Assembly (NCBI RefSeq): GCF_963675165.1
Contig: NC_087378.1
Coordinates: 6,505,205 to 6,569,204, forward strand
Direction: 5' to 3'
DNA length: 64,000 bases
From: Halichondria panicea
Taxonomy: Eukaryota > Porifera > Demospongiae > Suberitida > Halichondriidae
Below, piece after piece: positions 1 to 64,000 of the stretch (the stretch's first letter is position 1; every line of letters begins with the position of its first letter). The notes under the pieces were generated by a model. That model saw only the letters and a program-made list of their open reading frames with translations. It was not told the DNA's origin and searched no databases. Position numbers and translations under genes: made by a program.

Positions 1-175
1 CATCACAAGAAGAGTAGGGCAGTGTTGATCAAACGTGGGAAGCCACTGGTGGGGCTGACCAGTAAGAGGTGTCGGGAAGATGTGAGTATTCTCAACGCTT
101 GTCTCCCTGGACTCAGCAAAGGGAAGGTCATGGACATACGCTCCCAGTCCATCGCACAGCATCACATGAGTAAAG
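1..175 (+). pseudogene. MTMR9-like exon 4 fragment (left-most copy)
   Basis: The window opens inside a third copy of exon 4 of the myotubularin-related gene that is complete at 18130-22560. The translation HHKKSRAVLIKRGKPLVG runs to SIAQHHMSKG and ends at a GT donor at 176. It is open throughout but carries substitutions against the complete gene, for example CGQPLVG to RGKPLVG. Exons 5-12 do not follow. Instead there is the same transposon-like ORF relic seen after the truncated copy at 7605-11300. I infer that this is the end of another truncated unit lying mostly left of the window. Whether it is transcribed cannot be seen. Confidence 0.8.
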
Positions 176-348
176 GTACAGGGTTGGCGGAATCTTTGCA
201 ACCTCAACGATAGGGTTGAGGGTTGAGCGTTTCTTAGTATGTATGGTGCAAAGCATTCCATGTAAGGAACACTCGACCCTCGACCCTATTGTTGCTGTTG
301 TAAAGATTCTGCCAAACCCTGTATAGCTTGTGTGTAAATGCCTATTTT

Positions 349-507
349 AATGCCATGGGAAGAGCTGCAACAACTTTCTACAAGAGACTGTCATCCATTA
401 TGGCAATTAGGGGTGCCAGGTCATCAAGAAACAGACCAGCTATGGATGTACTTCTTGAGCCAATCGAAGAGGTCCAGGTTCTCGAGGGACACCTAGGACG
501 AAACTAA
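349..507 (+). mobile_element. Transposon ORF relic, copy 1
   Basis: A short open stretch translating GRAATTFYKRLSSI is followed by a compressed tail GHLGRN. It matches the longer relic at 11460-11704 and a related piece at 58980-59186. The pattern (G.AAT.FYKRL..L...KR..PY) resembles the C-terminal part of ORFs found in many animal mobile elements. I recognise the pattern but not the exact family. About 90 bp present in the 11.5-kb copy are missing here. Confidence 0.5.
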
Positions 508-882
508 CTGTTTTCTATTATCAACCATTTTACTCTCACTTGTTTTGTAGCACAACTTATAATTATTATACAGAACCAACTTTACATAAACTATATTGTC
601 GGACCCTTCATATGCACATAAGCTTGTTTACCAACCCTATTTCGTGAGTGTCTTATGAAGTCAACTAAGGATGATTTTAGTTTAGTAGGTAATGCCATAC
701 AGTATAGTGAATGGCAACACATTTTGACAAACCAGCTCTGCACATGCACACGAATACTGTCCCCCCAACAAGGTTTAATCTCATGGCGCAGCTGTACTTA
801 ACCACCTGGCTATAGTGATCTTCACTCATCCATTCTTTATTTTGGGTAACACTGCATGATGGGCAGTCATTTATGTCATACT

Positions 883-1500
883 TTATACTTTCACAGATTG
901 AGGCTTTTCCGTCCATTGTCCGTTGTCCTGACACTTTCTCCATTCCACATATAATGCACCTTTCAGACTAAACCCATCATTGCAGGAATAGTCGGCTCTG
1001 TTTCCAGGGTGCCTTCCTCCTACACGCACTTTGCCATTAGCTGAGGAAACAGTGCTGGGCACTTGGCTCCTAAAGTTTAGATAAATTATGGGGGCAAACA
1101 CATTGAAGCAGTACACTCACTTTCACAGGTTGAGGCTCCACTGTCCGTTGTTCTGACACTTTCTCCATCCCACAGCCTTCAGACTAAACCCATCATTGCG
1201 CGAATAGTCTCCTCTGCTTCCAGGGTCACGAACTTTGCCATTAGCTGGGGAAATCAGTGCTGGGTACTGGACTCCTACAGTTCAGTGATGAGTACATATA
1301 CGTTATTACGACAAACACATTAAACAGTATACACTTACTTTCACAGGTTGGGGCTTCTCCCGTCCAATGTCCATTATCCTCGCACTTTCTTCAACACACC
1401 TTTCAGACTGAACCCATCATTGCAGGAGTAGTCTGCTCTGTCTAGATCTCCGGGCTTCAAACTCGCACTCTGCCATCTTGAGGCGCACTGAAAGATTAAG
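883..1500 (-). pseudogene. Degenerate sushi modules downstream of sushi gene 1
   Basis: Three successive sushi-like segments lie at about 883-1116, 1120-1250 and 1335-1490. Each ends near a pattern like WRKCQDNGQW with an upstream YSCNDGFSLKG. The first is open. The second and third need frameshifts or contain stops (R..GDYSRNDGFS, then a broken copy). They sit after the terminal stop-bearing exon of sushi gene 1. They are either decayed modules or remnants of a neighbouring sushi gene. Related segments lie at 12825-13230 in the second unit. Confidence 0.55.
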
Positions 1501-2121
1501 GACAATTTCTTACAACAGCTGTGATATAGCTATGTAGATTTTAAATTAATGTTACGTTAACAGTACTTTAGCTGGAACGAGTTTGCAAACGAATTAGCTG
1601 TAGCCCGAGAGCTCAAATCCCTCGGAAGACCACTTTCCATCTGATTGGGTAGTGAGAGTTTACAGGGTGGAATTAACCAGCAATAGGAGCTCTGCAAATT
1701 TATATTGTTGGCATAATTAATTTACCATATAAGGCAAATACAGTTCCACGTAGTTACAGCAGTTCAACTCTTACCTACTCTTGTTTATGTGTATGCTATT
1801 AGACATGAGACATGCATGCATGCATAATTATTTGTGCTTTATGGCAAACTAGAGATTGGTCATCTTCAATAGACCATGCAATATAGCTTTCTTGCATTAA
1901 CCATTATTAATGATATATCTGCTGTAAAATTTGTGCACATACAGTTAAGCAATGACACAATAACAGCATGCCTCAATTTTACGTACAATCAGATTCATGA
2001 ACATTTAATGCAGTTTTTCATACAGCAAAAGATTGTTTACCATGCAGCTATAATTATAATATACTATGTTCTTAAAGTTCATTTTTATAGTTCTTATATG
2101 TGGTTCAGTAGATCGCAGGTC

Positions 2122-5100
2122 CTAATAATGCCTCCTCGTACATGATGGAGTACGTCCAGACCAGTAACCGTTACCCTGGCAAAATCGGACTGCATAACCA
2201 CTCAGCTGGTAGCCATTAAAACAGCCGTAGAATGCTTTGGAACCAGGTGTAGTGGTCCAGAACTTGACAATTCCGTAGCTTGGCTTGGGTGGACGGCCAC
2301 AGTCCACACCTGCATGTACAAATTGTAGTACAGATTATTTGTATACACTGCATGAGGGTTCATATAGGCAGGTCTGAACTGACAAAAATGCATGTAAATA
2401 TTGCTGTGCCTCCATCCCCATCAAAAGTGGCTAATTTTGCCTATCAAATGAGAATCAATAATTCTATGCATGGTAGAATGAGGTCAAATTAAAAATCGCC
2501 ACATAATCATACATGTACTTCAATTGCCTCATTTTTGTCGCTATATGGTATCTTATGAGAAATTTATCTAAATGCTTGTCACAAGTGGTGTAATCTGATT
2601 GTTTTACTGAGAGGTCCCTTATAAAATGCTTGTCACAAATGGTGCAATCTGATTTGGTTACTGAGAGGTCCCTTATTTCACTTAGAGACCTCAGCAGAGG
2701 TCTTCTACAGAGGTCCATTATATGTACTTGCCTAACTATGATACGTACGTTTACAAAGAGGTGCTTTTCCAGACCACTCTCCGTTGGCCTGGCACGTCCT
2801 CGTCGTTCCAAACAATGTGAATCCCTTGTTACAGGAATATTCGGCAGTGGAGGACGGAGTTAGACCAGTGACTGTCACCTGACCATACTCAGGGTCATCC
2901 AGCTTAGGACAGATGATAGCTGAATCAAAATGAGCAAACGGCATGTGATGTGAGGAAAACTTGCATTGGTATCTACATTTGATCCGATTGTAAAAGAAGT
3001 CATACCTTTGCAGATAGGTACCTCTCCAGCCCAGCTGCCGTCCTTCTGACAGAGTCTCTTGCTGGATCCCACCAACCTGAACCCATAGTTACAGGTGTAC
3101 TTTGCTATGGTTCCTGGCAGATTGTCTCCGTCATCCACAGATCCGTTCTCTGGATCCTTCAATGCAGGGCATTCGATCTCTGTACAATATGTTTCATAAC
3201 ACATGCAGTAAAGCAATTGTATAGTCTTACGTTCGCAGATAGGTGCATCCCCAGCCCAGCTGCCATAATTCTGACAGAGTCTCTTGCTGGATCCCACCAA
3301 CTTGAATCCATAGTAACAGGTGTACTTTGCTATGGTTCCTGGCAGATTGTCTCCATCATCCACATATCCGTTCTCTGGAGCCTTCAATGCAGGGCATTTG
3401 ATCTCTGTACGATATATTTTATAGCACATCCAGTTATCAAGCAATTGTAGTCTTACGTTCGCAGATAGGTGCCTCCCCAGCCCAACTGCCGTACTTCTGA
3501 CAGAGTCTCTTGTTGGATCCCACCAATCTGAATCCGTAGTAGTCACAGGTGTACTTTGCTATGGTTCCTGGCAGATTGTCTCCATCATCCACAGATCCGT
3601 TCTCTGGATCCTTCAATGCAGGGCATTCGATCTCTGTATGATATGTTTCACCAATTATTATCCTTTCCGTACAGCAATTGTAGTCTTACGTTCGCAGATA
3701 GGTGCTTCCCCAGCCCAGCTGCCATAATTCTGACAGAGTCTCTTGCTGGATCCCACCAACTTGAATCCATAGTCACAGGTGTACTTTGCTATGGTTCCTG
3801 GCAGATTGTCTCCATCATCCATATATCCGTTCTCTGGAGCCTTCAATGCAGGGCATTTGATCTCTGTACGATATATTTTATAACACATCCAGTTATTAAG
3901 CAATTGTAGTCTTACGTTCACAGATAGGTGCCTCCCCAGCCCAGCTGCCGTACTTCTGACAGAGTCTCTTGTTGGATCCCACCAATCTGAATCCGTAGTA
4001 GTCACAGGTGTACTTTGCTATGGTTCCTGGCAGATTGTCTCCATCATCCACAGATCCGTTCTCTGGATCCTTCAATACAGGGCATTCGATCTCTGTACGA
4101 TATGTTTCATAACACATGCAGTAAAGCAATTGTAGTCTTACGTTTGCAGATAGGTGCCTCCCCAGCCCAGCTGCCATAATTCTGACAGAGTCTCTTGCTG
4201 GATCCCACCAACTTGAATCCATAGTCACAGGTGTACTTTGCTATGGTTCCTGGCAGATTGTCTCCATCATCTACAGATCCGTTCTCTGGATCCTTCAATA
4301 CAGGGCATTCGATCTCTGTAGGATATGTTTCATAAAACTATTATCCTTCCGTAAAGCAATTGTAGTCTTACGTTCGCAGATAGGTGCCTCCCCAGCCCAG
4401 CTGCCATAATTCTGACAGATTCTCTTGCTGGAGCCCACCAACTTGAATCCATAGTCACAGGTGTACTTTGCTATGGTTCCTGGCAGATTGTCTCCATCAT
4501 CCACAGATCCGTTCTCTGGATCCTTCAATACAGGGCATTCGATCTCTGTACGATATGTTTCATATTCATAACACATGCAGTAAAGCAATTGTAGTCTTAC
4601 GTTTGCAGATAGGTGCCTCCCCAGCCCAGCTGCCATAATTCTGACAGAGTCTCTTGCTGGATCCCACCAACTTGAATCCATAGTCACAGGTGTACTTTAC
4701 TATGGTTCCTGGCAGATTGTCTCCATCATCCACATATCCGTTCTCTGGAGCCTTCAATGCAGGGCATTTGATCTCTGTACGATATATTTTATAACACATC
4801 CAGTTATTAAGCAATTGTAGTCTTACGTTCGCAGATAGGTGCCTCCCCAGCCCAGCTGCCGTACTTCTGACAGAGTCTCTTGTTGGATCCCACCAATCTG
4901 AATCCGTAGTAGTCACAGGTGTACTTTGCTATGGTTCCTGGCAGATTGTCTCCATAATCCACAGATCCGTTCTCTGGATCCTTCAATACAGGGCATTCGA
5001 TCTCTGTACGATATGTTTCATAACACATGCAGTAAAGCAATTGTAGTCTTACGTTTGCAGATAGGTGCCTCCCCAGCCCAGCTGCCATAATTCTGACAGA

Positions 5101-6478
5101 GTCTCTTGCTGGATCCCACCAACTTGAATCCATAGTCACAGGTGTACTTTGGTATGGTTCCTGGCAGATTGTCTCCATCATCTACAGATCCGTTCTCTGG
5201 ATCCTTCAATACAGGGCATTTGATCTCTGTAGGATATGTTTCATAAAACTATTATCCTTTCCGTAAAGCAATTGTAGTCTTACGTTTGCAGATAGGTGCC
5301 TCCCCAGCCCAGCTGCCATAATTCTGACAGATTCTCTTGCTGGATCCCACCAACTTGAATCCATAGTCACAGGTGTACTTTGCTATGGTTCCTGGCAGAT
5401 TGTGTCCATCATCCACAGATCCGTTCTCTGGATCCTTCAATACAGGGCATTCGATCTCTGTACGATATGTTTCATAACACATGCAGTAAAGCAATTGTAG
5501 TCTTACGTTTGCAGATAGGTGCCTCCCCAGCCCAGCTGGCATAATTCTGACAGAGTCTCTTGCTGGATCCCACCAACTTGAATCCATAGTCACATGTGTA
5601 CTTTGCTATGGTTCCTGGCAGATTGTCTCCATCATCCACAGATCCATTCTCTGGATCCTTCAATGCAGGGCATTCGATCTCTGTACGATAATTGTGTTTC
5701 ATAACACATCCAGTTATTAAGCAATTGTAGTCTTACGTTCGCAGATAGGTGCCTCCCCAGCCCAGCTGCCGTAATTCTGACAGAGTCTCTTGCTGGATCC
5801 CACCAACTTGAATCCATAGTCACAGGTGTACACTGCCTTGGTTCCGGCACGATTGTTACCATCATTCACAGTACCATATGCAGGGGGAGCCAGTTTAGGG
5901 CAGAAGAGTGCTGTACCAAAAACCAAAAAATATAATCTTTCACTGTTATTCACAATAGAAACAACCACTCACATTTACAAACAGGTGGAACATGGGACCA
6001 TTTCCCGTTGAGCTGGCATTTTGCTGTAGAGCTGCCTACGAGGGTGAAATGTCTGCCACAGGTATAGGTTGCCTTTGATCCAGGTGTATTTCCAGTCACG
6101 TCTACATCTCCATATTGGGGATCGATAAGGTCAGGACACGTGATACCTGCATAGAATGTATATAGCAGTTTGGGGTTATTAATGATTGCCCGTAAATTTA
6201 CTTAGTAACTCACGCTTGCCGCAAACTGGAGTGTCAAACTTCCACACTGCCTTTCTTAGGCTCCGGCTGTAGATACATTTGGTAAAACTGTATCCTTTCA
6301 GCAAAAAGCCATCTCTGCAAGAGAACCTAACAACAGTTCCAATTGAGTAGAAGTTTTTCTGAGGGTAGAAACTTCCGTAATCTGGAGTATCAGGGGGGCC
6401 ACAGGGAGAAAGGTAGGTAGCAGAGCTCAGATACACAAAGGACAGCACAACTGCAATCAACATCATAATGGACGCCAT
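2122..6478 (-). CDS. Secreted multi-sushi (CCP) protein, expanded copy (gene 1)
   Basis: A predicted extracellular protein built almost wholly of sushi/CCP modules. Exon 1 (6214-6478) starts MASIMMLIAVVLSFVYLSSA, a clear signal peptide, and continues into CCP1. CCP2 is 5973-6146 and CCP3 is 5737-5910. Twelve nearly identical modules of 174 or 177 nt follow (exons between 3006 and 5680), then 2750-2929 and a terminal exon 2122-2309 ending CTRRHY and a stop. Each module exon has phase-1 ends, four Cys and the W of a CCP (pattern C-P-A-L-K, Y-T-C, K-R-L-C-Q, W-A-G-E-A-P-I-C), flanked by about 50-bp introns with GTAAGA-type donors. About 17 modules in total. No membrane segment or enzyme domain is seen. 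CCP arrays usually bind proteins or glycans; the ligand here is unknown. The start is chosen at the methionine that begins the signal peptide; an in-frame one lies 21 nt upstream. Confidence 0.8.
3006..5680 (-). repeat. 12-module sushi exon array with ~910-bp higher-order repeat
   Basis: Twelve exon-intron units of about 227 bp lie head to tail at 3006, 3231, 3457, 3690, 3916, 4142, 4372, 4601, 4827, 5053, 5284 and 5507 (exon left ends). Variants recur every four units. The IKCPALKAPENGY type is at 3690 and 4601. The DYYGFRLVGSN type (3 extra nt) is at 3916 and 4827. The intron with TTCATAAAACTATTATCC is near 4327 and 5240. Spacing is about 907-913 bp. Introns are as similar as exons, which indicates recent unequal exchange or gene conversion rather than selection on protein alone. 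Confidence 0.9.
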
Positions 6479-6529
6479 GTTTGCAAAAGTGATGGTCAAG
6501 TCAGTGTGTGTGTGTGTGTGAGAGTAGAA

Positions 6530-6541
6530 GACTTTTATAAC
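6530..6541 (-). promoter_or_regulatory. TATA-like box of sushi gene 1
   Basis: On the minus strand the sequence reads GTTATAAAAGTC, 50-60 bp before the signal-peptide ATG. The same element sits at 17161-17172 before sushi gene 2. A short (TG)n lies between box and ATG. The function is inferred from sequence and position only. Confidence 0.5.
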
Positions 6542-7224
6542 TTGTACAGGACAATGCCTAGTATTGTCCGAGCTGAGCTAGTGGTGTTGTGTATACGGTC
6601 AAACTGAATGGGTTCTCACATATTGCAAACTGAGTGTCACCCTATAATTAACTCAGTGAAAGTGTGTTTAGTCTTGTGGGCATGTGCATGTGCGTGCGAG
6701 CAAGATAAAACATCATTTAAAACTTTGCACCCTTATATCAGGGAAGTAACCTGACCAGAAACAGAACTACCTCTTGTTGTGGCCTTAGATTGTGGTGTAG
6801 AACCTGTAGATCTATATTAGCATAAACATATAATTGTTGAGTATAGCTTAACCACAAACACAGTGCACTTACCACTGTCTATAAGCTTCATCAAAGGACA
6901 TGTTTAATAATTAAACACGTCATAACATATGCGCTTCGCAATTATTGCGATGCGCTCTTATTTACTTTTCAGTGGGGCAAAATTAATTAAGTGAGAATAG
7001 GTACTAGGTAGTAATAGCCCACTGCCAGACTTGGACTTCTTAAAAGTCTAGCGGGTAAAAAAAAAGTATATTTAACAGGGTTGGTGTATATATGCAACAA
7101 TTGCAAACTGGTCTCACCATAATTATACTTGCAAGGTGTGTTTAGACTTGTGGGGCATGTGCTTGCAAGCAAGATTAAACATCAAAATAAAAGCTTTGCC
7201 TTAGCATTGTGCATGCAATGCATA

Positions 7225-7555
7225 CCGTATAGCGGTATATTTCGAGGGTATAAATGTTCGCAGTTTTCGCGGATTGAGCCTCTACCGCGAAAATTTATAC
7301 CCACGAAAATTTATATCTTTATTGAATAGTAGGCGTGTTCAGTATTATTGACCACACCTATCGACAATAAGAGGTGCCTCACCATTATATAGGCTAGGCC
7401 TGGATTCGAGGCTAACGGTGTGGAGGTACAGCTGCATGTTGATGTGCGCATGCGCCAAAAGGCTGGAACTCAGACCACGAAAATAAAATCCGCGAAATCC
7501 TTTGTAATGGTCTATCCGCGAAAATTTATACCCTCGAAATATACCCGCTATACGG
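7225..7555. mobile_element. MITE, CCGTATAGCG terminal family
   Basis: A 331-bp element with inverted ends CCGTATAGCGG and CCGCTATACGG, flanked by TA on both sides. Unit 2 has the uninterrupted site GCATACTCAAAGG at about 18079, which proves a TA target duplication. Long subterminal inverted repeats contain CGCGAAAATTTATACCC. It lies in the divergent spacer between sushi gene 1 and the MTMR9-like pseudogene. No ORF. Relatives: 43815-44039, 46644-47440, and a partial end near 45888-45955. Confidence 0.85.
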
Positions 7556-8212
7556 TACTCAAAGGGCGTGGTTAATTTCGATGCGCTCCAGTTGGAAAAC
7601 AGTCATGGATTTCATGGAAGTAGTAAGACGTTCTCGGGTGGAGGGTGTGAGTCTGCAGGCAGCCAGGGAAGGAGACATCATCGTGGGGGGAACTCTCGTG
7701 GTGACTGCCTATATACTCCACCAGGAGATAGCTGGGGAAGATGAGCTCATTGTAGGCCTTATCCTCCTTCACCGGCCTTTGAAGTGGGAAGTGCGGCCTG
7801 GGATCAAGGCTATGTAGGCCTATGCTAAACTAAAATATGCTGTCAAGCTACCTATACATATACTTAGCTAGCTACTTGTGTTTGTCAAGTGGGGTGATAG
7901 CATAGTTTTGGTCTATCTGTTGTGATACGTATACGTAATGCACATTTTTAATCCACCTCTTTCAGATTCTGCATGTGGCTATAGACCACGTTGAGCGTGT
8001 TAAGGCTCCTGCACTGACTGCTGTGGTGTGTTTGAAGGAATGGTTTGAAGGACTTCCGGAGGCTACAGTTTGAGTTCCAGATCCTAGAAGATTGTGTGGA
8101 CATGATGGATGCCCTGGAGGCTCTCTCTAAACCAGGTGAGTGGTGGTGGCATCTCTCCTCATTATAGCCTCTCTTACATGTACATTTATGCTGTTGAAGT
8201 ACTCAGAATGAA

Positions 8213-9225
8213 AGCACCGCGGGTGCTGATGCCTCGGTGAAGGTGCCAAAGCTATACACACATTACGATGAACACCCCAGTATTTTAATTTTGCTACATG
8301 CAAACTCAAGGAGTGGGTACCAAGATTACATCAGCAGAGCCTTGCAGCTCTCTTCTCACTCTTGCAGCTACCAATAGCTAGCGTTCTAGTGCAGAGCTAA
8401 CTACTAAGTAGAGTAGCAACACTCGGTGAACAAGTTTTGCTACGTACTCTCTGAAAAGTGCAATGGCATTCAAAGTAGGCATAGCTCGAGAACGAAGCAA
8501 ACAATGCAATCCACGAATTAAAATCCAAGAAAACATGACTAGAAGCCTATAGAAAGAAGCATATAGAAACTTTTACTTGCACCGTAGATAGAGTAGAAGA
8601 GGGATTGGAAAGGGAAGTACCCTCGAAGTACCATCCGTGTATCTCCGCGGTTTTAATCGAGGCTAACTTTTTAACACGAGGGCTAAACATGAATAATTCA
8701 TGAGAATTGTTTAGTCCACGAGCAGTTCTGCTGCTAAACATCAACTTTCTCTAATACTTGAGGCCATTTGGGACACAGGACACTATTTAGTTACAAAGCC
8801 TTAGCTATATCAAAGGTACTATAGGAACACAAGCATGAAAAAGCGCTCTGTGTACCTCTAGCTACTTCACGACAATTGAGATTATATTTTCTTTGTTTCC
8901 AATTGATACCTACTATCAGGGGGCATGTGATTCAGTAATGGGGGTAGCTCTGAGATGTATGCTTTGGACACAATAAGTTTCCCGGGCTTTTGCGGGAGTT
9001 ATGAGGAGATACACGGATGGTCCCAGAGCCACTACGTAGACTTCATTGTAAAACATCACGTGAATCACTTCCGTTTCCAATCCCTCTTCTACTCTATCTA
9101 TGCTTGCACTTGATTGATCCTTGAGAAGCTGTAGCAGTCTACACAGACAGACACACACACAGAGACAGACACACAAAAACACACTACCGTATACCTCGCT
9201 TGCGCATGCGCACCGAGGCATAACT
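8213..9225. mobile_element. MITE with CACCGAGGCAT ends, interrupted by a second MITE
   Basis: One end reads AAGCACCGCGGGTGCTGATG next to CCTCGGTGAAGGTGCC. The other reads ACCTCGCTTGCGCATGCGCA followed by CCGAGGCAT. The middle is shared with copies at 25452-26075, 26085-26570 (inverted) and 51575-52365. It is interrupted here by the element at 8586-9103. In the complete MTMR9 gene the same intron holds only a heavily deleted relic at 18700-18790. No coding capacity seen. Confidence 0.7.
8586..9103. mobile_element. Nested MITE, GAGGGATTGG terminal family
   Basis: An element of about 518 bp with inverted ends GATAGAGTAGAAGAGGGATT and AATCCCTCTTCTACTCTATC. Subterminal segments such as CCATCCGTGTATCTCCGCGG are shared with the copy at 21373-21832 in intron 8 of the complete MTMR9 gene. 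A distant relative with similar ends is at 11850-12577. It sits inside the 8213-9225 element and so inserted later. Confidence 0.8.
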
Positions 9226-9519
9226 ACTACATGTAATAAGGTTATACTGATAAGGCAACATTGATATGGCATCACTCTTATGGCATCACTCTTATAGCAC
9301 CGTTTTGTGTACATAGTCTTATAGAACGTACTTTATTTTTGGTGTTGCCTTATTACATGTATATACAATGTAGCTGCAGTTCTAAGAATTGTTCCATACA
9401 CTATGTTACTACAGCCAGTATATGTGACGTAAGATTGGAGGAATGCTTTTTGTGTACAGTCTATTGGAGTTGCGTTCTCTTCCTAATGAACTCTTGACTG
9501 TACTTATCCAATGCTATCA

Positions 9520-10486
<967 letters not shown>

Positions 10487-11459
10487 CGTATTCACCATCT
10501 CCATGCCTTTACCCACTTCCCCGTGTGACCCTCCCCCCAATGTTGTGGCCATTCTCAACAGCTGAAGCCTTATTAGCGGCATGGGGCTGTTCGCCAGAGC
10601 GTTACAGAATCAGCTACATCAATAGGGGCTTCAAAGTGTGTGCTTCCTACCCCCAGGATATCATTGTGCCTCTCTCAATAACTGATGATGAAATAAAAAA
10701 GGTGAGATCTAGGTGTGGTTGTTATATATTGTTAGAACTTCACAACTTGAATTAGGAAGGCCTCTGATTCATTCTGTAGGCTAAACTTTTAATTATTATT
10801 GCCAGGGACAACTTTTGGGAAATTTAGTACGTACTGATCACTACCTCCCCCCTCCAGAATGCTGGCTCCCTTAATAGGCAGTGCATATGACTAAGTGTGG
10901 TGTTTCTGTTTGTTGACTTCTGTTAGTCATAAACTTAAGTTGGGAAATCCCACTTTCGATGCCTTTTGTAGGCTAAGCTGTTGTTGTTAACCAGTATGTT
11001 CAAATTTCGTATAATGATCACTACCCCCCTCCAGAGTGCTACCTACCGTCACCAAGGGAGGTTCCCGATGGTGTGCTTCCATCATAAGAAGAGTGGGGCA
11101 GTGTTGATCAAATGTGGGCAGCCACTGGTGGGGCCGACCAGTAAGAGGTGTCGGGGAGATGTGAGTATTCTCAACACTTGTCTCCCTGGACTCAGCAAAG
11201 GGAAGGTCATGGACATACGCTCCCAGTCCATCGCACAGCAGCACATCGCACAGCAGCACATCGCACAGCAGCACATCGCACAGCAGCACATGAGTAAAAG
11301 TACAGGGTTTTTAGAATCTTTGCAACCTCAACGATAGGGTTGAGTGTTGAGCGTTCCTTACATGTGTGTATGGTGCAAAGCATTCCATATATAAGGAACA
11401 CTCAACCCTATTGTTGCTGTTGTAGATTCTGCAAAACCCTGTGTGTGTAAATGCCTATT

Positions 11460-11704
11460 TTAATGCCATGGGAAGAGCCGCAACAACTTTCTACCAGAGA
11501 CTGTCATCGATGCTCAGTGAGAAGAGAGATGTACCCTACAATACAATGATAGAGTGGGTACGATGCCGGTTGAGCTTTGCCCTACTGAGGGCATCCAATA
11601 TGGAAATTAGGGATGCCAGATCAACAAGAAACAGACCAGCTAAGGATGTACTTCTGAGCCAATCAAGGTCCAGGTCCTCCGAGGGACACCTAGGACCTAA
11701 CTAA
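11460..11704 (+). mobile_element. Transposon ORF relic, copy 2
   Basis: Open for about 80 codons, with MGRAATTFYQRLSSMLSEKR and later RCRLSFALLRASN. It is the longer version of the piece at 349-507. The same motif set recurs near 59036. It resembles C-terminal segments of animal mobile-element ORFs; no polymerase or integrase motif is present, so the class is not assigned. It marks the left boundary of duplication unit 2, where the truncated MTMR9 intron 4 ends. Confidence 0.55.
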
Positions 11705-11849
11705 CTGTTTTCTATTATAAACCTTTTTACTTTGAAATTCACTTGTTTTGTATCACAACTTATCATCATTATAATTATTATACATGCAGGACCAACTTTG
11801 CATAAACTATATTGTCAGACCCTTCATATGCGCATAAGCTTATCACCAA

Positions 11850-12577
11850 CCAGGGTTAGCCTAACCAGAGATAGAGTAATAGAGGGATTGGCAACGGGAG
11901 TAACTCACGTGATCATTTCACATTGATTTCATATTGATTTCCTCTCAACCATCCTTGATGCGCATTATTTCCCGGCACAACGCCCGCGAAACGAAGTAAT
12001 ATTACTTTTAGTTAGTTATTAGTCTCATGAGACTTTAGAATTGCGTATAGTAAGGCTACACGTGTCCTGTGCTTTATTTAAAGTGAAATCCAAGCGTGGA
12101 AGAATTGACTGTGGTGCTCTAGAGCTTGAAAACTAGTTATTATTGGTCTGTGCCCCCTTTTAAGAAGCACTGCCGTAGCCAAATGATGTTTTGCCTACAG
12201 ATCCTGCTTATTTGTGTCTATGTTGATGAACTGGCCTGCATACATTTCCTTGGTTAAATCTGTTTTGTATGTTTTTTACCAAAAATGCTAAAATGGAGGC
12301 TGTAAAAGACGAGAAAGTGTTATATTAGTTTGTGCCCCTTTTAAGAAGCACTGCTGTAAGCCTATGATGTTTTACCTACATATCTTGTTTTGTTGTGTCT
12401 CTGTTGATCAACTAGGCTGCATAAATTCTTGATTTTGATTTTCTTAAGCATGTTTTTTACTTTTAGATAAATGGATGAAAAAAAGTCGATGACGTAGCGC
12501 ATCAAGGATAGTCACATTTTTTCGACCGTTGCCAATCCCTTTCCTTACTTTATCTCTGGCCTAACCTAACCCTAACC
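11850..12577. mobile_element. MITE in unit 2, absent from unit 1
   Basis: The inverted ends contain AACCAGAGATAGAGTAATAG at left and TTTATCTCTGGCCTAACC at right, followed by AGGGATTGGCAACGG and its complement. Unit 1 runs straight through the homologous position (about 630-645, ACCAACCCTATTTCG), so this is an insertion after the duplication. The right edge carries short CCCTAA telomere-like repeats. The interior contains two related copies of CCCCTTTTAAGAAGCACTGC. No ORF. Confidence 0.75.
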
Positions 12578-12824
12578 CTATTTCGTGAGTGTCTTATGAA
12601 GTCAACTAGATTTCATTTTAGCAGGTAATGCCATATATTCCAATCAGTATAGTGAATGGCAACACATTTTGAGACAAACCAGCTCTGCACACGAATACTG
12701 TCCCCAACAAGGTTAAATCATATGGCGCAGCTGTACCCACCTGGACCTGGCCATATAGTGATCTTCACTCATCCATTCTTTATTTTGGGTAACACTGCAT
12801 GATGGGCAGTCATTTATGTCATGC

Positions 12825-13230
12825 ATACTTTCACAGGTTGGGGCTTTTTCCATCCATTGTCCGTTGTCCTGACACTTTCTCCATCCCACATATATTGCAC
12901 CCTTCAGACTAAACCCATCATTGCAGGAAGAGTCTCATCTTTTTCCAGGGTGCCTTCCTCCTACAACACGTATACCTTGCCATTAGCTGGGGCAATCAGT
13001 GCTGGGCACTTGACTTCTAAAGTTTAGATGAATACATAAATTTATATGGGGGCAAACACATTGAAGCAGTACACTCACTTTCACAGGTTGGGGCTTTTCC
13101 CGTCCAATGTCCTCACACTTTCTTCAACACACCTTTCAGACTGAACCCATCATTGCAGGAGTAGTCTGCTCTGTCTCCGGGCTTGGTCCCTGAAACTTGC
13201 ACTTTGCCATCTTGAGGTGCACTGAGAGAT
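12825..13230 (-). pseudogene. Degenerate sushi modules downstream of sushi gene 2
   Basis: Fragments equivalent to those at 883-1500, with the CCP signature of a tryptophan-containing end and NDGFSLKG-like core, but shortened and out of frame. They lie beyond the stop-bearing terminal exon of sushi gene 2. Decayed in both units, so the decay probably preceded the duplication. Confidence 0.5.
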
Positions 13231-13278
13231 TAAGGACAATTTCTTACAACAGCTGTAAAGAATGAAATGATATAGCTA

Positions 13279-13983
13279 CAGTGCCTTCAGCTTTGAGAGT
13301 AAATACCACAATAGGGTGAGTAGTTGTACTTAAATGTATCTCAAGATTGGAACATTTCTAAGAAATTGTGCTTATACCATTGTATAGGTGAATGAATATT
13401 AAAGCTACATCAAAAATATTTCCTCAAAAGTTGTTGTAGTGGGAAATCGTTCTAGGTGAAAAAGGGGGTGATCTCGTAAAAAAATATGTGTAACATCAAA
13501 TATCATCCTCCGGAACTAAAGTATTTCTAGACACATTCAGAAAATTTATTAACAATTAAAGTGCAAAAACAATTAGACCTTAGACGACAAATTTGCTTGA
13601 GTTCCATCGTTAAGCAAACAGGCACCCAAAATACCCCATAATTGAGTATTAATATTTAAGTATGTGTACTTATGTAAGCTAACCATGCATATGTTAACTA
13701 TTCAGGAATGTTGTGCCAAAGTTCCATACCTTAGCCGAAAACAATTGGTCTTTTCCATCCCTAAGCAATTGTCCACTATAGAAAAATGTTGGTGTTAGCT
13801 ATATAAACCATCACATACCCACCACCTTTGGTTGCTATGGAAATCTTTTTGGATGAGTTTTATTCACCAACACAATGGTATCATATTTTCTTAGAAATGT
13901 TCCAATCCCAAAATATTTACATTTAGGTACCAATACGCACCAAATTGCGTTTATTTACTCCATAGACTAAAATTAATGCACTG
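13279..13983. mobile_element. MITE, CAGTGC...GCACTG, TA target
   Basis: A 705-bp element with TA at both edges. The empty site is preserved in unit 1 at 1531 (GATATAGCTATGTAGATT). The inverted interior ends include CAAGATTGGAACATTTCTAA and its complement. A related copy occupies about 53385-54070. CAGT ends plus a TA duplication suggest mobilisation by a Tc1/mariner-type transposase; that is an inference, since no transposase is present. Confidence 0.85.
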
Positions 13984-14541
13984 TATGTAGATTTAAAATT
14001 AATGTTATGTTAACAGTGCTTTAGCTGGAACGAGTTTGCAAACGAATTGGCTGTAGCCTGAAAGCTCAAATCCCTCGGAAGACCACTTTCTATCCGATTG
14101 GGTAGTGAGAGTTTACAGGGTGAAATTAACCATAATTCTTTGCAGCAACAGGAGCTCTGCAAATTATTGTTGGCATAATTTACCAAATGCATTATACAGT
14201 TCCACGTATGTTACAGCAGTTCAACTCTTACCTATACTCTTGTTTATGTGTATGCTATTAGACATGAGACATGCATGCATGCATATTCACGCTTTGTGGG
14301 CAATCATCTTCAATAGACCATGCAATATAGCTTTCTTGCTATATATATATATATATCTGCTGTAAAATTTGTACACATACAGCAATGACACAATAACAAC
14401 ATGCCTCAATTAACAATCAGCTTCATGAACATTTACTATACAGCAAAAGATTGTTTACTATAGTTTATATAGCTATAATTATATACTATGTTCTTAAAGT
14501 TCATTTATAGTTCTTATATGTGGTTCAGTAGATCGCGAGTC

Positions 14542-17111
14542 CTAATAATACCTCCTCGTACATGATGGAGTACGTCCAGACCAGTAACCGTTACCCTGGC
14601 AAAATCGGACTGCATAACCACTCAGCTGGTAGCCATTAAAACAGCCGTAGAATGCTTTGGAACGAGGTGTAGTGGTCCAGAACTTGACACTTCCGTAGCT
14701 TGGTTTGGGTGGACGGCCACAGTCCACACCTGCATGCACAAATTGTAGTACAGGTTATTTGTATACACTGCATGAGGGTTCATATAGGCAGGTCTGAACT
14801 GACAAAAATGCATGTAAATATTGCTGTGCCTCCATGCCATCAAAAGTGGCTAATTTTGGCAATGCTATCAAATGAGAATCAGACGGTTCAATCATTGGTA
14901 GAATGATGGTCAAATTAAAAATCGCCACATAATCATACATGTACTTCAATTGCCTCATTTTACCGCTATATGGTATCTTGTGAGGAATTTACTATAAATG
15001 CTTGTCACAAATGATGCAATCTGATTGGTTACTGAGTGGTCCCTTACTTCACTTAAAAATGCTTGTCACAAATGGTGCAATTTGATTTGGTTACTGAGAG
15101 GTCCCTTATTTCACTTAGAGACCTCAGCAGAGGTCTTCTACAGAGGTCCATTATATGTGCTTGCCTAACTATTATGTAAACCTACGTACGTTTACAAATA
15201 GGTGCTTTTCCAGACCACTCTCCATTGTCCTGGCATGTCCTTGCCGTTCCAAACAACGTGAATCCCTTGTTACAAGAATATTCGGCAGTGGAGGACGGAG
15301 TTAGACCAGTGACTGTCACCTGACCATCCTCAGGGTCATCCAGCTTAGGACAGATGATAGCTGAATCAAAGTGAACAAACAGCATGTGATGTGAGGAAAA
15401 CGTATCACAGTTGATCCGATTGGAATGACTATCTATAGTTGATCTGATTGCAAAAGAAGTCATACCTTTGCAGATAGGTACCTCTCCAGCCCAGCTGCCG
15501 TCCTTCTGACAGAGTCTCTTGCTGAATCCTACCAACCTGAATCCATAATCACAGGTGTACTTTGCTACGGTTCCTGGCAGATTGTCTCCATCATCCACAG
15601 ATCCATTCTCTGGATCCTTCAATGCAGGGCATTCGATCTCTGTACGATATGCTTCATAACACATGCAGTTATTACATAAAGCAATTGTATAGTCTTACGT
15701 TCGCAGATAGGTGCCTCCCCAGCCCAGCTGCCATACTTCTGACAGAGTCTCTTGCTTGATCCTACCAACCTGAACCCATAGTCACAGGTGTACTTTGCTA
15801 TGGTTCTTGGCAGATTGTCTCCATTATCCACAGATCCATTTTCTAGATCCTTCAATGCAGGGCATTTGATCTCTGTACGATATGTTTCATAACACATGCA
15901 GTAAAGCGATTGTAGTCTTACGTTCGCAGATAGGTGCCTCCCCAGCCCAGCTGCCATAATTCTGACAGAGTCTCTTGCTGGATCCCACCAACCTGAATCC
16001 ATAATCACAGGTGTACTTTGCTATCGTTCCTGGCAGATTGTCTCCATCATTCACAGATCCGTTTTCTGGATCCTTCAATGCAGGGCATTTGATCTCTGTA
16101 CGATATGTTTCATAATACATGCAGTAAAGCGATTGTAGTCTTACGTTCGCAGATAGGTGCCTCCCCAGCCCAGCTGCCGTAATTCTGACAGAGTCTCTTG
16201 CTGGATCCCACCAACTTGAACCCATAGTCACAGGTGTACTTTGCTATGGTTCCTGCCAGATTGTCTCCATCATCCACAAATCCATTCTCTGGGTCCTCAA
16301 GATTAGGGCATTTGATCACTGCAAAATCATTCTGCTCTCATGACATACAAATCTTATGCTGTGTAAACATACATATGCAAGTTGGGGCTTTTCCACTCCA
16401 TGTACTATCCAGCTGACATTTCCTAGAGCTCTGCCCACTTATTTCAAAACCATCGTTACAGGTGTACACTGCCTTGGTTCCGGCACGATTGTTACCATCA
16501 TTCACAGCACCATATGCAGGAGGAGTCAGTTTGGGGCAGAAGATTGCTGCACCAAAAACCAAGAATACGATCCTTCTCTGTTATTTTCACAATAGAAACA
16601 ACCACTCACGTTTACAAACAGGTGGAACACTGGACCATTTTCCGTTGAACTGGCATTTTGCTGTAGAGCTGCCCACGAGGGTGAAACGTCTGCCACAGGT
16701 ATAGGTTGCCTTTGATCCAGGTGTATTTCCAGTCACGTCTACATCTCCATATCGGGGATCGATAAGATCAGGACACGTGATACCTGCATAGAATGTAGCA
16801 GTTTGGGGCTATTAATGATTGCCCGTAAATTCGCTTAGTAACTCACGCTTGCCGCAAACTGGAGTGTCAAACTTCCACACTGCCTTTCTTAGGCTCTGGC
16901 TGTAGATACATTTGGTAAAACTGTATCCTTTCAGCAAAAAGCCATCTCTGCAAGAGAACCTAACAACTGTTCCGATTGAGTAGAAGTTTTTCTGAGGGTA
17001 GAAACTTCCGTAACTTGGAGCATCAGGGGGGCCGCATGGAGAAAGGTAGGTAGCGGAGCTCAGATACACAAAGGACAGCACAACTGCAATCAACATCATA
17101 ATGGACGCCAT
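14542..17111 (-). CDS. Secreted multi-sushi (CCP) protein, short copy (gene 2)
   Basis: A paralogue of the gene at 2122-6478 with the same order but about nine modules. Exon 1 ends at 17111 with the identical signal peptide MASIMMLIAVVLSFVYLSSA and CCP1. CCP2 is near 16613-16787. The distinct CCP3 (AIFCPKLTPPAYG, 16373-16546) follows, then modules at 16145-16318, 15922-16095, 15699-15872 and 15466-15639. The IICPKLDD module starts at 15190 and the terminal VDCGRPPKPSYG exon ends in CTRRYY and a stop. All splice signals look usable and no internal stop was seen. It lies head-to-head with MTMR9, about 1 kb apart. It probably approximates the pre-expansion state of gene 1. Confidence 0.8.
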
Positions 17112-18129
17112 GTTTGCAAAAGTGATGGTCAAGTCAGTGTTTGTGTGTGTGTGAGTAGAAGACTTTTATAAAACTTGAACAGGGTGTTGTCTGAGCTGAG
17201 CTAGTGGTGTTGTGTATACGGTCAAACTGAATGGGTTCTCACATATTGCAAACTGAGTGTCACCAAATTATGCTTACAAAGTGTTTAGACTTGTGGGCAT
17301 GTGTTTAGGGTGTGGTGTTGTAAGTGCACTGTGTTTGTAACCCTAACTTAAAACTTTGCACTCTTAAATCCAGCAGGGAAGTAACCTGACCAGAAACAGA
17401 ACTCCTATTGTTGTGGCCTTAGATTGTGGTGTAGAACCTGTAGATCTATATTAGCTGCAAACATATAATTGTTGGGTATAGCTTAACCATAAACACAGTG
17501 CACTTACCACTGTTATTTAAAGCTTCATCAAAGGACGTTTTTAATTATTAAACACGTCAGAAGTGCATCGTGAGATGCGCGAAAATTATTATTATTATTA
17601 TCTTTTCAGTGGTACTGAAAAAAATTCAAGTATTGGTAAAATTAAGTGAGAATAAGTAGATAATAGTAATAGTGACTCGATCTAATAGCCCTATTCTCAC
17701 TTTTTTGAAAATTTTGTTTAATGGGTTGGTGTATGCAAAAATTACAAACTGGTCTCACCATATAAATTATGCTTACAGAGTGTTTAGACTTGTGGGGCAT
17801 GTGCTTGTGAGCAAGATTAAACATCAACGCTTTGTCTTTAATAATAGTTCTTTGTGACCAATTTGTGGTGTATATTAACTGCAAACAAGGCTTATTGTTG
17901 GGTATAGCTTGACCACAAACAATTAAGTGCACTTACTTACCACTACTATAGACTACTAGCATGCACATGCAATATGCACTGTAGTGTGACTGTCGACTAG
18001 CTTCTTCTTCCCCACTCCCTGTCCAGCCACACCTACCTCCCTTTTGCCAAAAGTTTTGGGTGCAGAGTTCACGCAATGCATACTCAAAGGGCGTGGTTAA
18101 TTGAGATGCGCTCCAGTTGGAAAACAATC

Positions 18130-21100
18130 ATGGATTTCATGGAAGTAGTAAGACGTTCTCGGGTGGAGGGTGTGAGTCTGCAGGCAGCCAGGGAAGGAGA
18201 CATCATCGTGGGGGGAACTCTGGTGGTCACTGCCTACTTTTTTATATACTCCACCAGGAAGATAGCTGGGGAAGATGAGCTCATTGTAGGCCTATGCTAA
18301 ACTTAGCATATTAAAAATTAATAATAATAATTATGCTGTCAAGCTACCTATACATATACTTAGCTAGCTACTTGTGTTTGTCAAGTGGGGTGATAGCATA
18401 GTTTTGGTTCATCTGTTGTGATACGTATACGTAATGCACATTTTTAATCCACCTCTTTCAGATTCTGCATGTGGCTATAGACCACGTTGAGCGTGTTAAG
18501 GCTCCTGCACTGACTGCTGTAGTGTGTTTGAAGGACTTCCGGAGGCTACAGTTTGAATTCCAGACCCCAGAGGATTGTGTGGACATGATGGATGCCCTGG
18601 AGGCTCTCTCTAAACCAGGTGAGTGGTGGTGGCACCTCTCAAGTTTGTCTCATTATAGCCTCTCTTACATGTACACTGTTGAAGTACTAACAGAATAAAA
18701 TCACCGCGGGTGCTGATGCCTCGGTGAAGGTGCCACTCAAAACACAAACACACTACCGTATACCTCGCTTGCGCATGCGTACCAAAGCGTAACTACTATT
18801 AGCACCGTATAATTGTTTTGTGTACATAGTCTTATAGAACGTACTTTATTTTTGGTGTTGCCTTAAGTTATTACATGTATATACAATGTAGCTGCAGTTC
18901 TAAGAACTGTATGTAGTGTAAGTTGACCTGACTTTGTTGTCCATACACTATACACTGTACTTATCCAATGCTATCACACACACACACAGTTCGTATTCAC
19001 CATCTCCATGCCTTTACCCACTTCCCCCGTGTGACCCTCCCCCCAATGTTGTGGCCATTCTCAACAGCGGAGGCCCTATTAGCGGCATGGGGCTGCTCAC
19101 AGGAGCGTTACAGAGTCAGCTACATCAATAGTGGCTTCAAAGTGTGTGCTTCCTACCCCCAGGATATCATTGTGCCTCTCTCAATAACTGATGATGAAAT
19201 AAAAAAGGTGATATCTAGGTGTGGTTGTTATATTTTGTTAGGACTACACAACTTGAATTAGGAAGGCACCCGATTCATTCTGTAGGCTAAACTTTTAATT
19301 ATTATTGCCAGGGACAACTTTTGGGAAATTTAGTACGTACTGATCACTACCTCCCCCCCTCCAGAATGCTGGCTCCCTTAATAGACAGTGCATATGACTA
19401 TGTGTGGTGTTTCTGTTTGTTGACTTCTGTTAGTCATAAACTTAAGTTGGGAAATCCCACTTTCGATGCCTTCTGTAAGCTAAGCTCTCGTTGTTAACCA
19501 GAGGATTGTTCAAATTTCAATCAGTGTATAATGATCACTACCCCCCTCCAGAGTGCTAGCTACCGTCACCAAGGGAGGTTCCCGATGGTGTGCTTCCATC
19601 ACAAGAAGAGTGGGGCAGTGTTGATCAAATGTGGGCAGCCACTGGTGGGGCCGACCAGTAAGAGGTGTCGTGAAGATGTGAGCATTCTCAACGCTTGTCT
19701 CCCTGGACTCAGCAAAGGGAAGGTCATGGACATACGCTCCCAGTCCATCGCACAACAGCACATGAGTAAAGGTAAAGGGTTTTCAGAATCTTTGCAACCT
19801 CAACGATAGGGTTGAGGGTTGAGCGTTCCTTACATGTATGTATGGTGCAAAGCATTCCATGTAAGGAACACTCGACCCTCAACCCTATTGCAAAAGATTC
19901 TGCAAAACCCTGTATACCTGTGTGTAAATGCCTATTTTTAATACCAAGTGGAACGAATACAACTCATTTTATTCTTGAGACCTATCGAAAGTGTATGGTT
20001 ACTGAACTCCAGGGATAACTTATTTTCACGTTTTAAGTCAATTAATTGTTATCTGCTGTTCAGGAGGAGGGACTGAGATCCCCTCCCACTACCCCCAGTG
20101 GAGAGTGGAATACGCTAAACTAGACAGTCCCCTCCTATTACAGGCATCGCTGACCAAACTACTGGATGGTGAGTGGTTAGCCCTCTTATTCCCCCTCTCT
20201 GACATACCTCCACACACAGCATGTGGTGATCCTAGCTTGTCTCACAGCTCAAGCTGGTTCGGTCGACTGGAATCATCGGGATGGCTAGAACATGTCTCCA
20301 AATTGATGAGTGCTGCCAAGGCCGTCTCCCTGGCCATACACAATGATGGTGAGCCTTAAACTGTTGTCTCTGCTAAAAATAGAATTCTTAGACTCAACCT
20401 CCCCTCCCACAGTACATGTAGAACGTACCATATCGTATACCACAACCCCCTCCAAGCGCACAGTATAGATACCAAACGTTACCCCTCCCCACAGGTAGCA
20501 GTGTGGTTGTACATGGTGCTGGTAGTAGGGACGCTAGTCTTCAGGTGACCTCATTGGCTCAAATCCTCCTCGACCCTCACTGCAGGACGGTCCACGGGTA
20601 AGTAGCCGTGTCTAGCTATAATGACTCCTCAGACTGGTCAAACAGGTTTATAGAACTTGTCAAGCGAGAATGGCTGGATAGTGGTCATCCGTTTAGCCTG
20701 CGTCACAACCATGTCAAGTCCGCCCCTGAGAAGGAGAAGGCTCCAATCTTCCTTCAATTCCTTGACTCAGTTTGGCAGGTACATGTAGGGGGTATCTTTC
20801 TAGGTTATCAGTTGAGTCTGACTGAGTGTATTGTTGAATAGTATGACTGTGTATTACTTGGAGGTTATCAGTTGAGTCTGACTGAGTGTATTGTTGAATA
20901 GTATGACTGTGTATTACTGGGAGGTTATCAGCTGAGTCTGTGAGTGTATTGTTGAATAGTGTGACTGTGTATTACTGGGAGGTTATCAGCTGAGTCTGAC
21001 TGAGTGTATTGTTGAATAGTATGACTGTGTATTACTGTGTATTACTGGGAGGTTATCAGCTGAGTCTGTGAGTGTATTGTTGAATAGTGTGACTGTGTAT

Positions 21101-22560
21101 TACTGGGAGGTTATCAGCTGAGTCTGACTGAGTGTATTGTTGAATAGTATGACTGTGTATTACTGTGTATTACTGGGAGGTTATCAGCTGCGTCTGTGAG
21201 TGTATTGTTGAATAGTATGACTGTGTATTACTGGGAGGTTATCAGCTGAGTCTGACTGAGTGTATTATGACTGTGTATTACTGTACAGTGTTTGGTTGCA
21301 TGAGAGCTTGTACTGTCTTGTATCTTGTGTCATGGGTGTTATGTTTATTTCTATGCTTAAATTCCATTGACCATGCATAGATTGAGTAGAGAGGGATTGG
21401 AAACGGATTTACTCTCAAAATACATGTACCATCCGTGTATCTCCGCGGTTTTAATCGAGGCTTACTTTTAACACAATGGCTAAACATGAGAATTGTTTAC
21501 TGTCTGTAAAAAGTCCACGAGCAGTTCTGCTGCTAAAGATCAACTTTCACCTCATACTTGAGGCCATTTGGGACACAGAACACTATTTAGTTACACAACC
21601 TTAGTTATATCGAGATTATATTTTCTTCGTTTCCAATTGATACCTACCATCAGGGGGCATGTGATTCAGTAATGAGGGTAGCTCTGAGATGTATGCAATA
21701 AGTTTCCTGGGGTTTTGCTGGAGTTATAAAGAGATACAAGGATGGCCCCAGAGCCACTACATAGACTTCATTGTAAAACATCACGTGAATCACTTCCGTT
21801 TTCAATCCCTCTCTACTCTATCTATGCATTGACTGAGGCTCCACAATTATCCTCCCTCCATTGCTGTAGGTGATGCAACAGTTTCCCCTGTCGTTTGAAT
21901 TTAACGAGGGACTTCTCCACAATCTCTTTGTTCACTCTTACTCCTCAGTCTATGGTACATTGTTTACACGATACATGTAGGTCACTCTATTGTTATGTTA
22001 TATTGTGGTGTGTAGGCACTTTCCTGTATGACTCACCAATGGAGAGAAGGAAGAATAAACTGGACGACAAAACACAGTCACTATGGTCAGTATCTTTCCT
22101 ACATCACATGACAGTGTCACCATTGTATCACCTATCCACACACTTGGACGTATACTTCTTAACTACAGTATTATATTTACTCTCTAAACATTGTTCACTA
22201 CATGCACCTACCCTTGCAGGCGATACCTATCCCAGCCCCACGTATACTCTCCCCTCCTGAACCCCCTTTATGACCTCAACCCTTCCGTATTGCTTCTATC
22301 CGTCTCCCCTCTCACTGTGACCCTATGGAGGAGATTGTACCTTAACACCAGTATAGAAGCTCAGTTAACACCACCCACACTCAACGCTCTCAAGGAGCTC
22401 AAGGACACCAATACTGCACTTAGAGAAAAACTGAGCACAGTTAGAAAGTGAGCCTTTTGTTTGCAATAGAGTTTATAATTAATTTTTGGTATTGTCCCTC
22501 TGTAGGGAGCTGATGGATTTGCAAATAAAAGGCAGAAAGTTTGCGTCAAACTGGAGCTGA
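18130..22560 (+). CDS. MTMR9: Myotubularin-related pseudophosphatase, MTMR9 type
   Basis: Twelve exons close into 552 codons (vertebrate MTMR9 about 549): 18130-18285, 18462-18618, 18990-19207, 19552-19771, 20064-20168, 20220-20348, 20495-20597, 20646-20778, 21870-21954, 22016-22085, 22220-22447, 22506-22560. The N-terminal PH-GRAM part is followed by the phosphatase fold (RFPMVCFHHKKSGAVLIKCG, DIRSQSIAQ). The active-site loop reads VVHGAGSRDASLQVTSLAQ, so the Cys and Arg of the CX5R signature are missing, as in MTMR9. A predicted coiled coil (ALKELKDTNTALREKL) is at the C-terminus. Known MTMR9 binds and stimulates the active MTMR6-8 lipid phosphatases (PI3P and PI(3,5)P2, endosomal); the same role is inferred here. 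An alternative in-frame ATG lies at 18106. Confidence 0.93.
19784..19910. repeat. Short hairpin element in MTMR9 intron 4
   Basis: An inverted repeat whose arms include AGAATCTTTGCAACCTCAAC and its partner ending AAGATTCTG, with GGGTTGAGCGTTCCTTACAT opposing CATGTAAGGAACACTCGACC. The same hairpin follows exon 4 in the other two copies (about 190-320 and 11310-11435), so it inserted before the segmental duplication. Confidence 0.75.
20795..21285. repeat. Minisatellite in MTMR9 intron 8
   Basis: About eight tandem units of 58-75 bp, each with GGTTATCAGCTGAGTCTG then TGAGTGTATTGTTGAATAGT and GACTGTGTATTACTG. Two unit lengths alternate, one lacking ACTG after the first segment and one with an added GTGTATTACT. 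Purely intronic. Confidence 0.9.
21373..21832. mobile_element. MITE, GAGGGATTGG family, in MTMR9 intron 8
   Basis: About 460 bp with inverted ends AGATTGAGTAGAGAGGGATT and AATCCCTCTCTACTCTATCT. It shares CCATCCGTGTATCTCCGCGG and the GGGGGCATGTGATTCAGTAA segment with 8586-9103. Non-coding. Confidence 0.8.
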
Positions 22561-22745
22561 TGTACTTCTATAGCTATTCTGCATGTGTTTGTTTGTTTGT
22601 TGATGCAATTTTTAACTAGCTGTGCACTTTGCAACAAAAATAGAATTTTGTGCTTCAATTTTAAACCGCGGGTAAGTACAGCTCCGCCCTCTTCTCTCCA
22701 TGGAAACTAAGAGAGTGGGTGTTGGAAGACACAACAGTCGAAAAG

Positions 22746-23874
22746 ATGGCTACTGAAACATCGACATTTCGCATTCAAGAGCTGGCTACAGCCAAAAGCT
22801 TGTCAGCTGGTTACCTGGAAAACAGGTGGGCAACCTCACAGCGCTGCATTGATCAGTGTGCATAGCATGTGGCTTCATATTGAAGTGATGTACTGATTAT
22901 TAAATAAGTGACACAAATCTGTGTGTACGTACGTACTTGCAGGAGGTCTGTTTACTGGGAGAACGGAATACCAGAGAAAGACTACTCCAAGTCAACAGGA
23001 TTCGGTAAGCTGATAATCTTACGTCATAATAGCAATGTTATAACGTTCCCCCTTATATTTACTACACGTGTACACAGCACTGACCCAACGTCAAGAACAA
23101 CTAGTCTACTCTAAGAGGCTCCATCCAGAGTACCAGGGGGACCGTCCCTCTCCCATTTGGAGGGTCTCACGGAGGGCCATGAGTGCCACACCCTCACAAA
23201 GAATCTCGGATCTGGCACAATCAAAGAGACTGCATCCTGACTATAGACAGTGTCGTCGGGTAAGGACAAACATCATTAATTTTTAGTCTATAATAATATT
23301 ATGATTTTACAGGATACTCTAACGGCCATTTCTAGCAATTAGCAACTGTTTGCACATTATTTCTGGCCGGAACTGTTAATAAAATACGTTTCCATAGCAA
23401 TACCATTTTCACACTCTCTCTTATGTACAGGTAATGACAATGATCCCTACTTCTACCCTGCGAGTTCGACCCAGTGAGCGTATCCAGTTTCTGGCCCGTC
23501 ACAAGACATACCCACCTCTACCAATCAAACACAACAGCGATTGGGATTGGGGAGAATGGGAAACAGATGTCAATTCAGCGACTAAGACAGCCTCGGCTTC
23601 AGCTTATGTGATCAACCTGGCCACACCTAAACAATCTCATTCACAGTACAAGCCGCCCAAGGACGTCCAATGGAGTGTGAGCAAGGAGGCACTCTCACAT
23701 GTGGCCTCAGAGAGAATGCTGAAGTTAGCTCGACCCAAGAATCGAAACGCTGATTTGGAGGATTATGATCCGAGGGCTTGGAATGTGTCTATGGCAGCTC
23801 TTAATGCTAAGGCCACCCCTCGAATTGAAGAGCTAGCTACCCCCATTCCAAGAAAAGTTCGAACTAAAAAGTAG
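22746..23874 (+). CDS. THEG-repeat protein (sperm microtubule-associated type)
   Basis: Four exons (22746-22825, 22943-23004, 23078-23259, 23431-23874) give 255 codons. The protein is a series of about seven short repeats of the form I..LA..K..HP.Y, seen as IQELATAKSLSAGY, LVYSKRLHPEY, ISDLAQSKRLHPDY, IQFLARHKTYP, VINLATPKQSHSQY, MLKLARPKNRNAD and IEELATP. Most are paired with a W-x-V segment (WRVSRRAM, WSVSKEAL, WNVSMAAL). This is the THEG repeat of testicular haploid expressed protein and its paralogues, which associate with sperm flagellar microtubules; an axonemal role here is inferred. It starts 185 bp after the MTMR9 stop. No signal peptide or membrane segment. Confidence 0.85.
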
Positions 23875-24149
23875 TTCAAGACTCTATTATAATAGTATTA
23901 GTTACCTCCCCCCCCCTTTTTTTTGATTTTAGATTGTTGAGAGTTGTTTGTTTTTCAAAATGTAATGTAAATATTTCACAAAAAACTTATGATTGATTGA
24001 TGCAGACTGCATAAAATTTGGAATGTACACAAAGTTACAAAACACACATAATAAGTGAACACGCAAGCACACACACAATTGCAAGCTATGAAAAAAACAC
24101 TGCCATAAAACGGTTTTACTGTCTGATAGTTCAACACCTGTACTTGATT

Positions 24150-27100
24150 TTACTGTGACAGCTTTCCATCCTCCAATTCCTTAGGCTCTGTAAACAGAGA
24201 GTATAAAAGGTAGTATACTGTAAGCAATTTGAGTTTTAAGGGTTTGCTTTCACCTTTTACATGAACACCATTAGGTGTAATAGGCCTACCATGCAGAGCT
24301 TGCTTCACAATGTCACAATGCTAATTTAAAACAAGGGGCTCCAAATTTGGTTGTCATAAGTTCTGTACTATTTTACCTGTACTGCTAGCAGTGCTGTTTC
24401 TCTCTTCTCCCTCGGTGAAGTAGTCGCTGGTTCCCGGCTTGAGGGCGGAACTGATTGTGTGGGTGGGGGTGGAGGGTTGGGACAAGCTCAGAACCATGTT
24501 GGCGGACCTGTAAGATGGGCTGGGTGGTGGCATGGATGAGAAACTAGTGCTCTTGAGTTTGAAGCTTGACTCGGCTCTTGGTCGGAAGGTGGGCACCACC
24601 TAATGTAGAAAATACATTGGTATTGTACAGCACACACACACTCTTAATCACAACAACACTGTCAGGATTTTACAGGGTTCACTATCTATAATATATATAC
24701 TGCTAATAAACGGACTGAGTATAGCTATTGAGCTAGTATTGACCTCGCCAGATTTTGCGAGTCGTCCCTCAAGTTGCTTGCAGTGCTGCTCCAGCTCCAA
24801 ATAGCGAGAGCTGTCATCTTCTGGAAGCTGGTTGCCGAGAATTGTGCCAGCCTGACTCATTGACCGCTGGAAGATCTTCTCACCCTTGGGGTCCTTGTAC
24901 AGGATCACCATCTGTGGTTGTGGTTGCATGGGGTAAAGTGTGTGTGGGGATGTATCCTTTCTAATTGTACTAGCTTGCTGTGCTCGTCTTGAGGAAACGA
25001 GATAGAGAAAGGTTTCTACAACTACATAAATAACACACCTTTGGAATGAAGGTCAGAGTGAGCACCACAGTGGAGAATATGAAAAATACGCCACTAAAGA
25101 CTGCAGCATCGGCGTTCAGAAACTCGTCCAGGGTAAGCGCACTCACTAACATTATGAGGAGAAGGATGAACGATATGTACGTAATGGCGGAGATGTATTT
25201 GTAATCATTGAGAGCCTTGATATTGATCTTTCTAGTAAGGAATGCCAAAACCACAGCCACGAGATGAGTGATGAGGATATAGCCATATACGACGGCAATC
25301 CAGATGATGTCCCGTGGTCCGCTGCACACTAGGTTGTGATAACTCAACAGGGTTCCATTTTCCTGTGCATGCACAATAGAGTGAAATAATTGCTACGACA
25401 TGTCGCAAATAAGTAGCCATCCAAAATGTACATGTCACTCATCAAAGCTTCCCTAGTGTAAGCACCGCAGGTGCTGATGCCTCAGTGGAGGTGTCAAAGC
25501 TAAAGCTGCTAGCTATCATAGCTCACTATACCTCGGTGCGCATGTGCAAGCGAGGTATACGGTAGTGTGTTTGTGTATCTGTGTAGACTGCTACAGCTGC
25601 TCAAGGATCAATGAAGTGCAAGTAAGAGTTTCTATAGGCTTCTAGTCATGTTTTCTTGGATTTTAATTCTTTGCAAAACAATGCTTTGTTCTCGAGTTAT
25701 GCCTAGTTTTGCTTACTTGGAATGCCATTGCAGCCTTTTCAGAAGAGTGCGTAGGAAAACTTGTTCACTGAGTGTTGCTACTCTACTTAGTAGTTAGCTC
25801 TGCACTAGAACGCTAGCTATTGGTAGCTGCAAGAGTGAGAAGAGAGCAACAAGGCTCTGCTGATGCAGCAATTAATTTTAGACTTGAACTTTTGGCATCG
25901 GTAGTTTTTAACAACAATCGTCGTCGATCATTACCCACTCTTTGAGTTTCCCTTTGATTCTGGATTCTGCCTGCATGCAGCAAAATTAAAATGTTCATCA
26001 TGATATTATAATGTGTGTATAGTAGCTTTATGTTATGTAGCTTTGGCACCTCCACCGAGGCATCAGCACCGCAGGTGCTTTCATTATCATGATGAAAATT
26101 TTGGCATAAATTTTGCTACATGGAATCGCAGAGAAACTCAAAGAGTGGGTAATGATCAACCATGATTGTTGTTAAAAACAATTTATGCCAAAAGTCCAAG
26201 TCTAAAATGAATGGTTGCATCAGCAGAGCTGGCCTTGCAGCTCTCTTCTCACTCTTGCAGCTACCAATAGCTAGCGTTCTAGTGCAGAGCTAACGAGTAG
26301 CAACACTCCATGGACAAGTTTTTCTACGCACTCTTCTGAAAAGGCTGCAATGGCATTCAAGTAAGCAAAACTAGGGATAACTCGAGAACGAACTTTGCAA
26401 ATCCACAAATTAAAATCCAAGAAAACTTGACTAGAAGCCTATAAAAGCTCTTACTTGCACTTTATTGATCCTTGAGCAGCTGTAGCAGTCTACACGCACG
26501 CACATGCACACACACACCACACTACCATATACCTCGCTTGCGCATGCACACTGAGGCATATCGACAGTCACACTATAAACACATAACAACAACAAAGATT
26601 GACATGTAAGCATGCAGTGCTGACTTACATCTCTCCCCGGTGGTAGCTCCTTGTCCTCTACATCGACCGCCTCGTACTTCCCAGCCACAACAACCACAGC
26701 CAGGATTAAACAAATTATCAACAGCATAGCACACACCCCGAGGAATAGTTGCCAGTCCTTGGGGATCTGTAGATGCAAACAGTATATACTCCACAAAAGA
26801 CAATAAATGTTTTACAAACCTTGGATCGCTTCTTTTTTGACACAGTGTTAGTCTTAAATATGATATAGACTCTGAGCATCTTAAATAAGATGACTCCAAA
26901 TGAAGAGAAGTAACCGATTGCTTGCAGCCACAGCCTTATCTGAAAACACCATGCAGGCACGAAACATTAAATCTTGGTAACTTTCAAATGTAGTCACTCA
27001 CATGGCAGGCAAATTGGACTAGATCGTGATCCAATGAGGGGAATACAAAGAAGAAGACGGCTAAATAGTTACAACAGCAGCCAAACACAATGACATAGTT

Positions 27101-30100
27101 GAGGTTGGGACTAATAAGCTTCACAATCCTGCAGGAGCAAGATTTATAATGTTATACATAACATCAACACGTAACATCAACTGACAACAAAATTATTACT
27201 TTCTGTTTCTGAATATGATGTTAAAGAGAAGACAGACAAGGGCAAAGATGAGTCCAATTCCGGTGAGGGTGTAGTAGACGATCACTAAAGGTTGGAGGAT
27301 GGTCACTGTTCTATTCCTGGGTAAGCCGTCCACGGGAACACCATCTATGGAGGCATGGGGAAGAGGTCACATAATGAGTAAAAAACAATCACAAGCATAG
27401 CTCCTTTACAAGATACAAAACATGCAAGATTAGTAATTTATATAGGCCCCTCTAGACGTCAGTGAAGGCCGTTAGCTAAACAACTCTACAGAGGGACAAT
27501 ACCGAGTGAGGTCACTCCTACAAACTATCTTATCAGCTGTGTCTAATTCGGTAATGAGGCATAATGAGTGTTTACAGAGATAACCTATTATGGTGGTCAC
27601 CTGGCCAAGTGGTGTCGTCATCCTCACACATAAAATACTTATAAATTGGATCGCTCAAATTCAAGACGTTAACATATCCGATCCGTTCTCTCTCAATTGA
27701 CATTGGACCTGTAAAGGAGGGGTGGGGTTAGTTTGTCATTAATGTTCATGGTGATTTCTCTTAGCAAACATGTATGACAAAGAGAATGGCTGAATGTAGC
27801 ACCTACTCGGTAACTCCAATACAATTGGCTTACCACTCTTCCCGCAGTTGTTGGTGACATCGCTGTCCCTGTACTTGAGGATCTTGGGATTGTTAGCGAC
27901 TCTTGTCCCATTCTCGTTCAGTAGCACTTGACCCTGGGGGAGGGGGAGGGAACAATCATAATTCATGGTGGCCAATCACAAGATACCAGGACACTTACCG
28001 AAACTCCAATAAAGTCAGTGTTGGCACGATAGGAATTGAGACTATCGTAAATGCTAGAATTGAGTCGGCTATAGCTAGCCAGATTGCCACCATCTTGAAT
28101 GAAACTGGAGAGTTAGTACAGAAAGGAGCATTATATCCACTGCAGGGGTTAACTAATTGCAGTCTTCCATACCTGTTCATAGCAAAGGCTAAGGTCCAGA
28201 TGGCATCATAGGCGTGGAAGGCAGAGTGTTCGTAGACCAGCCCCTCCTCTATCAACAGACGGTTGTACTCACTCTGGAACTCTTCAGCAGTCTAAAGTGA
28301 AGAGATATATGAGGTGTGGTCAGAGAAACAGGACTGGGAGCTATAATTATAGTATTTCTTTTACAAATCAATTTTAGTTTCAAGCCGATAAGTATATATT
28401 TAAAAACATACCAGTCCTACGTTAGTAGGTGAAGATTCATTGATGGCCGTGTTAGCCTGTATGACAGCTAGTGTGTTGGGTAGGAACTGCTCCACATCTT
28501 GGTTAGTACAGTTGAGTGTGTCGTTCATCAATCTCTCCACTCTCCACCATTCATTACCATACCAACCCAGAGTGATCCACACATACTTTTCATATCTGAG
28601 CTCCTCACTGGCCATTCTCTTTTTAGCCCTGGCAGCCTGTAGCAAACACACAACCGTAAGGCCCAGTGTTACGCACACAGGAGACAATCACAAGATAAAC
28701 TAGAGCACTAAAGTGCAAACCCTCGGCTGGTGACATGATTATAAAGAAACCAGAAACCAGAAGACTGATATAATGCAGTGCTGTTGTTATCATCATCATG
28801 CATGACTTGCACAGCAACTCAGGAGCAATAAAGACGGGAGGCATGCTAAAACATTTGAGAACAGGTAGTAGATATACAGTAGCCCTCATATAAAAGTTCC
28901 CGTTCCGTACCGTTCAATTTGCGTACAACGGTTCGCGTAGAAACGGAATGAAAACGGAAGCCAGCTCATTAAAATTTAATACGGTACGGAAATAACCGTT
29001 TTAATTCTGAAATAACGTTCGCACGTGTAGCTGCATGATTTGCTCCGTAGCTAGTGTTCCAAGAAATCAAGCTGGTGAACTGTTCTACTAAACAAAGAAT
29101 CCTCATCCTTCACAAACAGCTATGGAGCAAGTACAGAATCCCTAAGAAGCAAGGTCAAGGCGAGCTAGATCTAGTTAGAATAATTACTGACATTTAGTTT
29201 GAACATTTATATTTATATTTATAGCACTGTACATGAATTTGTTATTCTTCATTTGACATGATGTTTTAATGATACAGGACATTGTATACGATAGTGTATA
29301 ATTTATAATGAAGTGTTTAACAAAAGTAATAGTACAATCAGATCATAATATAATGTAGCTGTATCTAAGATTCCAGACTGAGAGATCCGGTTGACTTGCT
29401 ACTACCAACTTTCTCATCTTCTTCCAGCCTTGCATGTAAGTTCTGCAGTATTCCCAGTGCTATTTGTATGCCCCTGGATTACACTAGAGAAGTTAGTACA
29501 TTTGTAGCTTGCTTAGTACATACAGAATAAATAAAAATTATTATTGCTAACTCAGCAAATTCCACCCGTTTTTTCTCCTAGAACGGTGTAGGTAATTACG
29601 GTGCGTTTATGAATAATACGCTACCGTTTAGTTAGCGTTTTCTGACTCCGTAAAAACGGGAACGTTACGTGCAACTGAAACGCAACGGGAACTTTTATAT
29701 GAGGGCTACTGTATGCACTGTGGATTAGGATCACAGCAAAGAAGCCTGGAGTCTCAGAGAAGTATGGCTGCATGCAGCTAAAGCAAGCTTTCTACTTTAG
29801 TGACCCTGTTCGGTATATACAGCTTTCTACTTTAGTGACCCTGTTCCATTGTTTCTGGACCTGGTACAGGATCACTTCAGTTATAAGTAACGCATGTGCA
29901 AGTTCTGTTCAAGCTACATTTTGCTCGCTTTTATTAGACAATGAAGCTTTACACCGGAAGCTGCCACTATTAGAAGTACTGACTTGTTGTGTGGAGGCTA
30001 CCGCTGTAAACGCAGTGCTAGAGCATCCAGGTAAGCAGACCCAGTCACAAGCTTCTTAGCTTTTGCTCGTTTTTATTTGACAACGAAGGCAGGGGCGATC

Positions 30101-32831
30101 CTAGGATTCAGTGAATGGGGGTGCTCATTGCGCGGCGCAAAATTTAGACCACTCCCACTTCCGGGGTCACTCCCCTTTTGTCGGCAACGCCCACTGTTTT
30201 CTAGATGGTGCACAGCCACAGTATGACAGTATTTTACAGTGCCATCAGCAAGTCAAGAATGTTTACGACCAGAAGCTCAATTCGCCTGGGATGGCAAACT
30301 CTAGCCAACTCTTCTTAAGGTATGTCAAATGTCAATGCAATCATGTCTAGTCTCTGTGTAAATGTAGAAGTTAAGTGATGATAAACGTTTGTTCCTTTGC
30401 TTGATCTGGCGACAATCTTAATTCTTTTCTTTTCAGGCCACTAAAAGATTGATCAGCTTACCAGGAGGTGACAGGCAGCGTACAAAGTATGACCACCAGT
30501 ACGTACCTTGATGTTGAGGAAAAGAGACTTTGTAGTTTACATGCAAACATTGATTATTATTATAATTTATTGTACATACATGTAGGCTTAATTATATAAT
30601 TATACTATACATTCATGTACCTCATGTACCTGGATCCAAGAACCTTGTTGTGGTGCATGTTGTGAAGCAAGCTCAAGTGTTTGATACAGCAAACCACTTC
30701 CTGCTGCCTAGCCTTATTATTGAGCCCCTCCCCACTCTTTATATTAGATATCCCAGTAACGATTGAAGAAAAGTAAGTTTTTTAGGCTAGCTAGCTAGAT
30801 CTAACTGGTATAAAGTTATTGTAACTATCACTATTAAGCTGTAGATAGCTGCAGTAAGTGTAGCTTCCTTCTAGCCAGCCAGTGATGGTTGAACTATCTA
30901 CTTGAGCTTCTCTGAGTCTCTGGATAGGGTGCTGGAGCACCAGAGCCTGGATGGGGGTGCTGGAGCACCCTAAGCACCACCCTGTGTACGCCCCTGGAAG
31001 GTTTAACATGAAATTCTGCCACTATTAAAACTAATAACTTGTTGTATGAAGGCTATCCATGCTGTAAACGCAGTGCTGTGGCATCCAGGTGAGTAGATTC
31101 ACCTGTCACAAACAAACAAACAAACAAACCAAACTAGAGCACTAAAGTGCAAACCCTCGGCTGGTGACATGATTATAAAGAAACCAGAAATATAATGCAG
31201 TGCATGTAGTGATGTTGTTATCATGTATGACTTGCACAGCAACTCAGGAGCAATAAAACTAAACCAGACTGGAGGCATGCTGAAACATTTGAGATATATG
31301 CACTGTGGATTAGGATCACAGTAAAGAAGCCTGGAGTCTCAGAGAAGTATGGCTCCAGGTTCTGCATGGAGTAGGATCCTAGTCAGCAGCAGGAGCTATA
31401 ATTCAAGCTTCTACTTTAGTGTTCCATGTTCCTGGTATATACAGTTTTCTACTTTAGTGACCCTGTTCCATCGTTCTTGGTACAGGATCACTTCAGTTAT
31501 AAGTAACGCATGTGCAAGTTCTGTTCAAGCTACATTTTGCTCGCTTTTATTAGACAAAGGAGCTTTAACACCGAAAGCTGCCACTATCAAAAGTACTAAC
31601 TTGTTGTGTGGAGGCTACTCATGCTGTAAACGCAGTGCTAGAACATCCAGGTAAGCAGACCTAGTCACAAGCTTATTCAAGCTTCTTAGCTTTTGCTCGA
31701 CAAAGAAGCTTTAACATCAAAATCTGCCACTATTTAAATCAAGATATTGTTCTGTGAAGGCTACCTATGCTGCAAACGCAGCGCTATGGCATCCAGGTGA
31801 GTAGATATACTCGTGACAAACAGACAAACAAACAAACAAACAAACAAACCAACAGACTACTATACCCGTGGCCGCCCACGCGCCTCGGGTAACGACTACT
31901 ATAACCCGTGGCCGCCCACGCGCCTCGGGTTAATTATGTACAATGTAGGTAATGCTGACCAAAACAGCTAGGAGGGGGGGGTTCCACTACAAAAGTTTTT
32001 CCACTATAAAATAAAAAACAGGCCCTCAGCTAGGGGTTATTGTTTCCATTGTAAATATTTATTGTGACAGAGCAATTAATGAGGCTTATCAGGAATGAGA
32101 ATGGAGTGCTTTGAAGCCATGCAGTTTAACTGTAAGAGACCCCACTTACTTCACAGAGGACTCTCCTGGCATGTCTTGGGTACATGTTGAGCATGTAGAC
32201 CCGGACCTCAGGGGTGAAGAGGTCGTTCAATGAGCTCTCAGAGTTGGAACTGATCAAAGACCCCCCGTCCCTCACCACCGTCACCCCAAACCCGTTGAGG
32301 GTTCTATACAGGGTCTCCGTGCTCTGTGTGTGTGTGTGTGTGGGGGGAGGGGGAGGTATATTATAGTAAACTAAACTGTCCAGTTATGTACGTACTACAG
32401 TCTGTTATGATTGAACTTACTGAGGTGAAAATGGGTTCGTTCTGTGAAATGATTTTCAACTGTTTCCAGTTGTACTGCTTCATGAGGGCCAGTACTGAGT
32501 TGGCCAGGTTAGACTCAGTTGGATACGTTCTCCAAAAGTTCGGGAAACGATCTCCATTACTAAGTATGTCGGAGGACGACGCATACGACATCTGTAGGTG
32601 GTGTGCATGACGTCATGTGATCAATCAAAATAATTTACTCACGTGTATCATGTTCCAATATTGAGATACTTCAGCTATCGGTTCAGTGGCAAGGGAGCAG
32701 CCACACCCGACGATGGCGATGTTGTCTGGTCCTGACTGGTCAGAAAGTTGAGGGGGGAAGAAAGCTTCTTGTGACTGGGCAGGGTCACACTGTGTGTGTG
32801 TGTGCGTGTGTGTGTGTGTGTGCGTGCGTGC

Positions 32832-32878
<47 letters not shown>

Positions 32879-35240
32879 ATACATACAGTGCTTTAAATGA
32901 CAGTGAAGCACCTGTCACGTGATATTCAACGTGATATTCATGTAAATTTCCAAGTGATCTGCAGTAAATTTGTTGCAGACCACGTACAAGTAATACAAGA
33001 ATATCAAGTGACAGGTACTTCAAGTGACAGATACCTTCGCTACACATTGCAAGACGCTAAAAATTGCTGATGCAGAGGGATGTCCGTCCATACTAACCAG
33101 ACAGCCCTGCATGCATGCAATCCCTGCATATAATCCCCTTACTATAGTAACAGACAAACTACCACTAACTGCATGCATGGATATTGCATAAAAGTAGAGT
33201 AATTTCACAATTAGAACCACAGTCCCATGATCTGAATTTCAAAGCCCCTATGTTGTGGGTGATCATCCTGGGTCACATCTGCATGGCTGCGCAGCATCAC
33301 ACAGTCAACAGCTGATCTGGCAATCCTCACAAAGGACGTGGCTTATCGGTGTGTGAAGCAACTGGCTTCCCACCATAAACAGTGAGAATTGACAATTAGC
33401 TGAGCAGGACAGCTGAACCATTCACTTATGTGGGCAGAACTGTCAGACCCAATAACAGATGTAGTCTGAGTAACAGGACCTTTGTTGACACACATCAAGT
33501 TTTAAGGGTACTTATTTTTTTCATATTATATTACTAGAAAGAATCCCAACTCCCTACAATCATTAATGGAGGAAATAGAGGGAGTGTTTCACAGCTAGGA
33601 AGCAAGCCCCAAACGAAAAACCACTGAGCCCACTAAAATAGCTGAGACCACTTACATCAACGACTGTGGTTGGATGACCACTTGAAAGTTCCACGCAAGT
33701 TGGTCATGTAAAACAAGCTGATAACTTCACGGAAATCACTTAATTTATAAGCAGACAATCTTAATTAAAAGTATAGCTACGTATACAGTGATGTAACAAG
33801 CTCAAAACCAACATAATTTCACAAAACAGGTTGGCTATCACCACTTGGATCTGACAACTGTATATAGGGCTAGGGTGTATAGTTAGTATTGTTTAGGGTG
33901 TCATAGGAATAGAAAGCTTTAAGAAACATAATTCCCTCAACAGACGCCATCGTAGTAAAGTTATCCCGCCATCGTAGTAAAGTATTCCCGTTAATGGTCA
34001 AAAAGACAATGCACCCACTAACACAAAGTGGAACCACAATCACACCACTTTTATCAGTCCTCTTGTAAACACTGCAACACCTTACTTATGTTAACTGTCT
34101 CAGATACACACAATTTAACAATGGGTAAGAAACTAATCTATAACAATGCTTTTTGTCTGAGAACACTGACCTTTAGTGAGCCGCCTTCTAAACATGAGAG
34201 CTGGTCACTAATCTGATGCCACACTTCCCCTAATCTCACAGTACCTTAACCCACACTTGCATGCCAACACGCAGACTACCACCCACCATTACAAAATAGC
34301 CACCCCCTTAGAAAACCAACACATGCATACCAGCTCAGTAAGCTCATCACTTGACAACTGCAGGCTGAGAACAAGCCAAACAAAAGTATAGCTCCTGCTG
34401 CTAATAATTTATACACTGAGCATAAAGATGTGTAAATGACAAGTAATTTGTTAACCAGCTGCTATATTTAGCGGCCTGCATTTGAAGCACAACAGATGAG
34501 GTGGACATGTGCAACAAAACTTTGCTCACAATGATTTCAATATTTCATAGCTTGTTTTGTTAGTGTGTCAGAGACTGAGAGCATACTATTTTAGGCTTTC
34601 TGGCTCCTTGGTACAGCTTCCCTGATACTCAATTTTCCCTAACTCCATTCTCCATTCTGACAAGTTATCAGTGCATAGAGTGTTAACTAGATTCTTGTCT
34701 GCAAGCTACATACAGCACCGCTGAATTACTAGGCAACAGATACAGCTAGTCAGGTGTATAAATGATGACGCGTGTCCAACCTCCCCTGGGGGCACAAGGT
34801 TCATTAGGAAATAGAACAATGAGTTTGTCAACAAGTAACTGAAGGGAGCATGCAGTCAGTTCAGTCAGTTTGTTCAGACAGGATACATATCAGTAATGGA
34901 GCGTCCACAAACAGTTACTACATATAGAGAGAGTTAACTGGTGCATGTGAAAACAAACAACACAAGCAATCACAAACGTCCAGGCGCTTTAAATCAGACT
35001 CGTTGGATACAGCTAGAAACTCACCTCTGAGTCTCTTGTGTATGAAATATTGAGCTGATAGCCTGGTAGAATGTTTGTACTGTTATTGATCATTTCCACA
35101 GCCAGGTACACTGCAGGCTGCACTCCTGCTGTGATGTACTGGCCAGATCCAGAGTAGATGAACCCAATGTTAATGACCTCCTGGGCCATCGCTGCACCAC
35201 ACAGTACGGCTAGGAGGAGAAGAGAGACGCCAACGTTCAT
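24150..35240 (-). CDS. GABA-B-like class C G-protein-coupled receptor
   Basis: A long multi-exon gene. Exon 1 (35025-35240) has a signal peptide MNVGVSLLLLAVLCGAAMAQ and the start of a venus-flytrap domain (INIGFIYSGSGQY). Further ectodomain exons: about 32648-32790, 32425-32592, 32150-32322, 28410-28637, 28170-28292, 27995-28100, 27830-27935 and 27590-27710, with motifs such as VWITLGWYGNEWW and HAFHAYDAIWTLAFAMNR-like text. The seven-helix part is encoded near 27205-27345, 27000-27130, 26820-26940, 26630-26768 and 25040-25362. An intracellular coiled coil YLELEQHCKQLEGRLAKSGE (24745-24912) and a Ser-rich tail follow; the last exon is 24150-24187. The layout matches metabotropic GABA-B receptors. 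The ligand cannot be assigned from sequence. An alternative ATG lies at 35252. Introns are rich in mobile elements. Confidence 0.85.
25452..26075 (+). mobile_element. MITE with CACCGAGGCAT ends, copy in receptor intron
   Basis: Bounded by a CACCGCAGGTGCTGATGCC segment at 25461 and by its mirror GGCATCAGCACCGCAGGTGC at 26060. An inner end CCTCGGTGCGCATGTGCAAG lies at 25532. The interior (GCTCAAGGATCAATGAAGTG, AACGCTAGCTATTGGTAGCT) matches the copies at 8213, 26085 and 51575. No ORF of interest. Confidence 0.7.
26085..26570 (-). mobile_element. Inverted second copy of the same MITE
   Basis: Immediately follows the previous element in opposite orientation. AGCTACCAATAGCTAGCGTT and CTTGAGCAGCTGTAGCAGTC are the complements of interior segments of the first copy. 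It ends ACCTCGCTTGCGCATGCACA then CTGAGGCAT. The pair forms a near-1-kb inverted repeat inside one receptor intron, between the exons at 26630 and 25362. Confidence 0.75.
28697..31860. repeat. Large receptor intron with locally duplicated, unclassified repeats
   Basis: This stretch separates ectodomain exons (28637 and 32150). Two copies of one segment begin AACTAGAGCACTAAAGTGCA at about 28699 and 31132. A second motif, ending ACGCAGTGCTAGAGCATCCA then GGTAAGCAGACC, recurs around 29930-30060, 31010-31090, 31540-31670 and 31700-31800. A (CAAA)n tract lies at 31107-31130 and again near 31825-31850. A doubled 32-bp unit CCCGTGGCCGCCCACGCGCC sits at 31866-31930. No gene was recognised. Confidence 0.65.
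28877..29711. mobile_element. MITE, CAGTAGCCCTC...GAGGGCTACTG, TA target
   Basis: An 835-bp element with about 30-bp terminal inverted repeats starting CAGTAGCCCTCATATAAAAG. TA flanks both sides. The duplicated host segment at about 31284 has the empty site GAGATATATGCACTGTGG. Subterminal CCGTACCGTT and CGTTTTAATT segments are inverted too. No ORF. Confidence 0.88.
32315..32343. repeat. (CA)n tract at a receptor splice acceptor
   Basis: On the minus strand about nine CA units end in CAG directly before the exon that begins AGCACGGAGACCCTGTATAG. It replaces a normal polypyrimidine tract. Confidence 0.8.
32791..32877. repeat. (CA)n / (GCAC)n tract at a second receptor splice acceptor
   Basis: About 85 bp of TG/CG repeat on the plus strand. 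On the minus strand it reads CA repeats ending CACACACAG immediately before the exon beginning TGTGACCCTGCCCAGTCAC. It is the 3' end of the first receptor intron. Confidence 0.85.
32880..35010. other. First intron of the receptor gene, no gene seen
   Basis: About 2.1 kb between the signal-peptide exon and the second exon. Only small local duplications are visible, such as CGCCATCGTAGTAAAG twice at 33945-33985. No RNA gene or credible exon was recognised. Confidence 0.6.
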
Positions 35241-35461
35241 TCTTGCTGTCAATAATCGCTAGAACTAGTCAAAACAGCAAGCAGAAAACTTGTAGCATGT
35301 ATGATTGTAAAATTTTTCTGAGACTTCTTTGCATGCACACAATTTATACCGATCCTGACCTCATTTCCTGATTCAAAGTACTATAACAAGATGTCATAGT
35401 TACAAAAACCACAAAATTAAATTAGCTCACAATAAAATAATTATTCTTATTATTTACAGTG

Positions 35462-37784
35462 CTAAGTGCCATACTGATTCCTAGCCAAGGCTGGAGGCAG
35501 TTTACTAAGAGTGTCAGTCCACGATCTCTCTACTAAAACCAGTTCCTTCCCTCCAAAGGGTCCCGCAAACAACACCGCTCCTCTGTTCGACGTTACAAAT
35601 CGTAATCGAAGTGGTGGCCCTTCAAACAATCTCTCTTTTCTCTTTCCTTTGCTACTGCTTTCTTCTATGGTCTCTTTCGCCTGTGAGCCACCGCCACGTA
35701 CAAGCACAACACAGTCATTATCATACACAGCAAATACGTCTTCTCTTTTTGGAACTTGTACTAGACCATTCGGGGAGGACAACTTGAAACGGCCTTCGTA
35801 TTTTCTATCCAAAGCAACGTATCCAACCACCTTCAAGTGCTTGTCAGCAAACTTGAACGAGCAAAGTGTTTTTTCTGCACCTATAAATAGAACGAGACTA
35901 TCGCATGATCGAGTGAACGTAAACAGTGTAGGTCCAGGGTCCAGTCGAGGCACTTTACACATTACATCACCAGATTCAAGGTTACAGATGATTATTCGCT
36001 TTGTGTTACTTGAGAGTGCCACCAATTTACTATCAGAGCTGACTTCAAAATTTGTGAAGGGTTGATGTGGTTTAGCCTTAGCTTGGATAGTTCTTGCATT
36101 CTCCGTATCGAATTTCGATGTATCAACAACTTTGACTCCACTGTCTATTGTGGCAAGCACCAGGTATTGGCCATCTGGAGTGAACCCCATTTTGTAGCAT
36201 GGGAACTGTGTCTCCTGCACACAAACAACGTTTAGATTTCTGTGGTTGATATTGTATAGCCACAGGCGATCAACAGTCGATAAGGCAACATTGGTAGCAT
36301 CAGCTGACATGGTACTGCTCAGAATGTGTTGAGGTTCTTTGCACTTGATCTCAAGAAAGTTTTTCGGGACACCATTTGTACAGTGAGGTAGTGGAGCTGG
36401 GATGCTCTCTTGAACATTCACCTCACCAATCGACGAGAGGCTTGTTTGGGGGGACTGATCTCCACGATCCCCATTACTGGTAGGGAGAGATTCAGTAGCG
36501 GAGGCAGTTGACTTGAGCCTGTGTTGGATACTCAATTGCCAGAATCGTAGCGACATACTGCTTTGATGAACCAGAACGTTGGCACTGTTAGCGACTGTGA
36601 AAAATCGAGAGCTGTCGGGGATAGGGTGATGTCTGTTGATGGCCTTAATGTCGAGGCTACTTGTTGGGCACGTTATGAGCTGAGTGTCGACACCTCCAGA
36701 AGCTATCAGTTGGGTATTGGAGAGAGCTAGAGCTCTGATATCGTGAGTGTGTGCTCGTACATTTTCACATTTAAGCCACTTGCTTTTGTCAGATGCTTTC
36801 TTGAGACAAACTATTTTCTGATCGACACCAGCTGAGTAGATTTCATTCTCTTCTTTGTTGACAGCCAAACTGAGCACATCAGCACTGTGTATGGTGTGCG
36901 AGTGAATAAGGGTGCCTTGCCGACTATTCCAAAACTGAACCTTCCCGAGAGAATCGGCACTTACAATTGTCGAATTGCTCAGAAATTTGAGATCCCAAAC
37001 TAGCGTGTTCCGTGATTTGTACTCATCAAGCGTGATTCGTAGGATGCAGCGACCGGTTTTGATGTCTAGTTTCCGTATAATGCTGTCAGCCCCTCCTACC
37101 GCCATGTACTGACTGTCGGGGTGCCAAGCAAGGGAGAGGACACGCCCTTCTTGTTTGTCCAACCCACGGCTGAAGGAGAGGGAGCCAGAGGAGAGCTCAA
37201 ACAAACGTACCTGCAGAGAGAAACAAAGAGCATTTAAAAGTATAAACCAAAATTCACAACGCTTATTAACTATAAGAAATTAGAATACTTATAGTGCTAG
37301 AAATAAATGCCACAATGCCCCACCCACTTTATCTCATGGCAGACAATTTTTGATCTTACCTGGCCATCTTCTGATCCTACTGCCAGCATTGATCGCTCAG
37401 TGTTGGGTTGCATACACCATACAGCTCCTCCGAACGAGTCTATGGAGTGGAGAGGTCGCAGCCGAACCAGGTCCCATTCCAGTACAATACCTACAGAGAG
37501 CTTACTATAACAAACAATCCATGACAGTTTGTCCAGCTACCTGTGACCCCAGATGTGAAGAGCCTCCCAGAGCACCACACAAGGGTCTCCACAGAACCAT
37601 CAGCTCTTCCTGGAATCCATACATCTTTGAAGAAACATTCTCCATCAACGGTCCGCCATATCTCAATGCTACCGTCTCCACGCGATACTGCCAGTTGAGG
37701 AGAGCTTGAAGACTCATCCGAGAATGCCAAGCAGTGTATTGGCTGGGGCTCGTGCTCGATAAAACGAACTCTGTGAACATCCAT
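35462..37784 (-). CDS. UTP4: UTP4/cirhin, WD40 ribosome-biogenesis factor
   Basis: Three exons (37541-37784, 37360-37490, 35462-37210) close into 707 codons; human cirhin is about 686. It begins MDVHRVRFIEHEPQPIHCLA and runs through successive WD40-type repeats (LAVSRGDGSIEIW, LAVGSEDGQVRLFE, MAVGGADSIIRKLDIKTG, LKFLSNSTIVSADSLGKVQF and others), forming the two-propeller arrangement of UTP4. Known UTP4 belongs to the t-UTP/UTPA subcomplex of the small-subunit processome in the nucleolus and is needed for pre-18S rRNA transcription and processing. A poorly conserved Ser/Thr-rich insert (TESLPTSNGDRGDQSPQTSL) separates the halves. It faces RPS21 across 161 bp. Confidence 0.93.
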
Positions 37785-37945
37785 AGCTGCCTAGCTAGCT
37801 CAGCAGCCACGTGGTTGACACTGCACTGCGCATGCTCATAACCAAGGAAAAACACGTGGTCGATCTTTTCCTTGGTGGCTCCAGAAAGTAGAACTCTTTT
37901 AGAGACACTGTGAGTATATATATAGCTTTGTGACCAGTTAGAATT
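37785..37945. promoter_or_regulatory. Divergent promoter shared by UTP4 and RPS21
   Basis: Only 161 bp separate the two start codons. The spacer holds an NRF1-like palindromic core CTGCGCATGC (37825-37834), two CACGTG E-boxes (about 37809 and 37853) and an imperfect palindrome ACCAAGGAAAA...TTTTCCTTGGT (about 37842-37877). No TATA box is obvious. The motif roles are inferences from vertebrate promoters. Confidence 0.6.
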
Positions 37946-38481
37946 ATGCAGAACGAGGCAGGAGATGTTGTGGATGTCTACATTCCAAGAAAATGGTAAT
38001 CTCATGATGGAAACTAGCAAGAATTGTGATTAAATGATCTCTCCTCCAGCTCCGCTAGTGGGAGGATCATAGGAGCCAGGGACTATGCCTCTGTGCAGCT
38101 CAACATTGCTGATGTGAGTAGGGACTTCAAATCATCATTAGAGGCTCACGCATAAATAAACTATAGCACCATTAACCTCTGTCATGTCGTGTTTTAATAG
38201 TATGTAATCTCTCACTTCTCAGGTGGATGAGAAGACTGGTCGAGTGTCTGGAACGTTCAAGACATACGCTGTCAGTGGCTTCATCAGAGCAATGGTAAAT
38301 AATAAAAGTATGTGACGAACAATCTTGTCCACCCACACACCACACCCAGGGTGAGAGTGACGACTCTCTAAACAGACTTGGTGTTAAGGATGGCATTATT
38401 GGAGGGTAGGTCACATAGTAGTGTTGGTGTTTTATTGTAACCCTCTCTTTCCTCCCCTGCAGAGAACAAACACAGAACTAA
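37946..38481 (+). CDS. RPS21: 40S ribosomal protein S21
   Basis: Five small exons (37946-37995, 38050-38113, 38223-38294, 38350-38405, 38463-38481) give 86 residues, close to the 83 of human RPS21. The sequence starts MQNEAGDVVDVYIPRKCSAS and includes RIIGARDYASVQLNIADVD and GESDDSLNRLGVKDGIIGG, all family hallmarks. It is a component of the small ribosomal subunit. The last intron is a 57-bp GT-AG intron after GIIGG. Its tail faces the homeobox gene, 162 bp away. Confidence 0.96.
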
Positions 38482-38643
38482 AACTTTTCAAACCAATTTG
38501 TAGCTGGATATTCAATATTTTGTGCTTCGATATTGTTTACCAGCAGATAATTATATTGTTGTTGATTAGAATTATTAACAATTTTATATGTAAAAAGTGG
38601 CATCACAAATTATATAGCATGTAAAAAGCTACATTATTGTCTG

Positions 38644-40239
38644 CTATATACAAACAGTTCCAGAGTTGTTGGGTAGAGATTGATTTGTGGTAGGGACGAC
38701 AAGGCCTGATGTTTGTATCTCCAGGAACCCTGGGTTAACGGTCAGTGGGTACTCAAAATTACCATCACTGGTGTCTTTATTGGAGGTCACTTCTTTTGAT
38801 CGATCGCGTTTGCTTTTCAGACGATTCTTGAACCACTCCTCTGTCTGCAAGAATAGATATGCATACCTCCAATAAATCAACTGACACATTCAACCATTGA
38901 TTACCCCACCCTTTCCACTGCCTCTATGGTGATGGGATACTCGGTGTCACCCTCACTTTGCTTCACAGCGGCCCGCTCACTTTTTCGACGCTCATTCAAG
39001 AGCTTATCCTTCTTGCGACGGTTCTTGAACCACTCGTGTATCTAGAGTGCAAGGAAAGGAGTTCAAACAATCATCATTTACAGTGTTACATCTATTCAAA
39101 ACTATTTATTTATTAAAAAAATAGTCGCCTGAGGCTAACTGAGGGGTGGTCATCAATAAGAGTAACTGCACCACGCAATCCACACCTTATACATGGAGAG
39201 TCCAGTGATTCTGGCAATCCTCTCCTTCTCTGGCTGCCCCTCCTTGCGGAAGTTCTTGGCCATGATTTTGCTGACATAAGCAACCTCCAATACCTCTCTG
39301 ATCTCAGGCGTCAACGGTGTCCTGCAAAGCAGAGCAGAGAATGAAATACTAAGCATGGAAGCTTTACGGTCATAGCAAATAAACACTACTTCAAGGAGCG
39401 ATCTGATCACACACTAGCTATAGATAACCAGACTAGAAGCAAGCCACCCTAGACAAACGACAAAAGGCATAACTGACTCTATGCTAAACGGTACTGTGCA
39501 AGCACTCCCTAGAACTGCTAGACCCCATGAACACACACCTGGCATGCCTCACTCCACCAAGATGGTAGTGCCAGCCTGTCTTCTCTTTGGGAGGTTTTGT
39601 TCGAGGACGACCCACTTTTGACTTCTTAGCTACATCCTCCTCTGATGTAGCTTGGCTCTCAGTGGTTGCTACAGCAATGGTCACTGTAGAGTGCTGTCTA
39701 GAGCTGCTACTCGATGATGTCCGTGGCCGAGTGACCACACCCACCTCTTTGCTTGACAATTGAGTGAATTGTTCCACCTGTACACACATCAATTCTCATT
39801 ATAGTCTATAACAACATCCAGCAGCTTTCATTGAAGGCTGATCTAGCATGCAGTTTCTATTGGGGGGGAACATAAGGTAACATAACAACTGTACGTACAC
39901 GGGGAAAAGGTTGTGTTAGGTGGTAGGTACAATGAGTTTAATAATCCTAGTAAAAACACCATAGAGTTATAGGCTCTCACTTCCTGCATGCAAACACAGA
40001 CACTGCCTATACAGATAACCACCTGTAGTTTAGGGATGACCTCGAGTGAGTCTATGTTGCTAAGCATTTCAGCGAGAGAAGAAGAGCCAGATTCCATGTT
40101 GAGGATATTGTCTTGAGTTGGCGTGAGGTGTGTGGTGGTGGTGGTGATGGCAGTGTTACCGTGTGGAGCTGTCGTGTGGGTGTGTGTAAGATGTGGGGGG
40201 TGGTCAGACAATGACAGGTTTTGGGGTGTGAGATTCATC
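38644..40239 (-). CDS. Atypical AT-hook homeodomain protein with duplicated recognition-helix exon
   Basis: Coding exons on the minus strand: 40023-40239 (MNLTPQNLSLSD..., from an ATG just inside a CAG acceptor, so an upstream exon exists), 39539-39777 (AT-hook-like KKSKVGRPRTKPPKEK), 39186-39321 (homeodomain helices 1-2, LTPEIREVLEVAYVSKIMAK to ITGLSMYK), then exon a 38901-39041 (IHEWFKNRRKKDK) and exon b 38644-38844 (TEEWFKNRLKSKRD). Both a and b encode helix 3 with W48, F49, K50 and N51, both start in phase 0, and both end in a stop. The loop between helices 1 and 2 is about six residues longer than in the 60-residue standard, so the class is unclear; not TALE by sequence. Presumed nuclear DNA-binding regulator. 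Confidence 0.8.
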
Positions 40240-40374
40240 CTGTGGAGATAAAATAACAACCCTCAAAGGAAACTAAGCCTTTAATAACGCTCTAATTACT
40301 TTTTGCTTATCTTCGCTGTAGCCGAGGCTGTAGCAAAATTCTTTGTTTCATTTCTGAATTGTCTTTGCAGAGTT

Positions 40375-40995
40375 CTTTGCCGACACAGCACACAAGTTTC
40401 CTACCTTTATCGCATCAGAAATTGAATTCTTTATTCCGTGACCCTTTTCTTTGCAGTAAAGATCATCACACAAGTTTCCTACCTATCTCATCAAAATAGA
40501 ATTCTGTATTCCCGTGACCCTTTTCTTTGCAGTAAAGATCATCACACAAGTTTCCTACCTCTATCTCATCAAAATAGAATTCTGTATTCCCGTGACCCTT
40601 TTCTTTGCAGTAAAGATCATCACACAAGTTTCCTACCTCTATCTCATCAAAATAGAATTCTGTATTCCCGTGACCCTTTTCTTTGCAGTAAAGATCATCA
40701 CACAAGTTTCCTACCTATCTCATCAAAATAGAATTTTGTATTCCCGTGACCCTTTTCTTTGCAGTAAAGATCATCACACAAGTTTCCTACCTCTATCTCA
40801 TCAAAATAGAATTCTGTATTCCCGTGACCCTTTTCTTTGCAGTAAAGATCATCACACAAGTTTCCTACCTCTATCTCATCAAAATAGAATTCTGTATTCC
40901 CGTGACCCTTTTCTTTGCAGTAAAGATCATCACACAAGTTTCCTACCTCTATCTCATCAAAATAGAATTCTGTATTCCCGGATCCTTTTCCTTGC
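40375..40995. repeat. 78-bp tandem repeat upstream of the homeobox gene and ELP3
   Basis: Seven near-identical units of 76-78 bp, each with CCCTTTTCTTTGCAGTAAAG, ATCATCACACAAGTTTCCTA and CTCATCAAAATAGAATTCTG, plus decayed units on both edges. All three frames in each direction stay open only because the unit length is near a multiple of 3. It fills most of the 0.9-kb space between two divergently oriented genes. Not coding. Confidence 0.9.
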
Positions 40996-41130
40996 AATCA
41001 TCACACAAGAAGTTTCCACCTTATCTGATCAGAATTGTTCCAGGACCCCTTTCCTTGCATGCACAGTAAAGATCTCAACAGTCTGATCAGAATTTAATTC
41101 TTAACCTCTCGGAGTGTGATCTGTGCTGCT

Positions 41131-44100
41131 ATGGGGAAGACCAAGAAGAAAGGTGATCTGCTTTAATAGACTGATTTACATTAATACCACACAGTTATTC
41201 ATTATGTGATGGCCCTCTATATAAAAGGTCGAAACCACTCCTTTTCTTTTAGGAAAGAGACTGGGCCAGCTGCCGTGTTGAGAGTTGTCCCCAGTGCGTG
41301 AACATTCTTCACGCTCCCACAAGAATGCAAACGTGCAAACGTCACAAATGCTCGTTCCACCGCCCACACGCTAACTATTGCAAGCCTTGAGTATATACAC
41401 ATCACTGGTGGTCTTTTATCGAGGTTAAAAGTAATATCACCCACGCATATTATGTACTTTGTGGTTTGTACTGATTGCATTCCAACGGGACAACTCTCAA
41501 CACGGCAGATGGCCGCCAGTCTCTTTCCCCCAAAAAGGGAGTGGCTGCTCAAGTCTAGGTTACCCTATTACTTAGACTTTACCATTAGTAGAAATAAGGC
41601 CTACATGCATGGCTATTTTGGGTATTAAAGGATCAAATGCCGATTAGGTAATCACGTCTCATGTTACCCTAACACAGAGGGGGAGGGACTACCAGTGGCC
41701 GAGCGTATGATGATGACCGTGGCTGAGATAGTGAAGCTGTTGATACAAGCCCATCACGAAGGGAGGGACGTTAACCTCAACAAGTGAGTCCCATGGCAAC
41801 ACAGTGGTCACTGAGCCTGGGTTAGCAACACCACCGTGCACAGCGGTCACTAAGCCTGGGTAGCAACACCACCGTGCACAGCGGTCACTAAGCATGGTAG
41901 CAACACCACCGTGCATAGTGGTCACTAAGCCTGGGTTAGCAACACCACCGTGCACAGTGGTCACTAAGCCTGAGTAGCAACACCATCGTGCACAGTGGTC
42001 ACTAAGCCTGGGTAGCAACACCACCGTGCACAGTGGTCACTAAGCCTGGGTAGCAACACCACCGTGCACAGTGGTCACTAAGCCTGGGTAGCAACACCAC
42101 CGTGCACAGTGGTCACTAAGCCTGGGTAGTCTCATGAATCAGCCGCCCTTCCACGGAGGTCTGTCTGAGCACTTTAGTACAAACTTTTTTGACCAGGTTA
42201 GAATTCCGACCTAACCCAATCAGATCAAAATTAAGAATGACAAGAAGCGTATGCGTTCTATACAGTAGGACGCATTTATAGCTAGCGCTAGTCAGTCTAA
42301 CTATGGATACTGTTAGCCGATCAAGGAGCTATAGTAAGTTGAGTTGACTGCACTATAGCTAGTCCTGTGCAACCTTTTTCTTTTTCTTTTAGGAACGTTC
42401 TTGGAGCAAGCCAAATAAAAATTCATAGATGCTAGTCAAGCGTTTGCGGTTGACCTTTTGCATGCGTTGGAAGTAATGGAATTCTTTTGGTTTTGACACT
42501 GACGTAGTGGACTAAAGTGCTCAGACTGAAAGGGCGGCTGATTCATGAGACTAAAGCCTAGACTCGCTGGCCACTCCCATCATCACTATCTTGAGGATTG
42601 GGACTGGTCAACTGCCAATCTGCGAGTTGTTCTTGTGGAATTTTAATTAGTTGTATGACATCATTTTGTGGTTTGTGCGGTTGACTAAAGTTGCGTAACT
42701 ATCAGGTGAATGTGGGTTATGTCCCGTGGTTTATCTAATACAACATAAGACCCAGCCCAACTACAACGAATTACGTGGGCGAAATATGTCACATGACAGT
42801 GCTTCTGCACTGTGATTGGTCATTACCGATTTCGGTATAATGAGAACAACTCGCAGATTGACAGTTGACCAGTCCCAATCCTCAAGATAGTGATGATGGG
42901 AGTGGCCAGCGAGTCTAACTAAAGCCTGGGTAGCTTACACTCATACTTCAACTTGTAATAATTTTACACTTAGTGTTTGTACTTTGATCATCCTACAGAC
43001 TCAAGGGTCAAGTGGCCAGCAAGTATGGACTCTCCTCTCAACCGCGACTGGTCGACATCATTGCAGCTGTTCCCCTGGCCCACAAGAAAACACTCCTCCC
43101 TAAACTGAAGGCCAAACCGATCCGCACTGCATCCGGTATCGCTGTGGTAGCAGTCATGTGCAAGCCTCATCGCTGCCCGCACATCACATTCACAGGCAAC
43201 ATCTGTGTGTGAGTAATTAGATTACACATACTCGTATAATTATGTGGCCTCAGAGATGATGAAAACATTTCCTCTTTAGGAGTTGTGGGCGTTGTGGGCA
43301 CTTTAAGGTAATGTTTTTTCCAGGAAATTGTGTGAGCAATTAGTTCTTAGTCCTTTGAAGAATCAATGACCCAAAATGCAACAGCTGCTATGTTAGAGTG
43401 GGTGTTCTGACTACATGTTCCAATTATGTGTGGGACTGTTCTAAAATGTCCCTTAAGGACATTGTGTAAAGTAATTATCTCTATTCCCAATGCCCCACCC
43501 ACCTCAGCTATTGCCCTGGGGGACCCGACTCTGACTTTGAGTACTCCACTCAGTCATATACTGGCTATGAGCCCACCTCCATGAGGGCTATCAGGGCACG
43601 CTACAATCCCTACCTTCAGGCAAAGCACAGAATCGAGCAGGTGCTAAAATTATGCAATAATAGGGAAAGGACTTTTATGAACGTACACGTATAGACAAGT
43701 TTTATGGGGTGCTGTTTTTGGTTAGTGGTGAAATATTCAATTGATGCTTGTAAGTCTTCAACTTGAGCCTTTGTGTGGACCGTATGTGTCATATATAATT
43801 ATGAGAGGTGAATACCGTATAGCGCGAAATTTTCGAGGCACTTATATTTCGTGGATTGGCCTCTAAAAGTATTTTCGTTGCACAATGTTCGCGGAATGAC
43901 TGCTTACCGGAAGCCACGCCTTTAAATCTTGCACGTTATAGCAGGTAAAGAACGATTTTCGTGGACTTAATTTTCGTGTAGGATTGCTACCCACGAAATC
44001 CACGAAAATTAAGCCCCTCGAAAATTTCGCGCTATACGGTAGCCAAAATTATGTTTAGTTGGCGGCGGTGGCTTAGCCTCGAATATGTTACTGTGGCCGT

Positions 44101-47100
44101 GAACCACTTGTCAATGACCTTAGCTATTACTCCACAAAACTGCTAGTTTTTAGCGTCTGTAGGGTGGGTGGTAGGTAAATTAGTGCTCTTGTTTTACCAG
44201 GCAGTTGCTGGCTCTAGTACTAACCTCAATATCAGGCCGCTCATGGTATCGAGGCTAGCACAGGAGCACAGGAGCACTTTAGCTAAGGTCAAGTTGTTCT
44301 ATTATTTACGGTTGCCTTAACATATTCGAGGCTAAGCCGCCATCACCAACTAAACACTGCCACCATCTTTGAAGCTAAGCCGCCGCCTCCTAATACAGAT
44401 CATACAGTCACATTTTGCAGTATTCACCCCTCATACTAATAGGACGTATTCCTTGCAGTTGAAGCAGCTGGGTCACTCTGTAGACAAGGTGGAGTACATT
44501 GTAATGGGCGGGACCTTCATGGCGTTGGATGATGAGTACAAGGACTTCTTCATCCGGAATCTCCATGACGCTCTCTCTGGCCACACCAGCAGCTGCGTCG
44601 ACGAGGCTGTCAGGTAAAGCAATGTGTCATTAGCTTACAACTATGAGAAGGAATCTTTGAGAACCTTGAAAATTGAGTTTGAAATGAGACCCATTTCATA
44701 AGTACATTGTATTCTGTAGCTGTCATATTGTCCAGGTCGAAGACATTATGTGTTCATGTACACAGTAATACGGATGTCATACAAGGTTTATTTCGGGAAT
44801 TTGTCCAATGGGGGTTTCCAAGTATATTTATAGTCAGCATGCTCGTTTAAGGAGGTGCAAGTACCGTCATTTGCTTACTCCAAGTGGGTGACAGAACATT
44901 TCAAGCGGGTCGAAAATAACCAGCACTGAAATAAACTCTGTCATGTATGTATACCATTTTAGATATTCTGAGAAAAGCAAGACCAAGTGTATTGGGATCA
45001 CCATAGAAACAAGACCTGACTACTGTCTAAAGAAGCATCTCAGGTATGAAAGTGCACACTACCGTATTACTAAAATATTTTGCTGGTAAAAAACCTTCGC
45101 CAATGAGCCAAATCAGCAAAAAATTTCACCCTTAGCTATCTAAATATTGCGTTCTGGCAAGGATCGTGTTTACTTGGTTTTGCGATTTTATTGTTGCGAA
45201 TTGATCAACCCTCGCAAAGTGCACATATTTTTGATGCTCGCAAAACATTCTAGTAATACAGTATTTGTACCACCTCCCCCTCCCAAACAGTCAGATGCTG
45301 ACATATGGTTGTACTAGACTGGAGGTGGGAGTGCAGAGTGTGTACGAGGACGTTGCCAGGGATACAAATAGAGGCCACACTGTGAAGGCTGTATGTGAGT
45401 CATTCCAGCTGGCCAAGGACGCAGGGTTCAAGGTGGTAGCTCACATGATGCCCGACCTCCCAAATGTCAGCTTCGAGAGAGACATAGAGGGATTTATTGT
45501 GAGTGTACATGTACTACTGCTATTGAGAATTTGTTGCCTGAATCTAAAATATCAGGTTTGATATTATTAACCCGAGGCGCGCCACAGGTTATAGTAGTCG
45601 GTCAGTCTGTCTGTCTGTCTGTCTATGTATTCTGAGTTTACTCACCTGGATGCGATAGCACTGTGTTTATACCATGGATGCCTCAACACAACAAGGTAGT
45701 AGTTATAAATTTGGCAGATTTTAATGTTAAAGCTTCGTTGTCGAATAAAAAGCATTTTTTGAGGGCTGAGAAGTAACACAAAAATTAAAATCGGGATAAA
45801 CTCCCACGCACTGGTAATTTCACATGCAAAGCTATTGGTGGGTGTGATTTCCTGGTATTGAACCGCGAATATTAGAACCCACGAACATTTTTGCTGAGGG
45901 CTCTGAAGCCAAATAGCGAAAATTTGCACCCGCGAAAAGTTCCCGCTATACGGAAAATTTTTGATGCATGTACTTTTAAATTGACAGACACTCCTTCAAT
46001 ATCCTTTTACAATAATAGTAACATTAAGGTACTTTGTTCCTGCATCCGGGTGAGTAAACTCAGAATACACAGACAGACAGACAGACAGACAGACAGACTG
46101 ACCGACTACTATAACCCGTGGCGCCTCTGGGTTAATAATATAAATTTCCCTCTATCCCGTAGTCATTACATTGGAATGCTGCCAGCCACAACAGATGTTA
46201 AAGTTGTTGTAATTAGTGATCTCAATCGCAGGCCTCCCACCCTTGACCTAAAACTACCGTACCAATAAACTGCTTGTTGTACTCATTGCCGAATACGAGT
46301 TGACACAATCCTTTTTATCTCCAGGAATTTTTCGAGAACCCTGCGTTTCGGGCTGATGGTCTAAAGATCTATCCCACCCTCGTCATCAGAGGCACAGGTG
46401 TGGACAATCTGTTGATTATGTTTGACTGTCGTTGCTAACGTTTCCTCGTTGGTTTCCAGGACTGTACGAGCTATGGAAAACTGGTCGCTATAAGAGTTAT
46501 CCACCTGCTCTGCTTATCGACCTGGTTGCTAGGATACTTGCTCTAGTGCCCCCGTGGACGAGAGTGTATCGTGTGCAACGGTAGGATTCCCCCTCAATGT
46601 GTAGTCAGGGTTGTGTGTGTAGTTCTGAGAGCCTGTGCTTGTACCGTATAGCGGGTAATTTTCTGGGGTCAATTCGTGGTTGAGCAATGTTTAGTCAGTT
46701 CATGTCGTGCCTGCGTGTGCACTGCAGGTAGAGGTGGTCGCTTCATTCGTGTCGTGCCTGCGTGTGCACTGCAGGTAGAGGTGGTCGCTTCATTCGTGTC
46801 GTGCCTGCGTGCACTGCAGGTAGAGGTGGTCGCTTCATTCGTGTCGTGCCTGCGTGCACTGCAGGTAGAGGTGGTCGCTTCATTCGTGTCGTGCCTGCGT
46901 GTGCACTGCAGGTAGAGGTAGTCGCTTCATTCGTGTCGTGCCTGCGTGCACTGCAGGTAGAGGTGGTCGCTTCATTCTTGTCCTGCCTGCGTGTGCACTG
47001 CAGGTAGAGGTGGTCGCTTCATTTGTGTCGTGCCTGCGTGCACTGCAGGTAGAGGTGGTCGCTTCATTCGTGTCGTGCCTGCGTGTGCACTGCAGGTAGA

Positions 47101-48712
47101 GGTGGTCGCTTCATTCGTGTCGTGCCTGCGTGCACTGCAGGTAGAGGTGGTCGCTTCATTCGTGTCGTGCCTGCGTGCACTGCAGGTAGAGGCGGTCGCT
47201 TCATTTGTGTCGTGCCTGCCTGTGCACTGCAGGTAGAGGCGGTCGCTTCATTCGTGTCGTGCCTGCGTGTGCACTGCAGGTAGAGGTGGTCGCTTCATTC
47301 GTGTCGTGCCTGCGTGTGCACTGCAGGTAGAGGTGGTCGCTTCATTCGTGTTCATGCTTAGGGATTCAACCAAATAAACCACAAATGTTTGCTCTCTCCC
47401 CCCCCCCCCCCCCGAAAATTACCCGCTACATGTATACAGTATATTCAGTATGTACAGTATATTAATCTACTGTTAGTAGCTCTCAGCATCTTTCTTTAGG
47501 GCTTTATATTACCCCCCTCCAGTGACATCCCCATGCCGTTGGTGACATCAGGAGTAGAGCATGGTAACCTCAGAGAGCTGGCTCTGGCACGCATGAATGA
47601 CCTCGGTACTCATTGCCGTGACGTCAGAACCAGGGAGGTAGGCATCCAGGAGATCCATCACAAGGTCCGGCCCTACGAGGTAAGGGTGGCTATTATATGG
47701 CTAAAAGATTGTTCAAAATACGTGCTGCAGGTGGAACTGATACGAAGAGACTACGTAGCTAATGGTGGATGGGAGACCTTCCTCTCCTACGAGGATCCTC
47801 GGCAAGGTGACCACACCCACTCCCGTGTGGCGAGTGTACTTTAATATAAATGTTTTTTGACAGATATTTTGGTTGGACTACTACGGCTGAGAAAGTGTTC
47901 CCCCGACACTTTCAGACCAGAGCTAAAGGGAGGCGTGTCCATTGTGCGAGAGCTACATGTGTATCCTCTATATCGTGTTTGGTGTAAATGTGTGTAGTTA
48001 GTGAATTTGTGTTATTGTTTGTGGATACGTGGTGAGCAGTTTATGTTGTCGTCATCTTAACTTTACAACCAGGTATGGCAGTGTGGTTCCAGTGAGTGCC
48101 CGTGACCCGTCCAAGTTCCAACATCAAGGGTTCGGGATGCTCTTAATGGAAGAGGCTGAGAGAATAGCTTTTGAGGAGCATGGCTCCTACAAGATTGCTG
48201 TCATTTCAGGTACTCCCCCTCATGCCCCTCATGTACAAATGCACAAATGCATGCACACCTTCACCACACGCCCACACACCGTACTCTCCCTCATGTACAA
48301 ATGCATGCACACTTTCACCACACACCCACACACCGTACTCTCCCTCATGTACAAATGCATGCACACCTTCACCACACACCCACACACCGTACTCTCCCTC
48401 ATGTACAAATGCATGCACACTTTCACCACACGCCCACACACCGTACTCTCCCTCATGTACAATCTTTAATTGCATCCTTCCTCTTTCCAACACACACCCA
48501 ACAAATTAAATTATACTCCCTCTCAAATTAATCCCCTTACTTGTGTGTGAATGTGTGTTTTGTCTGGACATTCACACGCACCCATTTATATCACTCTTCC
48601 CATGCACCCACCCAACTACCCACCCACATGTACAGGAGTAGGGACAAGAAACTACTACAGAAAAATTGGATACGAACTGGATGGACCTTACATGTCTAAG
48701 ATTCTTTTATGA
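41131..48712 (+). CDS. ELP3: Elongator complex protein 3, tRNA-modifying radical SAM acetyltransferase
   Basis: Fourteen exons close into 550 codons (human 547): 41131-41152, 41678-41783, 42999-43208, 43508-43640, 44459-44613, 44963-45043, 45291-45498, 46325-46397, 46460-46580, 47523-47679, 47731-47806, 47864-47960, 48073-48209, 48636-48712. The radical SAM cluster [14 protein letters not shown] (Cys-x9-Cys-x2-Cys) is intact, as is [20 protein letters not shown]. The C-terminal GNAT acetyltransferase part has [20 protein letters not shown] and [16 protein letters not shown]3 is the catalytic subunit of Elongator, which starts cm5/mcm5 modification of wobble uridine 34 in tRNA. Exons are highly conserved, while introns 1, 2, 4, 7, 9 and 13 hold repeats or mobile elements. 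Confidence 0.97.
41233..41547. mobile_element. MITE in ELP3 intron 1
   Basis: About 315 bp with roughly 55-bp imperfect terminal inverted repeats: AGCTGCCGTGTTGAGAGTTG at left and CAACTCTCAACACGGCAGAT at right, with GGAAAGAGACTGG opposing CCAGTCTCTTTCC. The non-coding interior includes a CACACGCTAACTATTGC stretch. Confidence 0.85.
41795..42130. repeat. Minisatellite in ELP3 intron 2
   Basis: About nine units of 37-40 bp: GGTCACTAAGCCTGGGTAGC then AACACCACCGTGCACAGT. It is interrupted at the last unit by two MITEs. The sequence AAAGCCTGGGTAGC resumes at 42920, beyond them. Confidence 0.9.
42128..42552. mobile_element. MITE with TCTCATGAATCAGCCGCCC ends
   Basis: About 425 bp. The left end TCTCATGAATCAGCCGCCCT and right end AGGGCGGCTGATTCATGAGA match, as do GTCTGAGCACTTTAGT and its complement. 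The left repeat has a small insertion after CCCTTC. It inserted in the minisatellite array. No ORF. Confidence 0.85.
42567..42918. mobile_element. MITE with GACTCGCTGGCC ends, TA flanks
   Basis: About 350 bp with terminal inverted repeats near 58 bp (GACTCGCTGGCCACTCCCAT and the complement ATGGGAGTGGCCAGCGAGTC) continuing through TTGAGGATTGGGACTGGTCA. TA on each side. It lies directly after the previous element. Confidence 0.88.
43815..44039. mobile_element. MITE, CCGTATAGCG family, in ELP3 intron 4
   Basis: A 225-bp element with ends CCGTATAGCGCGAAATTTTC and GAAAATTTCGCGCTATACGG, flanked by TA. It shares the ends and the repeated CGAAAATT motif with 7225-7555. Confidence 0.9.
44053..44355. 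mobile_element. MITE with GTTTAGTTGGCGGCGGTGG ends
   Basis: About 300 bp. Left GTTTAGTTGGCGGCGGTGGC and TTAGCCTCGAATATGTTA are mirrored at the right by CATATTCGAGGCTAAGCCGC and CATCACCAACTAAAC. It lies 13 bp after the previous element in the same intron. Non-coding. Confidence 0.8.
45567..46137. mobile_element. MITE with microsatellite-bearing long inverted repeats, ELP3 intron 7
   Basis: Ends TTAACCCGAGGCGCGCCACA and (complement) GTGGCGCCTCTGGGTTAA. About 95-bp arms include GGTTATAGTAGTCGGTCAGT, a (GTCT)n tract and TGAGTTTACTCACCTGGATG. The right half contains a partial end of the CCGTATAGCG family (about 45888-45955). Related sequence occurs at 31780-31930. Confidence 0.82.
46644..47440. 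mobile_element. CCGTATAGCG-family element carrying a minisatellite, ELP3 intron 9
   Basis: The left end TACCGTATAGCGGGTAATTT is matched by GAAAATTACCCGCTAC at the right (about 47412-47427), followed by a decayed terminus. Next to the right end lies a poly-C run. The interior is almost entirely the tandem array at 46700-47350. Confidence 0.7.
46700..47350. repeat. 44/46-bp minisatellite inside the intron 9 element
   Basis: About 14 units with GTGCACTGCAGGTAGAGGTG, GTCGCTTCATTCGTGTCG and TGCCTGC. Units differ by presence or absence of a GT (GTGTGCAC versus GTGCAC), giving 46- and 44-bp versions in mixed order. Each unit contains CTGCAGGTAGAG, close to adjacent splice acceptor and donor signals. 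Confidence 0.92.
48236..48462. repeat. 58-bp tandem repeat in ELP3 intron 13
   Basis: Four units of about 58 bp containing ATGTACAAATGCATGCACAC, TTCACCACACGCCCACACAC and CGTACTCTCCCTC. It directly follows the donor at 48210. Open reading frames through it are artefacts of repetition. Confidence 0.9.
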
Positions 48713-48916
48713 TTATTCATGGTATGTGACACATTTTGATTGTCCTGTGCAGACAGTGAATTTATCAAACAATGAAATTCAACATACATGACAATTCAGT
48801 TCTCGGTAAACCTGTGCATTATTGCTGTATCACAAACAGTCAGTATAATATTATGCTACACATACATGTATGTGTGAGTTTACGAACATTGGCACTCAAA
48901 CATCAGAGAGTGACCG

Positions 48917-50150
48917 TTAGCATGAGGGCCACTGTATGGGCCAGGCCTGCTCCCTCTTCCGCCCTCCTCCCATGGCCTTCCTCAGTCTCTTGCTCAGTGG
49001 AGGTTTGCATTCCTGCTGACACGAAGCACTCGGTAGGTTCAGGGGAACGTCTGTGGGTAGGGTGGAGTAACACATATATACAACCTCCCCAAAACTACGA
49101 TCGTTATGCATTTCACACATGGACAAATGTCGAGTAATAAGATAAAGTAGCTAGAAAAAGTGCTAGTTAAAAATAAAAATAAACTTAACGGTTTTGTGTT
49201 TATCAAAACAGAAAATCGGAATTTCTCACCAAATGGGCCTGGCTTGTACCCACTATACTTTAGAATAGTAGGACCAACTGAACTGAGCCCAAAGAACTGG
49301 ACCGGTGTGCGTTGGTCGTCCTGAGCGGTCCAGTATCCGTAGCATGGCTTCTCTGGGTCACTGGTTCCCGGGAACCACCAGGCATCACACTCCGTGTCCT
49401 GTAGGCAGACCACTTAATTTATTATCAGTGCATGATAATGTGGCACTTCTTACCCAAATCTGTTGCGTCCCATTGTACTGACAATTCTTCATCCAGTCAG
49501 GAGGAACTGCTGCCAACCCCTAGCCAACCACACATGATATAAAAACAAATTTCCAATAATTAAGTAACACGACTCTAAACCAACCTCCTCAAACAGACAG
49601 CACTGGTAATCGTCCCAACTAAGAGCTGTGTGGTTAACGAAGTACATACTGCCCTGTGTGGCTAAAAAGGTGCAGGTGTAGTTGTTTTTATCTGGCGACC
49701 CAGTGTCAAACAGAGGAAGGCACCAGTCTATGTAGTCTGCTCGAAATGTCTGCATTGTGTACAGAGTTATACTGATATGTGTACTTTGTACATGATTTGT
49801 TGGGGGAGGGGCTGGTTGAGCTACATGTACGTATTTCAACTCATCAACATTATACAGCTAAAGAGCCTAAGCTATACATGTATTTCAACCATCAACATTA
49901 TAATGATTGTACAGCTAAATAGCTTTAGCTCCCAGCTAACTTTTTGAGTATAGTTGTAGTACATAGCTCCTATTGATTGCCAATTGCCATACTGCTCCAC
50001 ATAGATAGTTAGCTGTACAGAGAACTGATCTGGCCAGGAAGGCACTGGTGGACTTGAGGCAGCTGCTGTATCTTGGTTACCTAACCCCAGTAGGAGCAAA
50101 CAGCACAGGAGTATCTCAACACAAGACGTCATCCTTGAGTCTAACATCAT
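48917..50150 (-). CDS. Secreted cysteine-rich protein, possibly ependymin-related
   Basis: Five exons: about 49942-50150, 49592-49752, 49454-49521, 49229-49400 and 48917-49052. The start has a signal peptide (CVEILLCCLLLLGLGNQDTA) followed by SWPDQFSVQLTIYVEQYG. Later segments include DWCLPLFDTGSPDKNNYTCT, DDYQCCLFEE, AAVPPDWMKNCQYNG, DTECDAWWFPGTSDPEKPCY and a basic C-terminus RKAMGGGRKREQAW. N-glycosylation sites are present and no membrane segment is seen. The Trp-Pro start, the paired Cys and the VPPDW segment remind me of ependymin-related secreted proteins, but this is a weak resemblance and the function is unknown. Tail-to-tail with ELP3 (205 bp apart). Confidence 0.65.
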
Positions 50151-50310
50151 CGCATCCCAGAGTGCAGTGTGAGATCATCCGGGGCCACGTACTTATGGCT
50201 ACAAGAGTGCATGACTACATCCGCTTTGCCTTTGACTCCCTCCCTTGTATATAACAGCACAGTGCATGCATGAATAGTAAAATCACCACAACAGCACAGA
50301 TTTGATCGAG

Positions 50311-53069
50311 ATGGTGACTGATTTCCTGTTTGTGTGTATCACTTTTAGTCTTGCTTGTATTGGGCATAGCCAAGAATGCAAGAAACATGTCGACTTCCCA
50401 CTCTATTACTGTGATCCTCAAAATCGTGAGTTGTGTTTTTTTTTAGTTATTATTCATTGCGATTTTCTCGAGCGTGGGACCCCTGGCGGAGAAGTTAACT
50501 GCAGACTAGACCTAATCATAGATGATACAGTACTATACTGACGTCGAACTATATCATCTATATATTCGTACTGACGTCAGTACTGTATCATCTACGAATG
50601 GATGATCCTACCACTCGTACCATAGTCTTATAATACGCAAATGTGCCTCGGCAGCTCAAGATAGTCGGGTGCCGCCGCCCTACCGTTACACAGAAGGAGG
50701 TCAAGCCTATCCACAGTTTTTGTTCTGCTAGCTGGTAGAGGGCGGCATCGCCCGACTAAAGTCTACTAGCTCGATCTCTGTAATGCCATAATTATACACT
50801 ATGCATTAATACAGTACTTTATGACTACTCCTCTGACTTGAATGGAAGAGTTGAGTTGAATTGTTCTAAAGACGAACGAAGTATTGAGGCCATGTTCAAA
50901 TCAGACGACGTTGATCTTAGAAACAGCGATTCAGCATTTATTTTGAACTGTTCTAATGAAACACATTTTGAGGTAAGTGGAGTTTACAAACTGTTTGACT
51001 TTTAGCCTTTAATATCTTTGCTCAACACAGATCTCTAGTTACTGCCGTTCAGTTGTAATTTTGGACTCGAATAAACCGGTAAACATTTCTTTTCATTTGT
51101 TGGGAGCTGTATCCTGTACTGTTTTTGGCTGCTACTCGTACTTTCAAGATTTTTATAGTCTTAATAGCACAGGTCAAAACTGCTATTTCCCAGAAATTGG
51201 AGACAACACACCATCAGAAACGGCAATTGCGTCTACATCATCAGTACAATTGGTTATGCCTACAAGCGCAACAGTCGCACCTATTGTCAGTGTTACGAGT
51301 CTTAGAGTTACCACGACAACACTATCTAAAATTGGAGGCACACCATCAGTAGGGGCAATTGCGTCTACATCATCATCAGTACCTACACATGAAACAGTCA
51401 CACTGGTTACTGACATGGTAGCACTATATACATTGATGGTAATCTTCATTGTTGTGATATTGACTGTCTGTATGATCGGGATTTTGAGTGCTGCAAGGTG
51501 GAGAAAAAACAAGTAAGTGAATCTATATGATTATATGGACAGCCATGACTCCAGACCTTCTGTACTCTGTGTAAATTACTTGTTATGCCTTGGTGCGCAT
51601 GCGCAAGCGAGGTATGCGGTAGTGTGTTTGTGTGTGTGTTGGTGTGTGTGTGTGTCTGTGTGTGTAGACTCCTACAGCTGCTCAAGGATCAATCAAGTGC
51701 AAGTAAGAGTTTCTATAGGCTTTTAGTCATGTTACTTGGATTTTAATTCGTGGATTTGAAAAATAATGCTTCGTTCTCGAGTTATGCCTAGTTTTGCTTA
51801 CTTGGAATGCCATTGCAGCCTTTTCAGAAGATTTCTGCTCTACTTAGTAGTTAACTCTGCACTAGAATATTAGCTATTGGTAGCTGCAAGAGTGAGAAAA
51901 GAGCTGCAAAGCTCTGCTGATGCAGCCATTAATTTTAGACTTGAACTTTGGCATTGATCGTTTTTAACAACAATCATGGTCGATCATTACCCACTCTTTG
52001 CTGGATTCTGCCTGCATGCACCTAATGTAGCCTCGAGACCAGCTGTTCGTTATCTGAAAGAACGTCTGGTCAAGTTCCAATGTAGCACATGTTCTATGGT
52101 CCAGGAATTTCTTGGACCGGTAATTGCCCGCACAAGGTGTATTACCCATGAATATCATTATGATGCTATAAAACGCTGACTCAGCTAGACAAGTTGCACA
52201 TTAGAACTTGACCAGGCGTTCTTTCAGATAACGAACGGCTGGTCTCGAGGCTACACCTAATGCATGATATATAGGTTGTGTATAAAGGCTATTAGTAGCT
52301 TTATGTTATGTAGCTTTGGCATCTCCACCGAGGCACCAGCACCAGCGGTGCTTTCATTAATTATTTAAGGTCTACCATTTACATTTTGTTCTTTATGTCA
52401 TATAGGTTTATGTTGAATCTTAGGACTGGGTATGGCCTTCAAGCAAATGTGAAACAGGTTTATAAGCCTATCACCGATGCCATGCTAAATATGAAGCTTC
52501 CGACTGCTACCTCTACCCTCACCATCTTTGATCCATTCAACTATAATAGCAGCTCAGAATCAGTCGGCACAGAAAACTCGAGGAGTGACTTTGACCTAAA
52601 CCATGACATCAGAAACCAGGTTGAGGCTATGATTATAGCTGCTCACAATGAGAGTGTGGGCTCTTCCTATCAAACAGAAGCACAAGGCAATGAGCTTTAC
52701 ATATCTTCACAATCTATCGATTATCTCAGAAATGGACAAGAATTTTCCACACAGAAATGGAAAAGCGATCACGACATTAATACAGCAGCGACAACATACA
52801 TTCAAGCACTTACAACACATGTCAGTGAACCTTATCTCATACATAAAAAAGACAAGCCTGAAAATTCAAAATCACAAGACTATGTGACTGCTCTACGCTA
52901 CACCAGCAACGAGGCTCTTTCAGAGAACGATTGCTCTCTATTGGAGGACTACCCCTTCAACAATGGTCATCAGCTGTCGAGCCATTCTTTCAGTAATGGT
53001 ATCACCAGGAGTGTCAGTAGTCAAAATATGAGTAATCTATCAAATGGACATGGCTATGTTTATGTGTAA
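50311..53069 (+). CDS. Orphan type I membrane protein with Ser/Thr stalk
   Basis: Four exons: 50311 to about 50426, about 50802-50973, 51032-51513 and 52408-53069. A signal peptide (MVTDFLFVCITFSLACIG) leads into a small ectodomain with several Cys and N-glycosylation sites (LNCSKDERS, ILNCSNETHF). Two diverged copies of a Ser/Thr-rich stalk unit follow (GDNTPSETAIASTSS; GGTPSVGAIASTSS), then one membrane helix (LYTLMVIFIVVILTVCMIGI) and basic stop-transfer RWRKNK. The cytoplasmic tail of about 220 residues has several Tyr, ending GHGYVYV. I recognise no family. A TATA-like TGTATATAA lies at about 50246. Intron 3 is filled by nested MITEs. Head-to-head with the preceding gene. Confidence 0.7.
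50515..50757. repeat. Two hairpins in intron 1 of the orphan membrane protein gene
   Basis: The first, about 50518-50594, has arms TAGATGATACAGTACT and AGTACTGTATCATCTA with inner CTGACGTC motifs. The second, about 50662-50757, pairs AGTCGGGTGCCGCCGCCCTA with TAGAGGGCGGCATCGCCCGA. Both resemble solo or very short inverted-repeat elements. Confidence 0.65.
51575..52365. mobile_element. MITE with CACCGAGGCAT ends, third intact copy
   Basis: Starts near TATGCCTTGGTGCGCATGCG and AAGCGAGGTATGCGG; ends GGCATCTCCACCGAGGCACC near 52320. The interior matches 25452-26075. Interrupted by the element at 52028-52253. Confidence 0.75.
52028..52253. mobile_element. TAGCCTCGAG...CTCGAGGCTA inverted-repeat element, 9-bp target duplication
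   Basis: A 226-bp element flanked by CACCTAATG on both sides (52019-52027 and 52254-52262). The arms are about 60 bp long (TAGCCTCGAGACCAGCTGTT, CGTTATCTGAAAGAACG) with near-perfect complements. Its host is the element at 51575-52365. Confidence 0.9.
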
Positions 53070-53384
53070 ATATTATGCCTGTGTAAACGTATATTGAATA
53101 GTGCCGACAGTGATGACGCACATAAATTGGTTCCACGTTTTCTACAGCAGTTTTTTTGTCCCAAACTTGCTGATTCAACACATACAAATTCATTTACAAG
53201 TTCTAGGTCTGTGAAAATTAATGGTCTGTGATGAACTTATGAACATCTTCACTTAGGCCAAGCATAATAATGTTTCACAGACTTTCATCAACAATTTATG
53301 GACCAGGCAGGCCAGTAAAGGGAGAATGAGTGAGTTTAGACTCTGTTAGGCTTCCCAAACGGTACTTGTAAGTTGTGGTGGTGA

Positions 53385-54070
53385 GTAGTTGTACTTAGAT
53401 GTATCTCAAGATTGGAACATTTCTAAGAAATTGTGCTGATACCATTGTATAGGTAAAAGAATAAGCTACAACATGATTCAAAAATATTTCCCCAAAAGTT
53501 GTTGTAGTGGGAAATAATTTTAGGAGATAATGGGGGTGATTGTAAAAAAATGTACGTAACATCAATTATCTCTGGAACTAAAGTATTTTTGGAAAAATTT
53601 TTCTTATCAAAAGTTAAACAATTTATTCAAGCTTACTCCGTATAATTTTTAGACCTTAGCCGTGAGATTTTCTTCAAATCTCTCCCTAACCGAAACGGCA
53701 CTAAAAACTAGCAATTTTGAGCACTGCGGAGGATGTGTAGATATTTAAGTAACATCGAATCTTTCATAAGATAGCCAAACTATCTCTAGATGTTGTGACA
53801 AAGTTCCAAACCTTAGCCGGAAACCGTTGGCCTTTTCTCTCCCTAACTGATTACCCACTATAACAATTGGGTACTGTTTTATTAATCACCACAAACCCAC
53901 CACCTTATGTTGTCATGGAAACAATTTTGGATATGTTGTAGCTTATTCATTCGCCTACACAATGGTATCAGCAGATTTTCTTAGAAATGTTCTAATCATA
54001 AGATATTTACATTTAAGTACAACTACTCACACATTTTTGGTATTCTACTCTTTAGACTGGATGCACTGTA
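53385..54070. mobile_element. Relative of the MITE at 13279-13983
   Basis: Shares ATGTATCTCAAGATTGGAAC, TTCTAAGAAATTGTGCT and the inverted partner TTTTCTTAGAAATGTTC. Its right end GGATGCACTGTA resembles the GCACTG-TA edge of the other copy; the left edge is unclear. Further short repeats, including a duplicated ACAATTTATxGACCAGGCAG segment (about 53292 and 54284), surround it. Confidence 0.7.
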
Positions 54071-54584
54071 AGCCTATAGTAGGTGATTGTGGGGTTTATT
54101 TTTTATTTTCACGAAGAGACCGGCTTGCATCTGTGAAACATGTAATTAAGCTTGGCCTTACCAAATACATACATACAGACAGACAAAATTTCAACGTTGA
54201 GCACTAGGTAGGGAGGCCCTGCTTTTTGTGTGATGTCATCCTTAGGCCGCCAACTTAATAACACGTTTCACGGATTTTCATCAACAATTTATAGACCAGG
54301 CAGGCCGGTAAAAAAAACATTTGGGGGAGTGGGAGTTTTTAGACTCTTAGGGAAATTGTTAGGCTTCCCAAACCGTACTGGTAACTTGTGGTAACAAATA
54401 TAAGGGGTATGGAGTGGGTGGTTGTGGTGGGTTGTTTCACAAAAAGAGACCCGCTTGCATCTGTGAAGCATGTAATTAAATGGCAGGCACTTATGAATAT
54501 ACCAAGCTATCTGGAAAACAGACACCACTCCGTAGAAGTGGAAAACAAACACTCTACACTACTTCCAGTATACTCATGATCTGG

Positions 54585-55560
54585 AGTACCACAGGGGAGC
54601 ATACTAGGTCCATACATTAATGACCTTCCAGAAATCATTCTTACCTCAAAGGTGTTCTTGTTTGCGGATGATACAAAGCTTCTCAAAACTATCTCCTCAC
54701 CTCAGAAGAAACAATTCCAATCTGACCCAAACAAAGTCACAAATTGCATGGTGCAAAAAATGGAACCTAAGTATGAAGAAACAAGTAGTACTGGAGGAGA
54801 CCAGCAGATCGATACCACATGCATATAGATGGAACCCACGGACAAATTCAAGGATCTCAGGATATTTGTATCAAATACACTACACTGGTCCAAACACTAT
54901 ATTCGACATAATAATGCTCAAAAGCCTATGGGGCTCTAAACCTTTAATATTAGAAGGACTGTTACAAGCAACAATGTTAAAAAAAAAAAGGAATTTATGT
55001 ATTGCCATATAGTCCGCTCTCACCGGTTATATACATAACTATGGAGGCCACTCCTTTTCAAAAACATCAAGCTTGAGAAAATTCAGAAGAGCCATTCAGC
55101 GATTACTAGCTATAGCTCTAAATGTTATAGAGGCTATAATTATTATAGCCTAACTTCCCTTAATTGGTATACTACCCCTAATGCATTGGATGGAGCTCAT
55201 GGATTTACTGTTCCATGGTTAAAAACCTCAAGCAACCACAACATCCACAAGATAACTTTAATATTCTCGACCACGTTCGCTTTGTTACTACATCGACTAT
55301 ATAGACTAGGCAGACCACAAGCCGGACTGGCCGGCCCACAATTACACCAGATGTAAGAATTAGGCATGTCACTTCTACTTTATCGAGTATAGTGTGTCTG
55401 TGGAACGCATTGCCGTGCATCAACTTAGAAATGTCGTATCATAGAATTGAGGAACATTTCACTTTGATGCATATAATTATTTTGGATCCACTTTACATGA
55501 GACATTGCATGCCCCAAACTGATGTGTATACTTACCATGTCAAATGTCCTTGTTCTATAC
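54585..55560 (+). mobile_element. Decayed non-LTR retrotransposon reverse-transcriptase fragment
   Basis: The segment opens SGVPQGSILGP then YINDLPE and continues to VFLFADDTKLLK, the reverse-transcriptase palm motifs of LINE-type elements. It then continues through frameshifts and stops to fragments resembling the thumb region (KFKDLRIFVSNTLHWSKHY). No endonuclease domain or intact frame is present, so the element is dead. A truncated left end and missing poly-A tail leave the family undetermined (jockey/CR1-like by feel). Confidence 0.75.
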
Positions 55561-55777
55561 ACCAAATAGTTTACCAGCTATATAGATTTCAAGACGGGCA
55601 ATGGGCTATACTTATTGTCACTAAAATTTACTATTTTTGCTCAGCACCATGCACTGAAAAGTTAATCCTGTGCATGCCACTCTATGTATATTTCCTGTCT
55701 TGTCTGGGGGAGACTGACTGTTAGTCCAGAAAGAACTATCATCCTCTTCTCACTGGCATTTAGCAGTTCAAGTTGCA

Positions 55778-58189
55778 ATGGACATGCAGATCAGTGAGAT
55801 CAGCACAGTTCAGCTGGACATTGTACCTGATGGTGAGGCAGCTCTGAGGGAACACATCAAAAACAAAACCACTGCTTTAGGGAGACAGGTAATTAAACTT
55901 GAATACATGTATTGTATTGATTCTGCATATGTGGCTATAATTCATGGACCAGGACATTGATGACTCATTCTATGTTGTTGACCTTGGTCGGGTACTGGAG
56001 CTCCATAGAGACTGGGTGACTGCCCTACACACTATCACTCCATTCTATGCTGTCTAGTGCAACAACGACCCAGCTCTCTTGAAGACACTCGCTGCACTAG
56101 GGACTGGCTTCGACTGTGCAAGCAAGGTATAAATTCTTACTTTCGCACCAACCTGTTACTTTCTCACAAACCAACCAAACAGGCTGAGATCAAGGGTATG
56201 TTGGATTTGGGAGTTACTCTAAATCGTATCATTTAGGGGCTCTCTCATCTAAAGTATGCAGTCGAGATGGGTGTTGAGACAATGACCTTTGACTGCGATT
56301 CTGAACTACTCAAGATACAAGAAGAGTGTCCATCTGCAAGGTACATCTATACCAATGGAATGCTGACAATTTGGGGGGGGGGAGGGTAGTGGCTGAGCTA
56401 ATACCTTTTCGCGGCTATGTATTAATTTCTGCTATTTCTGCAAATGAGAGTAAAATTGCAAAAATAAAATACAATGAATCTCATTAAAACCACTTGCGAG
56501 TAATTAGAAATGCTATGATTTCACTTGAGCAGAATTTATTAAGGTGACATATTTTCACAGGTAGATTTGTTTGCGATTTCACTGTTTAGCTCATTTTTTG
56601 CTCGTATTAAATTCTGCTACATGTAATCCTTGCTCAAGTTGTGAAATTAATGTTGTTCATAACGTTTCTAATTACTCGCAAGTGGTTTTAATTTGCAATT
56701 TACGAGTATTTTTTATTTAGGCTTGTTCTGCGGATCAGAGCTGATGACCTGGAGGCTCAATGGAAACTTGGAATGAAGTTCGGCTGCACGATACCTGAAG
56801 GTAAAAATATTTTGAGTACTGCTAAAAATCTGGGGCTAAACATCATTGGCGTATGGTGGGTGGGTTCACACACCGTTTAATCATGCACAGCATACTTTTT
56901 ATAGTCCATGTCGGGAGTAGATCTCAATCTCCCAGAGTGTATGAGCTAGCTCTGAAGATGTCTGCTGAACTGTTTGAGTACGGCTATGAGAGTGGCTATC
57001 AGTTCAATCTGTTGGACATTGGAGGAGGTTTCCCTGGAATTAGGAGCTCTAAAGAGGTCTTCCAGTGAGTGGCCAATGCCATCAACTCCAGTCTGGACTC
57101 TCTCTTCAGCTCATTCTCAGGACTCACTGTCATCGCTGAGCCAGGTGATTAAAATACTTGAGTCTATATAAGAGCCCAATTTCTGTAAATCAGAACTAAA
57201 TTATTTATTGGTCTAAGTCAGTATGCTGTTTATTCGAAAAACCAAAAGCTATTGTGTATCACTTGTCTATAATGTTTACTCTCTGTCTGTTTGTCCCCTA
57301 TAATTGTAGGTTTCTATTTTGCCTGCTCCACCCACCAAATAGCAGTGTCCGTAATTATAGCAAGAAGTCATGTGACACAGAGGAAGGGAGGAAGTTCGTG
57401 TATTATTTTAATGATGGCGTCTATAGTGCATTCAGGTGGATCTCATCTTATGAAGTCACACCAACTCCTATTGTTATTATGGTAGGTAAAATTACGATGT
57501 GGGAAGATATGGATGTGTAAGATCTTACGGGACTAATAGCAATCATCATAATTATGTACTCTCCCTCCATGCGCATGGATGAGAAGTCTAGTCTGATTAT
57601 TGACTAGACTTTCGAAAGTTTGCACTAACCTCTCCACCTCATCCAGGAAACCTCTGGTCCTCTCCACCCCTCCACCCTGTGGGGACCCACCTGTGACGCA
57701 TTAGACAAGTTGGGAGAGGATGTGCTCCTGCCAGAACTGAATATCGGGGACTGGGTCTACTTTGATGACTGGGGCGGCTACACTGCCTCTACTTCAACTA
57801 TGTTCAATGGATTCCCACCAGCAAAACCGTACCACTACATCACCATAGCAAACCAGTAAGAAGTTCAATCGTTCTTTTGTAGCTATCATCACATTCTTAA
57901 TTAATTGCACCATACGTGTGTTGCACATTACATACATATACACATAGTGTTGTGGTTTAGTTTACTTCCTGTTCTATGTGTACTATTTATGTACGTGTGT
58001 TCTCAATGTTTTTAGTCTCTATTAAACTGTCAACTGTAAACCAGTACTGAGTTGGTAACTTAGCGGTGAGTCCAGACCTAGCTAAGTTACGACACATAGT
58101 ATAGTAAATCAATTATATACTCTTCCCTCCTGTATAGAGACAAGTTAAAACAGCTGCTGGCTCTGAAATGCAAAAACAGTTGCCTCTGA
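55778..58189 (+). pseudogene. Ornithine decarboxylase pseudogene
   Basis: Exon-like blocks with introns still present follow the ODC order: VVDLGRVLELHRDW, TPFYAV then TAG then [81 protein letters not shown] and [16 protein letters not shown] makes putrescine from ornithine in the cytosol using PLP. Lesions: the PLP-lysine codon (K69 of the mammalian enzyme) is TAG at 56055-56057; about seven codons (the ANPCKQ region) are replaced by a stop at 56234; TGA at about 57066; and a frame change near 57380. The active-site Cys segment PTCD is intact. The retained introns argue for a decayed duplicate, not a retrocopy. The C-terminus is short (ends CKNSCL). Confidence 0.85.
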
Positions 58190-58980
58190 ACAAACGTTGT
58201 GATATTAGTGAACACGTCTGAACATAATCTTTTTTTAGCGTCGTTTATTTTGTGAGTACATTATTTTGTGATGTGGTTGTCAATTTGTGGTTGTTAATCT
58301 GTTCCCAAAGACCGGCCATGGCTACATATACATGTACATGTATCAGTTCATCATATTTGTGTATTTGAAGTCATTATTGCATGTCTCTACACCATATTAA
58401 ATACATTGTAACCTTATATAGTATAACAACTTATGATTCTGCACTGATTTACTGGAGAATAAACATGTATTTGAACTAAATAGCAGGACAGTGCGAAATC
58501 AACTGAGCCTATACTCTTGTCTCCAAAACTGTACAGAAAACTCCACAAGTATTGACTCTTCAGTGACTTTAAAGAGATTTTCCTGCAGAAACAAATACTT
58601 ACACTGGCTAGCTGGCCACTTGCACTATAGATTTTTTTGCTATTATTGCTATTTCTAAAAAGTAATAATAGGTACTAGGTCGAGGCTAAAAAAATTAGGT
58701 AGAGTCAGAGGTTTAAAAGATCATATAGGTCAATAATATCTAATGTAAAGTGCAGTACACATGTCATGTCAGTTGTTTCTGGAGGCCAGACCTTTTCTCA
58801 GAGGGGGGAGGGGGACAATCTTAATCCTAGCTCTCTAGATTTTGCCCCCGAGCTATTAGGTCTGGCCCCCAGACTAAGAGATCTATTTTTATGGTTCATG
58901 TTCATGTTGGCGAATAATGGGTAATTATCTGGGAATAATAGGAAGAAAAATTTTAATAGGCAAATGTTTGGACAGCAGTG
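58190..58980. other. Intergenic stretch after the ODC pseudogene
   Basis: AT-rich. It includes CTACATATACATGTACATGT direct and inverted short repeats near 58321 and a GGAGGCCAGACC...GGTCTGGCCCCC inverted pair at about 58780 and 58858. No gene recognised. Confidence 0.5.
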
Positions 58981-59186
58981 CTTTGCACATGCTCAGTTAT
59001 TTGGGAATCGAGCGGGGAGTCTTCACACCCCTAGTCCTCTCAACCTGGGGAGGAATGGGCAAAGAAGCAGCAACCTTCTACAAGAGGCTCGCTGACTTGT
59101 TAGCCTCAAAAAGACAAAATCCCTACCCAGCTGTAATGGATGGCTTAGATGCAGGCTATCTTTTGCATCAATTTGCTCTGCAATAA
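58980..59186 (+). mobile_element. Transposon ORF relic, copy 3
   Basis: Reads FTPLVLSTWGGMGKEAATFY then KRLADLLASKRQNPY and ends shortly after. The first part matches the usual lead-in of this mobile-element motif (FTPLVFS..GGM..EA..FYKRLA), which is missing from the copies at 349 and 11460. Class not assigned. Confidence 0.6.
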
Positions 59187-59373
59187 TGTGCATTCGAGGA
59201 AGCCGCTCATCGTTGCATAGACCAGTCTACATGGACAATATCAACCTTGTATCCCAGGAGGGGCGCATTCCCCCCCTGAATACATAACTCCTCATGAACT
59301 ACTTATGATATATATTCGCTCTGTTTTGTTTTGTTTTTATTTTTCCCCATCCTCAATTTTTGACTGTTACATA

Positions 59374-59969
59374 CAGTACTTTTCAAGTAGGTTGAATCAT
59401 TCAAAGTAGCCTCGATCCCAGGCCTGGCCTCCAGGAGGCTGTGGAGGAGGCTACATTCAAAGTTGAATGTTGAAGTGAGTACTCACACCACTAAACCACA
59501 AAACAAAGCTAATCATGATTATGATCTACCCACAATTAAGCTTCATAATTATGTACCAATGTATGTGTATCTTTGCTTGAACTTCTCCTAAGTAAGTGCC
59601 TAGAGTATCTGTTGTTGCGGATTCAACATAGGATGAGGACCATGCATGCCTTTGCTACTTTGGCTCGACATCTCCACTTCTCCCGAACAAATGCTCTATT
59701 CTTTTACAGTACTTTTGCTGATGTACATTTAATTCTCTTACTTGGTTTGCTTAAGTAGTGTAGCAACACTCTGCACCTCAAGTCATTTGAATATGCATCT
59801 AGATGAACACCCACACATGTAGTCAGTGCTGTATATTATCATGCATGGGAATCATCACACTGACAGGCTGTGACAGCCACCTACAGTTGTATCAGCTTTG
59901 TGGTTTAGTGGTGTGAGTACTCACTTCAACATTCAACTTTGAATGATTCAACCTACTTGAAAAGTACTG
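59374..59969. mobile_element. MITE, CAGTACTTTTC...GAAAAGTACTG, TA target
   Basis: 596 bp with long terminal inverted repeats (about 110 bp): CAGTACTTTTCAAGTAGGTT at left, AACCTACTTGAAAAGTACTG at right, TA on each side. The left repeat is interrupted by the 47-bp insertion at 59407. Interior non-coding. Confidence 0.9.
59407..59453. mobile_element. 47-bp TAGCCTCGA...GGCTA micro-insertion with 9-bp target duplication
   Basis: Flanked by CATTCAAAG on both sides (59398-59406 and 59454-59462). The intact right repeat of the host element gives the empty-site sequence. Ends TAGCCTCGA and GAGGCTA match the 226-bp element at 52028-52253. Confidence 0.85.
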
Positions 59970-60137
59970 TAATTACTATTACTAAACTAGACTACTTCCT
60001 TCTTTTGTAGAGTGTAATTTTTTCTTAGCCCCGAGATAGAGAGCTTTCACGCCCCCCCCCCCAAAAAAAAGTTATTTGGGAATGAAGTTGCACTTACTCC
60101 AGCTTCGCCCATTACCAACAGAACAATTGTTGCAGAG

Positions 60138-62302
60138 ATGTCATCAGCAACAAGGCTTGCTTCAGCTGCACTTGCGTGCTTTCTTTGTGCATCCATACAA
60201 TTGGTGCAAGTGCATGCGGATTGTAAAGGACACCAAGGGCAAGGTATGTTCTCAGACAGTATGCACATGCAGTAGTATAGCACTAGGTTTACCTTGTAAA
60301 ATAGACTATAATATTTTTACTACATGTACACTCGATATTTCATTTATCATAATCAAACCGTAGATAGTTATTATATATAGCAATAAAACATTGCTACTTA
60401 ATATTCCATTCCTCCCATATAAGTACTAGAGGCGGACATACAGCTCCTATTGAACTGTACCACACAAAATCCAAGGGCACAGTTACTATTTGGACTCAGT
60501 CTGCAAGGTTCCTTTGGCGGTCTTCTCGTCCTGGAGTTCAACTGCAGTTATGGCAATATGGTAAATAGGTATTACATGTACTTGTATCAGGAGCAAATGA
60601 GAGGATCCTCTCATTTGCTCTTGCTTGTACATGTATCTATCCATGCATTAAATTAATATCACCATCTGTACAGTCCCACGTACTGCTGCTCATCATGCGT
60701 TAAATTCCATTTTAAGCTAATATCTCTACCACTACAGATTTCAACTGGACACCTGCTGGAGAGCGATGCTTATCCTGGTTCAAGCTCTCTCCAGACACCC
60801 CCCACCTCCCAGATAATTCCTTGGGGAGCACGGTGCGTGTTCAGTGGTTGCTATGAGGCTATAGACTTTGAGGCTGGTAACCGTTTGTTTTCCATACCTC
60901 CTACTCCCTGCACATTACACAATCATGCAGGTAATTAACATTCTGCATTATTGAGCACATTTGAGGTGTGACGTATTATGTCAACTGTAGATGTTAAGTG
61001 TGCAGTCAACTGCAGCGAATATTCGATATGTGTGGGCTCAAGGTGTGAGTGCCTGGAGGGACTGGTTACAGCTGAGGAAGGTCAATCCTGTTTCAGTGAG
61101 TTGTTAGGAAACACATCATGTGCAAATGTAATCGTGGTAACTTCTCTGGTCCTGTGCAGATTTAACCGACTGTCGCTATGGCAATTGCTACCAGTGCACG
61201 GAGAATGGCACCTGTGGATGCTGGAAAGGTTTTAAGCCAGTCGAGGTCGACTATGGATTGTTGTCTTGTCGAGGTGAGCATACTACTACTACATGTACAA
61301 GTACATAGTTGATAATTGCCTTTGGCATTGTGTTAAATCCTTGTCAGACATTAACTTTCAACCAAATATTTACTATCTACTCATGCACACAGACATTAAT
61401 GAGTGCTCTTTTAACAATGGTGGCTGTGAGCAGGAGTGTGTGAACACAGTCAGCAGTTTCCTCTGTGCTTGTAGTCATGGCTACGTGCAGCTGGAGAATG
61501 GAACGTGTAGGAGGAACTCAGTGACTACCACTCAACCTGCGACTGTCATGGATGACAAAGTCAATGACAGCGTTTTATTAACTCTGTTACTAATCCCCAT
61601 CGGCACTCTATTGCTAGTGGTGGGCGTAGTGGTGGGAGTAGTGGTGGGAGTAGTGGTCATGTGGAGAAGAAAACGGTGAGTCGTTAGGCTAAGTGAAAAA
61701 AATCAAAAATACTTTTCAATAGGATGGAGCTGCATCGATTTGGACCACGAATGGAACAAGTAAGTTTGTGTGTAACATTATTATAAGTTTATTGCGTACA
61801 CATACATGCACACATATCAAAATATTATGCATGTGTATATAATTACAATGCATATTTCAGAAACTGATGCATGCATATTAAATTGAACTTATTCCCCCCC
61901 TTTTCACTGCAGAAACTGGTTGATGACCTGCTGATAGACATCACCACAACAACTTTTGTTGATGCTGACGATGAAAGCGTATTTGACCACTTTCTACCCT
62001 CCCCCACTGTCTACAGCTGGTCCTCAATGCCGGAACTTGTGGATGACATTCATCGTTACGCTCGCAAGTTCTCAACCCCAGATGACAGAGGTCAACACGT
62101 CTCAGAGCCGGATTTAGTCAAGAAAATGTTTACTCTACCAGCTGTCACACGTAGCAGCATGCCTGAACTCGTGTGTAGTAGCCAGCAATTCAACACTTCA
62201 CTGAGCAGAGTTTCCCTAAGCGATCCGAGGAATGTCACACAGCTAATTTTGGACCTTCCAAATCAAGAGGATGAGTATATTGTACTTTCTGAAGTCAGTT
62301 AA
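60138..62302 (+). CDS. EGF-domain single-pass membrane protein
   Basis: Eight exons: 60138-60243, 60430-60560, 60738-60876, 60991-61095, 61160-61273, 61393-61675, 61733-61759 and 61913-62302. A signal peptide ([20 protein letters not shown]) starts the protein. A novel N-terminal region follows, then two EGF-like Cys-rich modules ([35 protein letters not shown]) and a calcium-binding EGF module ([18 protein letters not shown]). The membrane helix [20 protein letters not shown] is followed by MWRRKR. The cytoplasmic tail of about 140 residues has two SSMPELV repeats and ends [10 protein letters not shown]. It looks like an adhesion or receptor protein of unknown ligand. Confidence 0.78.
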
Positions 62303-63300
62303 ATCTGCAAAGAACAATTTCTATAATCGCCCCTGCATAATTACGTAAAACATTCATTATGTAAATTTTGTTTTATCACTTATTTTTGTTTATCACATCA
62401 CAACATTTGCAGAAATGCAAACAGCTAGCTCAGTAATTAATAATTGTTTCAGTACCAACAGCATTGTTGCTACATGTATATAATTATATGATATCAGTCT
62501 TTTCAGACTACTGATCCAGCACTGGCTTTCAGCACACTAACTCAATTAACACAATACAGGGTGCACTTGGAAGAAGAGGAGACAGTGGAGGATAGATAGA
62601 GTGAGGAAGAAAGCTAGGGGCAATATTGGGCCTCGGTCCTTGGATTCGAGGCTAGGGATAGTTTAATCGCAACTCAGGAAAACACTTCCTAGTCGTGATT
62701 ACAGTGACACCTCCACCAGCCTTAACTTACATTCATTAATCACGAAGTACCAGCTAGTGCACCAATGCACAATAAAAGCTAACTACAGAAAGAATCCTTT
62801 ACTTCCTAACATGTACATGTAGAAGATTGCAGAGAATGATACACAGACATTATAATAATTAGGCGACCCTACACATGCAAAGTTTTACCCCATTCTTATG
62901 CAGTACATGTACATGTACATGGAGGGTAAAATAATTATAATTGGTTTATTACTGGATCCACATTAAATGGAGTACAAAGTAAGAATGACAACTATAAAGT
63001 GTTCTAAGCATAATACAGTGATAAGCATAATACAGTGAAGTTGGCGCACCCTGAGCTGCCAGCAGGTTACATTCGTGCTGATGAGGGTAGGATCCGGTCA
63101 GGACTCCAGCTACTGTTGTTTTTTGGTAGCCTTGTCTAGCTTCTTTGTTTCAGGGGAGAGGGGAAAACTTTGTTGTTGCCTGCGAAATAAATTACACACC
63201 CTTATTGATTAGCCTCTACGCAGTTCATATCTAACAACGTTGAATGTCTACAAGACTCGACTCGGAGTCAAGCTGTAGAGCGGCACACTAACTTTTTGCC
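62303..63300. other. Intergenic stretch, 3' side of the EGF gene
   Basis: AT-rich, with several ACATGTACATGT repeats (62815, 62905) and a doubled GCATAATACAGTGA at about 63008 and 63024. No open frame with family resemblance and no RNA gene recognised. Confidence 0.55.
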
Positions 63301-63483
63301 CTACCTCCTCACCATGAGATGTATTCGCTGGAGGATCTGCCTAAAGTCCACTCTCTCCCCACAGGCCCCAACTGACTCACAGACGTTCTCAGGTCATCAG
63401 TACCAGCCTTATCTGAAGCAGTGTGTGCACCATTAATTTTGAATGGGTGGAGTGAGTGGGCAGGGTAACCTAGATCTACATGA

Positions 63484-63726
63484 CTAACTCTGAGGGTCAA
63501 AGAGGGAAGATATCACAGAGCCATAGCGACTCCAGGCACAGCAAATCAGGCAGCAGAGAATGCAGAACACGACCACACCGACCACACTAAAGCGCAAATA
63601 GATGTCTGCGTCTTCAAAAGACCTCAAGAGCTGTGACAAGACTCCCAAATCACTTGAACTTGTCTCCATGTGGAATTTACCGGACCTGTGATCTCGCATC
63701 CGGTGTGTTCTGAAGAGCATCCCCAC
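63484..63726 (-). CDS. Small cysteine-rich single-pass membrane protein
   Basis: An 80-codon open frame starting MGMLFRTHRMRDHRSGKFHM with one strong membrane helix rich in Cys (VVGVVVFCILCCLICCAW) and a short tail ending SSLFDPQS then stop. Methionines further in (MRDHRS, METSSS) are alternative starts. The Cys cluster at the inner membrane edge could be palmitoylated, an inference. I recognise no family. It is divergent from the class C receptor start at 63801, 74 bp away, so the two may share a promoter. Confidence 0.55.
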   Translation of the reverse strand: MGMLFRTHRMRDHRSGKFHMETSSSDLGVLSQLLRSFEDADIYLRFSVVGVVVFCILCCLICCAWSRYGSVISSLFDPQS

Positions 63727-63800
63727 CCCCTTTCAAGTTGCATTTTTAATATAGCCTGCATGATGCATGGCAGTGGAACAATCATCAGTACAGTATTGTC

Positions 63801-64000
63801 ATGGAAGCAACCTTCCTTGCCTGTCTGTTTCTCTTGCTCCCCTGTGGCTGGTCCCAGGTGCAGCTACACTATGCCTTGCTGACAGCAAGTGGCTCTGGTG
63901 GCTTCAGCTCTTCAGGTGGGGTGGTGCCTGCAATAGAGCTAGCTCAGGAGATGGTGAACAGAAACTCAACACTTCTTTCCAACTACACCCTTACTCATAC
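63801..64000 (+). CDS. Second class C receptor, N-terminal exon (cut by window end)
   Basis: Begins MEATFLACLFLLLPCGWSQ, a signal peptide, then VQLHYALLTASGSGGFSSSG and VVPAIELAQEMVNRNSTLLS. This is the same arrangement as the first exon of the GABA-B-like receptor at 35025-35240 (INIGFIYSGSGQY...VQPAVYLAVEMINNST), that is, the start of a venus-flytrap ligand-binding domain. Only about 66 codons are visible. Receptor class is inferred from this similarity. Confidence 0.7.
   Translation, partial: MEATFLACLFLLLPCGWSQVQLHYALLTASGSGGFSSSGGVVPAIELAQEMVNRNSTLLSNYTLTH

Follow-up and report, generated by a model that had tools for sequence, protein, structure and literature searches.

Exchange of DNA-binding segments through duplicated exons is already known: in TCF3/E2A, mutually exclusive exons of the basic helix–loop–helix (bHLH) region each supply a DNA-binding segment to the forms E12 and E47 (passages of PMC5852603), and in FOXP1 a DNA-binding segment is exchanged by the choice of exon 18 or 18b (passages of PMC11701043). 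Pax2 comes from a gene class to which homeobox genes also belong, and its isoforms differ in a recognition helix through splicing (passages of PMC4488758); Homothorax, a single homeobox gene, gives forms with and without the homeodomain (title of Noro 2006, cited in PMC7392893). Each of these differs from the locus described here, a homeobox gene of the demosponge Halichondria panicea in which two possible last exons each encode a version of homeodomain helix 3 (that is, the recognition helix). TCF3 is a mammalian bHLH factor, and the passages of PMC5852603 describe no pair of stop-bearing terminal exons; FOXP1 carries a forkhead domain and its exchange changes the motif, whereas the present gene retains the residues that read bases and would lose contacts to the backbone; Pax2 splicing inserts residues into the recognition helix of the paired domain and leaves homeodomain helix 3 in place; and in Homothorax the entire homeodomain is removed, with no duplicated helix exon mentioned in the passages of PMC7392893. 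Among the papers on homeodomain splicing listed from the open-licence literature, covered mostly through titles and the beginnings of abstracts, we found no case in which the recognition helix of a homeodomain is exchanged by splicing.

The gene lies on the minus strand of the window (the whole stretch of DNA analysed, 64,000 nucleotides), and has three common exons followed by the two possible last exons, here called a and b:

40023..40238, minus strand: exon 1, predicted by reading the sequence, with the ATG at 40238 and the donor CAG/GTGGTT (score 2.22)
39539..39777, minus strand: exon 2, predicted, with the basic stretch VGRPRTKPPKEKTGWHYHLGGVRHAR and the start of the homeodomain arm
39186..39321, minus strand: exon 3, encoding the first two helices of the homeodomain and ending in phase 0 after its residue 44
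38901..39041, minus strand: exon a, recognition helix IHEWFKNRRKKDK and a tail ending in DTEYPITIEAVERVG, 46 codons before the stop TAA
38644..38844, minus strand: exon b, homologous helix TEEWFKNRLKSKR and a tail containing NFEYPLTVNPGFLE, 66 codons before the stop TAG
38845..38909, minus strand: possible 65-nt intron from a to b, with the donor AGG/GTGGGG after 38910, joining the two in frame

Exon 3 closes with the codons LSMYK at 39186 in phase 0, and helix 3 is completed by either a or b. Spliced in silico, exons 1–3 plus a (form A) encode 243 amino acids and exons 1–3 plus b (form B) encode 263, and a product in which a and b are joined would have 307 amino acids, in frame. The junction of exons 1 and 2 is the least certain in the gene (acceptor score −0.70). 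A preliminary description had proposed two alternative phase-0 exons after LSMYK, each with its own stop, and its coordinates, phases and stops were correct. Directly downstream on the same strand lies a WD-repeat protein gene (35465–37790), of which a 605-amino-acid frame (35465–37279) matches WD40 families and which we take to resemble UTP4; between the two, on the plus strand and convergent with the homeobox gene, is a gene for ribosomal protein S21e (RPS21; 37946–38409), whose product, with exons joined by eye, scores 120.7 bits against PF01249. On the other side, just upstream of exon 1, is a tandem array of a 78-bp unit (40389–40996; 7.9 copies, 96% matches), and a second array, of a 38-bp unit in 8.7 copies, occupies 41800–42129.

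The homeodomain of this gene is divergent and atypical, judging from its sequence. Form A passes the homeodomain profile PF00046 (29.2 bits against a cut-off of 22.9) and form B falls under it (17.4 bits against 22.9). Neither exon a alone nor exon b alone matches the profile; single exons score too low, so the gene is absent from the genome's 28 homeodomain hits. Homeodomains are near 60 residues long, with some known classes longer, and TALE homeodomains are marked by an insertion of three residues in the loop. Here, when the protein is aligned with homeodomains from this genome, helices 1 and 2 in exon 3 are separated by about six additional residues, and the KN profile PF05920 is matched at 21.0 bits against a cut-off of 24.0, neither of which fits the TALE class. 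A search of PDB sequences returned 63 at E up to 1, and the best 60 of these 63 were mostly homeodomains of several classes, led by the double homeobox protein DUX4 (E = 3.5e-4); one enzyme among the matches listed was plainly unrelated. The 131-Mb genome yielded no close paralogue, the matches other than the gene's own exons being weak (E of 0.04 or worse in one search and of 0.4 or worse in a second), and the protein of exon 3 plus exon a (91 amino acids) had no relatives in genome_contigs or viral_contigs, two collections without kin of this genome. Nothing in the window matched Rfam.

The recognition helices of the two exons differ in a patterned way. Exon a carries W48, F49, N51 and R53, all four named as highly conserved in helix 3 in a passage of the review PMC5575656, and exon b keeps W48, F49 and N51 and has L53. 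At positions 47, 50, 51 and 54 the two exons encode the same residues (E, K, N and K), and the differences fall at 45 (I in a, T in b), 46 (H/E), 53 (R/L), 55 (K/S), 56 (D/K) and 57 (K/R). Elsewhere in the genome, all 26 homeodomains read have R at 53 and V, I or L at 45, and 25 of the 26 have K or R at 55; they come from 27 genes, drawn from at least 28 homeodomain hits (two neighbouring C8 hits being taken as one gene), in all of which helix 3 could be read except L027, where none was found. Aligned in this way, T45, E46 and L53 of exon b, reported in the preliminary description, are correct. The fixed residues R53 and V/I/L45 in 26 of 26 homeodomains support a choice of acceptors that would separate a binding from a weakly binding helix.

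The mechanism that we consider the most likely, with about an even chance of being right, is such a choice, yielding a form A that binds DNA and a form B that binds weakly or serves as a decoy. In this divergent homeobox gene the last exon would have been duplicated in tandem, and both copies would have stayed in use, competing as 3′ splice sites for exon 3. Use of the proximal acceptor at 39041 would give form A, with a complete homeodomain and a normal recognition helix, and a skip to the distal acceptor at 38844 would give form B, in which E47, K50, N51 and K54 would be kept, core position 45 would be T, and R53 and K55 would be missing. Form B would then be a partner of A that binds DNA weakly or not at all, with the N-terminal region in common and a similar tail (EYPITI in A, EYPLTV in B), and would dampen A or work through partners. 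Alongside the anatomy, homology, intact frames, ordinary splice sites and residue pattern observed here, we infer that both mRNAs are made, that their products differ in DNA binding and that the difference has a regulatory role. That the gene sets its DNA affinity by terminal-exon choice, one locus giving both a transcription factor and a built-in competitor or DNA-free partner, we hold more tentatively, at somewhat less than an even chance. If both forms are made, splicing would swap the recognition helix of a homeodomain, in an animal lineage that probably branched early, the intron at residues 44/45 could act as a swap point, and a natural pair that varies backbone and core residues while holding the base-reading residues constant would make the role of R53 directly testable.

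The duplication of the last exon is genuine, and each copy retains an intact frame. The earlier claim that homology runs past the helix stands: with the first 14 residues removed, the tail score of a against b (common block EYP[IL]T[IV]) was reached by none of 2,000 shuffles. Over 43 aligned codons the exons differ at 61 of 129 nucleotides and have 15 identical residues, and when neutral drift was simulated to the same 61/129 differences, a stop arose in 4,437 of 5,000 runs starting from a and 4,454 of 5,000 starting from b, with stop-free drift that kept at least 15 identical residues seen in 20/5,000 and 8/5,000 runs, respectively. The differences spare EWFKNR (one difference in six codons; 374 of 20,000 codon-order shuffles were as extreme), although local gene conversion could also be the source of the alike codons. 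The tail homology, the drift simulations and this sparing support the choice between acceptors, and there is moderate evidence that both copies were kept under constraint. Differences per site over the 43 codons are similar at synonymous and non-synonymous positions (0.518 and 0.461), so that, taken over their whole length, the exons are not strongly constrained. The openness of b over 66 codons is by itself weak evidence, such a frame being open in 421 of 9,546 background windows, and its codon usage is unremarkable, 61 of those 421 scoring at least as high. The pair is homologous, neighbouring and compatible in phase, as would be expected of mutually exclusive duplicated exons.

These same data bear on the possibility that exon b is a relic, that is, a terminal exon duplicated long ago whose copy now lies within the 3′ untranslated region (UTR) of the a-form and is spliced rarely or by noise. 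We consider this unlikely, although a number of observations fit it: b has lost R53 and the hydrophobic residue 45 that all 26 other homeodomains keep, as well as the K or R at 55 kept by 25 of 26; form B falls under the Pfam cut-off, as a decaying copy would; the a-form could end at the AATAAA within b; and codon usage in b is ordinary. The unremarkable codon usage, the near-equal rates of synonymous and non-synonymous difference, the Pfam score of B and the possible gene conversion at EWFKNR also count against the choice between acceptors as a whole. The relic is opposed by the intact 66-codon frame, by an ordinary acceptor and by residues conserved beyond what neutral drift would leave.

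The splice sites and the 3′ end are compatible with the use of either exon. Scored with simple donor and acceptor matrices, the acceptors of a (4.17) and b (3.79) each beat 9 of the 13 calibration acceptors, all from introns read by eye, which comprise those of five introns of RPS21 and the WD-repeat gene and the eight helix-3 acceptors of split homeobox genes. Both are thus ordinary for this genome (the preliminary description had called them good), and the intact frames, phases and stops together with these two acceptors support a choice between them. Three sites could serve as poly(A) signals:

38776..38781, minus strand: AATAAA inside exon b, which could be a poly(A) signal of the a-form
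39105..39114, minus strand: AATAAATAAA in the intron between exon 3 and exon a, with AATAAA twice (39114 and 39110), a possible intronic poly(A) signal
38431..38436, minus strand: AATAAA downstream of both exons, a candidate shared poly(A) signal just past the convergent RPS21 stop

The stretch that separates the stop of a from the acceptor of b contains no AATAAA. Given that AATAAA lies in or after b, and not between a and b, the choice would be one between two 3′ splice sites, and the a-form probably reads through b as 3′ UTR or ends within b. Early polyadenylation at 39105–39114 would give a third form that is devoid of helix 3. The stop of RPS21 lies close to the candidate shared signal, on the opposite strand.

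A single mRNA that includes both exons, through the donor at 38910 and the 65-nt intron, is a further rival, and one that we regard as rather improbable. Its 307-amino-acid product would consist of a normal homeodomain followed by an isolated second helix-3-like segment and a second EYP tail. The preliminary description had noted a weak donor after a that could join a to b. The in-frame join is indeed possible, but the donor is not unusually weak: it scores 3.80 (a percentile of 0.016 at a score of 3.8), within the range of 0.19–6.89 of five donors of the neighbouring genes, which also contain introns of 50, 54 and 55 nt. The joint mRNA is therefore a stronger rival than had been suggested, and this usable in-frame donor speaks against a choice between acceptors. 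However, two more donors in exon a, after 38981 (3.40) and 38957 (3.84), are of similar strength and would put b out of frame, so that the donor at 38910 is not special, and exon a has its own stop three codons further on. W48 and F49 would moreover be needless in an isolated helix 3, yet EWFKNR is the best conserved part of the pair; constraint on these two residues in b would be best understood if its helix packed against helices 1 and 2, as it would after a direct join of exon 3 to b.

Residues 47, 50, 51 and 54 are the base-reading positions of homeodomains. Since these are the same in a and b while 45, 46, 53 and 55 differ, b is probably not a second DNA code; it would rather keep the face that reads bases, along with some of the core, and lose its grip on the backbone with the phosphate-contacting R53, and the simplest reading is that form B would be attenuated or non-binding. 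That a and b confer two different DNA-binding specificities, the stronger of two outcomes envisaged in the preliminary description, we consider very improbable: positions 45, 46, 53 and 55–57 do differ and exon swapping in FOXP1 alters specificity (passages of PMC11701043), but the identity of the main base-reading positions argues against it. The other outcome, a binding form with a decoy, accords with the differences in backbone and core residues.

We also considered an RNA hairpin that could hide exon a by pairing the pyrimidine tract before it (39042–39095) with the end of the exon (38878–38930) on the minus strand, and we keep it as an idea only: its energy of −32.8 kcal/mol was matched by 1 of 500 shuffles and 2 of 424 window positions, for a pairing picked after a fold was seen; of 325 acceptors at least as strong as this one, 5 reached the energy at fixed geometry, this one included, and 31 (probably including this one) when the offset was left free, so that with a free choice of partner it is not significant. 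Taken as a whole, the region has no more stable a fold than its shuffled versions (z = −0.72; 22/100).

Returning to the choice between acceptors, further support comes from the rest of the genome. The exons of the gene map to a single place in the assembly, and none of the eight other homeobox genes split by an intron near this position and scanned with a relaxed pattern over about 8.85 kb each (8 of 10 fetched loci, leaving out L027, for want of a helix 3, and L028, which has helix 3 in the same exon) has a second helix-3 exon; the unique exons and the single helix-3 exon in 8 of 8 genes favour that choice. L020, L022 and L025 each gave one more match to the pattern, none of which looked like a homeodomain helix by eye. 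Among the genes checked, a duplicated helix-3 exon is thus not general in this genome. Paired-box hits in the genome comprise one strong gene (two neighbouring exons, C11) and five weaker ones at 26–27 bits, just over the cut-off; a passage of the review PMC4901127 gives a single Pax gene for sponges and placozoans. Elsewhere in the window, similar open frames are repeated on the minus strand at 2467–5605 and 15185–17165, of which 15185–15694 matches the sushi repeat PF00084, and at 9498–10508 a CA/GT dinucleotide repeat of about 1 kb contains long open frames by chance.
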